From Pseudofrankia sp. DC12 (GTDB lineage Bacteria; Actinomycetota; Actinomycetes; Frankiales; Frankiaceae), in assembly GCF_000966285.1 (NCBI RefSeq), contig NZ_KQ031391.1:5518430-5582429 (forward strand): a stretch of 64,000 nt of DNA, written 5' to 3'. Both the position numbers and the translations under genes were made by a program. Below, piece by piece: positions 1-64,000 of this stretch (position 1 is its first letter; every line of letters begins with the position of its first letter). Under the pieces are notes generated by a model. It ran no database searches, was not told the origin of the DNA, and worked only from the letters and a program-made list of their open reading frames with translations.

Positions 1-897
1 CCGGGGATCCTCCAGGAACCGCTCGACCCCGGCAGCGAGATCGGCCCGGTAGGCCGCGCGGGCCGCCTCGAGGCGCGCGTCGTCGTCGGTCGTGTAGGCC
101 AGCGGTAACGACACCCGCCAGCGGCCGAGCTGCCTGGCGGCCCGGGCCGGGACCAGGTCGGCGAGCAGCTCGGCGACGCCGCGACGGCGGACCAGCGGCG
201 CGGCCAGCAGGTCAGCCCGGTCCAGCCGGACCGGCCCCCCGGCGGCGACCGCCGCCGGCTGCAGCCAGCTGAGCGCCGCCGCGGCCAGCGTCCAGCCGGG
301 CGCCGCGCGCGCTCCCGTGGCGAGCAGCGCGTCGCGCACGGCCGGGGCGACCAGGCTCGTCGGCTCCCACTCGTGGGCGGCGCGCCGGACGGCGAACCGC
401 TCGGCCCCGGTCCTGGGCACACCGCGCAGCCCCGGCAGGACCGCGAGGGCCGTGGTCGTCGGCGCGTGGCGCTTGAGCACGGCGGTGATCGCGACCAGGT
501 CGGTCTCGCTGAGGTCCTTCGGGTCCAGCGCGGTGCGGGCGAGAATCTCCCGGTCGACCAGCAGCGCCTGGTAGGCGCCCCGGCCTGGGGTGAGCCGGTT
601 GGCCTGGTAGCGCGTGGTGTCCACCAGCCGGGCCAGGTCGAGGAGGCGGTCCGGGGTCAGCTGCTCGGGCACCAGGTCCAGCACGTCCAGACCGTGCCGG
701 CGGGCGTGGGCGCTCGCCGCGCGCCGCTGGGCGGCGTCGAGGTGGACACCGTCGGCGACGAGGAAGACGTGCGCGTGGTGCACCGGCTCGTCGGACGGCT
801 CGATGGCCGGCAGCGCGGACAACCGGCGCCGCAGCCGGGCTGTGTTGAGGCCGACCCCGGCGGCCACGGCCGCCGACATCCAGGTCCGACGGTTCAT
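1..897 (-). CDS. Methyltransferase-family paralogue, N-terminal part (cut by window edge)
   Basis: The frame is open from an ATG at 897 down to base 1 with no stop, so 299 N-terminal residues are visible and the rest lies outside the window. A GGAGG ribosome site precedes the ATG by about five bases. The translation matches the neighbouring gene (966-2867) almost from end to end: both share NTARLRRRL, IEPSD, RHGLDVLDLVP, DRLLDLARLV, RGAYQALL and AGGPVRL. It ends just before the point where the neighbour's zinc knuckle begins, so the expected C-terminal methyltransferase domain is not seen. This is a tandem duplicate 68 bases downstream of its paralogue and probably in the same transcript. The visible half belongs to no family that I recognise; the methyltransferase assignment rests on the paralogue. 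Confidence 0.8.
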   Translation of the reverse strand, partial: MNRRTWMSAAVAAGVGLNTARLRRRLSALPAIEPSDEPVHHAHVFLVADGVHLDAAQRRAASAHARRHGLDVLDLVPEQLTPDRLLDLARLVDTTRYQANRLTPGRGAYQALLVDREILARTALDPKDLSETDLVAITAVLKRHAPTTTALAVLPGLRGVPRTGAERFAVRRAAHEWEPTSLVAPAVRDALLATGARAAPGWTLAAAALSWLQPAAVAAGGPVRLDRADLLAAPLVRRRGVAELLADLVPARAARQLGRWRVSLPLAYTTDDDARLEAARAAYRADLAAGVERFLEDPR

Positions 898-965
898 GGA
901 ACCTCCAGGGAGCGACTCGGTGCGGTCCGGGGCCGGCCGGGCCCGGGATCCAGCGTCGGGAGGCG

Positions 966-2867
966 TCACGGCAGCCGGGCCAGTACCCGGTAGGCGTTCG
1001 ACCGCCGCCCCCCGGTCAGGTACGGCCGGGCGGCCGCGTCGGCGAGGACCAAGGCCGGGAACAACGGCCCGAGCGCGGCCAGCGTCGCCATCCGCCGGGC
1101 CTGCCCGCCGGGCGAGCCGGACTGGGTTCGCCAGGGCAGGTCCAGCGAGGGGGCGAGCCGCTGGCACAGTGCCCACCAGGCATACATCCCGTCGCCGTCC
1201 AGGTGGGCCCGGCCGAACTCGACGTGCTCGACCCGCAGGCCGCGCGAGGTCAGCACGTCGACCAGGTTGTCCGCCGGGACCAGGTGCAGGTGCTGCGGAG
1301 CGAGCCAGCCCGACCACAGCGGCCCGTAGGCGCGGGCCGAGAGGCTCTCGGGGTTGGGCACCTCGACGAGCAGGTGGCCGCCCGGGCGCAGCGCGGTGAT
1401 CGCGGCGTCCAGGTCCGCGCGCGGGTCACGGGTGTGCTCCAGGTAGTGGAACATGCTGACCACGTCGTAGCGGCCGGCGAGCGTCGGGGCCAGCTCGGGG
1501 AGCTGGCCGGCGTAGGCGCGGTCGATCCAGCCCCGCCGGGCCCCCTCCGCCAGTGCCTCGCCCTGGTCCAGGCCGTCGAAGACGGTGGTCGGCCACACAT
1601 CGCGGGCCATCAGGCAGAAGTGGCCCATGCCGGTGCCGACGTCCAGCCAGTTCCGCGGCGTCGGGGGCACCGACCGGGCGCGGGCGAGGTAGCCCGCCCG
1701 GCCGGCGTCGCCGATCACCTCCATGATCGGTGCGCCCAGGCCGTCGTAGAAGTCCCGGTAATAGAAGTCCAGGCCCTCGTCGGTGGGGGACGGGTTCTGG
1801 AAGACGTGCCGGCAGTCGGCGCAGCGGTCGTAGCGGAAGCGGCCGGGCTTGGCCAGCGTCGCGTCGAAGGCGTCGGTGACCTTGCTCAGCCGGGCGCCGC
1901 CGCACCAGGGACAGGTCGGCCGCGGTTGGGCGAGGAAACGTTCGACTCCTCCCGCGAGCTCGGCCTGGTAGAGCGCGCGCAGCTCGGCGGCGTGCTCGGC
2001 GTCGTCGGCGGGGAACGCGTGCGGGCGCGAGAAGCCCCAGCGGGCGAGGGGGCCCGGGTCGTCCTGGGCCAGCTCGGCCGGCGTCCGCACCCGGGCGCTC
2101 CGCGCCGCGGCGGCGCCCAGGGCGGACACGTCGGCGACGAACTCGGCGGCGGCCCGCCGGCGCAGCAGTGGCGCTGTGAGCGCGTCGGCGGGGCGCAGCC
2201 GGACCGGCCCTCCGGCTGCGGCCGCCACCGGCTGAAGCCAGCTCGCGGCGGCCGCTGCCAGCGTCCAGCGCGGCGCGGGGGCCACCGAGCGCAGCAGCGC
2301 CAGGTCCCGCAGCATCGGGCCGAGCGGGCGCGCCGGGTCCCACCGGGAGGTCGCCTGCCGGACGGCCAGCCGCTGCTGGCCCGTCCTGGGTGCGGCGCGC
2401 AGCCCGGGCAGCACCGCGAGACCGGTGGTCGTCGGCGCGTACCGCTTGAGCGTCGCGGTGACCGCGACCAGGCCGACCTCGGTGACCTCCTTGGGGCGCA
2501 GCCCGGCCCGGGCCAACACGTCCCGGTCGATCAGCAGTGCCTGGTAGGCGCCGCGGCCGGCGGCCAGCCGGTCGGTCCGGTAGTGGGCCGGGCCTACCAG
2601 CCGCGCGAGGTCGAGCAGCCTGTCGGGGCTCAGCTCGTCGGGCACCAGGTCCAGGACGTCGAGGCCGTGGCGCAGGGCGTACGCGCTCGCGGCCCGCTGT
2701 TGGGCGTCATCGAGCCGGACGCCGTCGGCCGCCAGGAAGACGTGCTTGTGGTGGACCCGGTCGTCCGAGGGCTCGATCACCGGCAACGCGGCCAGCCGGC
2801 GGCGCAGCCGAGCCGTGTTGATCACAATCCCGGCGGCCAGCGCCGCCGGCAGCACGCCTCGGTTCAT
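966..2867 (-). CDS. Class I SAM-dependent methyltransferase with zinc knuckle and unknown N-terminal domain
   Basis: The protein has 633 residues. The first ~310 form an Ala/Arg/Leu-rich region that I do not recognise. Next comes a zinc-knuckle-like segment with CPWCGG and, about 25 residues later, CADCRHVFQNP. The C-terminal half is a Rossmann methyltransferase of the Methyltransf_11/13 type: motif I is WLDVGTGMGHF, followed by DVVSMFHYLEHTRDP and LRPGGHLLVEVPNPES. Proteins with this knuckle-plus-methyltransferase layout often act on sugars or small metabolites; the substrate here is unknown. The ATG overlaps the stop of the upstream phosphopantetheinyl transferase by one base (TGATG), implying translational coupling. 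A paralogue follows 68 bases downstream. Confidence 0.85.
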   Translation of the reverse strand: MNRGVLPAALAAGIVINTARLRRRLAALPVIEPSDDRVHHKHVFLAADGVRLDDAQQRAASAYALRHGLDVLDLVPDELSPDRLLDLARLVGPAHYRTDRLAAGRGAYQALLIDRDVLARAGLRPKEVTEVGLVAVTATLKRYAPTTTGLAVLPGLRAAPRTGQQRLAVRQATSRWDPARPLGPMLRDLALLRSVAPAPRWTLAAAAASWLQPVAAAAGGPVRLRPADALTAPLLRRRAAAEFVADVSALGAAAARSARVRTPAELAQDDPGPLARWGFSRPHAFPADDAEHAAELRALYQAELAGGVERFLAQPRPTCPWCGGARLSKVTDAFDATLAKPGRFRYDRCADCRHVFQNPSPTDEGLDFYYRDFYDGLGAPIMEVIGDAGRAGYLARARSVPPTPRNWLDVGTGMGHFCLMARDVWPTTVFDGLDQGEALAEGARRGWIDRAYAGQLPELAPTLAGRYDVVSMFHYLEHTRDPRADLDAAITALRPGGHLLVEVPNPESLSARAYGPLWSGWLAPQHLHLVPADNLVDVLTSRGLRVEHVEFGRAHLDGDGMYAWWALCQRLAPSLDLPWRTQSGSPGGQARRMATLAALGPLFPALVLADAAARPYLTGGRRSNAYRVLARLP

Positions 2868-3673
2868 CAGACACCGTCTCCGTCCACCCGGTCATCCGGA
2901 CTGATCGCGACCACGGCGAGGATCAGGCCCGCGGTCACCAGGTACCGGCCGCGTAGCAAGGTCAGCCGTTGCCCGTCCGGCAGGACCGGACCCGCCACCA
3001 GCAGCTTCGCGGTGAACGACCCGGTCCGTCGCGCGGTGCCCCCGGGACGCGCCGCGTCGCCCGTGGGCCTGTCGCCCGGCGGACCGCCGTCGGCCGGTCT
3101 GCCGGTGGCCGGGCCGTCGTCGAGTGTGACCAGCGCCTCCTCGAAGCCCAGCCAGCCGCCGGCCAGCGGGAACCAGGTCTTGTAGACGGACTCCTTGGCG
3201 CAGAACAACAGGCGGTCCCAGTGCACCTCGGGCTCGGCTCGCGCGGCGGCGCGGACCCAGGAACTCTCGGCCGGCAGGGAGATCCGCTCGAAGACCCCGT
3301 CCGGCGTCGGCCCGTTCGGTTCCGCGTCGATCCCGAGGGACAGCACGTGCTCGGCCCGGGCGGCGGCGGCGGCCCGGTACCCCTCGCAGTGGGTGATGCT
3401 GCCGACGACACCGGCGGGCCACAGGGGCTCCCGGTTCGGGCCCGCGAGCAGCGGCGTTGGTGCGATCCCGAGACGAGCCATCGCCCGTCGTGCGCATACC
3501 CGGCCGGCGGTGAACTCCCGGCGTCGCTTCGGCACGGCCCGCGCGATCAGCGCCTCCTCGGGGGGGAAGAGCTCCGACTCCGACTCGTCGACGCGGGTCT
3601 CGGCCGCGACGGCCTTCGCCGGCACAAGGCCGGCCAGCAGGCCCGCGGCTGCCCCCACTCCCACTTCCGGCAT
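2867..3673 (-). CDS. 4'-phosphopantetheinyl transferase (Sfp/EntD/PptT type)
   Basis: The enzyme transfers the phosphopantetheine arm of CoA to carrier proteins of polyketide, fatty acid or nonribosomal peptide synthases. The 268-residue product shows the family landmarks in order: RAVPKRRREFTAGR, GSITHCEGYRAA, the Mg-binding GIDAEPN and FCAKESVYKTWFP (the W/F-xxKE-xxxK motif). The closest look is to the actinobacterial PptT group. I chose the ATG at 3673; an in-frame GTG at 3724 would add 17 residues, and neither has a strong ribosome site. A Gly/Pro-rich insert near residue 200 is unusual but in frame. It leads a three-gene minus-strand cluster with two methyltransferase paralogues. No synthase is visible nearby, so it may serve distant clusters. 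Confidence 0.9.
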   Translation of the reverse strand: MPEVGVGAAAGLLAGLVPAKAVAAETRVDESESELFPPEEALIARAVPKRRREFTAGRVCARRAMARLGIAPTPLLAGPNREPLWPAGVVGSITHCEGYRAAAAARAEHVLSLGIDAEPNGPTPDGVFERISLPAESSWVRAAARAEPEVHWDRLLFCAKESVYKTWFPLAGGWLGFEEALVTLDDGPATGRPADGGPPGDRPTGDAARPGGTARRTGSFTAKLLVAGPVLPDGQRLTLLRGRYLVTAGLILAVVAISPDDRVDGDGV

Positions 3674-3840
3674 ACCGCCAAGCTTCGCATCGTCGGCGAC
3701 AAGCCTCCGGACCGGTCGCGCCACTGGATGTCACCACGGGGCCGGACCGAGCGCGGGCGGGGAGAAGATGACCAGACTGAAGGTCGGCCCACGGGTGCGA
3801 CGCGCCTGAGGGGCGAGGCGGGGAGTGGCACGCAGGGCTG

Positions 3841-3860
3841 GTCCGACGGCGCCGTCGGAC
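3841..3860. terminator. Perfect 20-bp palindrome downstream of tRNA-Gly
   Basis: The two halves, gtccgacggc and gccgtcggac, are exact reverse complements with no spacer. It lies 25 bases past the 3' end of the minus-strand tRNA-Gly and could end that transcript, but there is no T-tract. A protein-binding site is the alternative. Confidence 0.35.
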
Positions 3861-3885
3861 GCGGAAACCGCTGTGTCGCAATGAG

Positions 3886-3956
3886 AGCGGGTGACCGGGA
3901 TCGAACCGGCATGGCCAGCTTGGAAGGCTGGGGCTCTGCCATTGAGCTACACCCGC
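3886..3956 (-). tRNA. tRNA-Gly (anticodon TCC)
   Basis: Read on the minus strand the 71 bases fold as a cloverleaf: acceptor GCGGGTG pairs with CACCCGC, the D arm is GCTC/GAGC, the anticodon arm is CCAGC-CTTCCAA-GCTGG, and the T arm contains TTCGATC. The loop CTTCCAA gives anticodon TCC. The discriminator base is T and CCA is not encoded. Confidence 0.95.
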
Positions 3957-4185
3957 GCAGTGATCGCGCCGAAGTTTACCCCAGCGGCGAGGCCCCGCCG
4001 CCCGTCGGCCCAGCCTTTGGTCCGACGTTGTGGTCGCTGATCAGGGCGAGACCGGCACCGTCACGTAGGACTGAAGCTGCGTTGATGGTCATGCCTGGGC
4101 GTGTGTGAGGGCATCGGCCGGTGGTTTGCCAGGCCCGGGCCGCGATCGAGGGCGCGCCAGCCCGTAGGATGAGGGCGCAACGCCT

Positions 4186-4258
4186 CGGGGCGTAGCGTAG
4201 TGGCTAGCGCGCCTGCTTTGGGTGCAGGAGATCGGGAGTTCGAGTCTCCCCGCCCCGA
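4186..4258 (+). tRNA. tRNA-Pro (anticodon TGG)
   Basis: The 73 bases form a cloverleaf: acceptor CGGGGCG/CGCCCCG, anticodon arm CCTGC-TTTGGGT-GCAGG with anticodon TGG, and T arm GGGAG-TTCGAGT-CTCCC. The discriminator is A and CCA is not encoded. A GC-rich hairpin and a tandem repeat array follow directly. Confidence 0.95.
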
Positions 4259-4318
4259 CGTGCTGGCTCATCGTGTTTGCCGCACTTTGTGCGGCTGCCC
4301 GGGGGCCGCGATATTGCT

Positions 4319-4336
4319 CCGGGGGGCGACCCCCGG
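4319..4336 (+). terminator. GC hairpin after tRNA-Pro
   Basis: A 7-bp stem CCGGGGG/CCCCCGG closes a GCGA loop of the GNRA type, about 60 bases after the tRNA. It may end the tRNA transcript. A similar hairpin followed by a C-run is found at 9727-9744. Confidence 0.45.
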
Positions 4337-4343
4337 ACCCCCG

Positions 4344-4650
4344 GTGTCGAGCTTCGCTCGACCGGGGGGTTGAGGTTGCTTCGCTTCTCGGTGTTGGCTT
4401 GCTCGGCGGGGGTGGTGGGGTGGCCTCTGGCCCGCTGGTGTCGAGTTCGCTCGACCGGGGGGTTGAGGTTGCTTCGCTTCTCGGTGTTGGCTTGCTCGGC
4501 GGGGGTGGTGGGGTGGCCTCTGGCCCGCTGGTGTCGAGTTCGCTCGACCGGGGGGTCGAGGTGCCTTCGCTTCTCGGTGTCGGGCTTGCTCGGCTGGGAT
4601 GCCGGAGTGGCCTCGGCCCGCTGGTGTCGAGCTTGGCTTGACCGAGGGGC
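4344..4650 (+). repeat. Tandem array of ~93-bp repeats (three units plus a partial fourth)
   Basis: Units lie at 4344-4437 (94 bp), 4438-4530 and 4531-4623 (93 bp each), with a partial copy from 4624. Each begins gtgtcgag and ends cccgctg. The first two units are nearly identical apart from one base; the third is more diverged. Near the start of each complete unit GTCGAG and CTCGAC can pair around a TTCG (or CTTCG) loop. The array fills the gap between tRNA-Pro and tig. The long frames through it have a repetitive translation and no recognisable domain, so I do not call a gene. Confidence 0.9.
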
Positions 4651-4769
4651 TGTCCGGGGTTGCCGTTTGCTGCACCTTCCCGGGGGGCCGTGAAGCGGTC
4701 CGGGGTCACCGCGTGGCGGTAATCTCGGCGCGTCCCCCGTCCGACGTCGTACCAGGAGACATCCGCGCC

Positions 4770-6236
4770 GTGAAGGCCACCAAGGAGACACTCAGCCCGA
4801 CCAGGGTCAAACTCACCGTCGAGGTGCCCTTCGACGACCTGAAGCCCTCCCTGGACGCCACCTACAAGAAGCTGTCCCGGCAGATTCGGGTGTCCGGGTT
4901 CCGCCCGGGCAAGGTGCCGCCGAGGATTCTGGACCAGCGCCTCGGGCGCTCGACCATTCTCGACGAGGCCCTGCAGGAGGCGCTGCCCCAGTTCTACTCG
5001 GAGGCGGTCGAGGCCGAGGACGTCGACGTGCTGTCGCGGCCGGAGGTGGACATCACCGAGTTCGCCGAGGGCAGCCCGATCGTGTTCACCGCCGAGGTGG
5101 ACGTCCGCCCGCGGCTCGCGCTGCCGGAGGCGGCCAGCATCAGGATCACGGTCGACAAGGCCGAGGTCACCGACGAGCAGATCGAGACCCAGCTCGGCTC
5201 GATGCGCGAGCGGTTCGCCGTGCTCACCCCGGTCGAGCGGCCGGTCGCCTCCGGCGACTACGTGTCCCTCGACCTGTCGGCCACGGTCGACGGCGAGCCC
5301 GTGGAGGACGCCACCGCGACCGGGATGTCCTACGAGGTCGGCAGCGGCAACCTGATCGAGGGCATCGACGAGGCGCTCGTCGGCGCGAGCGAGGGCGACA
5401 GCCGCACGTTCGACACCGAGCTGCTCGCCGGCGACCGGCAGGGCCAGACCGCGCAGGTCACCGCGGTCGTCCGCGGCGTCAAGGAGAAGGAGCTCCCGGC
5501 GCTCGACGACGACTTCGCGACGACCGCCAGCGAGTTCGACACCCTCGACGAGCTGAAGGCAGACCTGCGGGCGCGCCTGGAGCAGAATCGCAAGTTCGAG
5601 CAGGTCAACCAGGCCAGGGAGAAGCTGCTGGAGCAGCTGATCGAGTCCGTCGACGTCCCGGTCCCGGACTCGGTGCTGGCCTCGGAGATCGAGGCCCGGG
5701 AGCACCGCCTCGGCCACGACCTGGAGCGTTACGGCGTCGGCCGCGAGACCTACCTGAAGACCCTTGGGCAGGAGCCCGAGGAGTTCGACGTGCAGGTCCG
5801 CGACTCGGCCACGAAGGCGATCAAGTCGCAGTTCATCCTCGACACCGTGGTGCGCACCGAGTCGGTCGGGATCGACCAGGGCGACCTGATGGAGCAGATA
5901 GTCATGCTCGCGCAGCGTTCCGGCGTCGCGCCCGAGATGTACGCCCAGCAGCTCGCCGGGGGCAACGGTGCCGGGCTGACCGCGCTGATGGCGGACATCA
6001 TGCGCAACAAGGCGCTGCTGCACCTGCTGCGCCAGGCCACCGTCGTGGACGACGACGACAACGCGGTGACCCTGGAGCTGCCCGAGCGTCCGGATCCGGC
6101 GGACCTCGAGGGCTTCGAGGGCGAGGTCCACGATCACGACCACGAGGGTCACGACCACGAGGGTCACGACCACGAGGGTCACGACCACGAGGGTCACGAC
6201 CACGAGGGTCACGACCACGAGGGTCACGACCACTAG
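4770..6236 (+). CDS. tig: Trigger factor, ribosome-associated chaperone with His-rich tail
   Basis: Trigger factor binds the ribosome exit tunnel and shields nascent chains; it also has a peptidyl-prolyl isomerase domain. The GTG at 4770 gives the canonical start (M)KATKETLSPTRVKL and has AGGAG upstream; a longer in-frame extension would read through repeat DNA. The ribosome-binding signature GFRPGKVPP is at residues 43-51. The FKBP-like domain follows (around GDYVSLDLSATVDG and SGNLIEGIDEAL), then the SurA-like C-terminal arm. The product is 488 residues. Its last ~36 residues are an unusual repeat of DHEGH units carrying 15 histidines. It precedes clpP1-clpP2-clpX, a typical quality-control neighbourhood. 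Confidence 0.97.
   Translation: MKATKETLSPTRVKLTVEVPFDDLKPSLDATYKKLSRQIRVSGFRPGKVPPRILDQRLGRSTILDEALQEALPQFYSEAVEAEDVDVLSRPEVDITEFAEGSPIVFTAEVDVRPRLALPEAASIRITVDKAEVTDEQIETQLGSMRERFAVLTPVERPVASGDYVSLDLSATVDGEPVEDATATGMSYEVGSGNLIEGIDEALVGASEGDSRTFDTELLAGDRQGQTAQVTAVVRGVKEKELPALDDDFATTASEFDTLDELKADLRARLEQNRKFEQVNQAREKLLEQLIESVDVPVPDSVLASEIEAREHRLGHDLERYGVGRETYLKTLGQEPEEFDVQVRDSATKAIKSQFILDTVVRTESVGIDQGDLMEQIVMLAQRSGVAPEMYAQQLAGGNGAGLTALMADIMRNKALLHLLRQATVVDDDDNAVTLELPERPDPADLEGFEGEVHDHDHEGHDHEGHDHEGHDHEGHDHEGHDHEGHDH
6138..6233 (+). repeat. 15-bp coding minisatellite encoding the DHEGH tail of trigger factor
   Basis: The unit gaccacgagggtcac occurs six times without change (6138-6227), followed by a six-base partial copy before the TAG stop. 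Exact identity, including third positions, points to recent slippage expansion. The encoded tail alternates His with Asp/Glu and could bind Ni or Zn, by analogy with SlyD-type His-rich tails (inference). Confidence 0.95.
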
Positions 6237-6303
6237 GGCGTGATCCCGGCTCCTGGGCTCGCCCGGATGTCCTGCGCTGCCGAGTTCGACCCGGCAGGAC
6301 TAT

Positions 6304-6332
6304 CGGCCCCCGCGGCATCCCCGCGGGGGCCG
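6304..6332 (+). terminator. Hairpin terminator after tig
   Basis: A perfect 12-bp stem cggcccccgcgg/ccgcgggggccg has a five-base loop. It lies about 70 bases after the tig stop. There is no T-run, as is common in high-GC actinobacteria. Confidence 0.75.
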
Positions 6333-6575
6333 AACTGTTGGGGAGCCTCAGGCCATGGCCTCGGGCCGTGTGCGGAGGATCGCGCGGCCCTCTGCCCAGC
6401 GCGAACATCGAGCCGGATGGGCCGGAACTGGCTCGGGTCACAGATAGTGTCGAGCCGGTCAAGCTGTCGTCGCTCCTGGGCACGGTCCCGGCACGCAACC
6501 GTCGTTGGGGGCGTCCCGCGGGTACGGAAGCCAGGTCGGTGAAGCCAGCAGGTCAGTGAAGCCGAGGAGTCGAAC

Positions 6576-7223
6576 GTGAGTGAGTTCGCAGTGCCGGGCC
6601 TGGCCGCGCCGGGTGGCCCCAGCCTCCGGTCGGCGGGCCAGAGCGGCCCGGGTTTCGACGAGCAGGTCTACAACCGGCTCCTGCGGGAGCGGATCATCTT
6701 CCTCGGTACCGTCGTCGAGGACAGCATCGCCAACGCGATCTGCGCGCAGCTGCTGCTGCTGAACGCCGAGGACCCGAACCGGGACATCTGGCTGTACATC
6801 AACTCGCCGGGTGGCTCGGTCAGCGCCGGCATGGCGATCTACGACACGATGCAGTTCGTCGAGAACGACGTCGCGACCGTCTCGCTGGGCCTGGCGGCGT
6901 CGATGGGCCAGTTCCTGCTGTGCGCCGGAGCCGCCGGTAAGCGGTACTCGTTGCCGCACGCGCGGATCATGATGCACCAGCCGTCTGGCGGCATCGGCGG
7001 CACCGCGTCCGACATCGCGATCCAGGCCGAGCAGATGCTCTACACCAAGCGGATGATGCAGGAGCGGATCGCTTTCCACACCGGTCAGCCGATCGACCAG
7101 ATCGAGCGGGACTCCGACCGTGACCGTTGGTTCACCGCCGAGGAGGCGAAGGACTACGGCTTCGTTGACCACGTCGTCCAGCGGGTGCGCCAGGTGCCCG
7201 GCGGCACCCCGTCCGGCCTCTGA
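6576..7223 (+). CDS. clpP1: ATP-dependent Clp protease proteolytic subunit ClpP1
   Basis: This is one of the two ClpP subunits that form the mixed ClpP1P2 tetradecamer of actinobacteria. The 215-residue product starts at a GTG with GAGGAG about nine bases upstream. The catalytic triad is visible: Ser109 in GLAASMGQF, His134 in IMMHQPSGG and Asp183 in DSDRDRWF. The hydrophobic/Gly motif [11 protein letters not shown] forms the oxyanion region. The first ~25 residues are a variable propeptide-like leader. clpP2 follows after 61 bases, and the pair is probably co-transcribed. Because tig ends in a strong hairpin, a promoter probably lies in 6333-6575. Confidence 0.97.
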
Positions 7224-7284
7224 CCGCGCCGGCGCTTCCACCCCCGTCGGCTCCGTACGACCGCTCCTTCCGGAGGGCATGATC

Positions 7285-7917
7285 ATGTCCGTTCACCAGC
7301 AGACCGGCCGCTATGTGCTGCCGAACATCATCGAGAAGACGTCCCGTGGCGAGTACGGCATGGACCCGTACTCGAAGCTCCTCAAGGAGCGGATCGTCTT
7401 CCTCGGCGTCCAGATCGACGACGTCTCGGCCAACGACGTCATGGCGCAGCTGCTGTTCCTCGAGTCCGAGGACCCGGACCGCGACATCTCGATCTACATC
7501 AACTCGCCTGGCGGGTCGTTCACGTCGCTTACCGCGATCTACGACACGATGCAGTTCGTCCGCCCGGACATCCAGACCATCTGCATGGGCCAGGCGGCGT
7601 CCGCCGCGGCCGTGCTGCTGGCCGCCGGGACGCCGGGCAAGCGGTTCGCGCTGCAGAACAGCCGCATCCTGATCCACCAGCCGTCCGGCTCCGGTGAGGG
7701 CCAGTCGAGCGACATCGAGATCCAGGCGCGTGAGATCCTCCGGATGCGTTCGCTGTTGGAGAAAATGCTCGCGGACCACACCGGGAAGTCCGAAGAGGAC
7801 ATCCGCCGCGACATCGAGCGGGACAAGATTCTCTCTGCCGATGAGGCCAAGGAGTACGGCCTGATCGACGAGGTGATCAAGACGCGTAAGTCGTCTCGCC
7901 TGTCGGCCGCTCGCTGA
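7285..7917 (+). CDS. clpP2: ATP-dependent Clp protease proteolytic subunit ClpP2
   Basis: This is the second ClpP subunit, predicted to assemble with ClpP1 into the degradation chamber docked by ClpX. It has 210 residues when started at the ATG at 7285, seven bases after CGGAGGG; the ATG at 7279 lies too close to that site. The catalytic residues are Ser106 in GQAASAAAV, His131 in ILIHQPSG and Asp180 in DIERDKIL. It differs from ClpP1 in the active-site context (QAASAA versus LAASMG), as expected for the two-subunit system. clpX follows 294 bases downstream; I see no gene in that gap. Confidence 0.97.
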
Positions 7918-8211
7918 CAGGACAGACGACCGTAGGCTGACCCGTATGAGCCGCGCGATAGGGCTCTCACTGGGCGGCCGGGCGGGGTACCGTCCCCCGA
8001 AGGGGCGGTACGAGGCAGGACAGGCCAGGCACGGGAGGGCGACCTCCCGGCCCCGCCTGGTGGCGCCCGAGCTGGAGCGTCGGCCCTGGGGCCGGCCGCG
8101 GTGGGCGCCTGGCAAGGCCAGTGACAGTCTCGGCACGCGACGACCGGGCGGTGCGAGCCGCCCCCGACTTGCAGGCGACCCCATCGTCTGGACGAAGGGA
8201 CTGAGTCCTCG

Positions 8212-9504
<1,293 letters not shown>

Positions 9505-10227
9505 GGCGTCGCGGCCCGAACGGGCGCAGAGCGCCCGCGGGCCGCGACGCCGGGTCGGGCGCTGGGCGCCCTCCCCAACGCGGTTCTGTGTCAGGGGAGA
9601 GGCCCGCGGCGGAGGCTGGTCCAGGGTCGGGATCTGTGTTGGGTTCCGCTCGGGCGGTCGACCGGTCACGGCGCTGCGTGCCTTCCGTTAGCTTCCCGAG
9701 GGTCCCGGCTGTGACGGTCTTCTGATCAGGGGGATGACCCCCTGGAACCCCCAATGCCGGGGGACTCCGTCCCCCGGCACCCCCCTGGTCGCTCGCGCTT
9801 CGTCCGTCTGGTCCAGCGCGGACGCGACGGTGGCTAGCTGGGCGCGTCAGTGTCTGGTCGGCGTCGGGCGAGGACTGATGATCGCGACTTTGGCCCCTGG
9901 TGGTTGTTAGTTGGGCTTTGTCGCGACCGCGGGAGGCCGAAACGGGCCGGAACGGGTTGTCGGGGCTCGCGACGTCGACGCAGTCGTCCGGCGCCGGCAG
10001 CGCCGGGGCGCTGGTGACTCATACCTCGTGGTCGGGTTCGGCCGGAGAACGACGACCATCAGGTATGCCTCGCCGGCGTCGATGCCGGCGCGTGCGCTGC
10101 TCAGGCGCGCTGCCCGGCTCGTGTGGCCCGGCCCGGCCCGGCTCGGCTCCGCCCGGCTCGCGCCGCACGGCATGCTGTGCCGCTCGCGGCGGGCGGTGGC
10201 TGGTCGGCCGGCGGATAATCTTCGGGA
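9505..10227. other. Noncoding gap between clpX and folC (valS absent)
   Basis: This 723-bp stretch has no frame with a recognisable product on either strand. It holds two GC hairpins (9727-9779), and a 7-bp inverted repeat catacct/aggtatg near 10020-10067. In many actinomycetes valS lies between clpX and folC; nothing resembling a valyl-tRNA synthetase is present here. Confidence 0.7.
9727..9779 (+). terminator. Double GC hairpin downstream of clpX
   Basis: The first stem is CAGGGGG/CCCCCTG (9727-9744) with an ATGA loop. The second is an 11-bp stem tgccgggggac/gtcccccggca (9755-9779) with a three-base loop. They sit about 220 bases after clpX and could terminate it. The first hairpin resembles the one at 4319-4336. 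Confidence 0.5.
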
Positions 10228-11610
10228 GTGACGGACAACGGGCAAGACGGCGGGCGGCCGGCGGACGCTGAGTCGGCCGGCGAGGCACTGGCGGCCGGCG
10301 CTGAGCTGGCGCGGGTCGAGAAGGCGCTGGCCGGACGTTTCCCGCACAAGATGATCCCGGACCTGGAGCGGATCCGCGACCTGGTCGACCTGCTGGGCCA
10401 CCCGGAGCGGACCTTCCCGGTGGTGCACCTGACTGGGACCAATGGCAAGACCTCGACCGCCCGCATGATCGACTCGCTGCTCCGGGCTTTCGGCCTGCGC
10501 CCCGGCCGCTACACGTCGCCGCATCTGGAGAGCGTCACCGAGCGGATCAGCATCGACGGCCGGCCGGTGAGCGCGGAGGTGTTCGCCCGCGCCTATGACG
10601 ACGTCGCCCCCTATGTGGAGCTCGTCGACGGGCGGCATGCCGAGCGGGTCACCTTCTTCGAGCTGCTGACCGCGATGTCCTTCTCGGCGTTCGCGGACGC
10701 ACCCGTCGACGTCGGCGTGATCGAGGTGGGGCTGGGCGGGACCTGGGACGCGACCAACGTCGTCGACAGCCTCGTCCAGGTCGTGACGCCGATCTCGCTG
10801 GACCACCGCGAGCTCGGCTCGACCGTGGAGGAGATCGCGACGGAGAAGGCGGGCATCCTGCGGCCCGGCGCGATCGCCGTGCTCGGCCAGCAGCCGCTCG
10901 GGGCCGCCCGGGTGCTCGCCGCCAGGGCCGAGGAGCTCGGCACGACCCTGGTCCGGGAGGGCTTGGAGTTCGGCGTGGCCCGCCGGAAGGTCGCCGTCGG
11001 CGGGCAGATGCTGACGTTTCGCGGGCTAGGCGGCGACTACGACGAGATCTTCCTCCCGCTGCACGGTGAGCACCAGGCCCACAACGCGGCCTGCGCGCTC
11101 GCCGCCGTCGAGGCGTTCCTGGGCGGCGGGTCGAACCTGCTGGACCTTGAGGTGCTCCGGTCCGGGTTCGCTTCCACGTCCTCGCCGGGACGGCTGGAGG
11201 TGGTCCGCCACTCGCCGACGATCGTGCTCGACGGCGCGCACAACGTCGCCGGCGTGCAGGCGCTGGTCGCGGCCTTGGGCGACGCCTTCCAGTTCGAGAC
11301 GCTGGTCGGCGTCGTCGGGGTGCTCGCGGACAAGGACGCCCACGCGATGCTCAGCGTGCTGGAACCGGCGTTCGACTCGATCGTCCTGACGCAGAGCTCG
11401 TCCCCTCGGGCGCGTTCGGCCGACGAGCTGGGGGCGGTCGCGGTCGAGGTCTTCGGCGCCGACCGGGTCGAGGTCGCGCCCCGGCTGGACGACGCGATCG
11501 ACGCGGCGGTGCGGCTGGTCGAGGAGGACACGGAGCTCGGCGGCGGCGGCGTGGTCGTCACGGGCTCGCTCACCACCGTCGGCGAGGCCCGCCACCTGCT
11601 GGCTCGCTGA
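10228..11610 (+). CDS. folC: Folylpolyglutamate synthase / dihydrofolate synthase
   Basis: FolC adds glutamate to dihydropteroate and extends the polyglutamate tail of folates, using ATP. The 460-residue protein has the Mur-ligase-type P-loop GTNGKTS at 70-76. The downstream family motifs VGLGGTWDATN, SLDHRELGSTVEEIATEKAGI and VLDGAHN are intact. It starts at GTG 10228; a short hydrophilic N-terminus precedes the conserved core at about residue 28. The next gene is ndk, 194 bases downstream, as in other actinomycetes. The usual upstream partner valS is missing. Confidence 0.96.
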   Translation: MTDNGQDGGRPADAESAGEALAAGAELARVEKALAGRFPHKMIPDLERIRDLVDLLGHPERTFPVVHLTGTNGKTSTARMIDSLLRAFGLRPGRYTSPHLESVTERISIDGRPVSAEVFARAYDDVAPYVELVDGRHAERVTFFELLTAMSFSAFADAPVDVGVIEVGLGGTWDATNVVDSLVQVVTPISLDHRELGSTVEEIATEKAGILRPGAIAVLGQQPLGAARVLAARAEELGTTLVREGLEFGVARRKVAVGGQMLTFRGLGGDYDEIFLPLHGEHQAHNAACALAAVEAFLGGGSNLLDLEVLRSGFASTSSPGRLEVVRHSPTIVLDGAHNVAGVQALVAALGDAFQFETLVGVVGVLADKDAHAMLSVLEPAFDSIVLTQSSSPRARSADELGAVAVEVFGADRVEVAPRLDDAIDAAVRLVEEDTELGGGGVVVTGSLTTVGEARHLLAR

Positions 11611-11804
11611 CGGCCGCCGGCAGATCGGCGCTTGGCGCGGACAGGGTAAGTTGGCGCCAAGCACATGTGGGTTATGTCGACCCTGTGCGGGCGGGCGGCC
11701 GTCGTCGCCTGCGCGCCGAGACGACCAGGTGCCGAGAACGGCTAGCTGCCGGGAACGGCACCTGCCACCCCTGACACCGTCCAAGACACGAACAAAGGAG
11801 TCCA

Positions 11805-12221
11805 GTGTCCGCTGAGCGCACCCTCGTCCTGGTCAAGCCCGACGGCGTCAGCCGCGGCCTTGTCGGGGAGGTCATCAGCCGGCTCGAGCGCAAGGGCCTG
11901 ACCCTGGTCGCCGCCGAGCTGCGCACGCTGGAGAAGGCGACCGCCGAGACCCACTACGGCGAGCACGCCAGCAAGCCGTTCTTCGGCGAGCTGGTCGAGT
12001 TCATCACCTCCGGCCCGCTGGTCGCGCTGGTCGTCGAGGGCCCGCGCGCGATCGAGGGCACCCGCGGCCTGATGGGCGTCACCGATCCGGTGAAGGCGGT
12101 GCCCGGCTCGATCCGCGGCGACTACGCGCTGGAGATCGGCCAGAACCTGGTCCACGGCTCGGACTCGCCCGAGTCGGCCGCCCGCGAGATCGACCTGTTC
12201 TTCCCCGGCCTGAAGGGCTGA
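11805..12221 (+). CDS. ndk: Nucleoside diphosphate kinase
   Basis: The enzyme balances nucleoside triphosphates through a phosphohistidine intermediate. The 138-residue protein has the catalytic His117 in [12 protein letters not shown], the KPDGV motif near the N-terminus and the Kpn-loop region RGLMGVTDP. The GTG start at 11805 has AAAGGAG about four bases upstream. A strong hairpin with T's follows, so the unit ends here. Confidence 0.97.
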
Positions 12222-12239
12222 CCGAGCCCCGGCTGCCTG

Positions 12240-12270
12240 ACGCCCGCCCGGACTCTCCGGGCGGGCGTTT
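12240..12270 (+). terminator. Rho-independent terminator of ndk
   Basis: A 13-bp perfect stem (acgcccgcccgga/tccgggcgggcgt) has a ctc loop and is followed by further T's. It begins 19 bases after the ndk stop. Confidence 0.9.
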
Positions 12271-12935
12271 CACATTCCGGGGGTGAGCGGGCGGGCGCGT
12301 CGGCGTGGCTGCTGGCGCCGCCGGCCGGACGGTTCGACGGGGTACGCGCGTCCTGCTGGCCGGGGTGGTTGGTGAGGTGTGCCGCGCGGGCAGGTCCGGT
12401 CCCGGTCTGGACCTGGATGCGAGCCGCGGGTGGCGCCGGGCGGGATGTACCGTCGGCACCCTGGGTGACACGGTCCCGGCGGGCCGGCGGGCTGTCGGTG
12501 GGGCGGTCTAGGCTTTCGCTGTCACCGCGCAGCGGGCCGGTCATCCCGGTCACCCGAACTACCCAGAGGCTCGAACTACCCAGAGGCTCGAACGACCGGT
12601 CACCCGAACATCCCGGTCACTCCGACAGCTCGGTCAACGGACCACAAGGTCCGGCAATGCCGGGCCATCGAGAGAACCGGGCAATCGGGTTACCGACACG
12701 CCGGTGGTGGAAACTCGGTCCTGTCCCCGCACGTTGCTCGTGAAACCCTGCAATCCGCTAGTCCTCGCGATTCCGTCGCGCCGGGCGTACCCGGTGTGGA
12801 TCGCGGCCCGTGAACACCCCTGAGCCTGAAGAACCCTGATCGTGTTCGAGGTCGGGGGCCAGCTCGGGCGGGCCCGGCATGCCCGGACCCGGCCTACGGC
12901 ACCCAGACCGCATCTCCGGGAAGGTCGGCCCGACG
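12271..12935. other. Noncoding leader region upstream of mreB
   Basis: About 665 bp contain no recognisable gene. The segment carries a 17-bp direct duplication (12555-12588) and several ggtcacccgaac-like words. It presumably holds the mreB promoter, but no clear -35/-10 pair stands out. Confidence 0.6.
12555..12588 (+). repeat. 17-bp direct tandem duplication
   Basis: The unit cgaactacccagaggct is present twice back to back, and a third copy starts (cgaac) before diverging. It lies about 350 bases upstream of mreB. No function can be read from it. Confidence 0.8.
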
Positions 12936-13967
12936 ATGTCCAGTTCCCTGTCCTTCCTCGGCCGTGACATGGCGGTCGATCTCGGCACCGCCAACACGCT
13001 CGTGTACGTGCGCGGCCGAGGCATCGTGCTCAACGAGCCGAGTGTCGTGGCGATCAACACCACCACCACGGGCATCCTCGCCGTCGGGACCGACGCCAAG
13101 CGCATGATCGGCAGGACGCCGGGCAACGTCGTCGCGGTCCGCCCGCTCAAGGACGGCGTGATCGCCGACTTCGAGACGACCGAGCGGATGCTGCGCTACT
13201 TCATCCAGAAGGTGCACCGGCGCCGGCACTTCGCCAAGCCCCGGCTGGTGGTCTGCGTGCCGAGCGGCATCACCGGCGTCGAGCAGCGCGCCGTGAAGGA
13301 CGCCGGCTACGAGGCCGGGGCCCGGCGCGTCTACATCATCGAGGAACCGATGGCGGCGGCCATCGGCGCTGGCCTGCCCGTGCACGAGCCGACCGGCAAC
13401 ATGGTCGTCGACATCGGCGGTGGCACGACCGAGGTCGCGGTGATCTCGCTCGGCGGCATCGTGACCAGCCAGTCGATCCGGATCGCAGGCGACGAGCTGG
13501 ACACGGCGATCATCTCCTACGTCAAGAAGGAGTACTCGCTGATGCTCGGCGAGCGCACCTCCGAGGAGATCAAGATGGCGATCGGCTCGGCGTACAAGCT
13601 GCCCGACGAGCCGAGCGCGGAGATCCGCGGCCGGGACCTCGTGACCGGGCTGCCGAAGACGATCGTCGTGACGGCCGAGGAGATCCGCAAGGCCGTCGAG
13701 GAGCCGGTCAACTCCATCATCGACGCGGTCAAGGTGACTCTCGACCGCTGCCCGCCGGAGCTCGCCGGCGACGTCATGGACCGCGGCATCGTGCTCACCG
13801 GCGGTGGCGCGCTGCTGCGCGGCCTGGACGAACGGCTGCGCAACGAGACCGGCATGCCGATCCACATCGCGGACAATCCGCTGCACTCGGTAGCCATGGG
13901 CTCGGGCAAATGCGTCGAGGAATTCGAGGCTCTCCAGCAGGTGCTCATCTCTGAGCCCCGGCGTTAG
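12936..13967 (+). CDS. mreB: Rod-shape-determining protein MreB
   Basis: MreB is the bacterial actin that polymerises under the membrane and positions wall synthesis; in sporulating actinomycetes it contributes to spore-wall formation. With the ATG at 12936 the product has 343 residues, the usual length; an upstream in-frame ATG at 12879 would add 19 non-conserved residues. The actin-fold motifs are visible: phosphate-1 [11 protein letters not shown], phosphate-2 [14 protein letters not shown] and the adenosine motif [13 protein letters not shown]. It heads the mreB-mreC-mreD-mrdA-rodA series. Confidence 0.97.
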
Positions 13968-14284
13968 TAGCTCGGGAGCTGGGTTCGCCGCGCCGCCGTT
14001 GGGCCCGAACGGATTTCGTGGGCATTTCGGCGCCGACCGGACAACGGTTCGCCGAAATCCGCCGGGATCGGGAACGCTCGCGCGGTGTGGTTCGTCCGTG
14101 CCGGCGAACGCCTGTCGTGACCGCTGCGTGCCTTCCGCAGGAAAAGCGCGCCGGGGCCAGGGCGGCGGCGATTCGTCTGGGGGGCGATGACAGAGCTGGG
14201 CGCCGTGGCTTCGGTGGTGGCGAAGCAGCCGCGGGTAGGGCGACGTCCCGGCAGGGCGTCGGGTGAGGGGAGTGAGGGGTCGTC
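13968..14284. other. Gap between mreB and mreC
   Basis: The 317 bp hold no recognisable gene, and I see no clear hairpin or promoter. The GAGGGGAGTGAGGGG stretch just before 14285 supplies the purine-rich ribosome site for mreC. Confidence 0.5.
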
Positions 14285-15319
14285 GTGGGTCGTGACCTCA
14301 GGCGTTCCCGGTTGGTCGTCGCGGTGCTGCTCGTCCTCACCTTCCTGCTGATCACGATCGACTACCGGACCGGGGAGAGCAGCGGCGGGCCGCGCGGGTT
14401 CCTGCATGGCGTCGTCGGCGGGATCGAGGGCGGCGTGACGGCGGTGACGCGCCCGGTCGGGCGGACCCTGTCGTCGCTGGCGCACCCGAACCGCTACCAC
14501 GACCGCGCGGACCGGCTGGAGCAGCAGAACGCCGCGCTGCGCCGCCAGCTCGCCGACCGGGGCGCGGTCACCCAGCTGGCCGGACAGCTCTCGGCGCTGC
14601 GGCTGCTCGCCGACAAGGGGCAGTACACGATCGTGCCCGCCCGGGTGGTCGCGATCGGCGACGTCAGCGGCACCGACTGGACCGTGACCGTCAACGCAGG
14701 CAAGGCTGACGGCCTGGCCGTGGACAAGATCGTCGTCAATGCCAACGGCCTGGTCGGCACGGTCGTCTCGATGACCGACCACACCGCGGTCGTCCGGCTT
14801 TTCTGCGACCCGCGCAGCCGGATCGGCGCCCGGCTGGAGGGCACCCAGCTGCTCGGGGCCGTCGCCGGCGGCTCCGGCCCGGACAAGCTCGTCTTCACGC
14901 TCTACGACGCCTCCTACCAGGTGAAGCCGGGCCAGCGGCTGGTCACGTTCGGCAGCCTGGACTACGTCGCCGGGGTGCCGGTCGGCGAGGTCACCAAGGT
15001 GACCCAGGTCAGCGGCCTGACGCGCACGGCCGAGGTCAGGCCGTTCGTCTCGGTCGGCTCCCTCGACCTCGTCGGCATCGTGGTCGGCAAGCCGGCGACG
15101 GACCCCGGCGACCGGGTGCTGCCGCCGCGCGCGGTCCCGGCCTCCACGGCTCCCGCGCCGCAGGCCGCCGCCCCGCCCGGCGCCGCCGCGGCCCCCGACC
15201 CGTCCGCCCCGAACCCGTCCGCCCCGAACCCGTCCGCCCCGAACCCGTCCGCCCCGAACCCGTCCGCCCCGAACCCGTCCGTCCCCAGCGCGGCCGGCAC
15301 GCCGGCCGGGGCGCGGTGA
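14285..15319 (+). CDS. mreC: Rod-shape-determining protein MreC
   Basis: MreC is a membrane-anchored periplasmic scaffold that links MreB to PBP2 and RodA. The 344-residue protein has an N-terminal membrane segment (VVAVLLVLTFLLITI, about residues 11-25) and a coiled coil around RLEQQNAALRRQLADR. The MreC beta domains follow (VSGTDWTVTVNAGKADGL ... DPRSRIGARLEGT). The C-terminal ~65 residues are a Pro/Ala/Ser-rich tail with five PNPSA repeats, encoded by exact 15-bp units. The GTG at 14285 follows a purine-rich site. mreD begins five bases after the stop. Confidence 0.95.
   Translation: MGRDLRRSRLVVAVLLVLTFLLITIDYRTGESSGGPRGFLHGVVGGIEGGVTAVTRPVGRTLSSLAHPNRYHDRADRLEQQNAALRRQLADRGAVTQLAGQLSALRLLADKGQYTIVPARVVAIGDVSGTDWTVTVNAGKADGLAVDKIVVNANGLVGTVVSMTDHTAVVRLFCDPRSRIGARLEGTQLLGAVAGGSGPDKLVFTLYDASYQVKPGQRLVTFGSLDYVAGVPVGEVTKVTQVSGLTRTAEVRPFVSVGSLDLVGIVVGKPATDPGDRVLPPRAVPASTAPAPQAAAPPGAAAAPDPSAPNPSAPNPSAPNPSAPNPSAPNPSVPSAAGTPAGAR
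15209..15283 (+). repeat. 15-bp coding minisatellite in mreC (PNPSA repeats)
   Basis: Five consecutive units of ccgaacccgtccgcc encode PNPSA; the last differs by one base (gtc for gcc). The third-position identity shows recent in-frame expansion in a disordered tail. Confidence 0.9.
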
Positions 15320-15323
15320 CGCC

Positions 15324-15872
15324 GTGACCGTCCAGCTGTGGGAGCCGGAGAGCGACGCGGACGCGATTCACGCGCCGACCTTCGCGGTGGTCATGTTCGT
15401 GCTGCTGGTGGCCGTGATCGCCCAGGTCAGCGTGGTCATGCGGCTGTCGCTGCCGGGCGGGGGCCCGGACCTGGTGCTGATGCTGCTCGCCACTGCCGCG
15501 CTCGTGCTCGGCCCGGTCAACGGCGCCCTCCTCGGCTTCCTGACCGGTCTGTTCGGCGACCTGCTGTCCACCCATGTGCTGGGCCAGACAACGCTGGTGT
15601 TCCTGTTGGTGGGGTATCTCGTCGGCCTGGTCGCCGACGCTACCGAGCGGTCCGCCGTGGTCGCGCTGGCCGCGGTCTCCGGCGCCGTGGCCGTCGGTAC
15701 CCTCGCGGACGTCGCGGTGGCCGCGCTGCTCGGCGCCGACGGGCTCGCCAGCCCCGGCCACACCCTCGTGCGGGCGCTGGTGACGGCGCTGTACGCCGCG
15801 TTGCTCACTCCGTTCCTGTTCCCGGCGTTCACCGCTGGGTTGCGCAGGATCAGGCGGGTGAGGCGCCCGTGA
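15324..15872 (+). CDS. mreD: Rod-shape-determining protein MreD
   Basis: MreD is a polytopic inner-membrane protein of the elongation complex. The 182-residue product is almost entirely hydrophobic, with about five membrane segments (for example FAVVMFVLLVAVIAQVSVV and LVLMLLATAALVLGPVNG). The family pattern GFLTGLFGDLLSTHVLGQTT is present. It starts with GTG five bases after mreC and ends in a four-base GTGA overlap with mrdA, so the three are translated together. Confidence 0.93.
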   Translation: MTVQLWEPESDADAIHAPTFAVVMFVLLVAVIAQVSVVMRLSLPGGGPDLVLMLLATAALVLGPVNGALLGFLTGLFGDLLSTHVLGQTTLVFLLVGYLVGLVADATERSAVVALAAVSGAVAVGTLADVAVAALLGADGLASPGHTLVRALVTALYAALLTPFLFPAFTAGLRRIRRVRRP

Positions 15873-18178
15873 ACGACGGGGTCCGGCTGCGCCTGGTGAT
15901 CCTGCGGGTTCTCGCCGTCTCGCTGCTGGTGACGCTGGGCGCCCGGCTGTGGGTGCTGCAGGTGCTCGACGGCGCGCACTACCGGCGGGTCGCCGAGGAC
16001 AACCGGGTCCGCGAGGTGGTGACGCCCGCGCCCCGCGGGATGATCCTCGACGACCAGGGCGCGGCCCTGGTCCGCAACCGCACCTCGCTGGTCATCTCGG
16101 TGAACCGCTCGACCACCGACCGCCAGCGGGACGGCGGCCAGGCGGTGTTCGAGCAGCTGTCCTCGGTCATCGGCATGTCCGTCGCCGACATCGAGAAGAA
16201 GATCCGGTTCTGCGGGCCGAAGGTGCCGCAGCCATGCTGGACCGGCTCGCCCTACCAGCCGGTCCCGATCGCGAAGGACGCCAGCCCCCAGCAGGCGCTC
16301 GCGATCATCGAGCACCCCGACCGCTTCCCGGGCATCACCGCCGACCTGGAGGCGGTCCGCGAGTACCCGTACGGCCCGCTCGCGGCACACGAGCTCGGCT
16401 ACCTGGCTCCGGTGAGCCAGAGCCAGCTCGACCAGCAGACCGCGCAGCTGAAGAAGGAGGGCAAACCCAGCTCGGACGGGACCTACCACCTCAACAGCCT
16501 GGTCGGGGTCGCCGGCCTCGAGTCGGTCTACGACACGGCCCTGCGTGGTGTCGACGGCGTCCAGGACCTGGAGGTCGACCGGTTCGGCCGGGTCTCCGGC
16601 ACCGCCTCGAACAAGGCGCCGGTCGCGGGCGACAACCTGGTCCTCAACCTTGACCAGGGCGTCCAGACGGCGGCCGAGCAGGCGCTGCGGGCCACGCTGG
16701 ACAAGCTGCCGGGCGACGACAAGGCCCGGACGGCCTCGGCGGTAGTGCTCAACGTCAAGACCGGCGGCGTGATCGCCCTGGCGAGCCTGCCGTCCTACGA
16801 CCCGTCGGTGTTCGTCGGGGGCATCTCCCAGCAGGACTACCAGTCGCTGTCCGACCCGGCGAACGGCATCCCGCTGCTGTCCCGGGCCTACCAGGGCACC
16901 GGCCCGGCCGGGTCGACATTCAAGATCGTCTCGACCGCCACGGCGATGGGCCTGCTGGGTGCCAAGCCGGACCAGAAGTTCCCCTGCTCGCCGACGCTGC
17001 AGATCGGCAGCCAGACCTTCCACAACTTCGAGGGCGAGTCCGCCGGGCCGATCACGTTGCACCAGGCGCTGGTGATCTCCTGTGACGTGATCTTCGATCA
17101 GTTCGCCTACGACGAGTGGCTGCGCGACGGCGGCCTTCGCAACGGCAAAGGCCCCTATCCGCCGGCCGCCGAGAACTTCGTCAAGATGGCCAGGGAGATG
17201 GGCTTCGGGTCGAAGTCCGGCATCGACCTGCCTGGGGAGAGCGCCGGCGCCGTTGTCGGCCGCGCGCAGGCCCGGCAGATCTGGAGCGAGCTGAAGGACT
17301 CCTACTGCCGCCGGGCCAAGGACGGCTACCCCGAGGAGAAGGACCCGGCGACGGCCAAGCGCTACCAGCAGTACGCCGCCGAGGCCTGCGTCGACGGCTA
17401 CCTGTACAACGCCGGCGCGGCTGCCCAGTTCGCCATCGGGCAGGGCCAGTACCTCTCGGTGAGCCCGTTGCAGCTGGCCGTCGCATACGCCTCGGTCGCC
17501 AACGGGGGGACCGTCTACGAGCCGCAGCTGGCCAAGGCGATCGTCGCGCCGGACGGCACGGTCGTGAAGCGGTTCGCCCCGGTGGTCAAGGACAAGGTCG
17601 CGGTGCCGCCGGAGGTGCTCGGCTACATCCGCGAGGCTCTGCACGGGGTCACCACGGAACCCGGCGGTACCGGCACCGGGGTGTTCGCCGACTGGCCGAA
17701 CAACATCATCCCGATCGGCGGGAAGACCGGCACGGCCGAGGTCGAGGGACACCAGGACACCTCGTGGTTCGCCTCGTTCGCCCCGGTGAACGACCCGCAG
17801 TACGTCATTGTCGTCTCCATTCCCGACTCCGGCCAGGGCGCCATGTACGCGGCCCCGGTCGTGAAGTCGATCTATCAGGCTATCTTCGGGGTCGGCCGGC
17901 CGGCGGCGCTGCCGGGCGGGCTGCCGCCTGCTGGCCTGCCGTCGATGGTCCCCGACACCGGGGCGACGTCGGCGCCGCAGGCGGCCGGCCCGGCTGGGAC
18001 GGTCGGGCCGGTGGCCGCCGGGGTCGCACCGGCCGCCGCGGCGCCCGCCGCTGGGGGCGTGGCGTTGCCGGCCGCCTTGCGCGCGGCGCCCGCGGCCGCC
18101 ACCGGAGCGCTGGCCGCGGGGGGAACCGCGTCCGCGCCTGGCGGCCCGCGAGCGCCACCGTCCGCCGGCGCCGGGTAG
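15869..18178 (+). CDS. mrdA: Penicillin-binding protein 2, elongation transpeptidase
   Basis: PBP2 cross-links peptidoglycan during elongation and works with the RodA glycosyltransferase. The 769-residue protein has an N-terminal membrane anchor (LAVSLLVTLGARLWVLQVL). The dimerisation domain contains RVREVVTPAPRGMILD. The transpeptidase domain carries STFK (active Ser349), SCD at 404-406 in place of the usual SxN, and KTGTAE at 619-624. A ~100-residue Ala/Pro-rich tail follows position ~675. The GTG start overlaps the mreD stop. rodA follows about 100 bases downstream. Confidence 0.95.
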   Translation: MNDGVRLRLVILRVLAVSLLVTLGARLWVLQVLDGAHYRRVAEDNRVREVVTPAPRGMILDDQGAALVRNRTSLVISVNRSTTDRQRDGGQAVFEQLSSVIGMSVADIEKKIRFCGPKVPQPCWTGSPYQPVPIAKDASPQQALAIIEHPDRFPGITADLEAVREYPYGPLAAHELGYLAPVSQSQLDQQTAQLKKEGKPSSDGTYHLNSLVGVAGLESVYDTALRGVDGVQDLEVDRFGRVSGTASNKAPVAGDNLVLNLDQGVQTAAEQALRATLDKLPGDDKARTASAVVLNVKTGGVIALASLPSYDPSVFVGGISQQDYQSLSDPANGIPLLSRAYQGTGPAGSTFKIVSTATAMGLLGAKPDQKFPCSPTLQIGSQTFHNFEGESAGPITLHQALVISCDVIFDQFAYDEWLRDGGLRNGKGPYPPAAENFVKMAREMGFGSKSGIDLPGESAGAVVGRAQARQIWSELKDSYCRRAKDGYPEEKDPATAKRYQQYAAEACVDGYLYNAGAAAQFAIGQGQYLSVSPLQLAVAYASVANGGTVYEPQLAKAIVAPDGTVVKRFAPVVKDKVAVPPEVLGYIREALHGVTTEPGGTGTGVFADWPNNIIPIGGKTGTAEVEGHQDTSWFASFAPVNDPQYVIVVSIPDSGQGAMYAAPVVKSIYQAIFGVGRPAALPGGLPPAGLPSMVPDTGATSAPQAAGPAGTVGPVAAGVAPAAAAPAAGGVALPAALRAAPAAATGALAAGGTASAPGGPRAPPSAGAG

Positions 18179-18275
18179 CCGGCGCGCTGGACCGGCCGCG
18201 GCGGCTGCCGGGCAGGGGAGCCGAGTGCGTCACACCGGTTTGGATGGTTCGCTCGGGCGGAACGGAGGAACGGCC

Positions 18276-19508
18276 GTGGACGAGCTGGGATCGACGGCGC
18301 TGCGGTCGTCCCCGGTCGCGCTCCGGGGCAAGATCGGCCAGCTGCGCGACCGCGCGTCCGGCCGGCATTCGCCGGTGCGCCGGCTGGACTGGCTGCTCGT
18401 GGCCGCCGTGCTGGTGCTCGCGGTCATCGGTTCGCTGCTGGTCTGGTCGGCGACCAGCGAGCGGCTCACCGTGGCCGGCGGCGACCCGAGGTCGTTCCTC
18501 AAGCGTGACCTGCTGAACCTCGCGATCGGCCTGGTGCTCGCCACCGGGGCGATGCTGCTCGACTACCGGCTGCTGCGGGCCTACGCGCCGTTCGTCTACC
18601 TGGGGTCACTCGTCGGGCTGGTCGCCGTGCTCGTCGTCGGCAGCACGATCAACGGCGCGCACTCCTGGATCGTGCTGCCCGGCGGGTTCGAGCTCCAGCC
18701 GTCCGAGTTCGCCAAGGTCGCGCTGATCGTCGGCATCGCGATGATCCTCGGCGAGAAGCGCGACAGCCGGGACGGGGTGCGCGCCGCCCGCCCGGGCGAC
18801 GTCGACGTCATCGTCGTGCTCGGCCTCGCGCTGGTACCGGTCGGCCTGATCATGCTCCAGCCCGACTTCGGCACCGTGATGGTGCTGGTCTTCGTGATCC
18901 TCGGGATGCTCGCCGTCGCCGGTGCCCCCCGCCGCTGGGTGCTGGGCCTGTTCGTCGGCGGGGTGCTGCTCGGCGCGGCGATCATCGGCTTCCACCTGCT
19001 CAAGCCGTACCAGGAGGCACGCCTCACGTCGTTCGTCTCGGCCACCGCGGCGACGAGCTCGACCACCGGCTACAACGTGGACCAGGCCAAGACCGCGATC
19101 GCCAACGGCGGCTTCTTCGGCCGCGGCCTGTTCCATGGGCAGCAGACCCAGGGCCAGTTCGTCCCCGAGCAGCAGACCGACTTCGTCTTCACGGTCGCCG
19201 GCGAGGAGCTCGGCTTCGTCGGGGCCGGCGGGCTGCTGCTCGCACTGGGCGTGGTGCTGTGGCGGGCGCTGTCGATCGCCCGGGACTCCGACGACACGTT
19301 CGGCGCCCTGATCGGCACCGGGGTCGTGTGCTGGTTCTCCTTCCAGACCTTCATCAACATCGGGATGACATTGGGGATCATGCCCGTGACCGGCCTGCCG
19401 CTGCCGTTCGTCTCCTACGGCGGTTCGTCGATGTTCGCCCAGATGTTGGCCATGGGTCTGCTGCAGAACGTGCGGCTTCGCTCCCGTACCGACCCCTATG
19501 CCCTGTGA
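18276..19508 (+). CDS. rodA: RodA, SEDS-family peptidoglycan glycosyltransferase
   Basis: RodA polymerises glycan strands from lipid II, coupled to PBP2. The product is a 410-residue polytopic membrane protein with about ten helices and the SEDS motifs FELQPSEFAKVALI, LIMLQPDFGTVMVL, QQTDFVFTVAGEELGF and GLPLPFVSYGGSSM. I chose the GTG at 18276 because GGAGG lies seven bases upstream; an in-frame GTG at 18225 with GGGGAG would add 17 residues. It closes the mre-mrdA-rodA operon. Confidence 0.95.
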   Translation: MDELGSTALRSSPVALRGKIGQLRDRASGRHSPVRRLDWLLVAAVLVLAVIGSLLVWSATSERLTVAGGDPRSFLKRDLLNLAIGLVLATGAMLLDYRLLRAYAPFVYLGSLVGLVAVLVVGSTINGAHSWIVLPGGFELQPSEFAKVALIVGIAMILGEKRDSRDGVRAARPGDVDVIVVLGLALVPVGLIMLQPDFGTVMVLVFVILGMLAVAGAPRRWVLGLFVGGVLLGAAIIGFHLLKPYQEARLTSFVSATAATSSTTGYNVDQAKTAIANGGFFGRGLFHGQQTQGQFVPEQQTDFVFTVAGEELGFVGAGGLLLALGVVLWRALSIARDSDDTFGALIGTGVVCWFSFQTFINIGMTLGIMPVTGLPLPFVSYGGSSMFAQMLAMGLLQNVRLRSRTDPYAL

Positions 19509-19552
19509 GCGCGGCGATCGTGGGGTGCCGGCGGCCCGGCTAAGCTGGTCCC

Positions 19553-21523
19553 ATGTCTGGACAGTCGCTGTTCCCGCGTCTGGAGCCGCTGCTGCCCAGG
19601 GTGCGCAAGCCCGTGCAGTACGTCGGTGGCGAAGGGAACTCCACGGTCAAGGCCTGGGAGTCGGCCACCGTCCGCTGGGCGCTGATGTACCCGGACGCCT
19701 ACGAGGTCGGCCTGCCCAACCAGGGCATCCAGATCCTCTACGAGATCCTCAACGAGCAGCCGGACGTGCTGGCCGAGCGGACCTACGCCGTGCTGCCCGA
19801 TCTGGAGGCGTTGCTGCGCGAGCACGCGGTCCCGCAGTTCACCGTGGACGCGCACCGCCCGGTCGGTGAGTTCGACATCCTCGGCGTCAGCTTCAGCACC
19901 GAGCTCGGCTATACCAACCTGCTGACGGCCCTCGACCTGGCCGGTATCCCCCTGCTGGCCGCCGAGCGGACCGACGCGCACCCGTTGGTGATCGCCGGCG
20001 GGCATGCCGCCTTCAACCCCGAGCCGATCTCCGACTTCCTCGACGCGGCCGTGCTCGGCGACGGGGAGCAGGCCGCCCTGGACATCACCGACGTCGTCCG
20101 CGCGTTCAAGGCGGCCGGAGCGCCGGGCGGGCGCACCGAGCTGCTGGCCCGGCTGGCCCGGCGCCGGCTGGTCTACGTCCCGGCGTTCTTCGAGGTCAGC
20201 TACGGCTCCGACGGGGCGGTCGCCGCCGTCACGCCGAACCGGGGCGACGTGCCCGCCCGGCCGGCCAAGCACACGCTCGGTGACCTGGACTCGTGGCCGT
20301 ACCCGAAGGCCCCGCTGGTGCCGCTCGCGGAGACCGTGCATGAGCGGATGAGCGTCGAGATCTTCCGGGGCTGCACCCGGGGCTGCCGGTTCTGCCAGGC
20401 CGGGATGATCACTCGGCCGGTGCGGGAGCGCTCGATCGAGACCATCGGCGCGATGATCGACAACGGGCTGACAGCGACGGGCTTCTCCGAGGTCGGCCTG
20501 CTCTCGCTGTCCAGCGCCGACCACAGCGAGATCGGCGAGATCGCCAAGCAGCTCGGCGACCGCTATGAGGGGACCCAGACCTCGCTGTCGCTGCCGTCCA
20601 CCCGGGTGGACGCCTTCAACGTCACCCTGGCCAACGAGTTCTCCCGCAACGGCCGTCGCAGTGGGCTCACGTTCGCGCCAGAGGGCGGCTCGGAGCGTCT
20701 TCGCAAGGTCATCAACAAGATGGTCAGCGAGGAGGACCTGATCCGCACCGTCAGCACCGCGTACGCGCAGGGCTGGCGGCAGGTGAAGCTCTACTTCATG
20801 TGCGGGCTGCCGACGGAGACCGACGAGGACATCCTCGGCATCGCGGAGCTCGCCCGGGAGGTGATCCGCGCCGGCCGCAAGGCCAGCGGCCAGCGCGACA
20901 TCCGCGCGACGGTGTCGATCGGCGGCTTCGTGCCCAAGCCGCACACCCCGTTCCAGTGGGCCGGGCAGGCCTCCTGGGAGGTCACCGACCATCGGCTGAA
21001 GCTGCTGCGCGACACGGTCCGGGCCGACCGGGAGATCGCCCGGGCCGTCGGGTTCCGCTACCACGACGGGCGGCCGGGCATCATCGAGGGCCTGCTTGCC
21101 CGCGGTGACCGGCGGGTCGGCCGGGTGATCGAACGGGTCTGGCGCGAGGGCGGCCGGTTCGACGGCTGGAGCGAGCACTTCTCGTTCGAGCGCTGGGCGC
21201 GGGCCGCCGAGGCCGAGCTGGAGCCGCTCGGCGTCTCGCTGGACTGGTACACCACCCGGGAGCGCCCGGAGCGCGAGGTGCTCCCGTGGGACCATCTCGA
21301 CGCCGGGCTGGACCGCGACTGGCTCTGGTCGGACTGGCAGGACGCGCTGCGCGCCTCCGAGCTCGACGACTGCCGGTGGACCCCTTGCTACGACTGCGGG
21401 GTCTGCCCAACGATGGGCTCCCAGATCGAGATCGGTCCGACCCGCCGCAAGCTGCTGCCGATCTCCCCGGTCGCGCCGCTGCCGGAACGGAAGGTCGAGG
21501 CCAGTGCCGGCTCGGCGTCCTGA
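19553..21523 (+). CDS. Radical SAM protein of the TIGR03960 (B12-binding-like plus radical SAM) family
   Basis: The 656-residue protein has an N-terminal B12-binding-like region (YPDAYEVGLPNQGIQILYEIL ends this fold's first strand set). A radical SAM core follows with CTRGCRFC (Cys274, Cys278, Cys281), which binds the [4Fe-4S] cluster. The C-terminal part has a second cysteine group, CRWTPCYDCGVC. This family is nearly always paired with a DUF2344 (TIGR03936) protein, as here, where the genes overlap by 20 bases. In many bacteria the pair lies beside the rne/rplU/rpmA genes and may act on RNA or a ribosomal component, but the reaction is not established. Confidence 0.93.
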   Translation: MSGQSLFPRLEPLLPRVRKPVQYVGGEGNSTVKAWESATVRWALMYPDAYEVGLPNQGIQILYEILNEQPDVLAERTYAVLPDLEALLREHAVPQFTVDAHRPVGEFDILGVSFSTELGYTNLLTALDLAGIPLLAAERTDAHPLVIAGGHAAFNPEPISDFLDAAVLGDGEQAALDITDVVRAFKAAGAPGGRTELLARLARRRLVYVPAFFEVSYGSDGAVAAVTPNRGDVPARPAKHTLGDLDSWPYPKAPLVPLAETVHERMSVEIFRGCTRGCRFCQAGMITRPVRERSIETIGAMIDNGLTATGFSEVGLLSLSSADHSEIGEIAKQLGDRYEGTQTSLSLPSTRVDAFNVTLANEFSRNGRRSGLTFAPEGGSERLRKVINKMVSEEDLIRTVSTAYAQGWRQVKLYFMCGLPTETDEDILGIAELAREVIRAGRKASGQRDIRATVSIGGFVPKPHTPFQWAGQASWEVTDHRLKLLRDTVRADREIARAVGFRYHDGRPGIIEGLLARGDRRVGRVIERVWREGGRFDGWSEHFSFERWARAAEAELEPLGVSLDWYTTRERPEREVLPWDHLDAGLDRDWLWSDWQDALRASELDDCRWTPCYDCGVCPTMGSQIEIGPTRRKLLPISPVAPLPERKVEASAGSAS

Positions 21524-22247
21524 CGGCCCACCGCCGCCTCCCGCGGTGGTCCGGCTGCGCCTGCGGTTCACCAAGCGTGGCCGGGCGCGGTTCCTCTCCC
21601 AGCTGGACATCGCCAGGACCTTCGAGCGGGGTCTGCGCCGGGCCCGGGTGCCGATGGCCTACTCGGCCGGCTTCAACCCACACCCAAAGGTGTCGTGGTG
21701 CGGTGGCACCCAGACCGGGATCGCCAGCGAGGCCGAGTACGTTGAGCTGGCGCTGACCACGGACGTCGACCTGGAGGCGCTGCGGGTCGCCCTGGACGCG
21801 GCGCTGCCGCCTGGTCTGGACGTCACGGCCTGCGCCGTCGCCGCAGGTGGGGCGCTCGCCAGCCGGATCGAGGCGTCTCGGTGGCGGATCCGCTTTCCGG
21901 GCCTGCCCCTGGCCGATCTCGCGGCCGCCGTGACGGCGCTGCTGGCCCGGGAGCGGCTCGAGGTCGAGCGCACCACCAAGGACGGCCGCCGGACCATCGA
22001 CGTGCGGGGGGCGGTGATCTGCGCCGTTTGCCGTGCGGACAGCCACGACTGTGCGATACTGGAGATGGTTGTGCGGCACACGACGCCCGCTGTACGACCA
22101 GACGACGTGTTGACCGCCCTCGGCGTGGTCGCCGTTCCACCGCTGACGTTTCCGGTTCCGCCGGAGCCAACCAGGCTCGAGCAGGGACTGATCCGGGCGG
22201 ACGGAACGCTGGCCGACCCGCTGCTGGCGGCCCTTGCTGAAAGCTGA
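21504..22247 (+). CDS. TIGR03936/DUF2344 family protein, partner of the radical SAM enzyme
   Basis: The 247-residue product has the family core RLRFTKRGRARFLSQLDIAR, then RARVPMAYSAGFNPHPKVSW. It overlaps the radical SAM gene by 20 bases in another frame, starting at GTG 21504, so it is translated in tandem. In some lineages the two domains are fused. Its function is unknown; the constant pairing suggests a substrate-binding or tRNA-binding partner (inference). Confidence 0.9.
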   Translation: MPARRPDGPPPPPAVVRLRLRFTKRGRARFLSQLDIARTFERGLRRARVPMAYSAGFNPHPKVSWCGGTQTGIASEAEYVELALTTDVDLEALRVALDAALPPGLDVTACAVAAGGALASRIEASRWRIRFPGLPLADLAAAVTALLARERLEVERTTKDGRRTIDVRGAVICAVCRADSHDCAILEMVVRHTTPAVRPDDVLTALGVVAVPPLTFPVPPEPTRLEQGLIRADGTLADPLLAALAES

Positions 22248-22480
22248 CCTCCGGTCAGCCTCGGCGGGCCGTGATGTCTGCCTGGGGGTAAGCGAACCTC
22301 TGGGCCCCCCGAAGGGGGCGCGGACTACAGCGATCAGGGCCGGTTGTCGCGTCGACTCACGGCTTGATGCAGGGCGTCGCAGGATTACGGCGGGCTCACC
22401 CGCCGGACGAGACAGCGGCTTCTGTGCGGTCGCGACTGCCAACTGGCGGCGCGCCCGGGAGCCCGGAGGCTTTATATCCC

Positions 22481-25400
22481 GTGCCCGACGACATTTTGAC
22501 TCCCGGCGACGACAACCAGACAGCGGCAGCGGCGGAGGAATCCGCGGCGACGCCCCGGCGCCGCCGCGCGGCGGGCCGGCCGGCCGGCCCGCCGGCCCAG
22601 CTGTCCCCTGACGTCGCGATCATGGCCGTCCCAGCTGTGACCGATGAGGCGGACGAGGATCAGGCGGTCGCCTCGGCGGCGCCGGACCCGGCGTCCACCG
22701 AGATCACGGCCACCGAGATCACATCCTCGCAGGACGGGTCCGACGAGACCTCGCCCGCCGAGGACGCGATCGGCGAGGACGAGCTGGACCAGCCCGCTGA
22801 GCCGGCCGAGACCGGAGCCGATCAGCCGGCGGCGGTCGCGCCTGCCGCGAGCGCCCCGGCCGCCGAGCCGGAGCGCAGGCCCCGCGCCCGTCGCGCCGTG
22901 CGTGCGGTCCTCACCCCGGTTGTCCCGCTGGAGCCAGCCGAGGCCACCGCCGTGCCGGTTGACGGCGCCGACCTGCCAGCCGCCCCGCAACCGGGCGCGA
23001 CCGACGTGGCTAGCGAGCCAGCCGAGCCGGCTGCGCCGCCCGCCCGACGGCGTGCCCGCGCCGCCCGCCGCGGCTCCTCGGCCCCCCCGGAGACTCCCGA
23101 GACTCCGGCGGCCTCAGAGCCCCAGGACACCGCGGAGACTGCGACCTCGGACGGCGTGCCGACCGAGACGACCGCCGAGGCAGCCGCGGCGCCAGCCGAC
23201 GTCGAGAGCGCGCCGCCGGCCGAGGCCGAGCCGTCCGCTGCCCCGAGGACGCGGCGCCGCCGAGCCCGCGCCGCCGAGCCGGTCCCCGTGGCCGAGCCAG
23301 CCGAGGCCGACGAGGACGCGGGCTCCGCCGAGCCGGCGGCACAGGCGGACGAACCAGCCGCCGAGCCCGCCGCGGCGGCGTCCATTAGGCGTTCGCGGTC
23401 CGCGGCGCCGCAGTGGAGCGCCCAGGCTCAGCCGTTCCTGACCGGGTTCGACGCCGAGCCGGCTGTCCCCCGGGTGACCCGTCGGCCGATCACGGCCGTG
23501 ACCTTCCAGGCCCCCGACCTGGCTGCCCGCGAGCCGGCCGCCCCGCGTGGGCGCGACCGCGAGGCCGAGCGGCGTCCCGGCCGGCCGGCGCGCGAGGCCG
23601 AGGCCGAGGAGACCGAGGAGCCGACCTCCGCCGCCCCGGTGGAGGAGGAGACCGCCGACGTCGAGGAGACCGAGGCCGCCGCTGGCGCGGACGCGTCGCT
23701 GGACGACGCGGACCTGGCTGGCACCAGGCGCCGCCGCCGCGGCCGGCGTGGCCGCGGGCGGGCCCGCGGGGAGGACGAGCTCGACGGCGCGGAGACCGCG
23801 GACACCCCCGAGGCCGCCTCTGCCGACACCGACGAGGCTGAGCAGGCCGACGAAGAGGGCGACGAGCAGCTCGCGCTCGACGCGGAGGACGAGGACGAGG
23901 AAGAGGACGACCGCGCCGGTTCCCGCCGTCGCCGTCGCCGCCGCCGCCGCGCCACGACGGGCGAGGATGCCACCGGTGCGCCGGACGACCCGCCGAACAC
24001 CGTCGTGCACGTCCGCGAGACCCGTCGCGACGACGACCTGGTCCGTGGGGTCAGCGGCTCCACCCGGCTGGAGGCCAAGCGGCAGCGCCGCAGGGAGGGC
24101 CGTGACAGCGGCCGGCGGCGCCCGCCGATCGTCACCGAGGCTGAGTTCCTGGCCCGCCGCGAGTCGGTCGAGCGCCGGATGCTGGTCCGCCACGCCGGTG
24201 ACCGCACCCAGATCGCGGTGCTGGAGGACGGCGTCCTCGTCGAGCACTTCGTCACCCGGGCCAGCTCCGCGTCCTACGCGGGCAACGTCTACCTCGGCCG
24301 GGTCCAGAACGTGCTGGCCAGCATGGAGGCGGCGTTCGTCGACATCGGCAAGGGCCGCAACGCGGTCCTCTACGCCGGCGAGGTCAACTACGACGCGTCC
24401 GGCCTGGAGGGCAGGCCTCGCAAGATCGAGCAGGTGCTCAAGCCGGGCCAGTCGGTGCTCGTCCAGGTCTCCAAGGACCCGATCGGGCACAAGGGCGCGC
24501 GGCTGACCAGCCAGATCAGCCTGCCAGGCCGTTACCTGGTCTACGTGCCGGACGGCCAGAACGCCGGGATCAGCCGCAAGCTGCCGGACGTCGAGCGCGC
24601 CCGGCTCAAGAGCATCCTGAAGAAGATCACCCCTGAGGACGGCGGGGTGATCGTGCGGACCGCGGCCGAGGGTGCGAGCGAGCAGGAGCTCGAGCGCGAC
24701 ATCGAACGCCTCGCCGCCCAGTGGGAGGACATCTCCCGCAAGGCGCAGAAGGCGTCCGCGCCGGCGCTGCTCTACGGCGAGCCGGACCTCGTCGTCCGGG
24801 TGATCCGGGACATCTTCAACGAGGACTTCACCGAGCTGCTCGTGCAGGGCTCGGGCGAGGCCGAGACGATCGAGGGCTACGTCGACCTGGTCGCTCCGGA
24901 CCTGCGCGACCGGGTCCGCCGGCACGTCGGTACGACCGACCTGTTCACCGAGTACCGCGTCGACGAGCAGCTCGCGAAGGCGCTGGACCGCAAGGTGTGG
25001 CTGCCCTCGGGCGGCTCGCTGGTGATCGACCGGACCGAGGCGATGACAGTCGTCGACGTCAACACCGGCAAGTTCACCGGCAAGGGCGGCAACCTCGAGG
25101 AGACCGTCACCAAGAACAACCTCGAGGCGGCCGAGGAGATCGTCCGTCAGCTGAGGCTGCGCGACATCGGCGGCATCATCGTCATCGACTTCATCGACAT
25201 GGTCCTGGAGAGCAACCGGGAGCTGGTGCTGCGCCGGCTCACCGAGTGCCTCGGCCGGGACCGGACCCGCCACCAGGTCGCCGAGGTCACCAGCCTCGGG
25301 CTCGTCCAGATGACCCGCAAGCGGGTCGGCCAGGGCCTGCTGGAGGCCTACAGCGAGCCATGCGCGCACTGCAACGGGCGCGGGGTGCTCATCCACCTGG

Positions 25401-26056
25401 ACGGCCACCATGCCCAGCCGCCGGTGCCGCCGATTCCGGCACCGCCGCCGCGGCGCGCCGGCCGGCGCGGGTCGGCCCTGGCGTCGACGGCGGAGCTGGA
25501 CGAGCCGGTCGTCGGCGAGCCCGACGGTCTCGACGAGCGGCCCGCCTCCGATGACGAGAGCACGGGCGACCGCGACGGTGGGCGCGCCACTACGGAGACC
25601 GGCGAGGCCGGGACGGCCCGAGAGGGCCGGCGGACCCGCCGGGCCCGCCGGGCCGCGAGCGCCGTGATCGCCGTTCCCGAGATCAGCAGCGTGGACGTGA
25701 CCGGGCCGGACGGCGCGTTGGCGCCAGCTGGCCAGGCCGCGGCGCCCGACGCCCATGCCACTGGCTGGCCTGGCGGGCTCGCCGGGGCCGGGCAGCTCGG
25801 GGCGCGGGCCGGTGAGCCCGGTGGTGTCGGTTGGCCGGTCGGCAACGGGTCGGCGGCGGACAGCCACCACAACGGAGCCGGGAACGGCGCGAGCGCCGAG
25901 GAGGCTGGGCCGACGGTGTTCGCGAACTCCGCCGACCCGGACAGTGCCGCGGTGGGTTCGGAGCCGGGCGGTGGCCGTGGCCGCCGGCCGCGCCGGGCCT
26001 CCCGCCCGGCCGCGAAGCCGGCTGAGTCGGTCGAGGCGAGCGCCTCCGCCGAGTAG
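22481..26056 (+). CDS. rne: Ribonuclease E/G
   Basis: This endoribonuclease cleaves single-stranded RNA and drives rRNA, tRNA and mRNA processing. With the GTG at 22481, preceded by GGAGG, it has 1191 residues; an in-frame start at 22364 would add 39 residues. The first ~550 residues are disordered and rich in Glu, Ala, Pro and Arg, with basic RRRRGRRGR- and RRRRRRRR-like patches. The catalytic half has the S1 domain (YAGNVYLGRVQNVLASMEAAF), Mg-binding Asp859 in VVDVNTGK and Asp903 in VIDFIDM, and the Zn-link CAHC (Cys961, Cys964). A second disordered tail ends the protein. The 233-bp leader holds a small gccccc/gggggc hairpin at 22304-22319. Confidence 0.94.
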   Translation: MPDDILTPGDDNQTAAAAEESAATPRRRRAAGRPAGPPAQLSPDVAIMAVPAVTDEADEDQAVASAAPDPASTEITATEITSSQDGSDETSPAEDAIGEDELDQPAEPAETGADQPAAVAPAASAPAAEPERRPRARRAVRAVLTPVVPLEPAEATAVPVDGADLPAAPQPGATDVASEPAEPAAPPARRRARAARRGSSAPPETPETPAASEPQDTAETATSDGVPTETTAEAAAAPADVESAPPAEAEPSAAPRTRRRRARAAEPVPVAEPAEADEDAGSAEPAAQADEPAAEPAAAASIRRSRSAAPQWSAQAQPFLTGFDAEPAVPRVTRRPITAVTFQAPDLAAREPAAPRGRDREAERRPGRPAREAEAEETEEPTSAAPVEEETADVEETEAAAGADASLDDADLAGTRRRRRGRRGRGRARGEDELDGAETADTPEAASADTDEAEQADEEGDEQLALDAEDEDEEEDDRAGSRRRRRRRRRATTGEDATGAPDDPPNTVVHVRETRRDDDLVRGVSGSTRLEAKRQRRREGRDSGRRRPPIVTEAEFLARRESVERRMLVRHAGDRTQIAVLEDGVLVEHFVTRASSASYAGNVYLGRVQNVLASMEAAFVDIGKGRNAVLYAGEVNYDASGLEGRPRKIEQVLKPGQSVLVQVSKDPIGHKGARLTSQISLPGRYLVYVPDGQNAGISRKLPDVERARLKSILKKITPEDGGVIVRTAAEGASEQELERDIERLAAQWEDISRKAQKASAPALLYGEPDLVVRVIRDIFNEDFTELLVQGSGEAETIEGYVDLVAPDLRDRVRRHVGTTDLFTEYRVDEQLAKALDRKVWLPSGGSLVIDRTEAMTVVDVNTGKFTGKGGNLEETVTKNNLEAAEEIVRQLRLRDIGGIIVIDFIDMVLESNRELVLRRLTECLGRDRTRHQVAEVTSLGLVQMTRKRVGQGLLEAYSEPCAHCNGRGVLIHLDGHHAQPPVPPIPAPPPRRAGRRGSALASTAELDEPVVGEPDGLDERPASDDESTGDRDGGRATTETGEAGTAREGRRTRRARRAASAVIAVPEISSVDVTGPDGALAPAGQAAAPDAHATGWPGGLAGAGQLGARAGEPGGVGWPVGNGSAADSHHNGAGNGASAEEAGPTVFANSADPDSAAVGSEPGGGRGRRPRRASRPAAKPAESVEASASAE

Positions 26057-26097
26057 CGGCTACCCGCGGCCGCCGGAGTACCGATGCCTTGGGCCGG

Positions 26098-26130
26098 GCC
26101 CGGGCCAGCCAGATCAGGCTGGTCCCGGGC
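26098..26130. terminator. Bidirectional hairpin between rne and the convergent membrane-protein gene
   Basis: A 13-bp stem, gcccgggccagcc against ggctgg-t-cccgggc with one bulged T, closes a six-base loop. It lies 42 bases past the rne stop and about 105 bases past the end of the converging gene. Confidence 0.75.
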
Positions 26131-26235
26131 CTGGCCTTCCGGGTCGGGCAGCCTTCTCAGACAGCGTGGCGCCAGGCGACGCCTGGGTGTCCCGACAACC
26201 GGGTCTCCGGCGGCTTGGCGTCCGCCGGCCTGCTG

Positions 26236-26769
26236 TTAGGCGACGTGGCGCCGGACCCGCGCCGCCAGTGCGGCCGCCGGGCGTTCGCGGCGCAGGGGCC
26301 CACGCCGGCCCAGTTGTGGATGCCGGCCGGCCGGTGTGGTGGGTCCGGCCGCCGGGTCCGCGGTCTCGGCCCTGGGAGCCGGGCGCGCGGCGGCGTCGCG
26401 GCGGGACAGAGCATCGCGGCGGGACAGAGCATCGTGGCGGGAGCGGGCATCGTGGCCGGCCTCGGCCAGCATGCGGTCGAGGATCGCGCGGGACTGGTGC
26501 AGCGCGCCGTCCACCGCGGCCTTGGCCCGGTCCTGGTCGCCGAGCTGGAGCGCGTAGGTCGCGACGACGAGCGTCTGCACCAGGTCGTCCTGGTCGCCGA
26601 GGTGGGCGGCCGCGTCACCCTGCCTGGCCGCCGTGATCGCGGCCGAGAGCCGGGCCGCGATCACCGGGCCGTGCAGCATGAGCCAGCAGGCCAGCGGGAC
26701 CGCCAGGAGCGCGACCAACGCGACCGTGCCGGCCACCCAGGCCGCCGTCTCCCAGGCCGCCTCGGTCAT
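26236..26769 (-). CDS. Hypothetical membrane protein with Arg/Ala-rich tail
   Basis: With the ATG at 26769 the product has 177 residues. It shows one strong hydrophobic stretch near the N-terminus (AWVAGTVALVALLAVPLACWLML), then a soluble segment predicted helical (AALHLGDQDDLVQTLVVATYALQ pattern). The C-terminus is basic and low in complexity, with a duplicated DALSRRDALSRRD element coded by a near-exact DNA repeat. I recognise no family. A longer in-frame start at 26874 exists but lacks a ribosome site. The chosen ATG overlaps the stop of an 11-codon leader ORF that does have one. Confidence 0.6.
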   Translation of the reverse strand: MTEAAWETAAWVAGTVALVALLAVPLACWLMLHGPVIAARLSAAITAARQGDAAAHLGDQDDLVQTLVVATYALQLGDQDRAKAAVDGALHQSRAILDRMLAEAGHDARSRHDALSRRDALSRRDAAARPAPRAETADPAAGPTTPAGRHPQLGRRGPLRRERPAAALAARVRRHVA

Positions 26770-26801
26770 CGCGCTGCCGCCCTGCCGACTCGGCCGCTCA
26801 T
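26766..26801 (-). other. Possible 11-codon leader ORF overlapping the membrane-protein start
   Basis: On the minus strand GGGGAGGACGGAC precedes an ATG at 26801 that encodes MSGRVGRAAAR and stops at 26766. Its TGA overlaps the ATG of the membrane-protein gene (ATGA). The strong site in front of the short ORF and the weak one in front of the gene suggest coupled translation. Expression is not shown. Confidence 0.4.
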
Positions 26802-27338
26802 GTCCGTCCTCCCCGCCCCGTCGGACACTTCCGTCGCAGTGTCCATGGTTCCCTGGCGAGTGGGCCGTCGCCATGACACATCTGGATCACCCGGTTGTGA
26901 TCCGCAGCTAGGCTGGGAGTCACCCAGCTGGGCCCGGCGATGTACCCATCTGAACTGGCTATCGACGCAAAGTAACCAGGGGAGTCGTCGGCTTCGGTGG
27001 GGTGTCGAATTCCGTCATCGGGGCGATGCGGCCTGCCGAAGCGAGCCGCCTGCGGCGGGAGTCGATCGAGGCAGTGGCGGTGCGCACCAACGGTCCAGGG
27101 ACCTGTAAGGTAGAGCGACACGGGGTAGGTTTGGCGCCCACTCCGGACGGGCGCGTGCCCGCCCCCAACACGGCACGGCAACACAAGAGGGTTGACCCAG
27201 ACGGCGGTTGGCGTTGACGGTCGGCCGCTCGTGTTCTGGGGCGAGGCCGGCGCGCACGGCTTGTGGGGCGCCTTGAGGAGATCAGCTCGCGCGGCGTCGG
27301 ATGACGTGGCGCGCGGGCCACAGGAGCAGGGAGAACTG
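26802..27338. other. Noncoding region upstream of rplU
   Basis: This ~540-bp divergent region between the membrane-protein gene and rplU has no convincing gene. It is less GC-rich than its surroundings around 26900-27200 and should carry the L21/L27 promoter and leader. I cannot define the promoter from sequence alone; a ttgacc word at 27192 is only a candidate -35. Confidence 0.5.
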
Positions 27339-27656
27339 GTGTACGCGGTCGTTGCCAGCGGTGGCAAGCAGCACAGGGTCGCCGTCGGCGATGTGGTCGA
27401 TGTCGAGCTTCTGCCGGGTGCGCCGGGTGCGGCCGTGAACCTGGTGCCGGTGCTTCTCATCGACGGCGAGTCGGTGACCACGGACAAGGGTGCCCTTGAG
27501 GCCGCCGAGGTCACCGCCGAGGTCGTCGGCGTCGTGAAGGGTCCGAAGATCCGGATCCACAAGTTCAAGAACAAGACCGGCTACCACAAGCGGCAGGGTC
27601 ACCGTCAGAAGCTGACCCGGCTGAAGGTCACCGGCATCGAGACCAAGAAGGCCTGA
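27339..27656 (+). CDS. rplU: 50S ribosomal protein L21
   Basis: The 105-residue protein is a structural component of the large subunit. It starts at GTG 27339 behind an AGGGAGA site and reads (M)[19 protein letters not shown], the canonical L21 N-terminus. The C-terminal [15 protein letters not shown] motif is typical. The frame stays open upstream, but that sequence is not conserved. rpmA follows after four bases. Confidence 0.97.
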
Positions 27657-27660
27657 GCGG

Positions 27661-27924
27661 ATGGCGCACAAGAAGGGCGCGAGCTCCTCGCGCAACGGTC
27701 GTGACTCCAACGCCCAGCGACTGGGCGTGAAGCGGTTCGGTGGCCAGTATGTGAAGGCGGGCGAGATCCTCGTCCGTCAGCGCGGCACCCACTTCCACCC
27801 GGGCGCGCTGGTCGGGCGCGGCAAGGACGACACGCTGTTCGCCCTGGCCGAGGGCCACGTCCAGTTCGGCACCCGCGGTGGCCGCCGGGTGATCAACGTG
27901 CTCGCGCTGGAGCCCGCGGCCTAG
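27661..27924 (+). CDS. rpmA: 50S ribosomal protein L27
   Basis: The 87-residue protein has the canonical start [20 protein letters not shown], and then [15 protein letters not shown] and [11 protein letters not shown]27 reaches the peptidyl-transferase centre. The N-terminus is the direct type, with no cleavable extension of the Firmicute kind. It follows rplU by four bases, so the two are co-transcribed. Confidence 0.98.
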
Positions 27925-28078
27925 CTGCCGCCGTTGGTCCCGCGCGGGCCCCTGAGGAATCCACGCGAGCGTCGTCGGCGGTTCTCGGGTCAGCTACCAG
28001 GATCCGCCGCGACTATGACGGCCCGAGGGTCGCTCCCCAGGACCTGTCGACCGTCACGGGACAGCAGAGTAGATCGTC

Positions 28079-28119
28079 GAAGCCGCGCTGGGCACGGGAC
28101 CATTGCCCGGCGCGGCTTC
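28079..28119 (+). terminator. Long hairpin between rpmA and obgE
   Basis: A stem of gaagccgcgc with gcgcggcttc continues through a G-T pair into gggc/gccc, about 15 pairs in all, around an 11-base loop. It lies about 155 bases after rpmA and 84 before obgE. It may end the ribosomal-protein unit or attenuate obgE. Confidence 0.65.
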
Positions 28120-28202
28120 AGCCATGTCCGCGATCCCGCGCGCACGGCGGACGAGATCCGCAATACCGGCCATAGGGCCGGCAGACCAGGAGAGGCCAGG
28201 CA

Positions 28203-29972
28203 GTGCCGACGTTCGTCGACCGGGTGGTTCTGCACGCCGCCGCCGGTGACGGCGGGCACGGGTGCGCGTCCATCCACCGGGAGAAGTTCAAGCCGCTGGG
28301 CGGCCCCGACGGTGGGAACGGCGGCCGAGGGGGCGACATCCGCCTCGTCGTCGACCCGGGCGTCACCACCCTCCTGGACTTCCACTTCCACCCGCACCGC
28401 CGGGCCACCGGCGGCCGGCCCGGTCAGGGCTCCAACAAGAGCGGCGCCGACGGGGAGGACCTGATCCTCCCGGTTCCCGACGGCACGGTCGTGCTCACGC
28501 CGGACGGCGAGGAGATCGTCGACCTGGTCGGGTTCGGTAGCTCGTTCGTGCTCGCGCAGGGTGGCCGCGGCGGCCGGGGGAACGCCGCGCTCGCCTCGGC
28601 CCGGCGCAAGGCGCCCGGGTTCGCTGAGCTGGGTGAGCCTGGGGAGAGCCTCGAGGCCGTCCTGGAGCTGAAGTCGGTCGCCGACGTGGCGCTGGTCGGC
28701 TACCCGAGCGCCGGCAAGTCGTCACTGGTGTCGGTGCTGTCCGCGGCCAAGCCGAAGATCGCCGACTACCCGTTCACCACCCTCGTTCCGAACCTCGGCG
28801 TGGCGCAGGCCGGTGACCTGCCGCCCTACACCGTCGCCGACGTGCCAGGCCTCATCCCGGGTGCGAGCCAGGGCCGCGGCCTGGGGCTGGAGTTCCTGCG
28901 CCACATCGAGCGCTGCTCGATGATCGTGCACGTTCTCGACTGCGCGACCCTCGAACCGGACCGGGACCCGCTCTCCGACCTCGACACCATCGAGCACGAG
29001 CTGGCGGCGTACTCGACCGGTCTCGCCGGCCGGCCGCGCCTCGTCGTCCTCAACAAGATCGATGTGCCGGACGCCCGGGAGCTCGCGGAGATGGTCACCG
29101 CCGACCTGCGGGCCCGGGGCCTGGAGGTCTTCTCGATCAGCTCGGCCACCCGGGAGGGCGTGCGGCAGCTGTCGCTGTACCTCGCCGGAATGGTCGCCGA
29201 GCACCGCCGGTCCACGCCGGCCCAGGCGGCGACGCGGATCGTGCTGCGCCCGAAGGCCGTGAACGAGGTCGAGTTCGCGGTCCGTGCGCTGGACGGCGGT
29301 TACGTCGTCACCGGTGCGAAGCCGCTGCGCTGGGTGCGCCAGACCGACTTCAGCAACGACGAGGCGATCGGGTTCCTCGCCGACCGGCTCGCTCGGCTCG
29401 GCGTCGAGACGGAGCTCGCGAAGCTCGGCGCCGAGCCGGGCGCCGAGGTCACCATCGGTGACGTCACCTTCGACTGGGAGCCGACGCTGTCCGGCCGCGG
29501 TGCGCTGGCCCAGTACGCGACGGGCCGTGCCGAGGCGGAGACCGCGGGGGTGGCCACCGTCGGTGGCAGCGGCAACCGGCGCGCCACCGAGCCCGTGATG
29601 GGCCCGCGCGGCAGCGACGACCGGCTGCGCACGTCGGTCCGGCTGACCCGCGCCGAGCGGCTGGCCCGCCGGGCCGGCGTGGCCGTCGACGACGACGCCC
29701 AGGCCGCGTTCGAGGCGGCGGGGGATGGCGACGACGAGGTCTTCGTCGACGAGGACGGTGTCGTCACCCGGACCGGCGCGCGCGACGTGGGCTGGGACGA
29801 CGCCGTGTGGAACGACGACGAGGGCTCGGCCGACGGGAACTGGGCCGACAACGACGACGAGGATGACGAGGACCGGGACGGCGAGGCGGACGGCGGCCCG
29901 ACGGTCGTCTGGGTCGGCGACGACGGCCGGGAGACGACTGTGCCTCCCGCCGCGGCCCACGACGAGGACTGA
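28203..29972 (+). CDS. obgE: Obg GTPase (ribosome assembly, stringent control)
   Basis: ObgE is an essential GTPase that acts on the 50S subunit. The glycine-rich Obg fold comes first ([33 protein letters not shown]). The G domain has G1 GYPSAGKS at 166-173, G3 DVPGLIPGA and NKID. An OCT domain follows at about 345-430. A further ~150 residues are strongly acidic ([13 protein letters not shown]-like), making 589 residues against about 430-480 in most relatives. The GTG start at 28203 has AGGAGAGG seven bases upstream. proB starts two bases after its stop. Confidence 0.96.
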
Positions 29973-29973
29973 C

Positions 29974-31089
29974 GTGCGTTCGTTCGTCCAGAACGCGCAG
30001 CGGATCGTCGTCAAGGTCGGGTCGTCGTCGCTGACGAGTGCCGCCGGCGGCCTGGACGCCGAGCGGCTCGGTGCCCTGGTCCGGGCTGTCCGCCCGCTCG
30101 CCGGCGGACGGCTGGTGCTGGTGTCGTCCGGCGCGATCGCGGCCGGTCTCGCCCCGTTGGGCCTGTCCCGCCGGCCGCGTGACCTGGCGACCCTGCAGGC
30201 GGCCGCGAGCGTCGGGCAGAGCGCGCTGGTGCACCAGTACGCGGAGGCGTTCAGCCAGTCTGGCCACAAGGTCGGCCAGGTGCTGCTGACCGCGACCGAC
30301 GTGGTCCGCCGCGCTCACTACCGCAATGCCCGCACCGCCCTGGACCGGCTGCTGGAGCTCGGCATCGTCCCGATCATCAACGAGAACGACGCGGTCGCCA
30401 CGCAGGAGATCCGGTTCGGCGACAACGACCGGCTCGCGGCCATCGTCGCCCACCTGGTGTCCGCGGACCTGCTGGTGCTGCTGTCCGACGTCGACGGCGT
30501 CTACGACGCGAACCCCCGGCTCGGGCCGGCGAACCTGGTGCGCGAGGTCCGCTCGGACGCGGATCTCGACGGCCTGTCGGTCAAGGGCGCCGGCGCGGCC
30601 GGCGTCGGCACCGGCGGGATGGCGACGAAGATCGACGCTGCGCGGATGGCGGCGTCCGGCGGGGTGACCACGATCGTCACGTCGACGGCCAGGGCGGCGG
30701 AGGCACTGACGGGCGCCGAGGTCGGCACGGTCTTCTACCCGACCGGCCCGCGCCGAGCCGCCCGGCTGCTCTGGCTCGCGCACGCGACCGCGCCGATGGG
30801 CCGCCTGCACCTGGACGCCGGCGCGGTCGCCGCGGTGGTGGGGCGCAGCGCGTCCCTGCTGCCCGCCGGCGTGACCTCGGTGGATGGCGACTTCTCCGCC
30901 GGCGACCCGGTCGAGCTGGTAGACCCGGCCGGGCGTCCCATCGCCCGTGGGCTGGTCGCCTTCGACGCGGACGAGCTGCCCGGCATGCTCGGCCGCGGCA
31001 CCGCCGAGCTGGCCGCCGACCTCGGCCCGGGCTACGACCGCGAGGTCGTCCATCGCGACGACCTCGTCCTGCTGCTGCCCTCCCGCTGA
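29974..31089 (+). CDS. proB: Glutamate 5-kinase
   Basis: ProB catalyses the first step of proline synthesis, ATP-dependent phosphorylation of glutamate. The 371-residue protein starts at GTG 29974, one base after obgE. It has the amino-acid kinase core (IVVKVGSSSLTS, LVSSGAIAAG, NENDAVAT, LLSDVDGVYD, GTGGMATKIDAA) and a C-terminal PUA domain from about residue 275. Its pathway partner proA is normally nearby, but here it lies about 8 kb away beyond sbcCD and an MMPL gene. Confidence 0.97.
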   Translation: MRSFVQNAQRIVVKVGSSSLTSAAGGLDAERLGALVRAVRPLAGGRLVLVSSGAIAAGLAPLGLSRRPRDLATLQAAASVGQSALVHQYAEAFSQSGHKVGQVLLTATDVVRRAHYRNARTALDRLLELGIVPIINENDAVATQEIRFGDNDRLAAIVAHLVSADLLVLLSDVDGVYDANPRLGPANLVREVRSDADLDGLSVKGAGAAGVGTGGMATKIDAARMAASGGVTTIVTSTARAAEALTGAEVGTVFYPTGPRRAARLLWLAHATAPMGRLHLDAGAVAAVVGRSASLLPAGVTSVDGDFSAGDPVELVDPAGRPIARGLVAFDADELPGMLGRGTAELAADLGPGYDREVVHRDDLVLLLPSR

Positions 31090-31131
31090 GCCGGCAGCCG
31101 GCCCCGGATCCCGCAGGGCCCTGAGCCGCCG

Positions 31132-34100
31132 TCAGGCCGTGGTCTCCACCGTGCTGCCACTGGGACCCTTACGGACCTGGATCTGCGTCGGGATGCGCAG
31201 GCGCAGGTCGGCGACGTGGCTGACGACGCCGACCAGACGGCCGCCCGCGCGCAGCTCGTCGAGGACGTTCATGACCTCGTCGAGGCTGTCCGGGTCGAGC
31301 GTGCCGAAGCCCTCGTCGACGAACAACGTGTCGATCGCGTGGCCGCCGGCCTCGGTGCTGACGACGTCGGCGAGGCCGAGCGCGAGCGACAGCGCGGCCT
31401 GGAAGGTCTCGCCGCCGGACAGGGTCGCCGTCGGGCGGGACCGGCCCGTCCAGGCATCCACCACGAGCAGCCCGAGGCCGGCCTTGCGGCGCCGGTCGCG
31501 GCGTTCGCCGGTGTCGTGGACGAGCGTGTAGCGCCCACCGCTCATCGCCGCCAGCCGGCGGCTCGCCGCCTGCGCGACCTCCTCCAGCCGGGCCGCCAGC
31601 ACATAGCTCGACAGCGGCATCCCGTGCTGGTTGGCCGGCGCCCGCCCGGCCGTGAGATCGGCCAGCTGGCGCAGCTGTTCCGCCGCCGCCCGCCGGGGCG
31701 CGAGCGCCGCGTGCGCGCGGGCGAACTCGTCGACCAGCTCCGCAAGCCGGCGGGCGCGTTGCGCCGCGGTCGCGGCGCTCGCCCAGGCCTGCTCGTGCGC
31801 GGTCCGCGCCGCCGCGGCCGCGCGCTCGTGCCTGTCCAGGTGAGCCGACGGGTCGTCGGCCGCCGCCGGGTCGCCCGCCGCCGGGTCTGTCGTCGCTGGG
31901 TCTGTCGTCGCCGGGTCCGGGGCCGCCAGCCGCGACCGGGTCTCGACCCGCTCGTCGTGGTGCGCCTGGACGCGGGCCTGCGCGTCGGCCAGCCAAACTG
32001 GCTCGCGGACCGCGGCGAGCGCGGCGCCCGGGTCCGCGAAACCCGCCTCCGTCGCCGCGTCGGTGGCCGCGGCCTCGGCGCGGCGGAGCTCGTCGTGTGC
32101 CCGGGCGGCGGCCCGCACAGCCTGCTCGGCGTGGGTGCAGGCCCGAGCGAACCTCGCGACCGCGTCCACCTGGCTCGCCAGCCGGGCCGGGTCGCGCAAT
32201 GCCGGCGGCACCGTCGCCCGCGCCGCGGCGGCCCGGTCCCGCGCCGCCGCGGCCCGCAGCCCGGCCGCGCGCTCCTCGGCGCGATGGGTGGCGAGATCCG
32301 TATGGGCCCTGGTCTGCGACTCGACGAGCGCAGCGAGATCGGCCTCGGCCTCGGCCAAATCACGGGCGCCCGAGGCCGCCTGGGCCGCCGCCGCGGCGAA
32401 GGCCCGGGCGGCCGCGTGGATCTCGCCGGCCGTCCGGTCCGGTTCGGCCACGTCGGCAGGGGCGTCGTCGGCGGCCAGCAGCACCGCCTCGTCGAGCAAC
32501 GTGCCGCGCAGGTCGGCGAGCATCTCGGCGACGGCCGCCGCGGGGTCCTCGCCAGGTCCCTGCTCGCCGGCTCCCGCCGTGCCGGGTTCGCCCACGCCCT
32601 GATGGGGCCGGCCGGTCGCGGTCTCGTCCGTGCTCGCGTCGGTGCGGTCGGTCTCGTCGTCGGCGAGTGCGGCGGGGGAGCGCAACGCGGCCGCGCGCAG
32701 CGTCCTGACCCGGCCAGTCAGCCCGGCGACCCGGTCTCGTGCGGCTCCGGCCGCGGCCTCGCGCCGGTTGGCCTCCTGCTCGGCTTCCTGCTCGGCGTCC
32801 TTGCTGACGTGGTCGGCGCGCACCTCGGCCGGGTCGGGATGGTCGAGCGCGCCGCACACGGGGCAGGGCGTGTCGTCCGCCAGCGCGGCGGCGAGCTCGG
32901 CGGTGATCGCGTCGAAGCGTTGCTGGCGCAGCTCGATCGCGCGGGTCCTGGCCTGGGTGGCGCTCGCGGCCGTGTCGGTCGACTCGGCGAGCGCCCGCCG
33001 GTGCTCGCGCACCGCGTCGGCCAGGTCGGACAGCTGGCGGGACCGCTCGGCGAGCGCCGGCGCGAGCCGCGCCGCGCGCCTGGCGGCGTCGGCCTGACCC
33101 TGGGCCACGCGGCGCCGGGCCGGCAGCGTCGTGGCGATCTCGGTTTCCCGGATGGCGGCCGCCTGGGCGTGCCCAAGCGCCTCGCGGTCGGCCAGGTCGG
33201 CCTGCGTCTCGTCGTCGCGGGCGGCGTCGAGCACGAGGCCGAACCGCTCCAGCCGGCCCGACTCGGCGTGGGCGTCGGCGGCGAGGGTCGCCAGCTCGTC
33301 GGCGGTGGCGTCTGGCCTCACCCGAGGCCGGTCGCCCGCGGACCCGTCGCCCGCCGCGACGGCCGCCGCGGCCGCCGCGGCCCGGGCCTGCGCCTGCGTG
33401 CCCTCGGCCTGGGTGGCCTCGGCACCTCGGCGCAGGGTCTCGGTGATGGCGCGGCTGACGGCGCCGGCCCGGGCCGCGGCGGCGAGCTCGGTGGCGAGCT
33501 CAGCGACCAGAGGCGCCTGCTCGTCGAGCTCGGCGAGGCGGGCGAGCAGCCGAGCGCGCTCCTCGGCCCGGCGGACCGCCTCACGGGTCGCGGCGAGCGC
33601 GCGTTCGGCCTGCTCGCGGAGCTGCCCCGTCTCGTCTCGGTGCCGGTCGGCCGTCGCGGCCGTCGCGGCGGCGTCGTTGGCGAGCGCCCGGGCCCAGTCC
33701 GGCCCGGGTGGATCGTCGGTGGCCCCGCCGCGGCCGGAGCCGACGGCCTCGGCGGTGGCGTCGCCGGCGTCCGGCCGGCCCGCCGCCTCGGTGACCTTGG
33801 CATGGACCCGGTCGAGGTCCTGGCGGGCGAGGCCGTGGTCGTCGGCGGCGCGCTTGGCCCGGTCGGCGAGCCACTGCTCGACGCGCTCGAACCGCCCGAC
33901 GCTGAACAGCTGCTTGAGCAGCGCCTCGCGGGCGTCATTGTCGGCATGCAGGAAGTCGGCGAACCGGCCCTGGGGGAGCATCACGACCTGGAAGAACTGC
34001 TCCGGCCGCATGCCGAGGTGCCCGTTGACCTCCAGGCCCACGTCCTCGTTGCGGGTGGCGTCCGGCGCCCAGCCCGAGCCGGTCCACCGCTCGAGCAGCG

Positions 34101-34440
34101 CGGTCGGGTGCTGGCGCTGGGTGCCGTCGCCGCGTCGCCGCGGCCGGTCCCAGCCGGGCGACCGGGTGACCCGGAAGCGCCCGGCCGGCACCGAGTACTC
34201 CAGCCGCACCCGTGGGGCGACGTCCGGTGAGGCGTGATGTGACCGCAGGTCGCGCACGCCCCGCAGGCCGGGGACGGTGCCGAAGAGCGCGAACCCGAGG
34301 GCGTCGAGCAGCGTCGTCTTGCCGCCGCCGGTCTCGCCGCACAGCAGCACCAGCCCACCGGCGCCGAGCCGGTCGAGGTCGAGGTCGACCTCACCCGGGA
34401 AGGCGCCGAACGCGACCAGCTCCAGCCGGTGCGGGCGCAT
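31132..34440 (-). CDS. sbcC: SbcC exonuclease ATPase subunit (Rad50-like)
   Basis: SbcC with SbcD forms a nuclease that processes hairpins and double-strand ends. The 1102-residue protein has Walker A GETGGGKT at 35-42 and a long coiled coil very rich in Ala and Glu. The zinc hook CPVCGALDHPDP is near residue 527. The C-terminal ABC signature TLSGGETFQAALSLAL and Walker B TLFVDEGFGTLD are intact. The ATG at 34440 overlaps the sbcD stop by one base. Downstream it converges with proB with only about 40 bases between the stops. Confidence 0.95.
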   Translation of the reverse strand: MRPHRLELVAFGAFPGEVDLDLDRLGAGGLVLLCGETGGGKTTLLDALGFALFGTVPGLRGVRDLRSHHASPDVAPRVRLEYSVPAGRFRVTRSPGWDRPRRRGDGTQRQHPTALLERWTGSGWAPDATRNEDVGLEVNGHLGMRPEQFFQVVMLPQGRFADFLHADNDAREALLKQLFSVGRFERVEQWLADRAKRAADDHGLARQDLDRVHAKVTEAAGRPDAGDATAEAVGSGRGGATDDPPGPDWARALANDAAATAATADRHRDETGQLREQAERALAATREAVRRAEERARLLARLAELDEQAPLVAELATELAAAARAGAVSRAITETLRRGAEATQAEGTQAQARAAAAAAAVAAGDGSAGDRPRVRPDATADELATLAADAHAESGRLERFGLVLDAARDDETQADLADREALGHAQAAAIRETEIATTLPARRRVAQGQADAARRAARLAPALAERSRQLSDLADAVREHRRALAESTDTAASATQARTRAIELRQQRFDAITAELAAALADDTPCPVCGALDHPDPAEVRADHVSKDAEQEAEQEANRREAAAGAARDRVAGLTGRVRTLRAAALRSPAALADDETDRTDASTDETATGRPHQGVGEPGTAGAGEQGPGEDPAAAVAEMLADLRGTLLDEAVLLAADDAPADVAEPDRTAGEIHAAARAFAAAAAQAASGARDLAEAEADLAALVESQTRAHTDLATHRAEERAAGLRAAAARDRAAAARATVPPALRDPARLASQVDAVARFARACTHAEQAVRAAARAHDELRRAEAAATDAATEAGFADPGAALAAVREPVWLADAQARVQAHHDERVETRSRLAAPDPATTDPATTDPAAGDPAAADDPSAHLDRHERAAAAARTAHEQAWASAATAAQRARRLAELVDEFARAHAALAPRRAAAEQLRQLADLTAGRAPANQHGMPLSSYVLAARLEEVAQAASRRLAAMSGGRYTLVHDTGERRDRRRKAGLGLLVVDAWTGRSRPTATLSGGETFQAALSLALGLADVVSTEAGGHAIDTLFVDEGFGTLDPDSLDEVMNVLDELRAGGRLVGVVSHVADLRLRIPTQIQVRKGPSGSTVETTA

Positions 34441-35834
34441 CAGGCCTCCCCGCGGGCATCGGCCCAGGTCGTCGCGGCGGTCAGAGCCTCGGCCAGCTGG
34501 GCGCGTTCGTCCGCGTCGGCGGGCCTGCCCCGCGCGAAGTCGACGAAGTCCGCGGCGACGCCGAGGTCGTCGCGTCCACGGGTCCGCTGCATGAACGTCC
34601 GGCTGTCGGGCGCCGGGGCATGCTCGGGCTCGTGCCGCAGCACCAGGGTGTGCGGGAACCGGGCGCGCAGCCGGCTCATCGCGTCGACGGGGCGGGCGTC
34701 GTCGGTCAGTACCACCGCCACCAGGTCCTCGACGTGCTCGCCGTACTCCAGCCGGGTGAGCAGCTGCTCGATCGGGCCGCGCAGGACCGTCATCCGGCGG
34801 TGCACCGGCACCGGGACCGGCTCGACGCGGGCCAGTCCCGCTGGTCCGAGCTCGACGAGCAGCGAGGCCTTCGCGTCCTGCGTCTCGGAGAACGAGTAGG
34901 CCAGCGGCGAGCCGCTGTAGCGCAGGTCGGCTCGGCCGAGGACGCGCTGCGGGCGGTGCAGGTGGCCGAGCGCCGCATAGGTGATGCCGTCGAACAGGGC
35001 CGCGGGCACGTGCGCTGCGCCGCCGACGCCGAGGTCGCGCTCACTGTCGCTGCCGGTGGCCCCGGTGACCCACGCGTGCGCGACGACGACCGACCGGGCG
35101 CCGGGATGGTCGGCCAGGTCCGCCCGGACGGCGGCCATCGCTCGGCGCATCGTCGCGGCGTGCGTCAGCGCCGTGGCCCGGGCCCGGCGGCGCCCGTCGT
35201 GGAACGCCGGCGGGCGGGGGACGGCGGGCACCAGGCTCGGGGCGAGCTCGTCCTCGTCGAACAGCGAGACCATGCCCGGGAAGGGGGGCTCGGCTGGCCC
35301 CTCAATCACAGCCGGGGACGGCAGCCCCGGTGCGGGCTCGCCAGTTCGCTCCTGCGCTCCAGCGTCGAGGTCCACGTCGGCGTCGAGCTCGTCGGCCGGG
35401 TCATCCACCGCGGGAAGCACGTCGGTGACGGCGGCCGGCTCCAGGTAGGGGACCGGGTAGACCCGGACCGGCCCGAACCTGTCCTCGACGACGACCGCGG
35501 ACGCCAGCCGGGCCGGATCGGTGCGGATGCTGACCCGGGGGTCGAGCAGCCCGGCCTTGTCGCCGAGGCGCGCGGCGGCGTCGTGGTTGCCGCTGATGAC
35601 GACCACCTGGGCGCCGGTGTCGCGCAGCCGGGACAGTGCCTCGTCGAACAGCCGTAGCGCGCCCACCGGGGGGATCGCGCGGTCGTGCACGTCGCCGGCG
35701 ACCACGACGAGGTCGACCCGCTCGGTGCGGGTCACCTGAACGAGGTGGTCGACGTACGCGGCCTGCGCGGCGGCGAGGTCGAAGCCGTGCAGGCGCCGTC
35801 CGAGGTGCCAGTCGGACGTGTGCAGGACGAGCAT
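34440..35834 (-). CDS. sbcD: SbcD exonuclease nuclease subunit (Mre11-like)
   Basis: SbcD is the metallophosphoesterase of the SbcCD complex. The 464-residue product starts at ATG 35834, behind GGGGAGAGG. The two-metal motifs are DWHLGRR, AGDVHDR, SGNHDAAARLG and, later, AHAWVTGA and ALGHLHRPQ. An acidic low-complexity insert of roughly 70 residues lies mid-protein (around ELDADVDLDAGAQ). It is coupled to sbcC by a one-base overlap. Confidence 0.94.
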   Translation of the reverse strand: MLVLHTSDWHLGRRLHGFDLAAAQAAYVDHLVQVTRTERVDLVVVAGDVHDRAIPPVGALRLFDEALSRLRDTGAQVVVISGNHDAAARLGDKAGLLDPRVSIRTDPARLASAVVVEDRFGPVRVYPVPYLEPAAVTDVLPAVDDPADELDADVDLDAGAQERTGEPAPGLPSPAVIEGPAEPPFPGMVSLFDEDELAPSLVPAVPRPPAFHDGRRRARATALTHAATMRRAMAAVRADLADHPGARSVVVAHAWVTGATGSDSERDLGVGGAAHVPAALFDGITYAALGHLHRPQRVLGRADLRYSGSPLAYSFSETQDAKASLLVELGPAGLARVEPVPVPVHRRMTVLRGPIEQLLTRLEYGEHVEDLVAVVLTDDARPVDAMSRLRARFPHTLVLRHEPEHAPAPDSRTFMQRTRGRDDLGVAADFVDFARGRPADADERAQLAEALTAATTWADARGEA

Positions 35835-36557
35835 GCGCGCCTCTCCCCTGTCGAGCCTCGTCGTTCGCGCGTCCCGCTCTGGTCGCGTCGCGACACCCTG
35901 GTGCACCCATGATCGTAAGGCTGGGGCCGTGGCGGGCCGCATCGCGTGGCCGAGCGGGCGGGTGCGCCGCTGCCGATACGCGGGGGTGCGTACCCGGAGT
36001 GTCGCCCGTGGGCGGACGACGCGGCGCCGGGGGGGCGGGCATGCTCGCCTCCATGACGCGATCCAGGCCGGGCCGGCCGGCCATGGCCCGGCGACGCGCC
36101 CGGAGCGAGTGGCGGCGCCAGTCATGTGGCGTATCTCACTTCACGCCTTCGGGCGCTCTGTGGGCCGGCTCGCGGCGGTCGGAACCTGCGGCGCGCGCTC
36201 GCCAGGCCATCTGATGCTCAGGCGCAGGTGCGACCAATGTCTGAGTAGAGACTTGTTGAGCGAGTGAGATAATGAGATAGTGAGGCCAACCGGAGGATGG
36301 CGGCGTCCACCGCTGATCCGCCGAAAACCTGATGGCGCCAGCTGGGGACGGCGCCATCATCGAGACGTGGGCTGGCCACGACGCGTCACACCCGGCCAGT
36401 ACGGTCCGTGCCAAACCAGCGGTCCCGCTCCGGCGGGCCCGGCTGCTCGCAGGCACCGCCGCGTCATCCAGATCAGCACCTGCCTCGACGGGCCGTTCGG
36501 CCGGACCGCGCCCGTCGCCACCGAGCCGAGACCCGAAAGCCGACCGGGAGAGACACG
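35835..36557. other. Divergent intergenic region between sbcD and the MMPL gene
   Basis: The ~720 bp contain no convincing gene; the open frames on both strands have arginine-rich, non-family translations. An AT-richer patch at 36240-36290 carries a promoter candidate. Confidence 0.55.
36253..36281 (+). promoter_or_regulatory. Candidate promoter for the MMPL gene
   Basis: TTGTTG at 36253-36258 and GATAGT at 36276-36281 are separated by 17 bases, within a local AT-rich run containing repeated gaga-type words. It lies about 280 bases upstream of the MMPL start. This is inferred from sequence only. Confidence 0.3.
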
Positions 36558-38810
36558 ATGACCAGTGACCTGGCCGCGGAGGAACGCTCCGGGACCGCGC
36601 CGCCGCCCCCGCCCGCCACGCCCAGCTCCGGGCGTCGCCGGCCATGGTTCGTCTATGCGTTCGGGCTCGCCGCGCTCGTCGTCTTCCTGATCGCCGGCGG
36701 TGGCTTTCAGTTCCAAGGAAAGCTCAGTCAGGTCCAGAAGAACGACCAGGCCTCCTACCTGCCGGGATCCGCGGAGTCGACCAAGGTCCAAACGGAATCT
36801 GAGAAGTTCCAGGACATCGCGACGATCCCCGGCTTCATCGTCTACCAGCGGGCCGGCGGTCTGACCGGCGCGGACAAGACGAAGATCGCCGCTGACCGCG
36901 CCAAGTTCGGCACGGTCGACGGAGTTGCAGCCGACCAGATCGGGCTGCCGCAGTTCTCCAAGAACGACTCGGTCGCCTCCACAGCCGTCCCGCTCATCGG
37001 CAAACACGGCGACACCGCGGTCAACGGCGACGACCTCAGCAAGACCGAGAAGGCCGTCATCGACGTCGCCAAGGCGGGCGCGCCGACCGGCCTCGTGGTC
37101 CACAGCGCGGGCGCGGGTGGTCTGCTGGTCGCGTTCATCGACGCGTTCGGCGGCCTCGACGGCCAGCTGCTGCTCGCCGCGGGACTGGTCGTCATCATCA
37201 TCCTGCTGGTCGTCTACCGCAGCCCGGTGCTCTGGTTCTTCCCGCTGTTCAGCGCGGGGCTCGCGCTCGGCGCGTCCTCGCTGGTCATCTACCCGCTGGC
37301 CAAGCACGGCGCACTGACCCTCACCGGCCAGAGCCAGGGCATCCTGTCGGTCGTCGTGATCGGCGCCGGTACGGACTACGCACTCCTGCTGGTCAGCCGA
37401 TATCGCGAGGAGCTGCACAACCATCGCGGCCGGATCGACGCGATGATGGCCGCCTGGCGCGGGGCCGCCCCGGCGATCGCCGCGTCCGGCCTGACCGTCA
37501 TCCTCGGCCTGCTCTGCCTCAGCCTCGGCGAGCTGAACTCGAACAAGAGCCTCGGGCCGGTCTGCGCGATCGGTGTCGCCTGCACCGTCGTGATGATGCT
37601 GGTCTTCCTGCCAGTATTCCTCGTGGTGGTCGGCCGGTGGGTGTTCTGGCCCCGGATCCCGCGGTTCGACAACCAGGCCGACGTCGCCACCCACGGCGCC
37701 TGGTCGCGTTTCGCCACGACCATCGAGAAGCGCTCCCGCCTCGGCTGGATCGGCACCGCCGTGCTGCTGCTGATCTGCGTGGCGTTCCTGCCGACGCTGA
37801 AGACCGGCGGTCTCTCGACGCTGGACACCTTCACCACCCAGCCGGACGCGATCGTCGGCCAGAAGATCTACGACGCCAACTTCGACGCGGGCGCCGGAGC
37901 CCCGGCCGTGATCACCGCGAGGGCCGACAAGGCCGGCGCCGTGATCGCCGCGGTCTCGAAGATCCCCGGCGTCGACACGAAGCCGGGCTCGGTGTGCGTG
38001 GAGGCGAGCTACGCCAAGATAGGTGAGCTGGTCCGTTCCGGGGCCGTCACTCCGGCGCAGCTCGCGGCCAGCGCGACCTGCCCACCCGCCTCGGTCCAGG
38101 TCAAACCGGTCGACGGCCGGATCGTGATCGACGCGGCGATCACCGACCGGTACGACACCAAGCAGGCCGAGACGACCGTCATGAACATCCGGGCGGCGGC
38201 GCATGCGGTCCCCGGCGCGGAAGCCCTGGTCGGCGGCTCGACGGCGGTCAACCATGACGTCAACGCGGCGTCCCGGCACGACCGCGACCTGGTGATCCCG
38301 ATCGTGCTTCTGGTGATCCTGATCGTCCTGGGGCTGCTGCTGCGGGCGCTCGTCGCGCCGCTCCTGCTGATCCTGACGGTGGTGCTGTCGTTCGCCGCGG
38401 CGCTCGGCGTCTCGGCGGTCGTGTTCAACCACGTGCTCGGCTTCGCCAACGCGGATCCGGCCTATCCACTGTTCGCCTTCGTCTTCCTGGTGGCACTTGG
38501 GATCGACTACAACATCTTCCTGATGACCCGGGTGCGGGAGGAGACGCTCACCCATGGCACCAGGGCCGGCATCACCCGCGGCCTGTCCGTCACCGGCGGT
38601 GTGATCACCTCGGCGGGCGTGGTGCTGGCCGCGACGTTCGCGGTGCTGGCGGTGCTGCCGCTGGTCACGCTGGCGGAGATCGGCTTCACGGTCGCCTTCG
38701 GCGTGCTCCTGGACACGATCATCGTGCGGTCGATCCTTGTCCCGTCGTTGTCGCACGAGATCGGCAGGCGGATCTGGTGGCCGTCGAAGCTGGCCAGGGC
38801 CGCCGACTGA
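36558..38810 (+). CDS. MMPL-family RND-type membrane transporter
   Basis: MMPL proteins export lipids or drugs using the proton gradient. The 750-residue protein starts at ATG 36558, behind GGGAG. The first membrane helix (FGLAALVVFLIAGGG) is followed by a large extracytoplasmic loop. Two clusters of helices carry the paired RND/MMPL motifs GTDYALLLVSRYREE and GIDYNIFLMTRVREE. A second extracytoplasmic domain holds a likely disulfide pair (Cys residues near VCVEASY and ATCPPAS). The substrate is unknown. It is a single-gene unit closed by a strong hairpin. Confidence 0.92.
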   Translation: MTSDLAAEERSGTAPPPPPATPSSGRRRPWFVYAFGLAALVVFLIAGGGFQFQGKLSQVQKNDQASYLPGSAESTKVQTESEKFQDIATIPGFIVYQRAGGLTGADKTKIAADRAKFGTVDGVAADQIGLPQFSKNDSVASTAVPLIGKHGDTAVNGDDLSKTEKAVIDVAKAGAPTGLVVHSAGAGGLLVAFIDAFGGLDGQLLLAAGLVVIIILLVVYRSPVLWFFPLFSAGLALGASSLVIYPLAKHGALTLTGQSQGILSVVVIGAGTDYALLLVSRYREELHNHRGRIDAMMAAWRGAAPAIAASGLTVILGLLCLSLGELNSNKSLGPVCAIGVACTVVMMLVFLPVFLVVVGRWVFWPRIPRFDNQADVATHGAWSRFATTIEKRSRLGWIGTAVLLLICVAFLPTLKTGGLSTLDTFTTQPDAIVGQKIYDANFDAGAGAPAVITARADKAGAVIAAVSKIPGVDTKPGSVCVEASYAKIGELVRSGAVTPAQLAASATCPPASVQVKPVDGRIVIDAAITDRYDTKQAETTVMNIRAAAHAVPGAEALVGGSTAVNHDVNAASRHDRDLVIPIVLLVILIVLGLLLRALVAPLLLILTVVLSFAAALGVSAVVFNHVLGFANADPAYPLFAFVFLVALGIDYNIFLMTRVREETLTHGTRAGITRGLSVTGGVITSAGVVLAATFAVLAVLPLVTLAEIGFTVAFGVLLDTIIVRSILVPSLSHEIGRRIWWPSKLARAAD

Positions 38811-38854
38811 CGGCGACACCCGCGGGCGGCTGACCGCCGCTCGCACCCGACGAG

Positions 38855-38890
38855 CGAAGGCCGCGTGGTCCACCGACCACGCGGCCTTCG
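38855..38890 (+). terminator. Strong hairpin terminator after the MMPL gene
   Basis: A perfect 16-bp stem (cgaaggccgcgtggtc/gaccacgcggccttcg) has a four-base loop. It begins 45 bases past the MMPL stop. Confidence 0.85.
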
Positions 38891-39065
38891 CCGTCTGGCC
38901 CGGCGCCGGGCGGGCACCGGGTCGCCTGGTCGGCCCGGGCCGGTCCGCCCGGCGGTGCTCGCCTGATGCCGCACCGCGGAATCCGGGCAGGTAGCCTCGT
39001 TGGATGGCGCGCGGCGCCGGCCCCGAGCCGGGTTGCCCTGTTCGCCGCCGAGAAGGGAACGGGTC

Positions 39066-40322
39066 ATGCAGGTCTCCGCGGATGACGTCCGAGCGAGCGC
39101 GGTACGCGCGAAGCAGGCCGCGGCGGTCCTCGCCCCACTGACGCGAGCGGCCAAGGACGCCGCCCTGCTGGGCATGGCGGACGCCCTGCTGGCCCGCGCC
39201 GACGAACTGATCGAGGCCAACGCCGAGGACGTCGCCGCCGCGCGGGCGGCCGGCACCGCCCCTGCGCTGGTCGACCGGCTCACCCTCACCGACGCCCGGC
39301 TCACCGCGATGGCCGACGGCCTGCGCCAGGTCGCCGGGCTCAACGACCCGGTCGGTGAGGTGCTGCGCGGCCAGGTGCTGCCCAACGGCATCGAGCTGCG
39401 CCAGGTCCGCGTCCCGCTCGGCGTCGTCGGGATCATCTACGAGGCCCGGCCGAACGTCACCGTCGACGCCGCCGGGCTCTGTCTGAAGAGCGGCAACGCG
39501 GCGCTGCTGCGCGGCAGCGCGTCCGCCCAGCGCTCCAACACCGCGCTCGTCGGTGTGCTGCGCGACGCCGCGGTCGCCGCCGGGCTCCCGGCCGACACGG
39601 TGCAACTCGTCCCCGGGGTCGACCACGAGTCGGTCAAGCACCTCATGCGCCTGCGCGGCCTCGTCGACGTGCTCATCCCGCGCGGCGGTGCCGGGCTGAT
39701 CCGCGCCGTCGTCGAGGAGTCGACGGTCCCGGTGATCGAGACCGGGATCGGCATCTGCCACGTCTACGTGGACAAGGACGCCGACCTCGACATGGCGCTG
39801 AAGATCGCGCTGAACTCCAAGACCCAGCGGGTCTCGGTCTGCAACTCCGCCGAGACGCTGCTCGTGCACGCCGGCGTCGCAGCGGAGTTCCTGCCGAAGG
39901 TGCTCGGCGTGCTGACCGCGGCCGGCGTGACGGTCCACGGCGACGAGGCCGTCCGCGCGGCGGACCCGACCGCGCTCGTGGCGACGGAGGACGACTGGGC
40001 GGCCGAGTACCTCTCGCTCGATCTCGCCGTGAAGGTCGTTCCCTCCCTCGACGCGGCCGTCGAGCACATCCGCCGCTACGGCAGTGGGCACACCGAGGCG
40101 ATCGTCACCGGTTCGCTCGCCGCGTCCCGGCGGTTCATCGCCACCTGCGACAGCGCCGCGATCATGGTGAACGCCTCGACCCGGTTCACCGACGGCGAGC
40201 GGTTCGGCATGGGCGCCGAGATCGGCATCTCCACCCAGAAGCTGCACGCCCGCGGCCCGATGGGCCTGCCCGAGCTGACGTCGACCACCTGGATCGGCAT
40301 CGGCGACGGGCACATCGTCTGA
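39066..40322 (+). CDS. proA: Glutamate-5-semialdehyde dehydrogenase (gamma-glutamyl phosphate reductase)
   Basis: ProA reduces glutamyl phosphate, the second step of proline synthesis. With the ATG at 39066 it has 418 residues, the normal length. The catalytic Cys259 lies in [14 protein letters not shown]. Other family motifs are [27 protein letters not shown] and the C-terminal [21 protein letters not shown]. It is not adjacent to proB, which ends at 31089. Confidence 0.97.
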
Positions 40323-40326
40323 CCGG

Positions 40327-40346
40327 CGCGGCACCTGCGCCGCGCG
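40327..40346 (+). terminator. Short hairpin just after proA
   Basis: A 7-bp stem gcgcggc/gccgcgc with a six-base loop starts five bases past the proA stop. A second weak ggctgg/ccagcc pair follows. It may serve proA and the convergent glycosyltransferase gene. Confidence 0.4.
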
Positions 40347-40448
40347 CGGGCTGGCTCGCGGCCGTCAGGCCAGCCGCGGCTCAGCCCTGAGCGGGTGCCG
40401 CCGCGCGGACACGGTGTTGCCGGCCGCGGGCCGGCGGACCCGCCGTGA

Positions 40449-41429
40449 TCAGCCGAGCCTGCGGCGGGTCTCGACGAGTACCGCGCGAAAACCCCCACCG
40501 CCGGCCCGGGCGGACGCGTGCACGAGATGGTCCTTCACCAGCTCGCCGAAAGAGACCGGGTGGCGGGCAATCATGACGACGGCCTTACCGGCGGCGGCGG
40601 GGATGTCCTGACGGTTCTTGGCCGCCAACATCAGCTCCTGCCCCGCGGCCTTGAGACCCAGCACCGCCTGCCAGAACGCAAGCCCGGACCGGCGGGCCCG
40701 CTCCAGCTCAACGCTGCTTTGCGTGTGCATACGCTCGGCGCGCAGCACGAAAGTGATGCCGTCGAGCATCTTCTGGGCATCGCTCGAGGTGTTTCCGCCG
40801 TGCATCCGGTACTCCGCGTAGCAATCCTCGGTGTCCAGGACCGGGTACTGCCGCGCGAGCCGCAGGTATAGCTCGTAGTCGTCGGCGCCGTTCAGCCTGC
40901 GGTCCTCGGACCAGCCTCCGGCCGTCGTGAGGAGGGAACGGCGGAACAGCACGGTCGATGGTGGCACGATCCAGGACTGATAGAGCAGCTCGCGGTAGTG
41001 ATGACGCCGTACCGCCGGCCGTATGCCCGCCGCGCCGGACTCCCACGGCGCGCCGTCGGCCCTGATCATCCGGTTGCGGCCGGAGACGAACGCGGCGCGC
41101 GGGTCCGTGTCCAGGAGCTTCGTCGCGTGTGCCAGCGCCCCGGGCACCAAGCGGTCGTCCTGGTCGAGAAACACGACGTAGGCGGTGTCCGTCGCCCGCA
41201 GGCCCGCGTTGCGCGCCGCGCCGACGCCCTGGTTCTTCTGCCTGATCACGTCGACCGTCGGGAACCGGGCCAGGACCGAGTCGGGGTCGTCGGTGGAGCC
41301 GTCGTCCACCACGATCACCCGCGCCGGCGGCGGTTCTTGTGCCAACGCGCTGGTCAACGCCTCACCGAGAAGTGCCGCACCGTTGTAGATCGGCACAATG
41401 ACGGTGATCGGCAGCGGCTCTGCCGGCAT
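40449..41429 (-). CDS. Glycosyltransferase family 2
   Basis: The 326-residue protein has the GT-A core of family 2: TVIVPIYNGAALLGEAL, VVDDGSTDD, NQGVGAARNAGL and the metal-binding LDQDDRLVPGAL. NGADDYELYLRLA marks the acceptor/catalytic region. There is no signal or membrane segment, so it probably acts in the cytoplasm on a polysaccharide or glycolipid. The ATG at 41429 has AAGGAGG six bases upstream. No other sugar genes adjoin it. It is divergent from malate synthase. Confidence 0.9.
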   Translation of the reverse strand: MPAEPLPITVIVPIYNGAALLGEALTSALAQEPPPARVIVVDDGSTDDPDSVLARFPTVDVIRQKNQGVGAARNAGLRATDTAYVVFLDQDDRLVPGALAHATKLLDTDPRAAFVSGRNRMIRADGAPWESGAAGIRPAVRRHHYRELLYQSWIVPPSTVLFRRSLLTTAGGWSEDRRLNGADDYELYLRLARQYPVLDTEDCYAEYRMHGGNTSSDAQKMLDGITFVLRAERMHTQSSVELERARRSGLAFWQAVLGLKAAGQELMLAAKNRQDIPAAAGKAVVMIARHPVSFGELVKDHLVHASARAGGGGFRAVLVETRRRLG

Positions 41430-41698
41430 TCCAGCCTCCTTCTCCGAGGTTCACGGGAAGAGTATTCCGTATTTCTCCTTCATTCACGTAGGAGGCCCCA
41501 GGAGTCATGTTTCATAATTTACTTCCGTGTGGAAGATAGGACCGACATTAACGTGAGTGTTAGCGCTTCTCGAGGCGGCGACGGCCACGCGGGACCGGCG
41601 GGTCCCTACCGCGCGCGCCCGGATATATCTGTCCAGGCGTCGCCCGCGAGCCCCGCCGCCGCCAGACTGGGGGCTGGCCGGCGAGTGATGGAGGCGCG
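41430..41698. promoter_or_regulatory. AT-rich divergent regulatory region upstream of the GT2 gene and malate synthase
   Basis: This is one of the most AT-rich stretches in the window (about 41455-41570). CATAAT at 41512 could be a -10. A TGTTAGCGCT word at 41558-41567 resembles one half of LacI-family operators, followed by a degenerate second half. The palindromic tccgtgtgga near 41524 is a further possible site. No promoter can be fixed. Confidence 0.35.
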
Positions 41699-43342
<1,644 letters not shown>

Positions 43343-43589
43343 CCGGTCACGAGTGGTGCCCCGCACGCTGCTGACCAGGAAAGTTATCCACGCGAAACAT
43401 AACCCTCCGCGCTCATCACATCCCGGACTCGTAGCAGTACGCGATTCTGGCCCGGTGCGCTGGCAATATGGGACGGACGGATAACGGATCCAAGGGGATC
43501 AGAGCGACGTGTTGGCCGTGCGCGCCGACTCGACGCCGTGCCGCGCGCGCCGTGCGCGGCGATGAGACGGACGTAGGGCGGGGAAGTCC

Positions 43590-44474
43590 ATGTCGTTGCA
43601 GGAACACGCCTTCGCTGATGTCGCGGACGTCCGCGGCCGGTTGCGGGAGACGGGCTACCTCGCCGACGAGGCGATCGCCACCACCCTCTTCCTCGCGGAC
43701 CGGCTGCGCAAGCCGTTGCTGGTCGAGGGCCCGGCGGGTACCGGCAAGACCGAGCTCGCCAAGGCGCTGGCCGCGTCCACCGGCGCCGAGCTGATCCGCC
43801 TGCAGTGCTACGAGGGCCTCGACGAGGCGCGCGCGCTCTACGAGTGGAACTACAAGAAGCAGCTGCTGCGCATCCAGTCCGCGTCCGGCGACGGCGGTGG
43901 TGACTGGCGCTCGACGCACGACGACATCTTCAGCGAGGAGTTCCTGCTCGCCCGGCCGCTGCTGTCCGCGATCCGCCGCGACGGGCCGACCGTGCTGCTC
44001 ATCGACGAGACCGACAAGGCCGACGTCGAGGTGGAGGGCCTGCTGCTGGAGGTGCTCTCCGACTTCCAGGTGACCATCCCGGAGCTGGGCACGATCGCCG
44101 CGACCCGCCGGCCGTTCGTCGTCCTGACCTCGAACGCGACCCGTGAGCTGTCGGAGGCGCTCAAGCGCCGGTGCCTCTACCTGAACCTGGACTACCCGTC
44201 GGCGGCCCGGGAGAAGGAGATCCTGCTCGCCCGGGTGCCGGAGCTGCCCGAGCAGCTGGCCGAGGCGCTGGTCCGCACGGTCCGCGCGCTGCGGGCGATG
44301 GAGCTGAAGAAGGCGCCGTCGATCGCGGAGACCATCGACTGGGGCCAGACCGTGCTCGCGCTCGGTTTCGACTCGCTGGACGAGGAAGAAGTGAAGAGCA
44401 CCCTGGGTGTGGTGCTCAAGCACGCGAGCGACCATGCCCGCGCGATCAGCCAGCTCAAGCTCGGCGCCAACTGA
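43590..44474 (+). CDS. MoxR-type AAA+ ATPase
   Basis: The 294-residue ATPase has Walker A GPAGTGKT at 47-54, Walker B VLLIDETDK and sensor LTSNATRELSEALKRR. MoxR ATPases act as chaperones that insert metals or assemble complexes together with von Willebrand A partners. The next gene encodes such a partner, and the pair resembles the CoxD/CoxE-type combination. No carbon monoxide dehydrogenase genes are present in the window, so the target is unknown. It is preceded by a 247-bp gap from aceB. Confidence 0.92.
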   Translation: MSLQEHAFADVADVRGRLRETGYLADEAIATTLFLADRLRKPLLVEGPAGTGKTELAKALAASTGAELIRLQCYEGLDEARALYEWNYKKQLLRIQSASGDGGGDWRSTHDDIFSEEFLLARPLLSAIRRDGPTVLLIDETDKADVEVEGLLLEVLSDFQVTIPELGTIAATRRPFVVLTSNATRELSEALKRRCLYLNLDYPSAAREKEILLARVPELPEQLAEALVRTVRALRAMELKKAPSIAETIDWGQTVLALGFDSLDEEEVKSTLGVVLKHASDHARAISQLKLGAN

Positions 44475-44488
44475 CCCGACCCGGTCGG

Positions 44489-44537
44489 CAGGGGGTTCGG
44501 ATGAGCAGGGTTCGGATGAACAGGGGGTTCCGATGAA
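44489..44537 (+). repeat. Three near-repeats of a ribosome-site/ATG motif before the VWA gene
   Basis: The pattern caggg(gg)ttcggatga(a/g) appears three times in 49 bases, giving ATGs at 44501, 44516 and 44533. The first two share a frame that ends within the true start. Confidence 0.8.
44501..44536 (+). other. Possible 11-codon leader ORF overlapping the VWA gene start
   Basis: From the ATG at 44501 the frame reads MSRVRMNRGFR and stops at 44536; the TGA overlaps the VWA start as ATGA. It has a G-rich site about six bases upstream. Its length and overlap match the leader at 26766-26801. Confidence 0.35.
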
Positions 44538-45954
44538 CCTGGTGGACCGCACGGTCGAGTTCACGGCCGCCCTGCGGCGCGCCGGCGTGCCGGTGAGCAC
44601 GGCCGAGACCGTCGACGCGGCCCGCGCCGTCGGCGCGATCGGCTGGCTGGACCGGGAGGCCGTCCGGGCCGCCTTCGCGACCACGATGTGCAAGCGGCCG
44701 CTCTACCGCAATGCCTTCGATACGCTGTTCGACCTGTACTTCCCGCCCCGGATCGGTGACGGCGTCGCCGTCGGCAGGGACGGCGTCACCGGCCTCGGCG
44801 ACGGCGAGCCCAGCGGCGAGCAGCGTGAGCCGACCCGCGAGGAGCTGGACGCGCTGAAGAAGGCGCTGCGCGAGCAGCTCCAGCAGGCCCTGCTCGACGG
44901 CGACGACGAGTCGCTGCGTGACCTCGCCCGCCAGGCCGTCGCCGCGTTCGGCTCCGCCCCCGGCGGCGGGCAGAACGGCCGCTCGTGGTTCGTCTTCCGG
45001 GTGCTGCGCGCCATGTCCCCGGACACCCTGCTCGCCGCCCTGCTCGCCGCGATGCTCGGGCCGCAGGAACGCGGCGGGCTCGCCGAGCGGATCGCCCGGC
45101 AGACCATCACCGACCGGATCCGCTCCTTCGAGGAGATGATCCAGTCCGAGATCCGCCGCCGGATGGCCGAGGAGCGCGGCCTGCAGGCCACCGAGCGGAC
45201 CGCGGTCAAGCCGCTCACCGACCAGGTCGAGTTCCTGCGGGCCTCGCACCAGGACCTCGTCGAGCTGCGTCGCCAGGTCTACCCGCTGGCGCGCCGGCTC
45301 GCGACGCGGCTGACCGCCAAGCGCCGCTCCGGGCGCACCGGCCGCCTGGACTTCCGGCGTACCGTGCGCGCGTCGCTGGCGACCGGCGGAGTGCCGCTGG
45401 AGACCAAGCACCGGCCGCACAAGCCGCACAAGCCGGAACTGGTCGTGCTCTGCGACGTCTCCGGCTCGGTGGCGTCGTTCGCGCACTTCACCCTGATGCT
45501 TACCCATGCCCTGCGCGAGCAGTTCTCCAAGGTGCGGGCGTTCGGCTTCATCGACACGACCGACGAGGTCACCCGGTTCCTGCGCGGCGTCGACCTCGGC
45601 GACATGATGGGCCGGATCGCCAGCGAGGCGGACCTGGTCTGGTTCGACGGCCACAGCGACTACGGCCACGCCATCGAGGTCTTCGCCGAGCGCTACCCCG
45701 ACGCCGTCGGCCCTAGGACCTCCCTGCTCGTCCTCGGCGACGCCCGCAACAACTACCGCGCCACCGAGTCGACCATCTTCAGGCGCCTGTGCTCCCAGGC
45801 CCGCCACGCCTACTGGCTCAACCCGGAGCCGAAGTCCTACTGGGGCTCCGGCGACTCGGCGACCAAGGCCTACGGCGACATCGTCGACGAGATGGTCGAG
45901 TGCCGCAACGTCGAACAGCTCGAAGCCTTCATCGAACGCCTCCTGCCGACCTGA
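44533..45954 (+). CDS. VWA-domain protein of the CoxE type
   Basis: The 473-residue protein has an N-terminal helical region (VDRTVEFTAALRRAGVPVS) and a central Arg/Glu-rich segment. The C-terminal von Willebrand A domain carries the MIDAS motif DVSGSVASF. The end FRRLCSQARHAYWLNPEPKSYWGSGD is typical of the CoxE-like family. It is the standard partner of the MoxR ATPase encoded just upstream. The ATG at 44533 is the conserved start; the frame is open further back into the moxR end. Confidence 0.92.
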   Translation: MNLVDRTVEFTAALRRAGVPVSTAETVDAARAVGAIGWLDREAVRAAFATTMCKRPLYRNAFDTLFDLYFPPRIGDGVAVGRDGVTGLGDGEPSGEQREPTREELDALKKALREQLQQALLDGDDESLRDLARQAVAAFGSAPGGGQNGRSWFVFRVLRAMSPDTLLAALLAAMLGPQERGGLAERIARQTITDRIRSFEEMIQSEIRRRMAEERGLQATERTAVKPLTDQVEFLRASHQDLVELRRQVYPLARRLATRLTAKRRSGRTGRLDFRRTVRASLATGGVPLETKHRPHKPHKPELVVLCDVSGSVASFAHFTLMLTHALREQFSKVRAFGFIDTTDEVTRFLRGVDLGDMMGRIASEADLVWFDGHSDYGHAIEVFAERYPDAVGPRTSLLVLGDARNNYRATESTIFRRLCSQARHAYWLNPEPKSYWGSGDSATKAYGDIVDEMVECRNVEQLEAFIERLLPT

Positions 45955-46090
45955 TTGCCTGATCGGGCAAACTTCTGACGGATTCGGCGAAATTCGCTGG
46001 ACTCGGCTGGCACACTTCTCGTGCGGGGCCGTGACAGCGACCGAATGCTCGGACGCGGTGGCTTCCGCCCAGGTGTGCAGGGAGCCGACG

Positions 46091-46291
46091 ATGTTTAATT
46101 CCGCCGCCGACCCGATCATGACCGACAACGAGCCGCAGATATCCGCGCTCGACCACGCCCTCGCTCGCCGGGCCTCCGCCGACGGCGATCTGGTCAGTGG
46201 CGCCTACGTGCACAACTCTGGCCCGTGTCTGTTCCGGCCCCGCCGTTCCTCATCCGCGTCAGCCGCCCGGCCGGCCGCCGGCGAGAACTGA
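46091..46291 (+). CDS. Candidate RiPP precursor peptide upstream of the radical SAM maturase
   Basis: A 66-residue peptide starts at ATG 46091, about six bases after a GGGAG site. The N-terminal half looks like a leader (MFNSAADPIM ... ISALDHALARRASADGD). The C-terminal half holds GAYVHNSGPCLF and a basic, Ser/Ala-rich end. Two aromatic-Asn-Ser triplets, FNS and HNS, are present. It stops six bases before the radical SAM start, the usual position of a precursor gene. It does not end in the FxSxx motif of the classical FxsA precursors. The assignment is from position and size only; an untranslated leader is the alternative. Confidence 0.45.
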   Translation: MFNSAADPIMTDNEPQISALDHALARRASADGDLVSGAYVHNSGPCLFRPRRSSSASAARPAAGEN

Positions 46292-46297
46292 CGGGCG

Positions 46298-47575
46298 ATG
46301 CCCGCCGCGCTGCCGTGGCCGGTGCCAGTTCGCGGGCCGGCCACCGCGGGCTCCGCGCCCGCGGCGGCCCGGGCGGCAACGGCATGGGGTGCGCCATTGC
46401 CACCCGGGTGGACGCCTACGCCGTTCCGTGAGTTCGTGTTGAAGGTCGCGTCGCGCTGCAACCTCGACTGCGACTACTGCTACGTCTACCATCTGGCCGA
46501 TCAGTCGTGGCGAGCCCAGCCGCGGTTCATGACCGACGAGACGGCGGCCGCGACAGCGGACAGGATCGCCGAGCACGTGCGGACTCACGAGCTGGACTTC
46601 GTGAATTTCCGGCTGCACGGCGGCGAGCCGCTCCTCGCGGGCCCGGACCGGCTGCACCGGATCGTCCGCATTCTGCGCGAGCGCCTTGCCCCGCTGACGG
46701 AGGTCATCGTCACGGTGCAGACAAACGGGGTGCTGCTCGACGAGGCGATGGCGGCCTTCCTCGTCGAGGAGGACATCGGCGTCGGGATCAGCCTGGACGG
46801 CGACCGGTATGCCAATGACCTGCATCGCACCTATGCCGACGGCCGGTCCAGCTACGACGAGGTGGTCGCGGCTATTCGAATGATGCAGCGGCCCGAGTTC
46901 CGCTCGCATTTCCTCGGACTGCTGTGCACCATTCAACTGGAGGCGGACCCGGCCCAGGTTTGGGGCGAGTTGCTCAGACTGGGCGTGGAGGGTGCGGACT
47001 TCCTGCTCCCGCACGGCACCTGGGAAAACCCGCCGCCAGGCCTCACCCCGGGCGCCGGTCGAACCCCGTACGCCGACTGGCTGATCCCGCTGTTCGACAG
47101 CTGGTTCGACGCGCCGGCCCGGCAGCTCTCAGTGCGAACCTTCGAGTCGCTGTTGCATCTGCTGCTCGGGGGAGTGGGCGCCCACGAGTCATTCGGGCTC
47201 GCCCCGGTCGCGCTGGTCGTCATCGAGTCCGACGGCTCCTATGAGCAGGTGGACACGCTGAAGGCCGTCGGGCAGGGCGCTGCCGCCAGCGGTCGAACCG
47301 TGTTCACGGACCCGCTCGACGCGCTGTTCGACGTACCCGCCTTCGTGCAGCGCCAGCTCGGGCTGCACGGCCTTTCCGCCGAATGCCACCGCTGCGACGT
47401 CGTGGCGACCTGCGGGGCCGGGCTGTTCCCGCACCGCTACCGACCCGGCAGCGGTTTCACCAACCCAACCGTGTACTGCGCGGACCAGTACGCGCTGATC
47501 GCCCACATGCAGCGCCGCGTCGAGGACGCTCTCGACCGCCGGGGCACCACCCTGGCGGCCGTCCGCGCCGGTTGA
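46298..47575 (+). CDS. Radical SAM/SPASM peptide maturase, FxsB-like
   Basis: The 425-residue enzyme has the radical SAM motif CNLDCDYC (Cys54, Cys58, Cys61), directly followed by YVYHLADQSW, a hallmark of the FxsB-like maturase family. LHGGEPLL and VQTNGVLLDE are further radical SAM landmarks. A C-terminal SPASM-like cluster set is Cys363, Cys366, Cys372 and Cys394. Members crosslink or otherwise modify small ribosomal peptides. The metallohydrolase extension found in some FxsB proteins is absent. The Pro/Ala-rich first ~40 residues may be non-conserved; translation probably couples to the peptide gene. Confidence 0.87.
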   Translation: MPAALPWPVPVRGPATAGSAPAAARAATAWGAPLPPGWTPTPFREFVLKVASRCNLDCDYCYVYHLADQSWRAQPRFMTDETAAATADRIAEHVRTHELDFVNFRLHGGEPLLAGPDRLHRIVRILRERLAPLTEVIVTVQTNGVLLDEAMAAFLVEEDIGVGISLDGDRYANDLHRTYADGRSSYDEVVAAIRMMQRPEFRSHFLGLLCTIQLEADPAQVWGELLRLGVEGADFLLPHGTWENPPPGLTPGAGRTPYADWLIPLFDSWFDAPARQLSVRTFESLLHLLLGGVGAHESFGLAPVALVVIESDGSYEQVDTLKAVGQGAAASGRTVFTDPLDALFDVPAFVQRQLGLHGLSAECHRCDVVATCGAGLFPHRYRPGSGFTNPTVYCADQYALIAHMQRRVEDALDRRGTTLAAVRAG

Positions 47576-47640
47576 CCGGGCGTCGGCCCGCCGCGGCCCG
47601 CCACGCCGGCGAGTACCGCTTCGCGCCGGGCGGACTGGCG

Positions 47641-50289
47641 TCAGGCGTCGCCGGTGTGGAGGCCGAGCTCGCGAAGTGTGGCGAGGACCGCGTCGGCCTC
47701 GGCCAGGTGGTCCTGTTCGCGCAGGATCGCGAGGGCCTGCAACAGGGCGCCCTGTGCTCCGGCGGCGTCGTCCAGCGTGAGTCGGGCGGTAGCCAGCGCC
47801 CGCAGTGTGTTCGCCTCGCCGACCCGGTCGCCGCTGGTCTGGTGCACCACCAGCGATCGTTCGTAGTCCGCTGACGCCTCGGCCGCGTTGCCCATGGCAA
47901 GATGAACGTGGCCCAGGTCGCGCAGAATCAGGCCCTCGGCCTGTAGGTCGGTGCCCCGGCACAGATCGTAGGCCTCGTGGTACGCGCGCAGAGCGTCGTC
48001 GTACTGCCCGCGGGCCAGGTACGCGGGCGCGATCGCGTCCCGCAGCACGAATGCCTCGTCGCGATCGCGACTGCCAAGGGCTCGCCAGAGGTCGCGCGCC
48101 TGCTGGCCGAAGCTCAACGCCTGGTCATGGCGGCCGAGCTCCAGGGCGAGCTCGCCGAGGTTGGAGAGCGTCATCGCCTCGCCGACCTGGTCGCCGGTGC
48201 GCCGGGCGCCGGCCAGCGACTCCTCGTAGACCTCCCAGGCGCGGTCCAGGTGGCCCAGCGTGAGACAGGCGCCGCCGACGTTGGTCAGCGCCCACGCCTC
48301 GGCGGCCACATCCCCGGCCGCCCGCGCGGCCGCGACGGCGATTTCGCTCGCGGCCAGCCAGTCTGTGTCGAAGTGGCGCCGTTTGAAGAACGTGACGGGT
48401 GCGAGGGCGAGCTTCCAGGCGGCAACCGGGCGTGCCGTGGCCGCGGCCAGCTCGGTCATCGCGGTTAGGTTGTGCCGTTCGGCGTCGCACCAGGCGAGGG
48501 CCGCGTCGTGACCGCCGAACGCAGTCGTGGGGACCGCGGGCAGCGGGGCGTCGACCGGTACGTGCCGGCGTTGCGGGGCGAGCACGCGGTCGGCGGCGTC
48601 GGCGGCGCGCAGGTACCAGTCCAGCTCGCGGTCGAGCGCGTCCCGCCGGTCGTCGGCCGGTTCGTCCGCCCCGAGCCGCTCGGCCGCGTACTCGCGGACG
48701 AGGTCATGAAAGCGGTAGCGGCCACGGCTCGGCCGTTCCAGCACGCTGAACGCCACGAGGCTGTCCAGGGTGCGTCCTGCCGCGGCGGTCGGGATGCCCA
48801 GGAGCGCGGCTGCCGCGGCGGTGGGCAGCTCGCCGCCGGGGTGCAGCGCGAGCAGCCGGAACGCGCGGCGCAGCGGCTCGGAAAGGTTCCGATAGGACCA
48901 GGAGAAGACGGTGCGTACCGCTGAGCCCGGGTCTTCGTCGAGCCCGGCCAGCGCGTCCAGCCGGCCCCGGGCGTCGGCGAGCTCGTCGACCAGCTCGGCG
49001 AGGCTCAGCCCCGACAGCGTCGCCTGCTCGGCCGCGATCCGTAGCGCGAGCGGGAGGTAGCCGCACTGCCGGGCGAGTGCCGCTACCGGGTCACCCGGCA
49101 CCGACGGGGGATCGTCATTCGTCCCGTCCACCGCCGGCTGGCCGAGGCCCGCGCTGGTGAGCGTGCGCAGCAGGGCTTCCGCGTGGATCGGCTCCAGCGG
49201 CTCCAGCGTTATCCGCGTCGCGCCGTCCTGCACTACCAGGCCGGAGAGCGGTCCCCTCGTCGTCACGATGGCGGCGCAGCCGGGCGGCGGCAGCAGCGCC
49301 CGGACCTGGTCGACATTCAGCGCGTTGTCGAGGATGACGAGCACCCGCCGTCCGTCCAGCAGGTACCGGTACAGCTCCCCGAGTCCGTGCAGGCCGGTCG
49401 GAATCCGGGCGTCGTCCGCGCCCAGCGCGCGCACGAACCGGTCCAGGGCCTCCTCGGCAGACAGCGGTGGCTGCGGACTGTAGCCGCGAAAGTCGACGTA
49501 GAGCTGCCCATCGGGGAACTGGTCGCGGACCCCGTGCGCGACGTGCACCGCGAAGCTGGTCTTGCCGACTCCGGCCGGACCGCTGATCACTCCGACGAAT
49601 GCCCGGCGGTCATCCGGAGCGGCGAGGAGCTCGCTCAGCCGCTGGAAATGGTGGACCCGGTTGATGAACGCCGCGGCCTCGGGCGGGAGCTGACGCGGCA
49701 CCCGCAGCGGCGCGGGTGCCGGCATCGCGCTGGTGCCGACGGGGGAGGCCTCGACCGCGTCGGCCAGCATCAGCTGCGCGATGGCCTGGACGAGGCCGGC
49801 CTCCACCTGGGCGGGACTGGTGACCAACGTCGCGGTCAGCCCGCTGTCGAGCACCCGCTGCCGGAAGGCGGTCTGGCGGGCTGCCCACGGATCGAGGGCT
49901 GGCACCGCACCCGCAGCCCCCGCATCGCCAGCATCGGCGGCGAGCTGTGCCGCGGCCTCGTCGACCAGGTACACCAGGCGCCGCTTTCCGAGCGCCGTCG
50001 CGGTGTCGAACTCCAGTTCGGTGTAAGACCGCTCGGGATCGTCGCGGACCGGTGAGCCGTACCGGGTGCCGATGATGCCGACATAGAGGTCGCAGTTCTC
50101 GACCAGCGAGACGCACAGTTTCGCGGGCGGCCGGTCGTCGGCGGCAAAGTACGCCATGTCGACGGGAGCGTGCCGCAGCCTTTTCACCGCGTCCTCGGCG
50201 GCCGTCACCCAGGAACGGTCCGCCGGCCAACGCCGCATGTCTCCGGTATGGCTCAGGAAGACGCGCCAAGGCTGCCCAAGATCCGACAC
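47641..50289 (-). CDS. DUF4062/NB-ARC/TPR STAND-type NTPase
   Basis: The 882-residue protein starts with a TIR-like DUF4062 domain: RVFLSHTGDMRRWP at 9-22, then VDMAYFAADDRPP and VGIIGTRYGSPVRDDPERSY. A STAND/AfsR-type NTPase follows, with P-loop GPAGVGKT at 237-244, VLVILDNALN as Walker B, and CGYLPLALRIAAEQA of the GxP type. A winged-helix-like region and TPR repeats to the C-terminus complete it. There is no SARP DNA-binding domain. Similar proteins accompany FxsB-type peptide clusters, and here it converges on the maturase with 65 bases between. The GTG at 50289 is needed to keep the DUF4062 start. It could be a sensor, regulator or defence protein. Confidence 0.88.
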   Translation of the reverse strand: MSDLGQPWRVFLSHTGDMRRWPADRSWVTAAEDAVKRLRHAPVDMAYFAADDRPPAKLCVSLVENCDLYVGIIGTRYGSPVRDDPERSYTELEFDTATALGKRRLVYLVDEAAAQLAADAGDAGAAGAVPALDPWAARQTAFRQRVLDSGLTATLVTSPAQVEAGLVQAIAQLMLADAVEASPVGTSAMPAPAPLRVPRQLPPEAAAFINRVHHFQRLSELLAAPDDRRAFVGVISGPAGVGKTSFAVHVAHGVRDQFPDGQLYVDFRGYSPQPPLSAEEALDRFVRALGADDARIPTGLHGLGELYRYLLDGRRVLVILDNALNVDQVRALLPPPGCAAIVTTRGPLSGLVVQDGATRITLEPLEPIHAEALLRTLTSAGLGQPAVDGTNDDPPSVPGDPVAALARQCGYLPLALRIAAEQATLSGLSLAELVDELADARGRLDALAGLDEDPGSAVRTVFSWSYRNLSEPLRRAFRLLALHPGGELPTAAAAALLGIPTAAAGRTLDSLVAFSVLERPSRGRYRFHDLVREYAAERLGADEPADDRRDALDRELDWYLRAADAADRVLAPQRRHVPVDAPLPAVPTTAFGGHDAALAWCDAERHNLTAMTELAAATARPVAAWKLALAPVTFFKRRHFDTDWLAASEIAVAAARAAGDVAAEAWALTNVGGACLTLGHLDRAWEVYEESLAGARRTGDQVGEAMTLSNLGELALELGRHDQALSFGQQARDLWRALGSRDRDEAFVLRDAIAPAYLARGQYDDALRAYHEAYDLCRGTDLQAEGLILRDLGHVHLAMGNAAEASADYERSLVVHQTSGDRVGEANTLRALATARLTLDDAAGAQGALLQALAILREQDHLAEADAVLATLRELGLHTGDA

Positions 50290-50534
50290 AGCAGGAAGCT
50301 ATCGCCTCGGCCCCGGGTCCGGGGTCAGAACCCCGGCACCACCCGGCTCGGCCACGCGGCCGCTCCGGTGTCGCCTGGTCGCGTGCCCGTGCCCGCGCCG
50401 TCGCCGCACGAGCCGGCAGACCGAGGCGGGTCGCTCGACGTTTTGCGCGGATGTGAACCGTTCGTGGATCAGGCGCGTCCAACGTCATGCGTGGTGCCCG
50501 GGGCGCACCGCCCGGACTGACGAGGAGCGCGGCC

Positions 50535-51743
50535 ATGACCGTGGACGAGAGGCTGGACGCCCGGGAAGGCCCAGGTGCTGGCCGCACGGAGGTGGCCGAG
50601 GGACGGAGCCTCCCGTTGCCCGGCGGCCGCCGGTTACGGGTGACCGGCCGTCGCGTGCTCGCCGGCGTGGTCGGGCTGGCCGTCGTGGTCGCCCTGACAG
50701 CCGTGCTGGGCACGGCCGTCGGCTCCCACGGTGGCGAGAGCTCGAGCAGCAGCACGAGCGGTGCGGACATGGCCGTCCCGAAACCGGCCGAGGCTGCTGG
50801 GATCGGCGTGGGCGCCGACTCCGCCGGCCCGGCCGCTAGGGTGGCGGCGGTCCCCACGAACTCCGGTGTGGCACCCCCGACGAGCGGTGACTCGGGGGCG
50901 GGCCGGCCGGCCGGAGTCCAGCCGCGGATCGTCTGGACCGGTTCGGTCAGCGTCGAGGTGCTGGCCGGTGCCGTCGCTCCTTCCATCCGCAAGATCTCCG
51001 CCGCGGCACAGGGACTGGGCGGCTACCTTTCGGCCAGTCAGATCACCGGCACGGCGACGACCAGTGACGGCGTTCCGCAGTCCGCGACGATCTCCATCCG
51101 GGTGCCGGCCGCCTCGTTCGGCAAGCTGCAGGACGCCGTCACAAGCGTCGGCACCGTGAACTCGTCGACGACGTCCTCACAGGACGTCACCGCCCAGTAC
51201 GTCGACCTGCAGGCCCGCGAGGACGCGCTGACGACCTCCCGGAGCACCTACCTGACCCTGCTGTCGAAGGCGACGACCATCGGCGACATCCTCGCCGTCC
51301 AGCAGCAGATCGACGGCGTGCAGACGCAGATCGAGCAGATCGAGGGCCAGCGCAAGGTCCTCGCCGACCAGAGCGATCTGGGCACCCTGACGATCGACCT
51401 CACCGAGAAGGGCGCCGAGGTCCACAAGCCGGGCCAGGAGAACGGGTTCGTGCACGCCTTCCGCGTCGCGGGCCGCAGCTTCCTGCGCGGCCTGGAGGGC
51501 ATCATCTCCGCGCTGGGCGTGGTCGCCCTCATCGCGCTGGTCGGCGCCGTCCTCTACCTGCTCTACCGGCTGCCGGGCCGGCTCCGACGTCGTACCAGCG
51601 ATCGCGCCGCCGGTGCGACGGGCGGCCGGGCGGTTCCCGCGGCACCTGTCGGCGCCGCGAACGCCAAGCCCGCCGAGGCGGCCGGCCGGCCGGTCGCCTC
51701 GGACGATGAGCCCTCCACCGGGACGACGAGCGGCGAGGGCTGA
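50535..51743 (+). CDS. DUF4349 membrane protein
   Basis: The 402-residue protein has a membrane segment near residue 45-62 (VLAGVVGLAVVVALTAVLGTAVG). An extracytoplasmic DUF4349 domain follows (GGYLSASQITGTATT, IRVPAASFGKLQDAV) with a coiled coil (TTIGDILAVQQQIDGVQTQ). A second helix is near the C-terminus (VVALIALVGAVLYLLYRL). It starts at ATG 50535 behind GAGGAG. The function is not known; some homologues are described as putative lipoproteins or stress-response factors. It stands alone and converges with pgm. Confidence 0.88.
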   Translation: MTVDERLDAREGPGAGRTEVAEGRSLPLPGGRRLRVTGRRVLAGVVGLAVVVALTAVLGTAVGSHGGESSSSSTSGADMAVPKPAEAAGIGVGADSAGPAARVAAVPTNSGVAPPTSGDSGAGRPAGVQPRIVWTGSVSVEVLAGAVAPSIRKISAAAQGLGGYLSASQITGTATTSDGVPQSATISIRVPAASFGKLQDAVTSVGTVNSSTTSSQDVTAQYVDLQAREDALTTSRSTYLTLLSKATTIGDILAVQQQIDGVQTQIEQIEGQRKVLADQSDLGTLTIDLTEKGAEVHKPGQENGFVHAFRVAGRSFLRGLEGIISALGVVALIALVGAVLYLLYRLPGRLRRRTSDRAAGATGGRAVPAAPVGAANAKPAEAAGRPVASDDEPSTGTTSGEG

Positions 51744-51747
51744 CCCG

Positions 51748-51783
51748 GGTGGGCCTGGCCGTCGGGCGATGGTCAGGCCCACC
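51748..51783. terminator. Bidirectional terminator between the DUF4349 gene and pgm
   Basis: The stem ggtgggcctggcc/ggtcaggcccacc forms 13 pairs including one G-T, around a ten-base loop. It fills the 63-bp gap between the converging stops. Confidence 0.8.
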
Positions 51784-51806
51784 TTCGCCGGCCCCGCGGT
51801 GTGCGG

Positions 51807-53483
<1,677 letters not shown>

Positions 53484-54275
53484 GGCCGGATCCGGCGGTG
53501 CGCGAGCGGCCGGCCGGGCGTGCCCGAGCCGGGCGGCGCGGGCCGGGGCGGCGCGGAGTCGGGCCGCGCGGCCGACAGCGGCCGGCTTGAGCCGCCAGGA
53601 CGCGCCGGGCCAGGCCGAGTCGCATGGCGCCCGCTGGGGCGCGAGCCGGGTACCGGCATGGTCGGCCTCCAATACCGCCAGGGCGCCCGCCCGGTGGCGC
53701 CGTGCGTCTGGGCGGGCCAGGTGTTGACCGGTGGTGCGGGCACTGTTTCCGCTGTTCCGACGTGGGGCACGTCGAGCCGGGCGGTTCAGGTCCACCGCCG
53801 TGGGCGCGAGCCGTTGTGACCAGTGCCTCCGTCGGCGCCCCCGAGCCTAGCCGCCAGGAGGCCACTCGGTGGGGCTCTTTGGCGTCGACGGGGTTACCAA
53901 CCGGTGACTCGTCGCCGACGGGCCTCCTACCACCGCGTTGTCGGGCTGCCTCCACTCCCGCGGTCGGTACTCCGCACTTGTGTGGTCGGTACTCCGCACT
54001 TGTGTGGTCGGTACTCCGCGTCCGCACGGTGCGACGCATGTCAGCCGGCCCGAGCGGGGCCGCCTCTGTCAAGGGTATGGCGCGAGTCACTCCCTGCGGT
54101 TCCATCCCGGCTGAGCGGGGCGCGTCGTCCGCGTACGGCGTTACTGTCCGACGGTGCCAAACAAGGGCCTTCGCGACCGCGGCGAGGCAGCGCCGCCACG
54201 GTGGCTCCGGCTGACGGCCGGCCGGCGGATCCCCGACGGCCGGGCGCTGTCGCCCGCGCCGGACCCGAGGTACCG
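53484..54275. other. Noncoding region between pgm and nadD
   Basis: The ~790 bp have no recognisable gene on either strand, although arginine-rich frames run through it. It holds a 22-bp direct repeat array at 53962-54019. Confidence 0.6.
53962..54019 (+). repeat. 22-bp direct repeats, 2.6 copies
   Basis: The unit ggtcggtactccgcacttgtgt is repeated exactly at 53962 and 53984, with a partial 14-base copy at 54006. It lies about 260 bases upstream of nadD. It could be a regulator site array or neutral slippage. Confidence 0.85.
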
Positions 54276-54917
54276 ATGAGCGGCGGTGGCACGGCGCCCC
54301 TGGTGCGACGGCTCGGCGTCATGGGCGGAACGTTCGACCCGGTCCACAACGGCCACCTCGTCGCGGCGAGCGAGGTCGCCGCGCTGTTCGTTCTCGACGC
54401 GGTCGTCTTCGTTCCCAGCGGCCAGCCCTGGCAGAAGGCGGACCGCGAGGTCTCGCCGGCCGAGGACCGCTATCTCATGACGTTCCTCGCCACCGCGGGC
54501 AACCCGCAGTTCACCGTCAGCCGCATCGACATCGACCGAGGCGGCCTGACCTACACGATCGACACGCTGCGCGAGCTGAAGGAGCAGTACCCGGACGCGG
54601 AGCTCTTCTTCATCACCGGCGCCGACGCGCTCGCCCAGATCCTCACCTGGCGTGACGTCCACGAGCTGTTCCCGCTCGCGCACTTCGTCGGCGTGACCCG
54701 GCCGGGCTATGTGCTGACCTTCGACGCCAGCCTGCCGGCCCAGTCCCTGAGCCTGCTGGAGGTGCCGGCGCTGGCGATCTCGTCGTCCGACATCCGCGAC
54801 CGCGTCGGCCGCGGCGCGCCCATCTGGTACCTGACCCCGGACGCGGTCGTCCGGTACATCGTGAAGCGGGGCCTCTACCAGCCCCACTCCGGCGGCCTTC
54901 CCGCTGGCCAGGGCTGA
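54276..54917 (+). CDS. nadD: Nicotinate-nucleotide adenylyltransferase
   Basis: NadD makes deamido-NAD from nicotinate mononucleotide and ATP. The nucleotidyltransferase motif [11 protein letters not shown] is at 17-27, and ISSSDIRDR near residue 168. The product has 213 residues from the ATG at 54276, which has GAGG five bases upstream; a GTG at 54302 giving MRRLGVMGG is not in frame, so the ATG is preferred. rsfS and a phosphatase follow, as in mycobacteria. Confidence 0.95.
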
Positions 54918-55261
54918 GGCGCTCGTTCTCCCCGTTCCGGTAGCGGCGGGGCGCCCGGCGGACCACGGTCCACGTCGGGCTCCGCCGGCCGGCGCTGTGC
55001 GACCCTGGTAGGCGGGCCTGGGCGAACGGGCCGGTCAGACGGCCGTTCGGCCAGCCCGGACGGCCTTGCCCCGGCCGTCGGGGCGGGCTCGGTCCTGGTC
55101 TGTCGGCGGTGACCCTGGTCACGGGCCAGACGAACCGGGGCAATACCGCCGTGACCTCCCGTGCGTCGACGGCTACCGTGTCCTGGTTGGCGTCGTGTGC
55201 CCGCGGACGACGGCGCCCCGCTCCGCCACACCGGCGACCAACCTCTTGGAGAACTCGTAGC
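54918..55261. other. Gap between nadD and rsfS
   Basis: The 344 bp contain no gene that I can support and no clear hairpin. The GGAG before 55262 is the ribosome site for rsfS. Confidence 0.5.
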
Positions 55262-55729
55262 GTGACCGCTTCCCCCCGGGCCGTCGAACTCGCCCTCATC
55301 GCGGCACAGGCCGCCGCCGACAAGCTCGCGAAGGACATCACGGTCCTGGACGTCAGCGACCGGCTGGCCCTCACGGACTGCTTCGTGCTCGCCTCCGCCG
55401 ACAACGAACGGCAGGTCAAGGCCGTCGTCGACGAGGTCGAGGAGAAGCTGCGCCTGATCGGGGTCAAGCCGCTGCGCCGCGAGGGCGAGCGGGAGGGCCG
55501 GTGGGTGCTGCTCGACTTCGTCGAGATCGTCGTGCACGTCCAGCGCACCGAGGAGCGCGACTTCTACGACCTCGAGCGGCTCTGGAAGGACTGCCCACAG
55601 ATCGAGTTCACCGACCGGGACGCCGCGGCCAGGACCGCCGTCCCCGTCGGCGGCGGCTCCGGAGCCGGAGTCGGCAGTGCCGGGTGTGGCTCCCTCGGCG
55701 ACCCGAGCGGGCGGGCCGGCTCCTGGTGA
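55262..55729 (+). CDS. rsfS: Ribosome silencing factor RsfS
   Basis: RsfS binds L14 and blocks subunit joining when nutrients are low. The 155-residue product starts at GTG 55262. It has the family core DITVLDVSDRLALTDCFVLAS, then RREGEREGRWVLLDFVEIVVH and ERDFYDLERLWKDC. A Gly-rich tail of about 25 residues is extra. Its TGA overlaps the next gene's GTG by four bases (GTGA). Confidence 0.95.
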   Translation: MTASPRAVELALIAAQAAADKLAKDITVLDVSDRLALTDCFVLASADNERQVKAVVDEVEEKLRLIGVKPLRREGEREGRWVLLDFVEIVVHVQRTEERDFYDLERLWKDCPQIEFTDRDAAARTAVPVGGGSGAGVGSAGCGSLGDPSGRAGSW

Positions 55730-56481
55730 GGCTGCTGCTCCTGCGGCATGGCCGGACGGGCTGGAACGACTCCGGGCGCTTCCAGGGCCAGGCTGACCCG
55801 CCGCTGGACGAGGTCGGCCGAGCGCAGGCCGCGCGGGTAGCGCCCGTCATCGCCGCGATGCGGCCCGACCTGGTGGTCTCCTCCGACCTGATCCGCTGCC
55901 GCGCGACCGCCGAGCTGATCGGGCTGCCCTACCGGTCGGACGCCAGGCTGCGTGAGATCGACCTCGGTCGATGGTCCGGGCTGAACTCCGAGGAGGCAAG
56001 CCGGCTCTATCCCGAGGAGGACGCCGCCTGGCGGCGCGGCGAGGACATCCGTCGCGGGGGAGGCGAGACCTACTTCGAGGTGGCGGACCGGGCCGGCGCG
56101 CTGTTCGACGAGCTCGTCGCCGCTGGACTCCCGGGCGGCCCGGACAGCCTCGTGCTGTTCGTGCTGCACGGAGGCACCGCCCGGTCGCTCATCGGCCACC
56201 TGCTCGGGCTGCCGCCGGACACCTGGTGGCACTTCGGTCCGCTGGCCAACTGCCGGTGGACCCTGTTGGGCAGCGAGCACGGACGGTTCCGCGTCCGGGA
56301 GCACAATGTCGGGGTCCCGCGAGCTGGTAAGGTCGACTTCGATCCGCGGCCCGGGGCCACTTCGGTGGTGCTACCCAGCCAGACGGTGATGATCGGCGAT
56401 GGCCTGGTCGGCGAGGGCTCCGCCTCGGCGCCGGACACGGATCCGATAGACTCGCCGACACGGCCGCAACCGGCCCGCTGA
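55726..56481 (+). CDS. Histidine phosphatase, GpgP-like
   Basis: The 251-residue protein starts (M)RLLLLRHGRTGWNDSGRFQG, the phosphohistidine RHG motif with catalytic His8. A second catalytic His lies in FVLHGGTARSL. The order nadD-rsfS-phosphatase matches that of glucosyl-3-phosphoglycerate phosphatase (GpgP) in mycobacteria, so this role is likely but not proven. A C-terminal Ser/Pro-rich tail of about 45 residues is extra. Translation is coupled to rsfS. Confidence 0.88.
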   Translation: MRLLLLRHGRTGWNDSGRFQGQADPPLDEVGRAQAARVAPVIAAMRPDLVVSSDLIRCRATAELIGLPYRSDARLREIDLGRWSGLNSEEASRLYPEEDAAWRRGEDIRRGGGETYFEVADRAGALFDELVAAGLPGGPDSLVLFVLHGGTARSLIGHLLGLPPDTWWHFGPLANCRWTLLGSEHGRFRVREHNVGVPRAGKVDFDPRPGATSVVLPSQTVMIGDGLVGEGSASAPDTDPIDSPTRPQPAR

Positions 56482-56633
56482 CCACCGGTCGGTCGCACGG
56501 GAGGTCTCCCGTGCAGGTCGGCTGAGCCGAGCGGCAGGGTAGTAAAGTACGGACACGGACGGCAAAGACGGCTAAACACCGACCAGCGGAACGTGTAGTA
56601 CAGTAAGGCCCCCGGCAGGGGAAAAACGAATAT

Positions 56634-57192
<559 letters not shown>

Positions 57193-57765
57193 ATGACGAT
57201 GAGTGAAGCCGACGTCGAGCGGGCCCGAGCGGCCGCGCTGCCAGCGGACGACGTCGTGGCCGTCCTGCTCAACCAGCACGCTCGTATTCGTGACCTGTTC
57301 GCCGAGGTCCGGACCGAGACGGGTCAGCACAAGCAGCAGGCCTTCGACGAGCTGCGCGCCCTGCTCGCGGTCCACGAGACCGCCGAGGAGATGATCGTTC
57401 GACCGGTAACCTCGCAGGTCGAGAAGGCCGTCGCCACGGCCCGCGACCACGAGGAGGACGAAGCCAGCCACGTTCTCAAGGCGCTGGAGAAGATGGACGT
57501 CAACAGCGCCGAGTTCGACGCCAGGCTGGCCGACTTCGAGCGCGCGGTCTCCGATCACGCCGAGCACGAGGAGAGCGAGGAGTTTCCGCGGGTGCGGGGC
57601 GTTCGCGACGAGGAGGAGCTCGAGAAGATGGGCCGCCGGCTGCGCACGGCGGAGAAGATCGCTCCCACCCACCCGCATCCGTCCACCGCGGGTTCGACCG
57701 CCGCGCAGTGGACCGTGGGGCCTGTCGCGTCGATCATCGATCGCGTCCGCGACGCGGTGCGTTGA
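57193..57765 (+). CDS. Hemerythrin HHE cation-binding domain protein
   Basis: The 190-residue protein starts at ATG 57193 behind GAGGAGG. The di-iron ligands are spread over four helices: NQHARIRDLF, AVHETAEEMIV, ARDHEEDEASHVLKALEK and SDHAEHEESEEF. Such proteins bind O2 or NO, or buffer iron and oxidative stress. It stands alone between a tRNA and gene remnants. Confidence 0.93.
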   Translation: MTMSEADVERARAAALPADDVVAVLLNQHARIRDLFAEVRTETGQHKQQAFDELRALLAVHETAEEMIVRPVTSQVEKAVATARDHEEDEASHVLKALEKMDVNSAEFDARLADFERAVSDHAEHEESEEFPRVRGVRDEEELEKMGRRLRTAEKIAPTHPHPSTAGSTAAQWTVGPVASIIDRVRDAVR

Positions 57766-57876
57766 GCGCACGCCGTCGCCTCGACCGAGCCGTCGGCTGG
57801 CCGGCGCTACTGGGTGTCAGCGCCGGCCAGCAGGTCGATGAGCTGTCGCGCGTTGGTCTGCGCGTTAGCGCCGACG

Positions 57877-58040
57877 TTCCACCTGGTTGACCACCACGGC
57901 GCGGGCGACTCGATGACCGCGGGGATCACCGCCGCGCTCGCCCGGGGCGCGGACATGATCAAGGCTCTGCGGCTCGGTGCCGCCTCCGGTTCGCTCAACA
58001 CGACCCGGCCTGGGTTGGCGACCGGCGAGCGCGATCCGCA
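57877..58040 (+). pseudogene. PfkB-family kinase, C-terminal fragment
   Basis: In the plus frame VDHHGAGDSMTAGITAALA is the family signature with the catalytic Asp and anion hole. It is followed by KALRLGAASGSLNTTRPGLA, the usual C-terminal end of ribokinase-type enzymes. Nothing upstream matches the missing ~250 residues: the frame starts only about 60 bases earlier. The fragment runs directly into a methyltransferase remnant on the other strand. It is therefore a truncated relic. Confidence 0.7.
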
Positions 58041-58290
58041 GCTCGGTCGGCATCGCCGGGTCGGGCTCGACCACGATGACGCCGGCCCCCAGCGCGACCA
58101 GCGCGGCGGTCAGCTTTCCGGTTCCGGCGCCGAGATCGAGCACTCGCGGGGCCGGGTGCGGGCTTGAGCGCCCAGCGCACCGCGGCGTGCGCATAGTCGG
58201 GGCGGTGCTTCGCGTACGCGGTCGCCGCCGGGCCGAACGACGAGGCCAGCCGGGTGTCCTGGTCCTCGCCGCCATCCCATTTTGCGCCGC
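58026..58290 (-). pseudogene. Class I SAM methyltransferase, frameshifted N-terminal fragment
   Basis: On the minus strand one frame reads ASSFGPAATAYAKHRPDYAHAAV and on to RWALKPAPGP, a familiar N-terminus of small methyltransferases. The next residues, PRVLDLGAGTGKLTAALV to VVEPDPAMPTELR, lie in a different frame, so a single-base frameshift occurs near 58146-58153. The sequence then breaks off at about residue 80, exactly where the PfkB remnant starts. The gene cannot be functional as it stands. Confidence 0.7.
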
Positions 58291-58345
58291 ACTCTGGCGG
58301 GCCGACCTTTGCGATCGCGGAACCAACCGTTCGGTGACGCCTCGC

Positions 58346-58993
58346 TTAGGGCGTTCCCAGGAGGGCGGTGATGGCCTTTCCGCACAGTTCGCGGACGCGA
58401 GCCGGGTCGGCCGCGTCCGGGTGGGAGAGGGACAGCGCAGCCACTCCACGTGCCATGCCCATGATGAGCAGGGCCGCCGCGTCGGCGTCGACGTGCGGCT
58501 GGATGGAGCCTTCGTGCTGCCCCTGCTGGATGACGTGCGTCAGGGCCGCGTGAGTCGCCTCGTCGGCGCGGATCATCGCTGGTAGATCGCTTCCTGAGGG
58601 GAAGGTGGCGCCCCACATGACGACGACGGCCCGTTCTTCGACGCTCCCGCCGGAACTCACGATCTTGATGTAGGTCTCGATGATCGCGCGCAGCAGCTCA
58701 AGTCGGGGAAGCCGCTCGATGTCGTCATCGGTCAGGTGAAGGGCCGCGATCGTCGCTTCGAAGGTCCGTCCGTACGCGTGGTCGATCAGCCGGCCGACCA
58801 GGCCATCCTTCGACCCGAAGTGGTAGGCGGGCATCGCTCGGCTGATGCCGGCACGGACTCCGACGCCGCGTAGCGACGCCCGATCGATGCCGACCTCGGC
58901 GATGAGCTCCGCCGCCGCCTGCAGCAACGCCGCCTCGGATGCCGCGCGGCGCTCGGCCTGCGTGCGTCGGAGTCCGCTGGCAGACGCACTCAT
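58346..58993 (-). CDS. TetR-family transcriptional regulator
   Basis: The 215-residue protein has the TetR HTH at about residues 20-65: LLQAAAELIAEVGIDRASLR, then GISRAMPAYHFGSKDGLVGRL. The C-terminal ligand domain is variable (YIKIVSSGGSVEERAVVVMW). It starts at ATG 58993 and is divergent from a SnoaL-like gene; the shared region contains an inverted repeat, so self-regulation and control of the neighbour are likely. The ligand is unknown. Confidence 0.92.
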   Translation of the reverse strand: MSASASGLRRTQAERRAASEAALLQAAAELIAEVGIDRASLRGVGVRAGISRAMPAYHFGSKDGLVGRLIDHAYGRTFEATIAALHLTDDDIERLPRLELLRAIIETYIKIVSSGGSVEERAVVVMWGATFPSGSDLPAMIRADEATHAALTHVIQQGQHEGSIQPHVDADAAALLIMGMARGVAALSLSHPDAADPARVRELCGKAITALLGTP

Positions 58994-59027
58994 GGCTGAC
59001 AGCCTACGAAAGATGCCTGACGACCGA

Positions 59028-59063
59028 CAAGTTTTGACTTGCCTGCCGCCTGGCAGCTACGTT
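59028..59063 (+). promoter_or_regulatory. Candidate promoter with overlapping TetR operator
   Basis: TTGACT (59034-59039) and TACGTT (59058-59063) are 18 bases apart and face the SnoaL-like gene. The inverted repeat CAAGT-TTTG-ACTTG (59028-59041) overlaps the -35. A second CTGCC-GCCT-GGCAG palindrome lies at 59043-59056 in the spacer. Both fit repressor binding (inference). Confidence 0.45.
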
Positions 59064-59176
59064 CAGACTCTCGTGATCAACCGCGACGGATGACGTCGCT
59101 GGTCGCGGGCGACGGCTGGCGCCACCGTCTCGTCGGCGGCGTGCGCAGGCGCGGCCTTGCTCCGAAGGGAATGGTG

Positions 59177-59599
59177 ATGACGCCCATGGATGACATCGAG
59201 GCGATCAAGCAGCTCAAGGCCAGGTACTGCCGATTACTCGACACGAAGGACTGGGAGGGTTATCGCCAGGTCCTCACGGATGACGTCGTTATCGACACCA
59301 CGGATTACGGTGGAAATGTCGTCACCGGTGGGGATGCCTTTCTGGAGTTCCTTCGGGTCGCGCTCGCGGACACTGTCACGGTCCATCAGTGCCATACCCC
59401 GGAGATCACCATGACCTCGCCGTCGTCGGCGGACGGTATTTGGGCGATGGAGGATCGGGTTCGTTTCCCGGACGGAACCGATCTCAACGGGTTCGGCCAC
59501 TACCACGAGACCTATGAGAAGGCCGACGGCACCTGGCGGATCAAGGCCTCGAAACTGACCCGTCTCCGGATGGACTTCGCCAAGCCGGCGAGCGGCTGA
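59177..59599 (+). CDS. SnoaL-like / nuclear transport factor 2 family protein
   Basis: The 140-residue product has the NTF2 fold pattern: AIKQLKARYCRLLDTKDW, DDVVIDTTDYGGNVVTG and HYHETYEKADGTWRIKAS. Members are small dehydratases, isomerases or ring-hydroxylase accessory proteins. The Tyr-Cys-Arg and Asp-Thr positions look intact, but the substrate is unknown. I chose the ATG at 59177, six bases after AAGGGA; one at 59171 is also in frame. The TetR gene opposite probably controls it. Confidence 0.85.
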   Translation: MTPMDDIEAIKQLKARYCRLLDTKDWEGYRQVLTDDVVIDTTDYGGNVVTGGDAFLEFLRVALADTVTVHQCHTPEITMTSPSSADGIWAMEDRVRFPDGTDLNGFGHYHETYEKADGTWRIKASKLTRLRMDFAKPASG

Positions 59600-59884
59600 C
59601 CTGGCCCACCTTCCGGCGGCGCTGCGCGACCGGGTCGTCCGCGCCGTGTTGGGCCTCTAGACCTGTCTTCCGCACATGGGGTTTCGATGCCCCGGCCGAT
59701 GCCATTTTTGATCATGAAGTGGGGCTCGCATCGACAACCCGCACCCGCTGTGATCGAACGAGTTGAATCCTGTCAGATTTCACCCTCCGGACGCCCGGCA
59801 GCCGGACGGTGGGCCGACAAGAGATCGCTCGTCCTGACCATAGGGTGCAGGTGCGGAGAACAAGTCCAGAGGGCGCCGGCCGTA

Positions 59885-60706
59885 CTACGTGGTGGCGTGC
59901 ACGGGAGCGTTTGCGCCTTCCGATCTGGACAGCACGAGGGTCGCGCCGAGCACCGCGACCAGCGACAGCGCCAGCGCGGGCCACCAGCCCGACCGGACCG
60001 TGTCCCCCAGCACGGACAGCCCCACGACGGCCGGGACGACGACCTCGACCGACCAGAGCGTCGCGGTCACGGCCGTCACCTCGCCCCGCTCAAGCGCCTG
60101 GGCGTAGGCGTAGGTTCCCGCCGCGCCGTACAGCAGCACGGCGTAGGCCAGCGGCTGTTCCAGCAGGCGCACGAGCCCGGTCGCCTGACCCTGCAGGGCG
60201 CGGGCGCCGAGGGCCGCGCCCGAGTACGCCAGCCCGGCCAGGAGCGCCAGGCCCAAGGGCTCGGTCCCGCGGGCCAGGGCCGCCGGCACCAGCAGCGCGA
60301 CCGCGCCGACGAGCAGCCCGAGCCGGACGGCACCGCTGGTCGTCGTCGCCGGCTGGTGGCCGCCGCAGCCGGCCAGCACCACGAGGGCGGTGACGAGCAC
60401 CCCGACGGCGACGGCGGCCGAACGTCGCAGCGGCACCCGCAGCACGACGAAGCCCAGCACGGCGGTGACCGCCAGGGAGCCGGCCAGGACCGACTGGACG
60501 ACGAACAGCGGCAGGTGCCGCAACGCCAGCAGCGACAACAGCCAGGCGACGCCGTCGAACAGCAGCCCGAGGAGGTACGCCGGGTGCCGCAGCAGGTCGG
60601 CGACCGCGGCGCCGCGTCCGGCCGCGTGGGCCTGCAGCACGCTGCTGGTCCCGTAGAGAACCGCCGCCGCGACGGCGGCCGCGAGGGACCAGGCGAACGC
60701 GATCAC
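59885..60706 (-). CDS. EamA/DMT-like membrane transporter
   Basis: The 273-residue protein consists almost entirely of about nine to ten membrane helices (for example LAAAVAAAVLYGTSSVLQA, LFVVQSVLAGSLAVTAVLGFVVL and LALSLVAVLGATLVL). The repeated pattern resembles drug/metabolite transporter superfamily members. The GTG at 60706 overlaps the stop of the upstream DUF2156 gene by four bases (GTGA), so the two are translated together and may act on the same lipid or amino-acyl product. The frame is open further upstream, but that part is the DUF2156 gene in another frame. Confidence 0.83.
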   Translation of the reverse strand: MIAFAWSLAAAVAAAVLYGTSSVLQAHAAGRGAAVADLLRHPAYLLGLLFDGVAWLLSLLALRHLPLFVVQSVLAGSLAVTAVLGFVVLRVPLRRSAAVAVGVLVTALVVLAGCGGHQPATTTSGAVRLGLLVGAVALLVPAALARGTEPLGLALLAGLAYSGAALGARALQGQATGLVRLLEQPLAYAVLLYGAAGTYAYAQALERGEVTAVTATLWSVEVVVPAVVGLSVLGDTVRSGWWPALALSLVAVLGATLVLSRSEGANAPVHATT

Positions 60707-62496
60707 GAACTGCCGCCGGCGGAGAGGAAACGGCCGATGACCGGAATCTCGTCGACCCCTTCCGCCTCGGCGATGGTGATGCCCTGGACCGCGGCGTGCT
60801 CCAGCGCGTCCAGCAGGACGTAGCGGGGCCGCCACTGGGGACGGTACTTCTCGTTGAAGTGCCAGAGTGACTCGATCTGGGCATGTTCCGACAGCCGGTG
60901 CAGCGCGTTCCGCAACAGCGCCGTGCCGCGCCCCGGGCTCTCGTCGGCCAGGATGGCGCGCAGGATCGCGAAGTTGAGACCCAGGCCGCGCTCGCCCCGC
61001 TCGCGCAGGTGGATCGCCGTGGCGATGACCATGAAGTCGGTGACGCCGTTGGGGGTGTCGGGGTCCGCCGAACGCCGCATCACGTCCAGTGACCAGCCGT
61101 CGATGTCGCTGGACGGCACCCACTGGATGAACCCCAGCGGGGCACCCGCCGGGTCGTGCGCGACCGTCAGCAGCAGTCCGGTGTCCAGCGGGTCGAACAG
61201 GCGCGACAGGGTCATCGAGAACCCACGCTCGGCGTCGCCGTGCCGGGTGTCACCGGCCAGGCCGGTCAGCGCCGCCGCGAGTTCCCCGCCGAGCCGCGCG
61301 GGGTCGTGGAAGCTGACCGTGCAGCCGGCCTTCGTGAGCCGGTTGTGCGCGCCGCGCAAACTCTTCATCGTCCGGCCTTCCAGGGTGAACGCCGCGCAGT
61401 CCAGGATCGCCTCGTCACCCAGGTAGACCGGCCGCAGGCCAACCTCCTCATAGCGGGGCAGCCAGTCGCGGGAGGCGCCGACGACGGCGAGCGACCAGCC
61501 GTGCCGCTCGGCGTAGGCACTGAAGTCCGCCCAGACCTGCTCCCGGTCGACGACCGGCCCGATGGGGTCGGGGGAGACCAGGCAGACCCCGTTGCGCACC
61601 GCGAACGCGACGACGCTGTTGCCGCTGAACATCCACTGCTTGTCGTCCCGCAGCGCGAAGTACGCCAGCGTGTCGCCGCCATGGGCCGCGACGACCGCGC
61701 GGGCCCGCTCCCGGTCGGCCAGGTGCGCGGCCTGGCCGCGCGGAACGGGCAGCCGGGGGGACAGGACCAGCCACCCGACGGTGATCAGAAGCGCGAGCCC
61801 GGCGCTGGTGAGTGCCGGCGTCACGAAGGTCCCGGCCGGCAGCGGGGCCTGGTCGTCGCCGGCCAGCCGCTCGACGACCGCGCGGGCCGACTCCCCGGCG
61901 TGCTGATGCCCGCCGACCGCCAGCACGAAGCCCGTGGCCGCGCCCACCGCCACGACCGCTCCCGAGCCGGCCAGCAGCAGCGCCCGTCGCACCGTCGCGG
62001 CGTTCGCCCGGACGGGGAAGGCCGCCCGCTGCCAGCACAGCAGGCCACCGACCAGCACGTTCACCGCCGCCGCCTCGAACTGCAGGCCGCGCAGCAGATG
62101 CAGTGCCGCCGACCCGGCCAGGGCGGCCTCGGTACCGAGCAGCGCGAGCCGCTGCCCACGGCGCAGCCCCCGCCCGAGCAGGCACAGCGCGGCGGCGACG
62201 AAGACCAGGGCGGCGCCGGCGGTCTGCGGCAGCTCGACCGGGAGCACCTCGACGAGGGCGACGAGCCGGCCCCGGGGAGCGGGCAGCAGCGCCGTCGCGA
62301 CGTCCAACGCGGCGACCGCGACGGCCCCCAGGGCGGCCAGTCGGCGGACCCGCTCGCGCTGCCGGCGCCCGGCGGCCAGGGTGCGGCCCCGGTGGAACCT
62401 GGGCAGCGTGGCGCTCGGGAGCTGCGTTTCGACGTCGACCACTACGCCCGCCGCCTGCCTTTCGAATGAGGCCTCGGACCCGGTCCCTGGAGTCAC
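60703..62496 (-). CDS. DUF2156 protein, phosphatidylglycerol lysyltransferase-like
   Basis: The ~597-residue protein has an N-terminal membrane region with about six helices (LAALGAVAVAALDVATALLP, LVFVAAALCLLGRGL and so on). The C-terminal cytoplasmic domain is of the MprF/LysX2 GNAT-like kind: DTLAYFALRDDKQWMFSGN, RNGVCLVSPDPIGP, NRLTKAGCTVSF and LFDPLDTGLLLTVAHDPAG. Such enzymes attach Lys or Ala to phosphatidylglycerol and lower the surface charge, protecting from cationic peptides. The start is uncertain: GTG 62496 or TTG 62526, neither with a good ribosome site. It is coupled to the EamA gene. Confidence 0.85.
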   Translation of the reverse strand: MTPGTGSEASFERQAAGVVVDVETQLPSATLPRFHRGRTLAAGRRQRERVRRLAALGAVAVAALDVATALLPAPRGRLVALVEVLPVELPQTAGAALVFVAAALCLLGRGLRRGQRLALLGTEAALAGSAALHLLRGLQFEAAAVNVLVGGLLCWQRAAFPVRANAATVRRALLLAGSGAVVAVGAATGFVLAVGGHQHAGESARAVVERLAGDDQAPLPAGTFVTPALTSAGLALLITVGWLVLSPRLPVPRGQAAHLADRERARAVVAAHGGDTLAYFALRDDKQWMFSGNSVVAFAVRNGVCLVSPDPIGPVVDREQVWADFSAYAERHGWSLAVVGASRDWLPRYEEVGLRPVYLGDEAILDCAAFTLEGRTMKSLRGAHNRLTKAGCTVSFHDPARLGGELAAALTGLAGDTRHGDAERGFSMTLSRLFDPLDTGLLLTVAHDPAGAPLGFIQWVPSSDIDGWSLDVMRRSADPDTPNGVTDFMVIATAIHLRERGERGLGLNFAILRAILADESPGRGTALLRNALHRLSEHAQIESLWHFNEKYRPQWRPRYVLLDALEHAAVQGITIAEAEGVDEIPVIGRFLSAGGSS

Positions 62497-62570
62497 ATGA
62501 ATATCGACGGCCCGCCCTGATCGCAAACGCGCGCCGGGCCTGCGCGGGGGCGAACTGCAAGACTCCGCGC

Positions 62571-63320
62571 ATGAGGTGGTCCTGGCTTGCCGGCTCGTAT
62601 CATGACCAGATCATCAGAACCGGTCGCCAGCCATTGCTTCTGCTTCTCGTCGGCCTTGTCGGCGGATTCCTGTTCATCAGAACCTCGGCCCGGCTTATCC
62701 GGGCGAACGTCCGATGGTGGCCCGGGAACATCTCGGCAGGTGGCGTGCACGTGCATCATGAGTTCTTCGGTGTTCTCATCATGCTGACCACCGGCACGAT
62801 CGGTTTTGGGACCAGCGGCGCCGGGCCGTGGCGGGATGTTCTCGCGCTGGTCTTCGGCATCGGGGCCGGCCTCGTGCTCGACGAGTTCGCGCTCCTGCTC
62901 CACCTGCAGGATGTCTACTGGACCAAGGAGGGGCGTTCCTCGGTCGACGCCGTGATCGTCGCAACGGCGTTGACGGGGCTCTTCCTGGTCCGGGCCGCGC
63001 CCTTCGGCCTGGCCGACATCAGCGACGACGAGCGTTCCGCCCGCTGGTCGCTGGTGGCCCTCGTGCTGTTCAACCTGTCCCTCACGGTGCTGACCGCGAT
63101 CAAGGGGAAGCCCTGGGTCGCGATGTTCAGCGTCTTCGTGACCGTGCTCGGGATCTGGGGTGTGACCCGGCTCGCGGCACCACGAAGCCCATGGGCGCGG
63201 CGCCGCTATGACCCGCCGAAGATGGCGCGGGCCAGGCAGCGGGCCGAGCGCTGGGACCGGCGGCGTGACCGCGCGTTCTCCCTCCTCGCGGGCGCCGACA
63301 GCCCCGATTCCTCGACGTAG
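62571..63320 (+). CDS. Integral membrane protein with conserved His/Asp/Glu motifs
   Basis: The 249-residue protein starts at ATG 62571, divergent from the DUF2156 gene with 74 bases between the chosen starts. It has about five to six helices (PLLLLLVGLVGGFLFIRTSA, VLALVFGIGAGLVLDEFALLL). HVHHEFFGVL and DEFALLLHLQDVYWTKEGR place several His, Asp and Glu residues at helix ends, as in membrane-embedded metal enzymes; this is my inference. I do not know its function. A basic tail (RARQRAERWDRRRDR) ends it. Confidence 0.8.
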   Translation: MRWSWLAGSYHDQIIRTGRQPLLLLLVGLVGGFLFIRTSARLIRANVRWWPGNISAGGVHVHHEFFGVLIMLTTGTIGFGTSGAGPWRDVLALVFGIGAGLVLDEFALLLHLQDVYWTKEGRSSVDAVIVATALTGLFLVRAAPFGLADISDDERSARWSLVALVLFNLSLTVLTAIKGKPWVAMFSVFVTVLGIWGVTRLAAPRSPWARRRYDPPKMARARQRAERWDRRRDRAFSLLAGADSPDSST

Positions 63321-63339
63321 CGGCCGTTCAGCCAGCTGG

Positions 63340-64000
63340 TCAGCCGGCCACCAGGTCGAAGATGCGCGTCGCGATCTCGGCCGGGGTCGGCATGGCGCGG
63401 ATCTCCGCCTGGACCTCGCGGGCACCCGCGCGCAGGTGCTCGTCGCGCACCAGCGCGTCCAGGAGGCCGGCTGGCAGGTCGGGCTCGGCCACCAGGTCCA
63501 GCGCCATGCCGGCGCCGCGCTTCACCACCACGTCCGCGGTGTGCTGGTGGTCGAACAGGTGCGGAACGACGAGCTGCGGGATGCCGGCGTCCAGCGCGCC
63601 CATGCTGGTGCCCGCGCCCCCGTGGTGGATGACCGCGGAGCAGGTCGGCAGCAGCTGGGTCAGCGGCATGTAGCCGACGGCCCGGACGTTCGGCGGGAGC
63701 CCGCCGAGGCCGCTCGGGTCCACGGCGCCCAGCGCCAGCACGAACTCGGCGTCGACGGTGGCCGCCTGCTGGAGGATTCGCCCGACCAGGTTGTGCCCGC
63801 TCGACCCCGACAGCTGGGGGATGAGGTTGCCCAGCGTGACGAGCACCCGCGGCCGGGCCGGCGCCTCGTTCAGCCAGTCGGGCACGACCGCGCCGCCGTT
63901 GTAGGGGACGTACCGCATCGACCAGCCCTGTGGCTCGCTCTCCAGCATGCTCGGCGGTGCCACGTCGATCCCGTACCGCTTGCCCGGCAGGTCCACGCAG
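63340..64000 (-). CDS. GT1-type glycosyltransferase, C-terminal part (cut by window edge)
   Basis: The frame is open to the end of the window, so only the C-terminal ~220 residues are seen. They hold the nucleotide-sugar-binding GT-B half: RPRVLVTLGNLIP, VRAVGYMPLTQLLPTCSAVI, HHGGAGTSMGALDAGIPQLV and FDHQHTADVV. This is the pattern of macrolide/natural-product glycosyltransferases of family 1. The N-terminal acceptor domain lies outside, so the substrate cannot be judged. Confidence 0.9.
   Translation of the reverse strand, partial: CVDLPGKRYGIDVAPPSMLESEPQGWSMRYVPYNGGAVVPDWLNEAPARPRVLVTLGNLIPQLSGSSGHNLVGRILQQAATVDAEFVLALGAVDPSGLGGLPPNVRAVGYMPLTQLLPTCSAVIHHGGAGTSMGALDAGIPQLVVPHLFDHQHTADVVVKRGAGMALDLVAEPDLPAGLLDALVRDEHLRAGAREVQAEIRAMPTPAEIATRIFDLVAG

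Follow-up and report, generated by a model that had tools for sequence, protein, structure and literature searches.

Pseudofrankia sp. DC12, whose genome is a single contig of 6.88 Mb, carries a confirmed precursor/maturase gene pair in which a 66-residue peptide is encoded directly upstream of an FxsB-type radical SAM/SPASM enzyme. Enzymes of the FxsB type belong to the maturases that introduce strained rings into small peptides, and it is from the FxSxx end that their precursors take their name. The peptide described here is not of the FxsA kind. With moderate confidence we consider the pair to be a RiPP precursor of a new family together with a cyclophane-forming, triceptide-type maturase, i.e. 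an FxsB-type system that has lost the FxSxx core; the cyclophane chemistry itself we infer. The window is the whole stretch of 64,000 nucleotides that was analysed, and the features discussed are collected in Table 1.

Table 1. Features of the precursor/maturase locus, with positions counted from the first base of the window.
Feature	Position	Strand	Basis
AGGGAG ribosome-binding site of the precursor gene	46079..46084	+	Read directly; ends 6 bases 5' of the start ATG
Precursor peptide gene, 66 residues	46091..46291	+	Kept in 6/6 orthologous loci; coding-type pN/pS
Leader stretch SALDHALARR, residues 18-27	46142..46171	+	A19, L20, A23, L24 and R26 invariant in 11/11 clade peptides
Candidate core GAYVHNSGPCLFRPR, residues 37-51	46199..46243	+	Y39, H41 and S43 are candidate cross-linked residues
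Radical SAM/SPASM maturase, FxsB-type, 425 residues	46298..47575	+	TIGR04269 score; ChlB structural match
CNLDCDYC radical SAM cluster motif, residues 54-61	46457..46480	+	Cys invariant in 69 rows compared
Gln213 codon, clade-specific replacement of a near-invariant Asp	46934..46936	+	Gln in 11/11 clade rows; Asp in 90/91 others
Asp319 codon	47252..47254	+	Aligned to anSMEcpe residue 277 (Asp) in 4k37; Asp in 102/102 rows
SPASM-region C-terminal Cys set C363, C366, C372, C394	47384..47479	+	Invariant in 69 rows compared
P0003, 882 residues, DUF4062 + NB-ARC region + TPR, accessory partner	47641..50289	-	Pfam; at 8/11 clade loci

The two genes are separated by 6 bases. A first-pass annotation made from the letters alone had given their coordinates, the length of the peptide, the CNLDCDYC and YVYHLADQSW motifs and the C-terminal Cys set, and all of these were found as described. 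The same applies to the peptide's own ribosome site. A similar G-rich site and the same ATG are present in all six Frankiaceae copies; longer in-frame starts are listed in only two of the six.

The 66-residue peptide is the product of a genuine, co-inherited gene. With the maturase as query, FxsB-like matches at E<=1e-30 were obtained in 25 of 35 Frankiaceae genomes, six of which hold an orthologous maturase (77-100% identity, the next best being 52%). A profile built from the six peptides matched strongly (E<=3e-29) in exactly these 6/35 genomes, and any matches in the remaining 29 were weak (E>=9e-4, at most 150 candidates scored per genome). When 393 genomes of the class were searched with 15 candidates scored per genome, the same six matched strongly (E<=3e-29) and five further genomes gave weaker peptide-profile matches (6e-5 to 9e-4). 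The corresponding maturase search at E<=1e-125, with four candidates scored per genome, returned the six orthologues plus L035 and L135 only, whose maturases are 52-53% identical to that of the window and both fall outside the clade described below.

The proposal that the peptide frame would prove conserved, with coding-type substitutions, held in 6/6 genomes with an orthologous maturase. Over the 34 codons from SALD to RPR the differences number 28, 45 and 173 at codon positions 1, 2 and 3, and pN/pS is 0.19 in frame, while the two shifted frames give 3.2 and 1.8; 13 synonymous changes separate the window from its nearest relative, with no non-synonymous one. Constraint on the last 15 codons is relaxed (pN/pS 0.71, five genomes) and the peptide of locus L015 ends two residues past the core, the rest of the tail being absent, so that the constraint lies on the middle and the core. 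The expectation of a constant core at the C-terminus thus had to be given up: the C-terminus is the relaxed part of the peptide (0.71 as against 0.19 for the rest), and the constant core lies before it.

Five further members came from one scan of 84,980 species for the patterns DCDYCYV and YHLADQSW, in which members without both patterns are missed. Among the best 80 of 89 loci were maturases with 60-63% identity from Nocardia aurantia, N. pneumoniae, N. rhizosphaerihabitans, Actinoallomurus purpureus and Actinomadura sp., all five with a small gene and a plausible ribosome site directly upstream. In a maturase tree that took in 102 of 111 rows, the six Frankiaceae, three Nocardia and two Thermomonosporaceae genes form an 11-member clade with 100/100 support within the FxsB group. 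A different small gene as the constant partner, which had been named as the outcome that would speak against the pair, was not seen: the peptide gene lies directly upstream at 10/10 other clade loci, and among 42 other or overlapping small frames (25-130 codons) between positions 45600 and 50600 those matching clade loci all overlap a large gene.

The FxsB-like nature ascribed to the maturase is borne out by its score of 474.4 bits on the FxsB model TIGR04269 (cut-off 370; positions 1-362 of 363) and by the seven Cys of the CxxxCxxC motif and the C-terminal SPASM set, which are invariant in 69/69 rows (11 clade, 31 canonical-group and 27 extended). The clade relatives scanned (5/5) reached 461-484 bits on the same model. 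On the YhhB model NF041707 the maturase scored 358.9 bits, below the cut-off of 445. It is without the C-terminal extension of related proteins of about 715 residues. The absence of what had been called a metallohydrolase extension therefore stands, while the term does not, as current descriptions make that extension an aKG-HExxH hydroxylase (model name; PMC12636437, in the part available). One extended relative (L081) has an aKG-HExxH domain in its extension and scored 494.6 bits on NF041707.

An AlphaFold2 model of the maturase (mean pLDDT 83.6) had ChlB structures as its best Foldseek match (E 4.4e-36, TMt 0.91, 37% identity), ahead of anSMEcpe (E 6.7e-20); according to their titles, the matched ChlB structures were solved with the leader region of the precursor and with a ChlA mutant. 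Asp319 of the maturase is aligned with Asp277 of anSMEcpe, the catalytic base of that enzyme. PADLOC assigned a partial viperin match across the radical SAM core. Position 213 sets the clade apart, with Gln throughout; among the other rows, the extended ones included, the single departure from Asp is a Ser in L016. The replacement suggests that the reaction or the substrate position may differ from those of known FxsB enzymes. Gln213 follows two residues after strand 205-211 of the model, and since a residue at such a strand end usually points toward the active-site side in this fold, Gln213 is predicted to do so as well.

The constant core of the Frankiaceae peptides reads GAY[VA]HNSGP..F.PR. 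HNS occurs in all six, HNSGP being identical in the six genomes, and Y[VA]H is likewise present in 6/6; both provide the aromatic-x-residue motif of the triceptides. This motif is short and frequent by chance, and it is its conservation that constitutes the evidence; triplets alone say little, because 52% of peptide shuffles contain an [FYWH]xS triplet. Attention had been drawn to two triplets in the window peptide. HNS is the one that has been kept, while FNS (residues 2-4) is present in 2/6 peptides only and was ruled out as the core. The Nocardia cores are AAYAHTSN, AAYAHSSN and TAYAHNTN, and Y-x-H-x-[S/T] is found in 9/11 clade peptides. The other two, from the Thermomonosporaceae, end in RYECTSWSSG plus four residues. 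MAFFT did not align YECTS with YxHxS; that the one corresponds to the other is our reading.

Three precursors upstream of FxsB-like enzymes outside the clade also contain HxS motifs. Those of Sphaerisporangium rufum (L074) and Nocardia bovistercoris (L088), with the maturase starting at 8001, have long C-terminal repeats in which FSS and HSS are mixed, an arrangement that would be suited to many small rings made one after another; the mixture of FxS and HxS suggests that His may stand in the place of Phe. The S. rufum enzyme scored 432.8 bits on the FxsB model. The third, a Frankiaceae precursor (L024), ends in ISAHTSTTHNSSFSQGTW.

The lone Cys, in which the first-pass annotation saw a sign of a different core, was confirmed as a single residue in 10/11 clade peptides but not as a fixed one. 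It is residue 46 in 5/6 Frankiaceae peptides, precedes the core in L015, L060 and L061, lies within YECTS in L062 and L071, and is absent from L059. The case for Cys as the modified residue is weakened by this shifting position and by its absence in L059.

These observations bear on the possibility that the pair is real but performs other chemistry, i.e. a Cys thioether, an epimerisation or another C-C or C-N bond. In its favour are the replacement of Asp213 by Gln throughout the clade and the presence of exactly one Cys near the core in all but one of the peptides. On the other hand, that Cys moves between relatives and is dispensed with in one of them, the spacing of Tyr, His and Ser/Thr is fixed in nine of the eleven peptides, and the characterised enzymes and curated models that match best are of the cyclophane-forming kind. 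We regard other chemistry as rather unlikely, albeit as an alternative of some weight.

The lack of an FxSxx end, already remarked on for the window peptide, extends to 11/11 clade peptides. At E<=1 the window peptide matched no NCBIfam or Pfam model, TIGR04268 included, and at E<=10 eight other clade peptides (all but L013 and L014) matched no NCBIfam model; two canonical FxsA controls (L018 and L035) matched TIGR04268 with 40.5 and 35.3 bits (cut-off 28). Against solved chains the clade peptides had no match at E<=10. By reading, the window peptide contains neither an RxD motif nor a run of four acidic residues. Profile comparison of the leader with the canonical FxsA leader by hhalign gave a weak match (P 0.028, probability 1.7%). 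When the window and nine clade loci were searched by pattern for frames with an FxSxx end, three turned up: two are chance frames, 32-33 codons long, that overlap the maturase, and the third does no more than span a stop; none was FxsA-like. At 31 comparison loci of the FxsB group a nearby FxSxx-ending peptide was found in 12, to which L065 and L069 (VFESAL) add two; in most of the remaining loci the peptide has a related FxS form followed by a tail, and in a few no such peptide was seen. One of these loci, L065 of Streptomyces stelliscabiei, contains two FxsB-like genes about 7 kb apart (1632-2795 and 9576-10751).

Could the peptide be a short regulatory or toxin-like protein that is merely co-transcribed with the maturase and is no substrate at all? 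Its C-terminal part is basic (RPRR), in line with such a role, but its position, the 6-base spacing and the co-inheritance fit a substrate, and the peptide gene precedes 11/11 clade maturases with no other constant small gene in the vicinity; we consider this explanation very unlikely. An ordinary canonical pair, with the true FxSxx precursor elsewhere and the upstream frame a degraded FxsA, could draw on the weak leader similarity and on the canonical FxsA genes near other Frankiaceae FxsB loci, but it is hardly credible given that the genome has no TIGR04268 match above the cut-off (best 19.6 bits versus 28, among 150 of 458 candidates) and a single FxsB match at E<=0.001, that the peptide frame is under strong purifying selection with HNSGP identical in six genomes, and that no FxsA-like frame with an FxSxx end exists in the window or at the nine clade loci.

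The gene downstream of the pair encodes P0003, in which Pfam recognises DUF4062 and TPR above the cut-off and NB-ARC just below it (21.6 versus 23.5). PADLOC assigned it a TPR model. It matched the FxSxx_TPR model NF040586 with 59.2 bits, below the cut-off of 300, and HaaT partially with 251 bits (cut-off 1125). No PDB match at E<=0.001 was obtained for the DUF4062 region; plant TIR domains are among its best matches (3e-3 to 6e-3), mixed with higher-ranking unrelated folds, and a TIR-like fold of this region is suggestive only. P0003 or a homologue adjoins the pair at 8/11 clade loci. In three Frankiaceae and the three Nocardia it faces the pair; in the two Thermomonosporaceae it lies on the upstream side and is directed away from the pair, and there the match to P0003 begins only at about residue 185, the DUF4062 part being absent. 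Close P0003 orthologues (78-79%) were found solely beside the pair in the eight genomes searched. Three pair-bearing genomes are without P0003, G029 among the genomes with the pair alone, and since it is missing at 3/11 clade loci P0003 is not needed for maturation and was ruled out as an obligatory partner.

Two same-genus genomes without the pair were compared with the window. Similarity to the window ends at the end of the VWA gene (45959 and 45955, respectively) and resumes at 50427 in one genome and at 50903 in the other, and in the 7-9 kb fetched from each there is no copy of the pair or of P0003. With similarity breaks on both flanks, the behaviour of the pair together with P0003 is that of an accessory block. 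The upstream MoxR and VWA genes were ruled out as part of the system, the VWA gene being present in 34/35 Frankiaceae genomes. No protease or transporter gene was noticed in a non-systematic look at the locus.

Eight FxsB loci of relatives have an FxSxx_TPR gene some 2 kb downstream of the maturase and pointing toward it. FxSxx_TPR-like matches at E<=1e-30 number 20 in G029, 30 in G030, 21 in G033 and five in the genome of the window, some proteins matching more than once. FxsC (TIGR04276) had no match at E<=1e-5 in the genome of the window, and the sole TIGR04267 match above the cut-off lies about 0.84 Mb from the locus. Outside the window, the same genome has what is possibly a second, unrelated peptide-modifying locus (G000:C1:6408167-6411273; L173:4168-7274). 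There a gene that matches the aKG-HExxH peptide hydroxylase model above the cut-off overlaps the beginning of a radical SAM gene, in which a B12-binding-like region and, at the C-terminus, a very weak PqqD-like part are recognised.

If the pair is indeed a triceptide-type system, the maturase would hold the leader stretch SALDHALAR and generate a 5'-deoxyadenosyl radical, which would abstract a hydrogen at the beta-carbon two residues downstream of an aromatic one, and this beta-carbon would then be joined to the aromatic ring. Within AY[VA]HNS, Tyr39, His41 or both would donate the ring, and His41, Ser43 or both would accept it, giving a product with one or two small rings, each with a mass change of -2 Da. 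Judged from the peptide sequences, Y-x-H-x-[S/T] may offer both a Tyr-to-His and a His-to-Ser/Thr bond. The single Cys near the core in 10/11 clade peptides speaks against a pure Tyr/His/Ser scheme, which leaves it unused. The product might act in or near the producing cell, either as a signal to the adjacent NB-ARC/TPR protein present at most loci or as a weapon controlled by it.

A more specific proposal combines these elements: fused rings, with Tyr39 joined to the beta-carbon of His41 and the His41 imidazole joined to the beta-carbon of Ser/Thr43, Asp213Gln as an adaptation to the His acceptor, and the product as a ligand sensed by the adjacent NLR-like TIR/NB-ARC/TPR protein. All parts taken together, we think this distinctly improbable.

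On the preferred reading of a cyclophane-forming pair, the clade shows that a branch of FxsB can switch its substrate motif and keep the gene order. The switch is marked by a single fixed replacement, Asp213 to Gln, close to where a predicted core strand ends, and offers a direct handle on the enzyme residue that governs which residues serve as ring donor and acceptor. Precursors of this kind are missed by FxSxx-based models, as none of the nine peptides scanned (of 11) matched an NCBIfam model. The frequent NB-ARC/TPR neighbour bears on what Fxs peptides are for. What appears to be new is the precursor family and the distinct FxsB branch; the kind of system is already known.

The description of the locus as an undescribed system was accordingly too strong, because FxsB-type systems with NB-ARC/TPR partners have been described (PMC7159879, in the part available) and only the peptide type and the enzyme branch appear undescribed. 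A literature search returned no paper on this peptide type, and the supplements of triceptide/SPECO surveys may still list the pair. In triceptides, which are three-residue cyclophanes, an aromatic ring is bonded to the beta-carbon of the second residue after it, and the pairs reported in the part available of PMC11002830 include Tyr-Asp for YxdB, His-Ala for HaaB and ScaB, Tyr-Arg and His-Arg for YhhB, and Phe-Ser for MscB. HaaB and ScaB, which occur with HaaT, share with the present system the His-based cyclophane chemistry that we propose, and P0003 has its partial match to HaaT; the core here is AYVHNS, in contrast to their His-Ala-Ala. YhhB and ChlB, in which the radical SAM domain is fused to aKG-HExxH, have the same radical SAM fold, and the radical SAM domain of ChlB is the closest solved structure. 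The present enzyme differs in having no C-terminal HExxH domain and in staying under the NF041707 cut-off, and in the alignment ChlB has Asp at the position of Gln213.

FxsA/FxsB with FxSxx_TPR is alike in its small upstream peptide, its FxsB-level enzyme and its downstream, facing NB-ARC/TPR gene. However, the present peptide is without the FxSxx end and without a TIGR04268 match, the enzyme belongs to a separate clade with Gln for Asp at 213, and the neighbour is far below the NF040586 cut-off (59 versus 300 bits). Kaur et al. 2020 described FxSxx peptide-processing systems in which a radical SAM/SPASM enzyme is accompanied by a TIR/AP-ATPase/TPR protein encoded separately, and proposed that the FxSxx peptide is a toxin or a signal (PMC7159879, in the part available). 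Compared with their standalone type, as distinct from the FtsH-associated one, a radical SAM/SPASM enzyme, a small peptide and an AP-ATPase(NB-ARC)/TPR protein are common to both, whereas the N-terminal part of the AP-ATPase/TPR protein is TIR in their systems, as far as that part of the source goes, and DUF4062 here, TIGR04267 reveals no HExxH gene at the present locus, and the peptide is of a type other than FxSxx.
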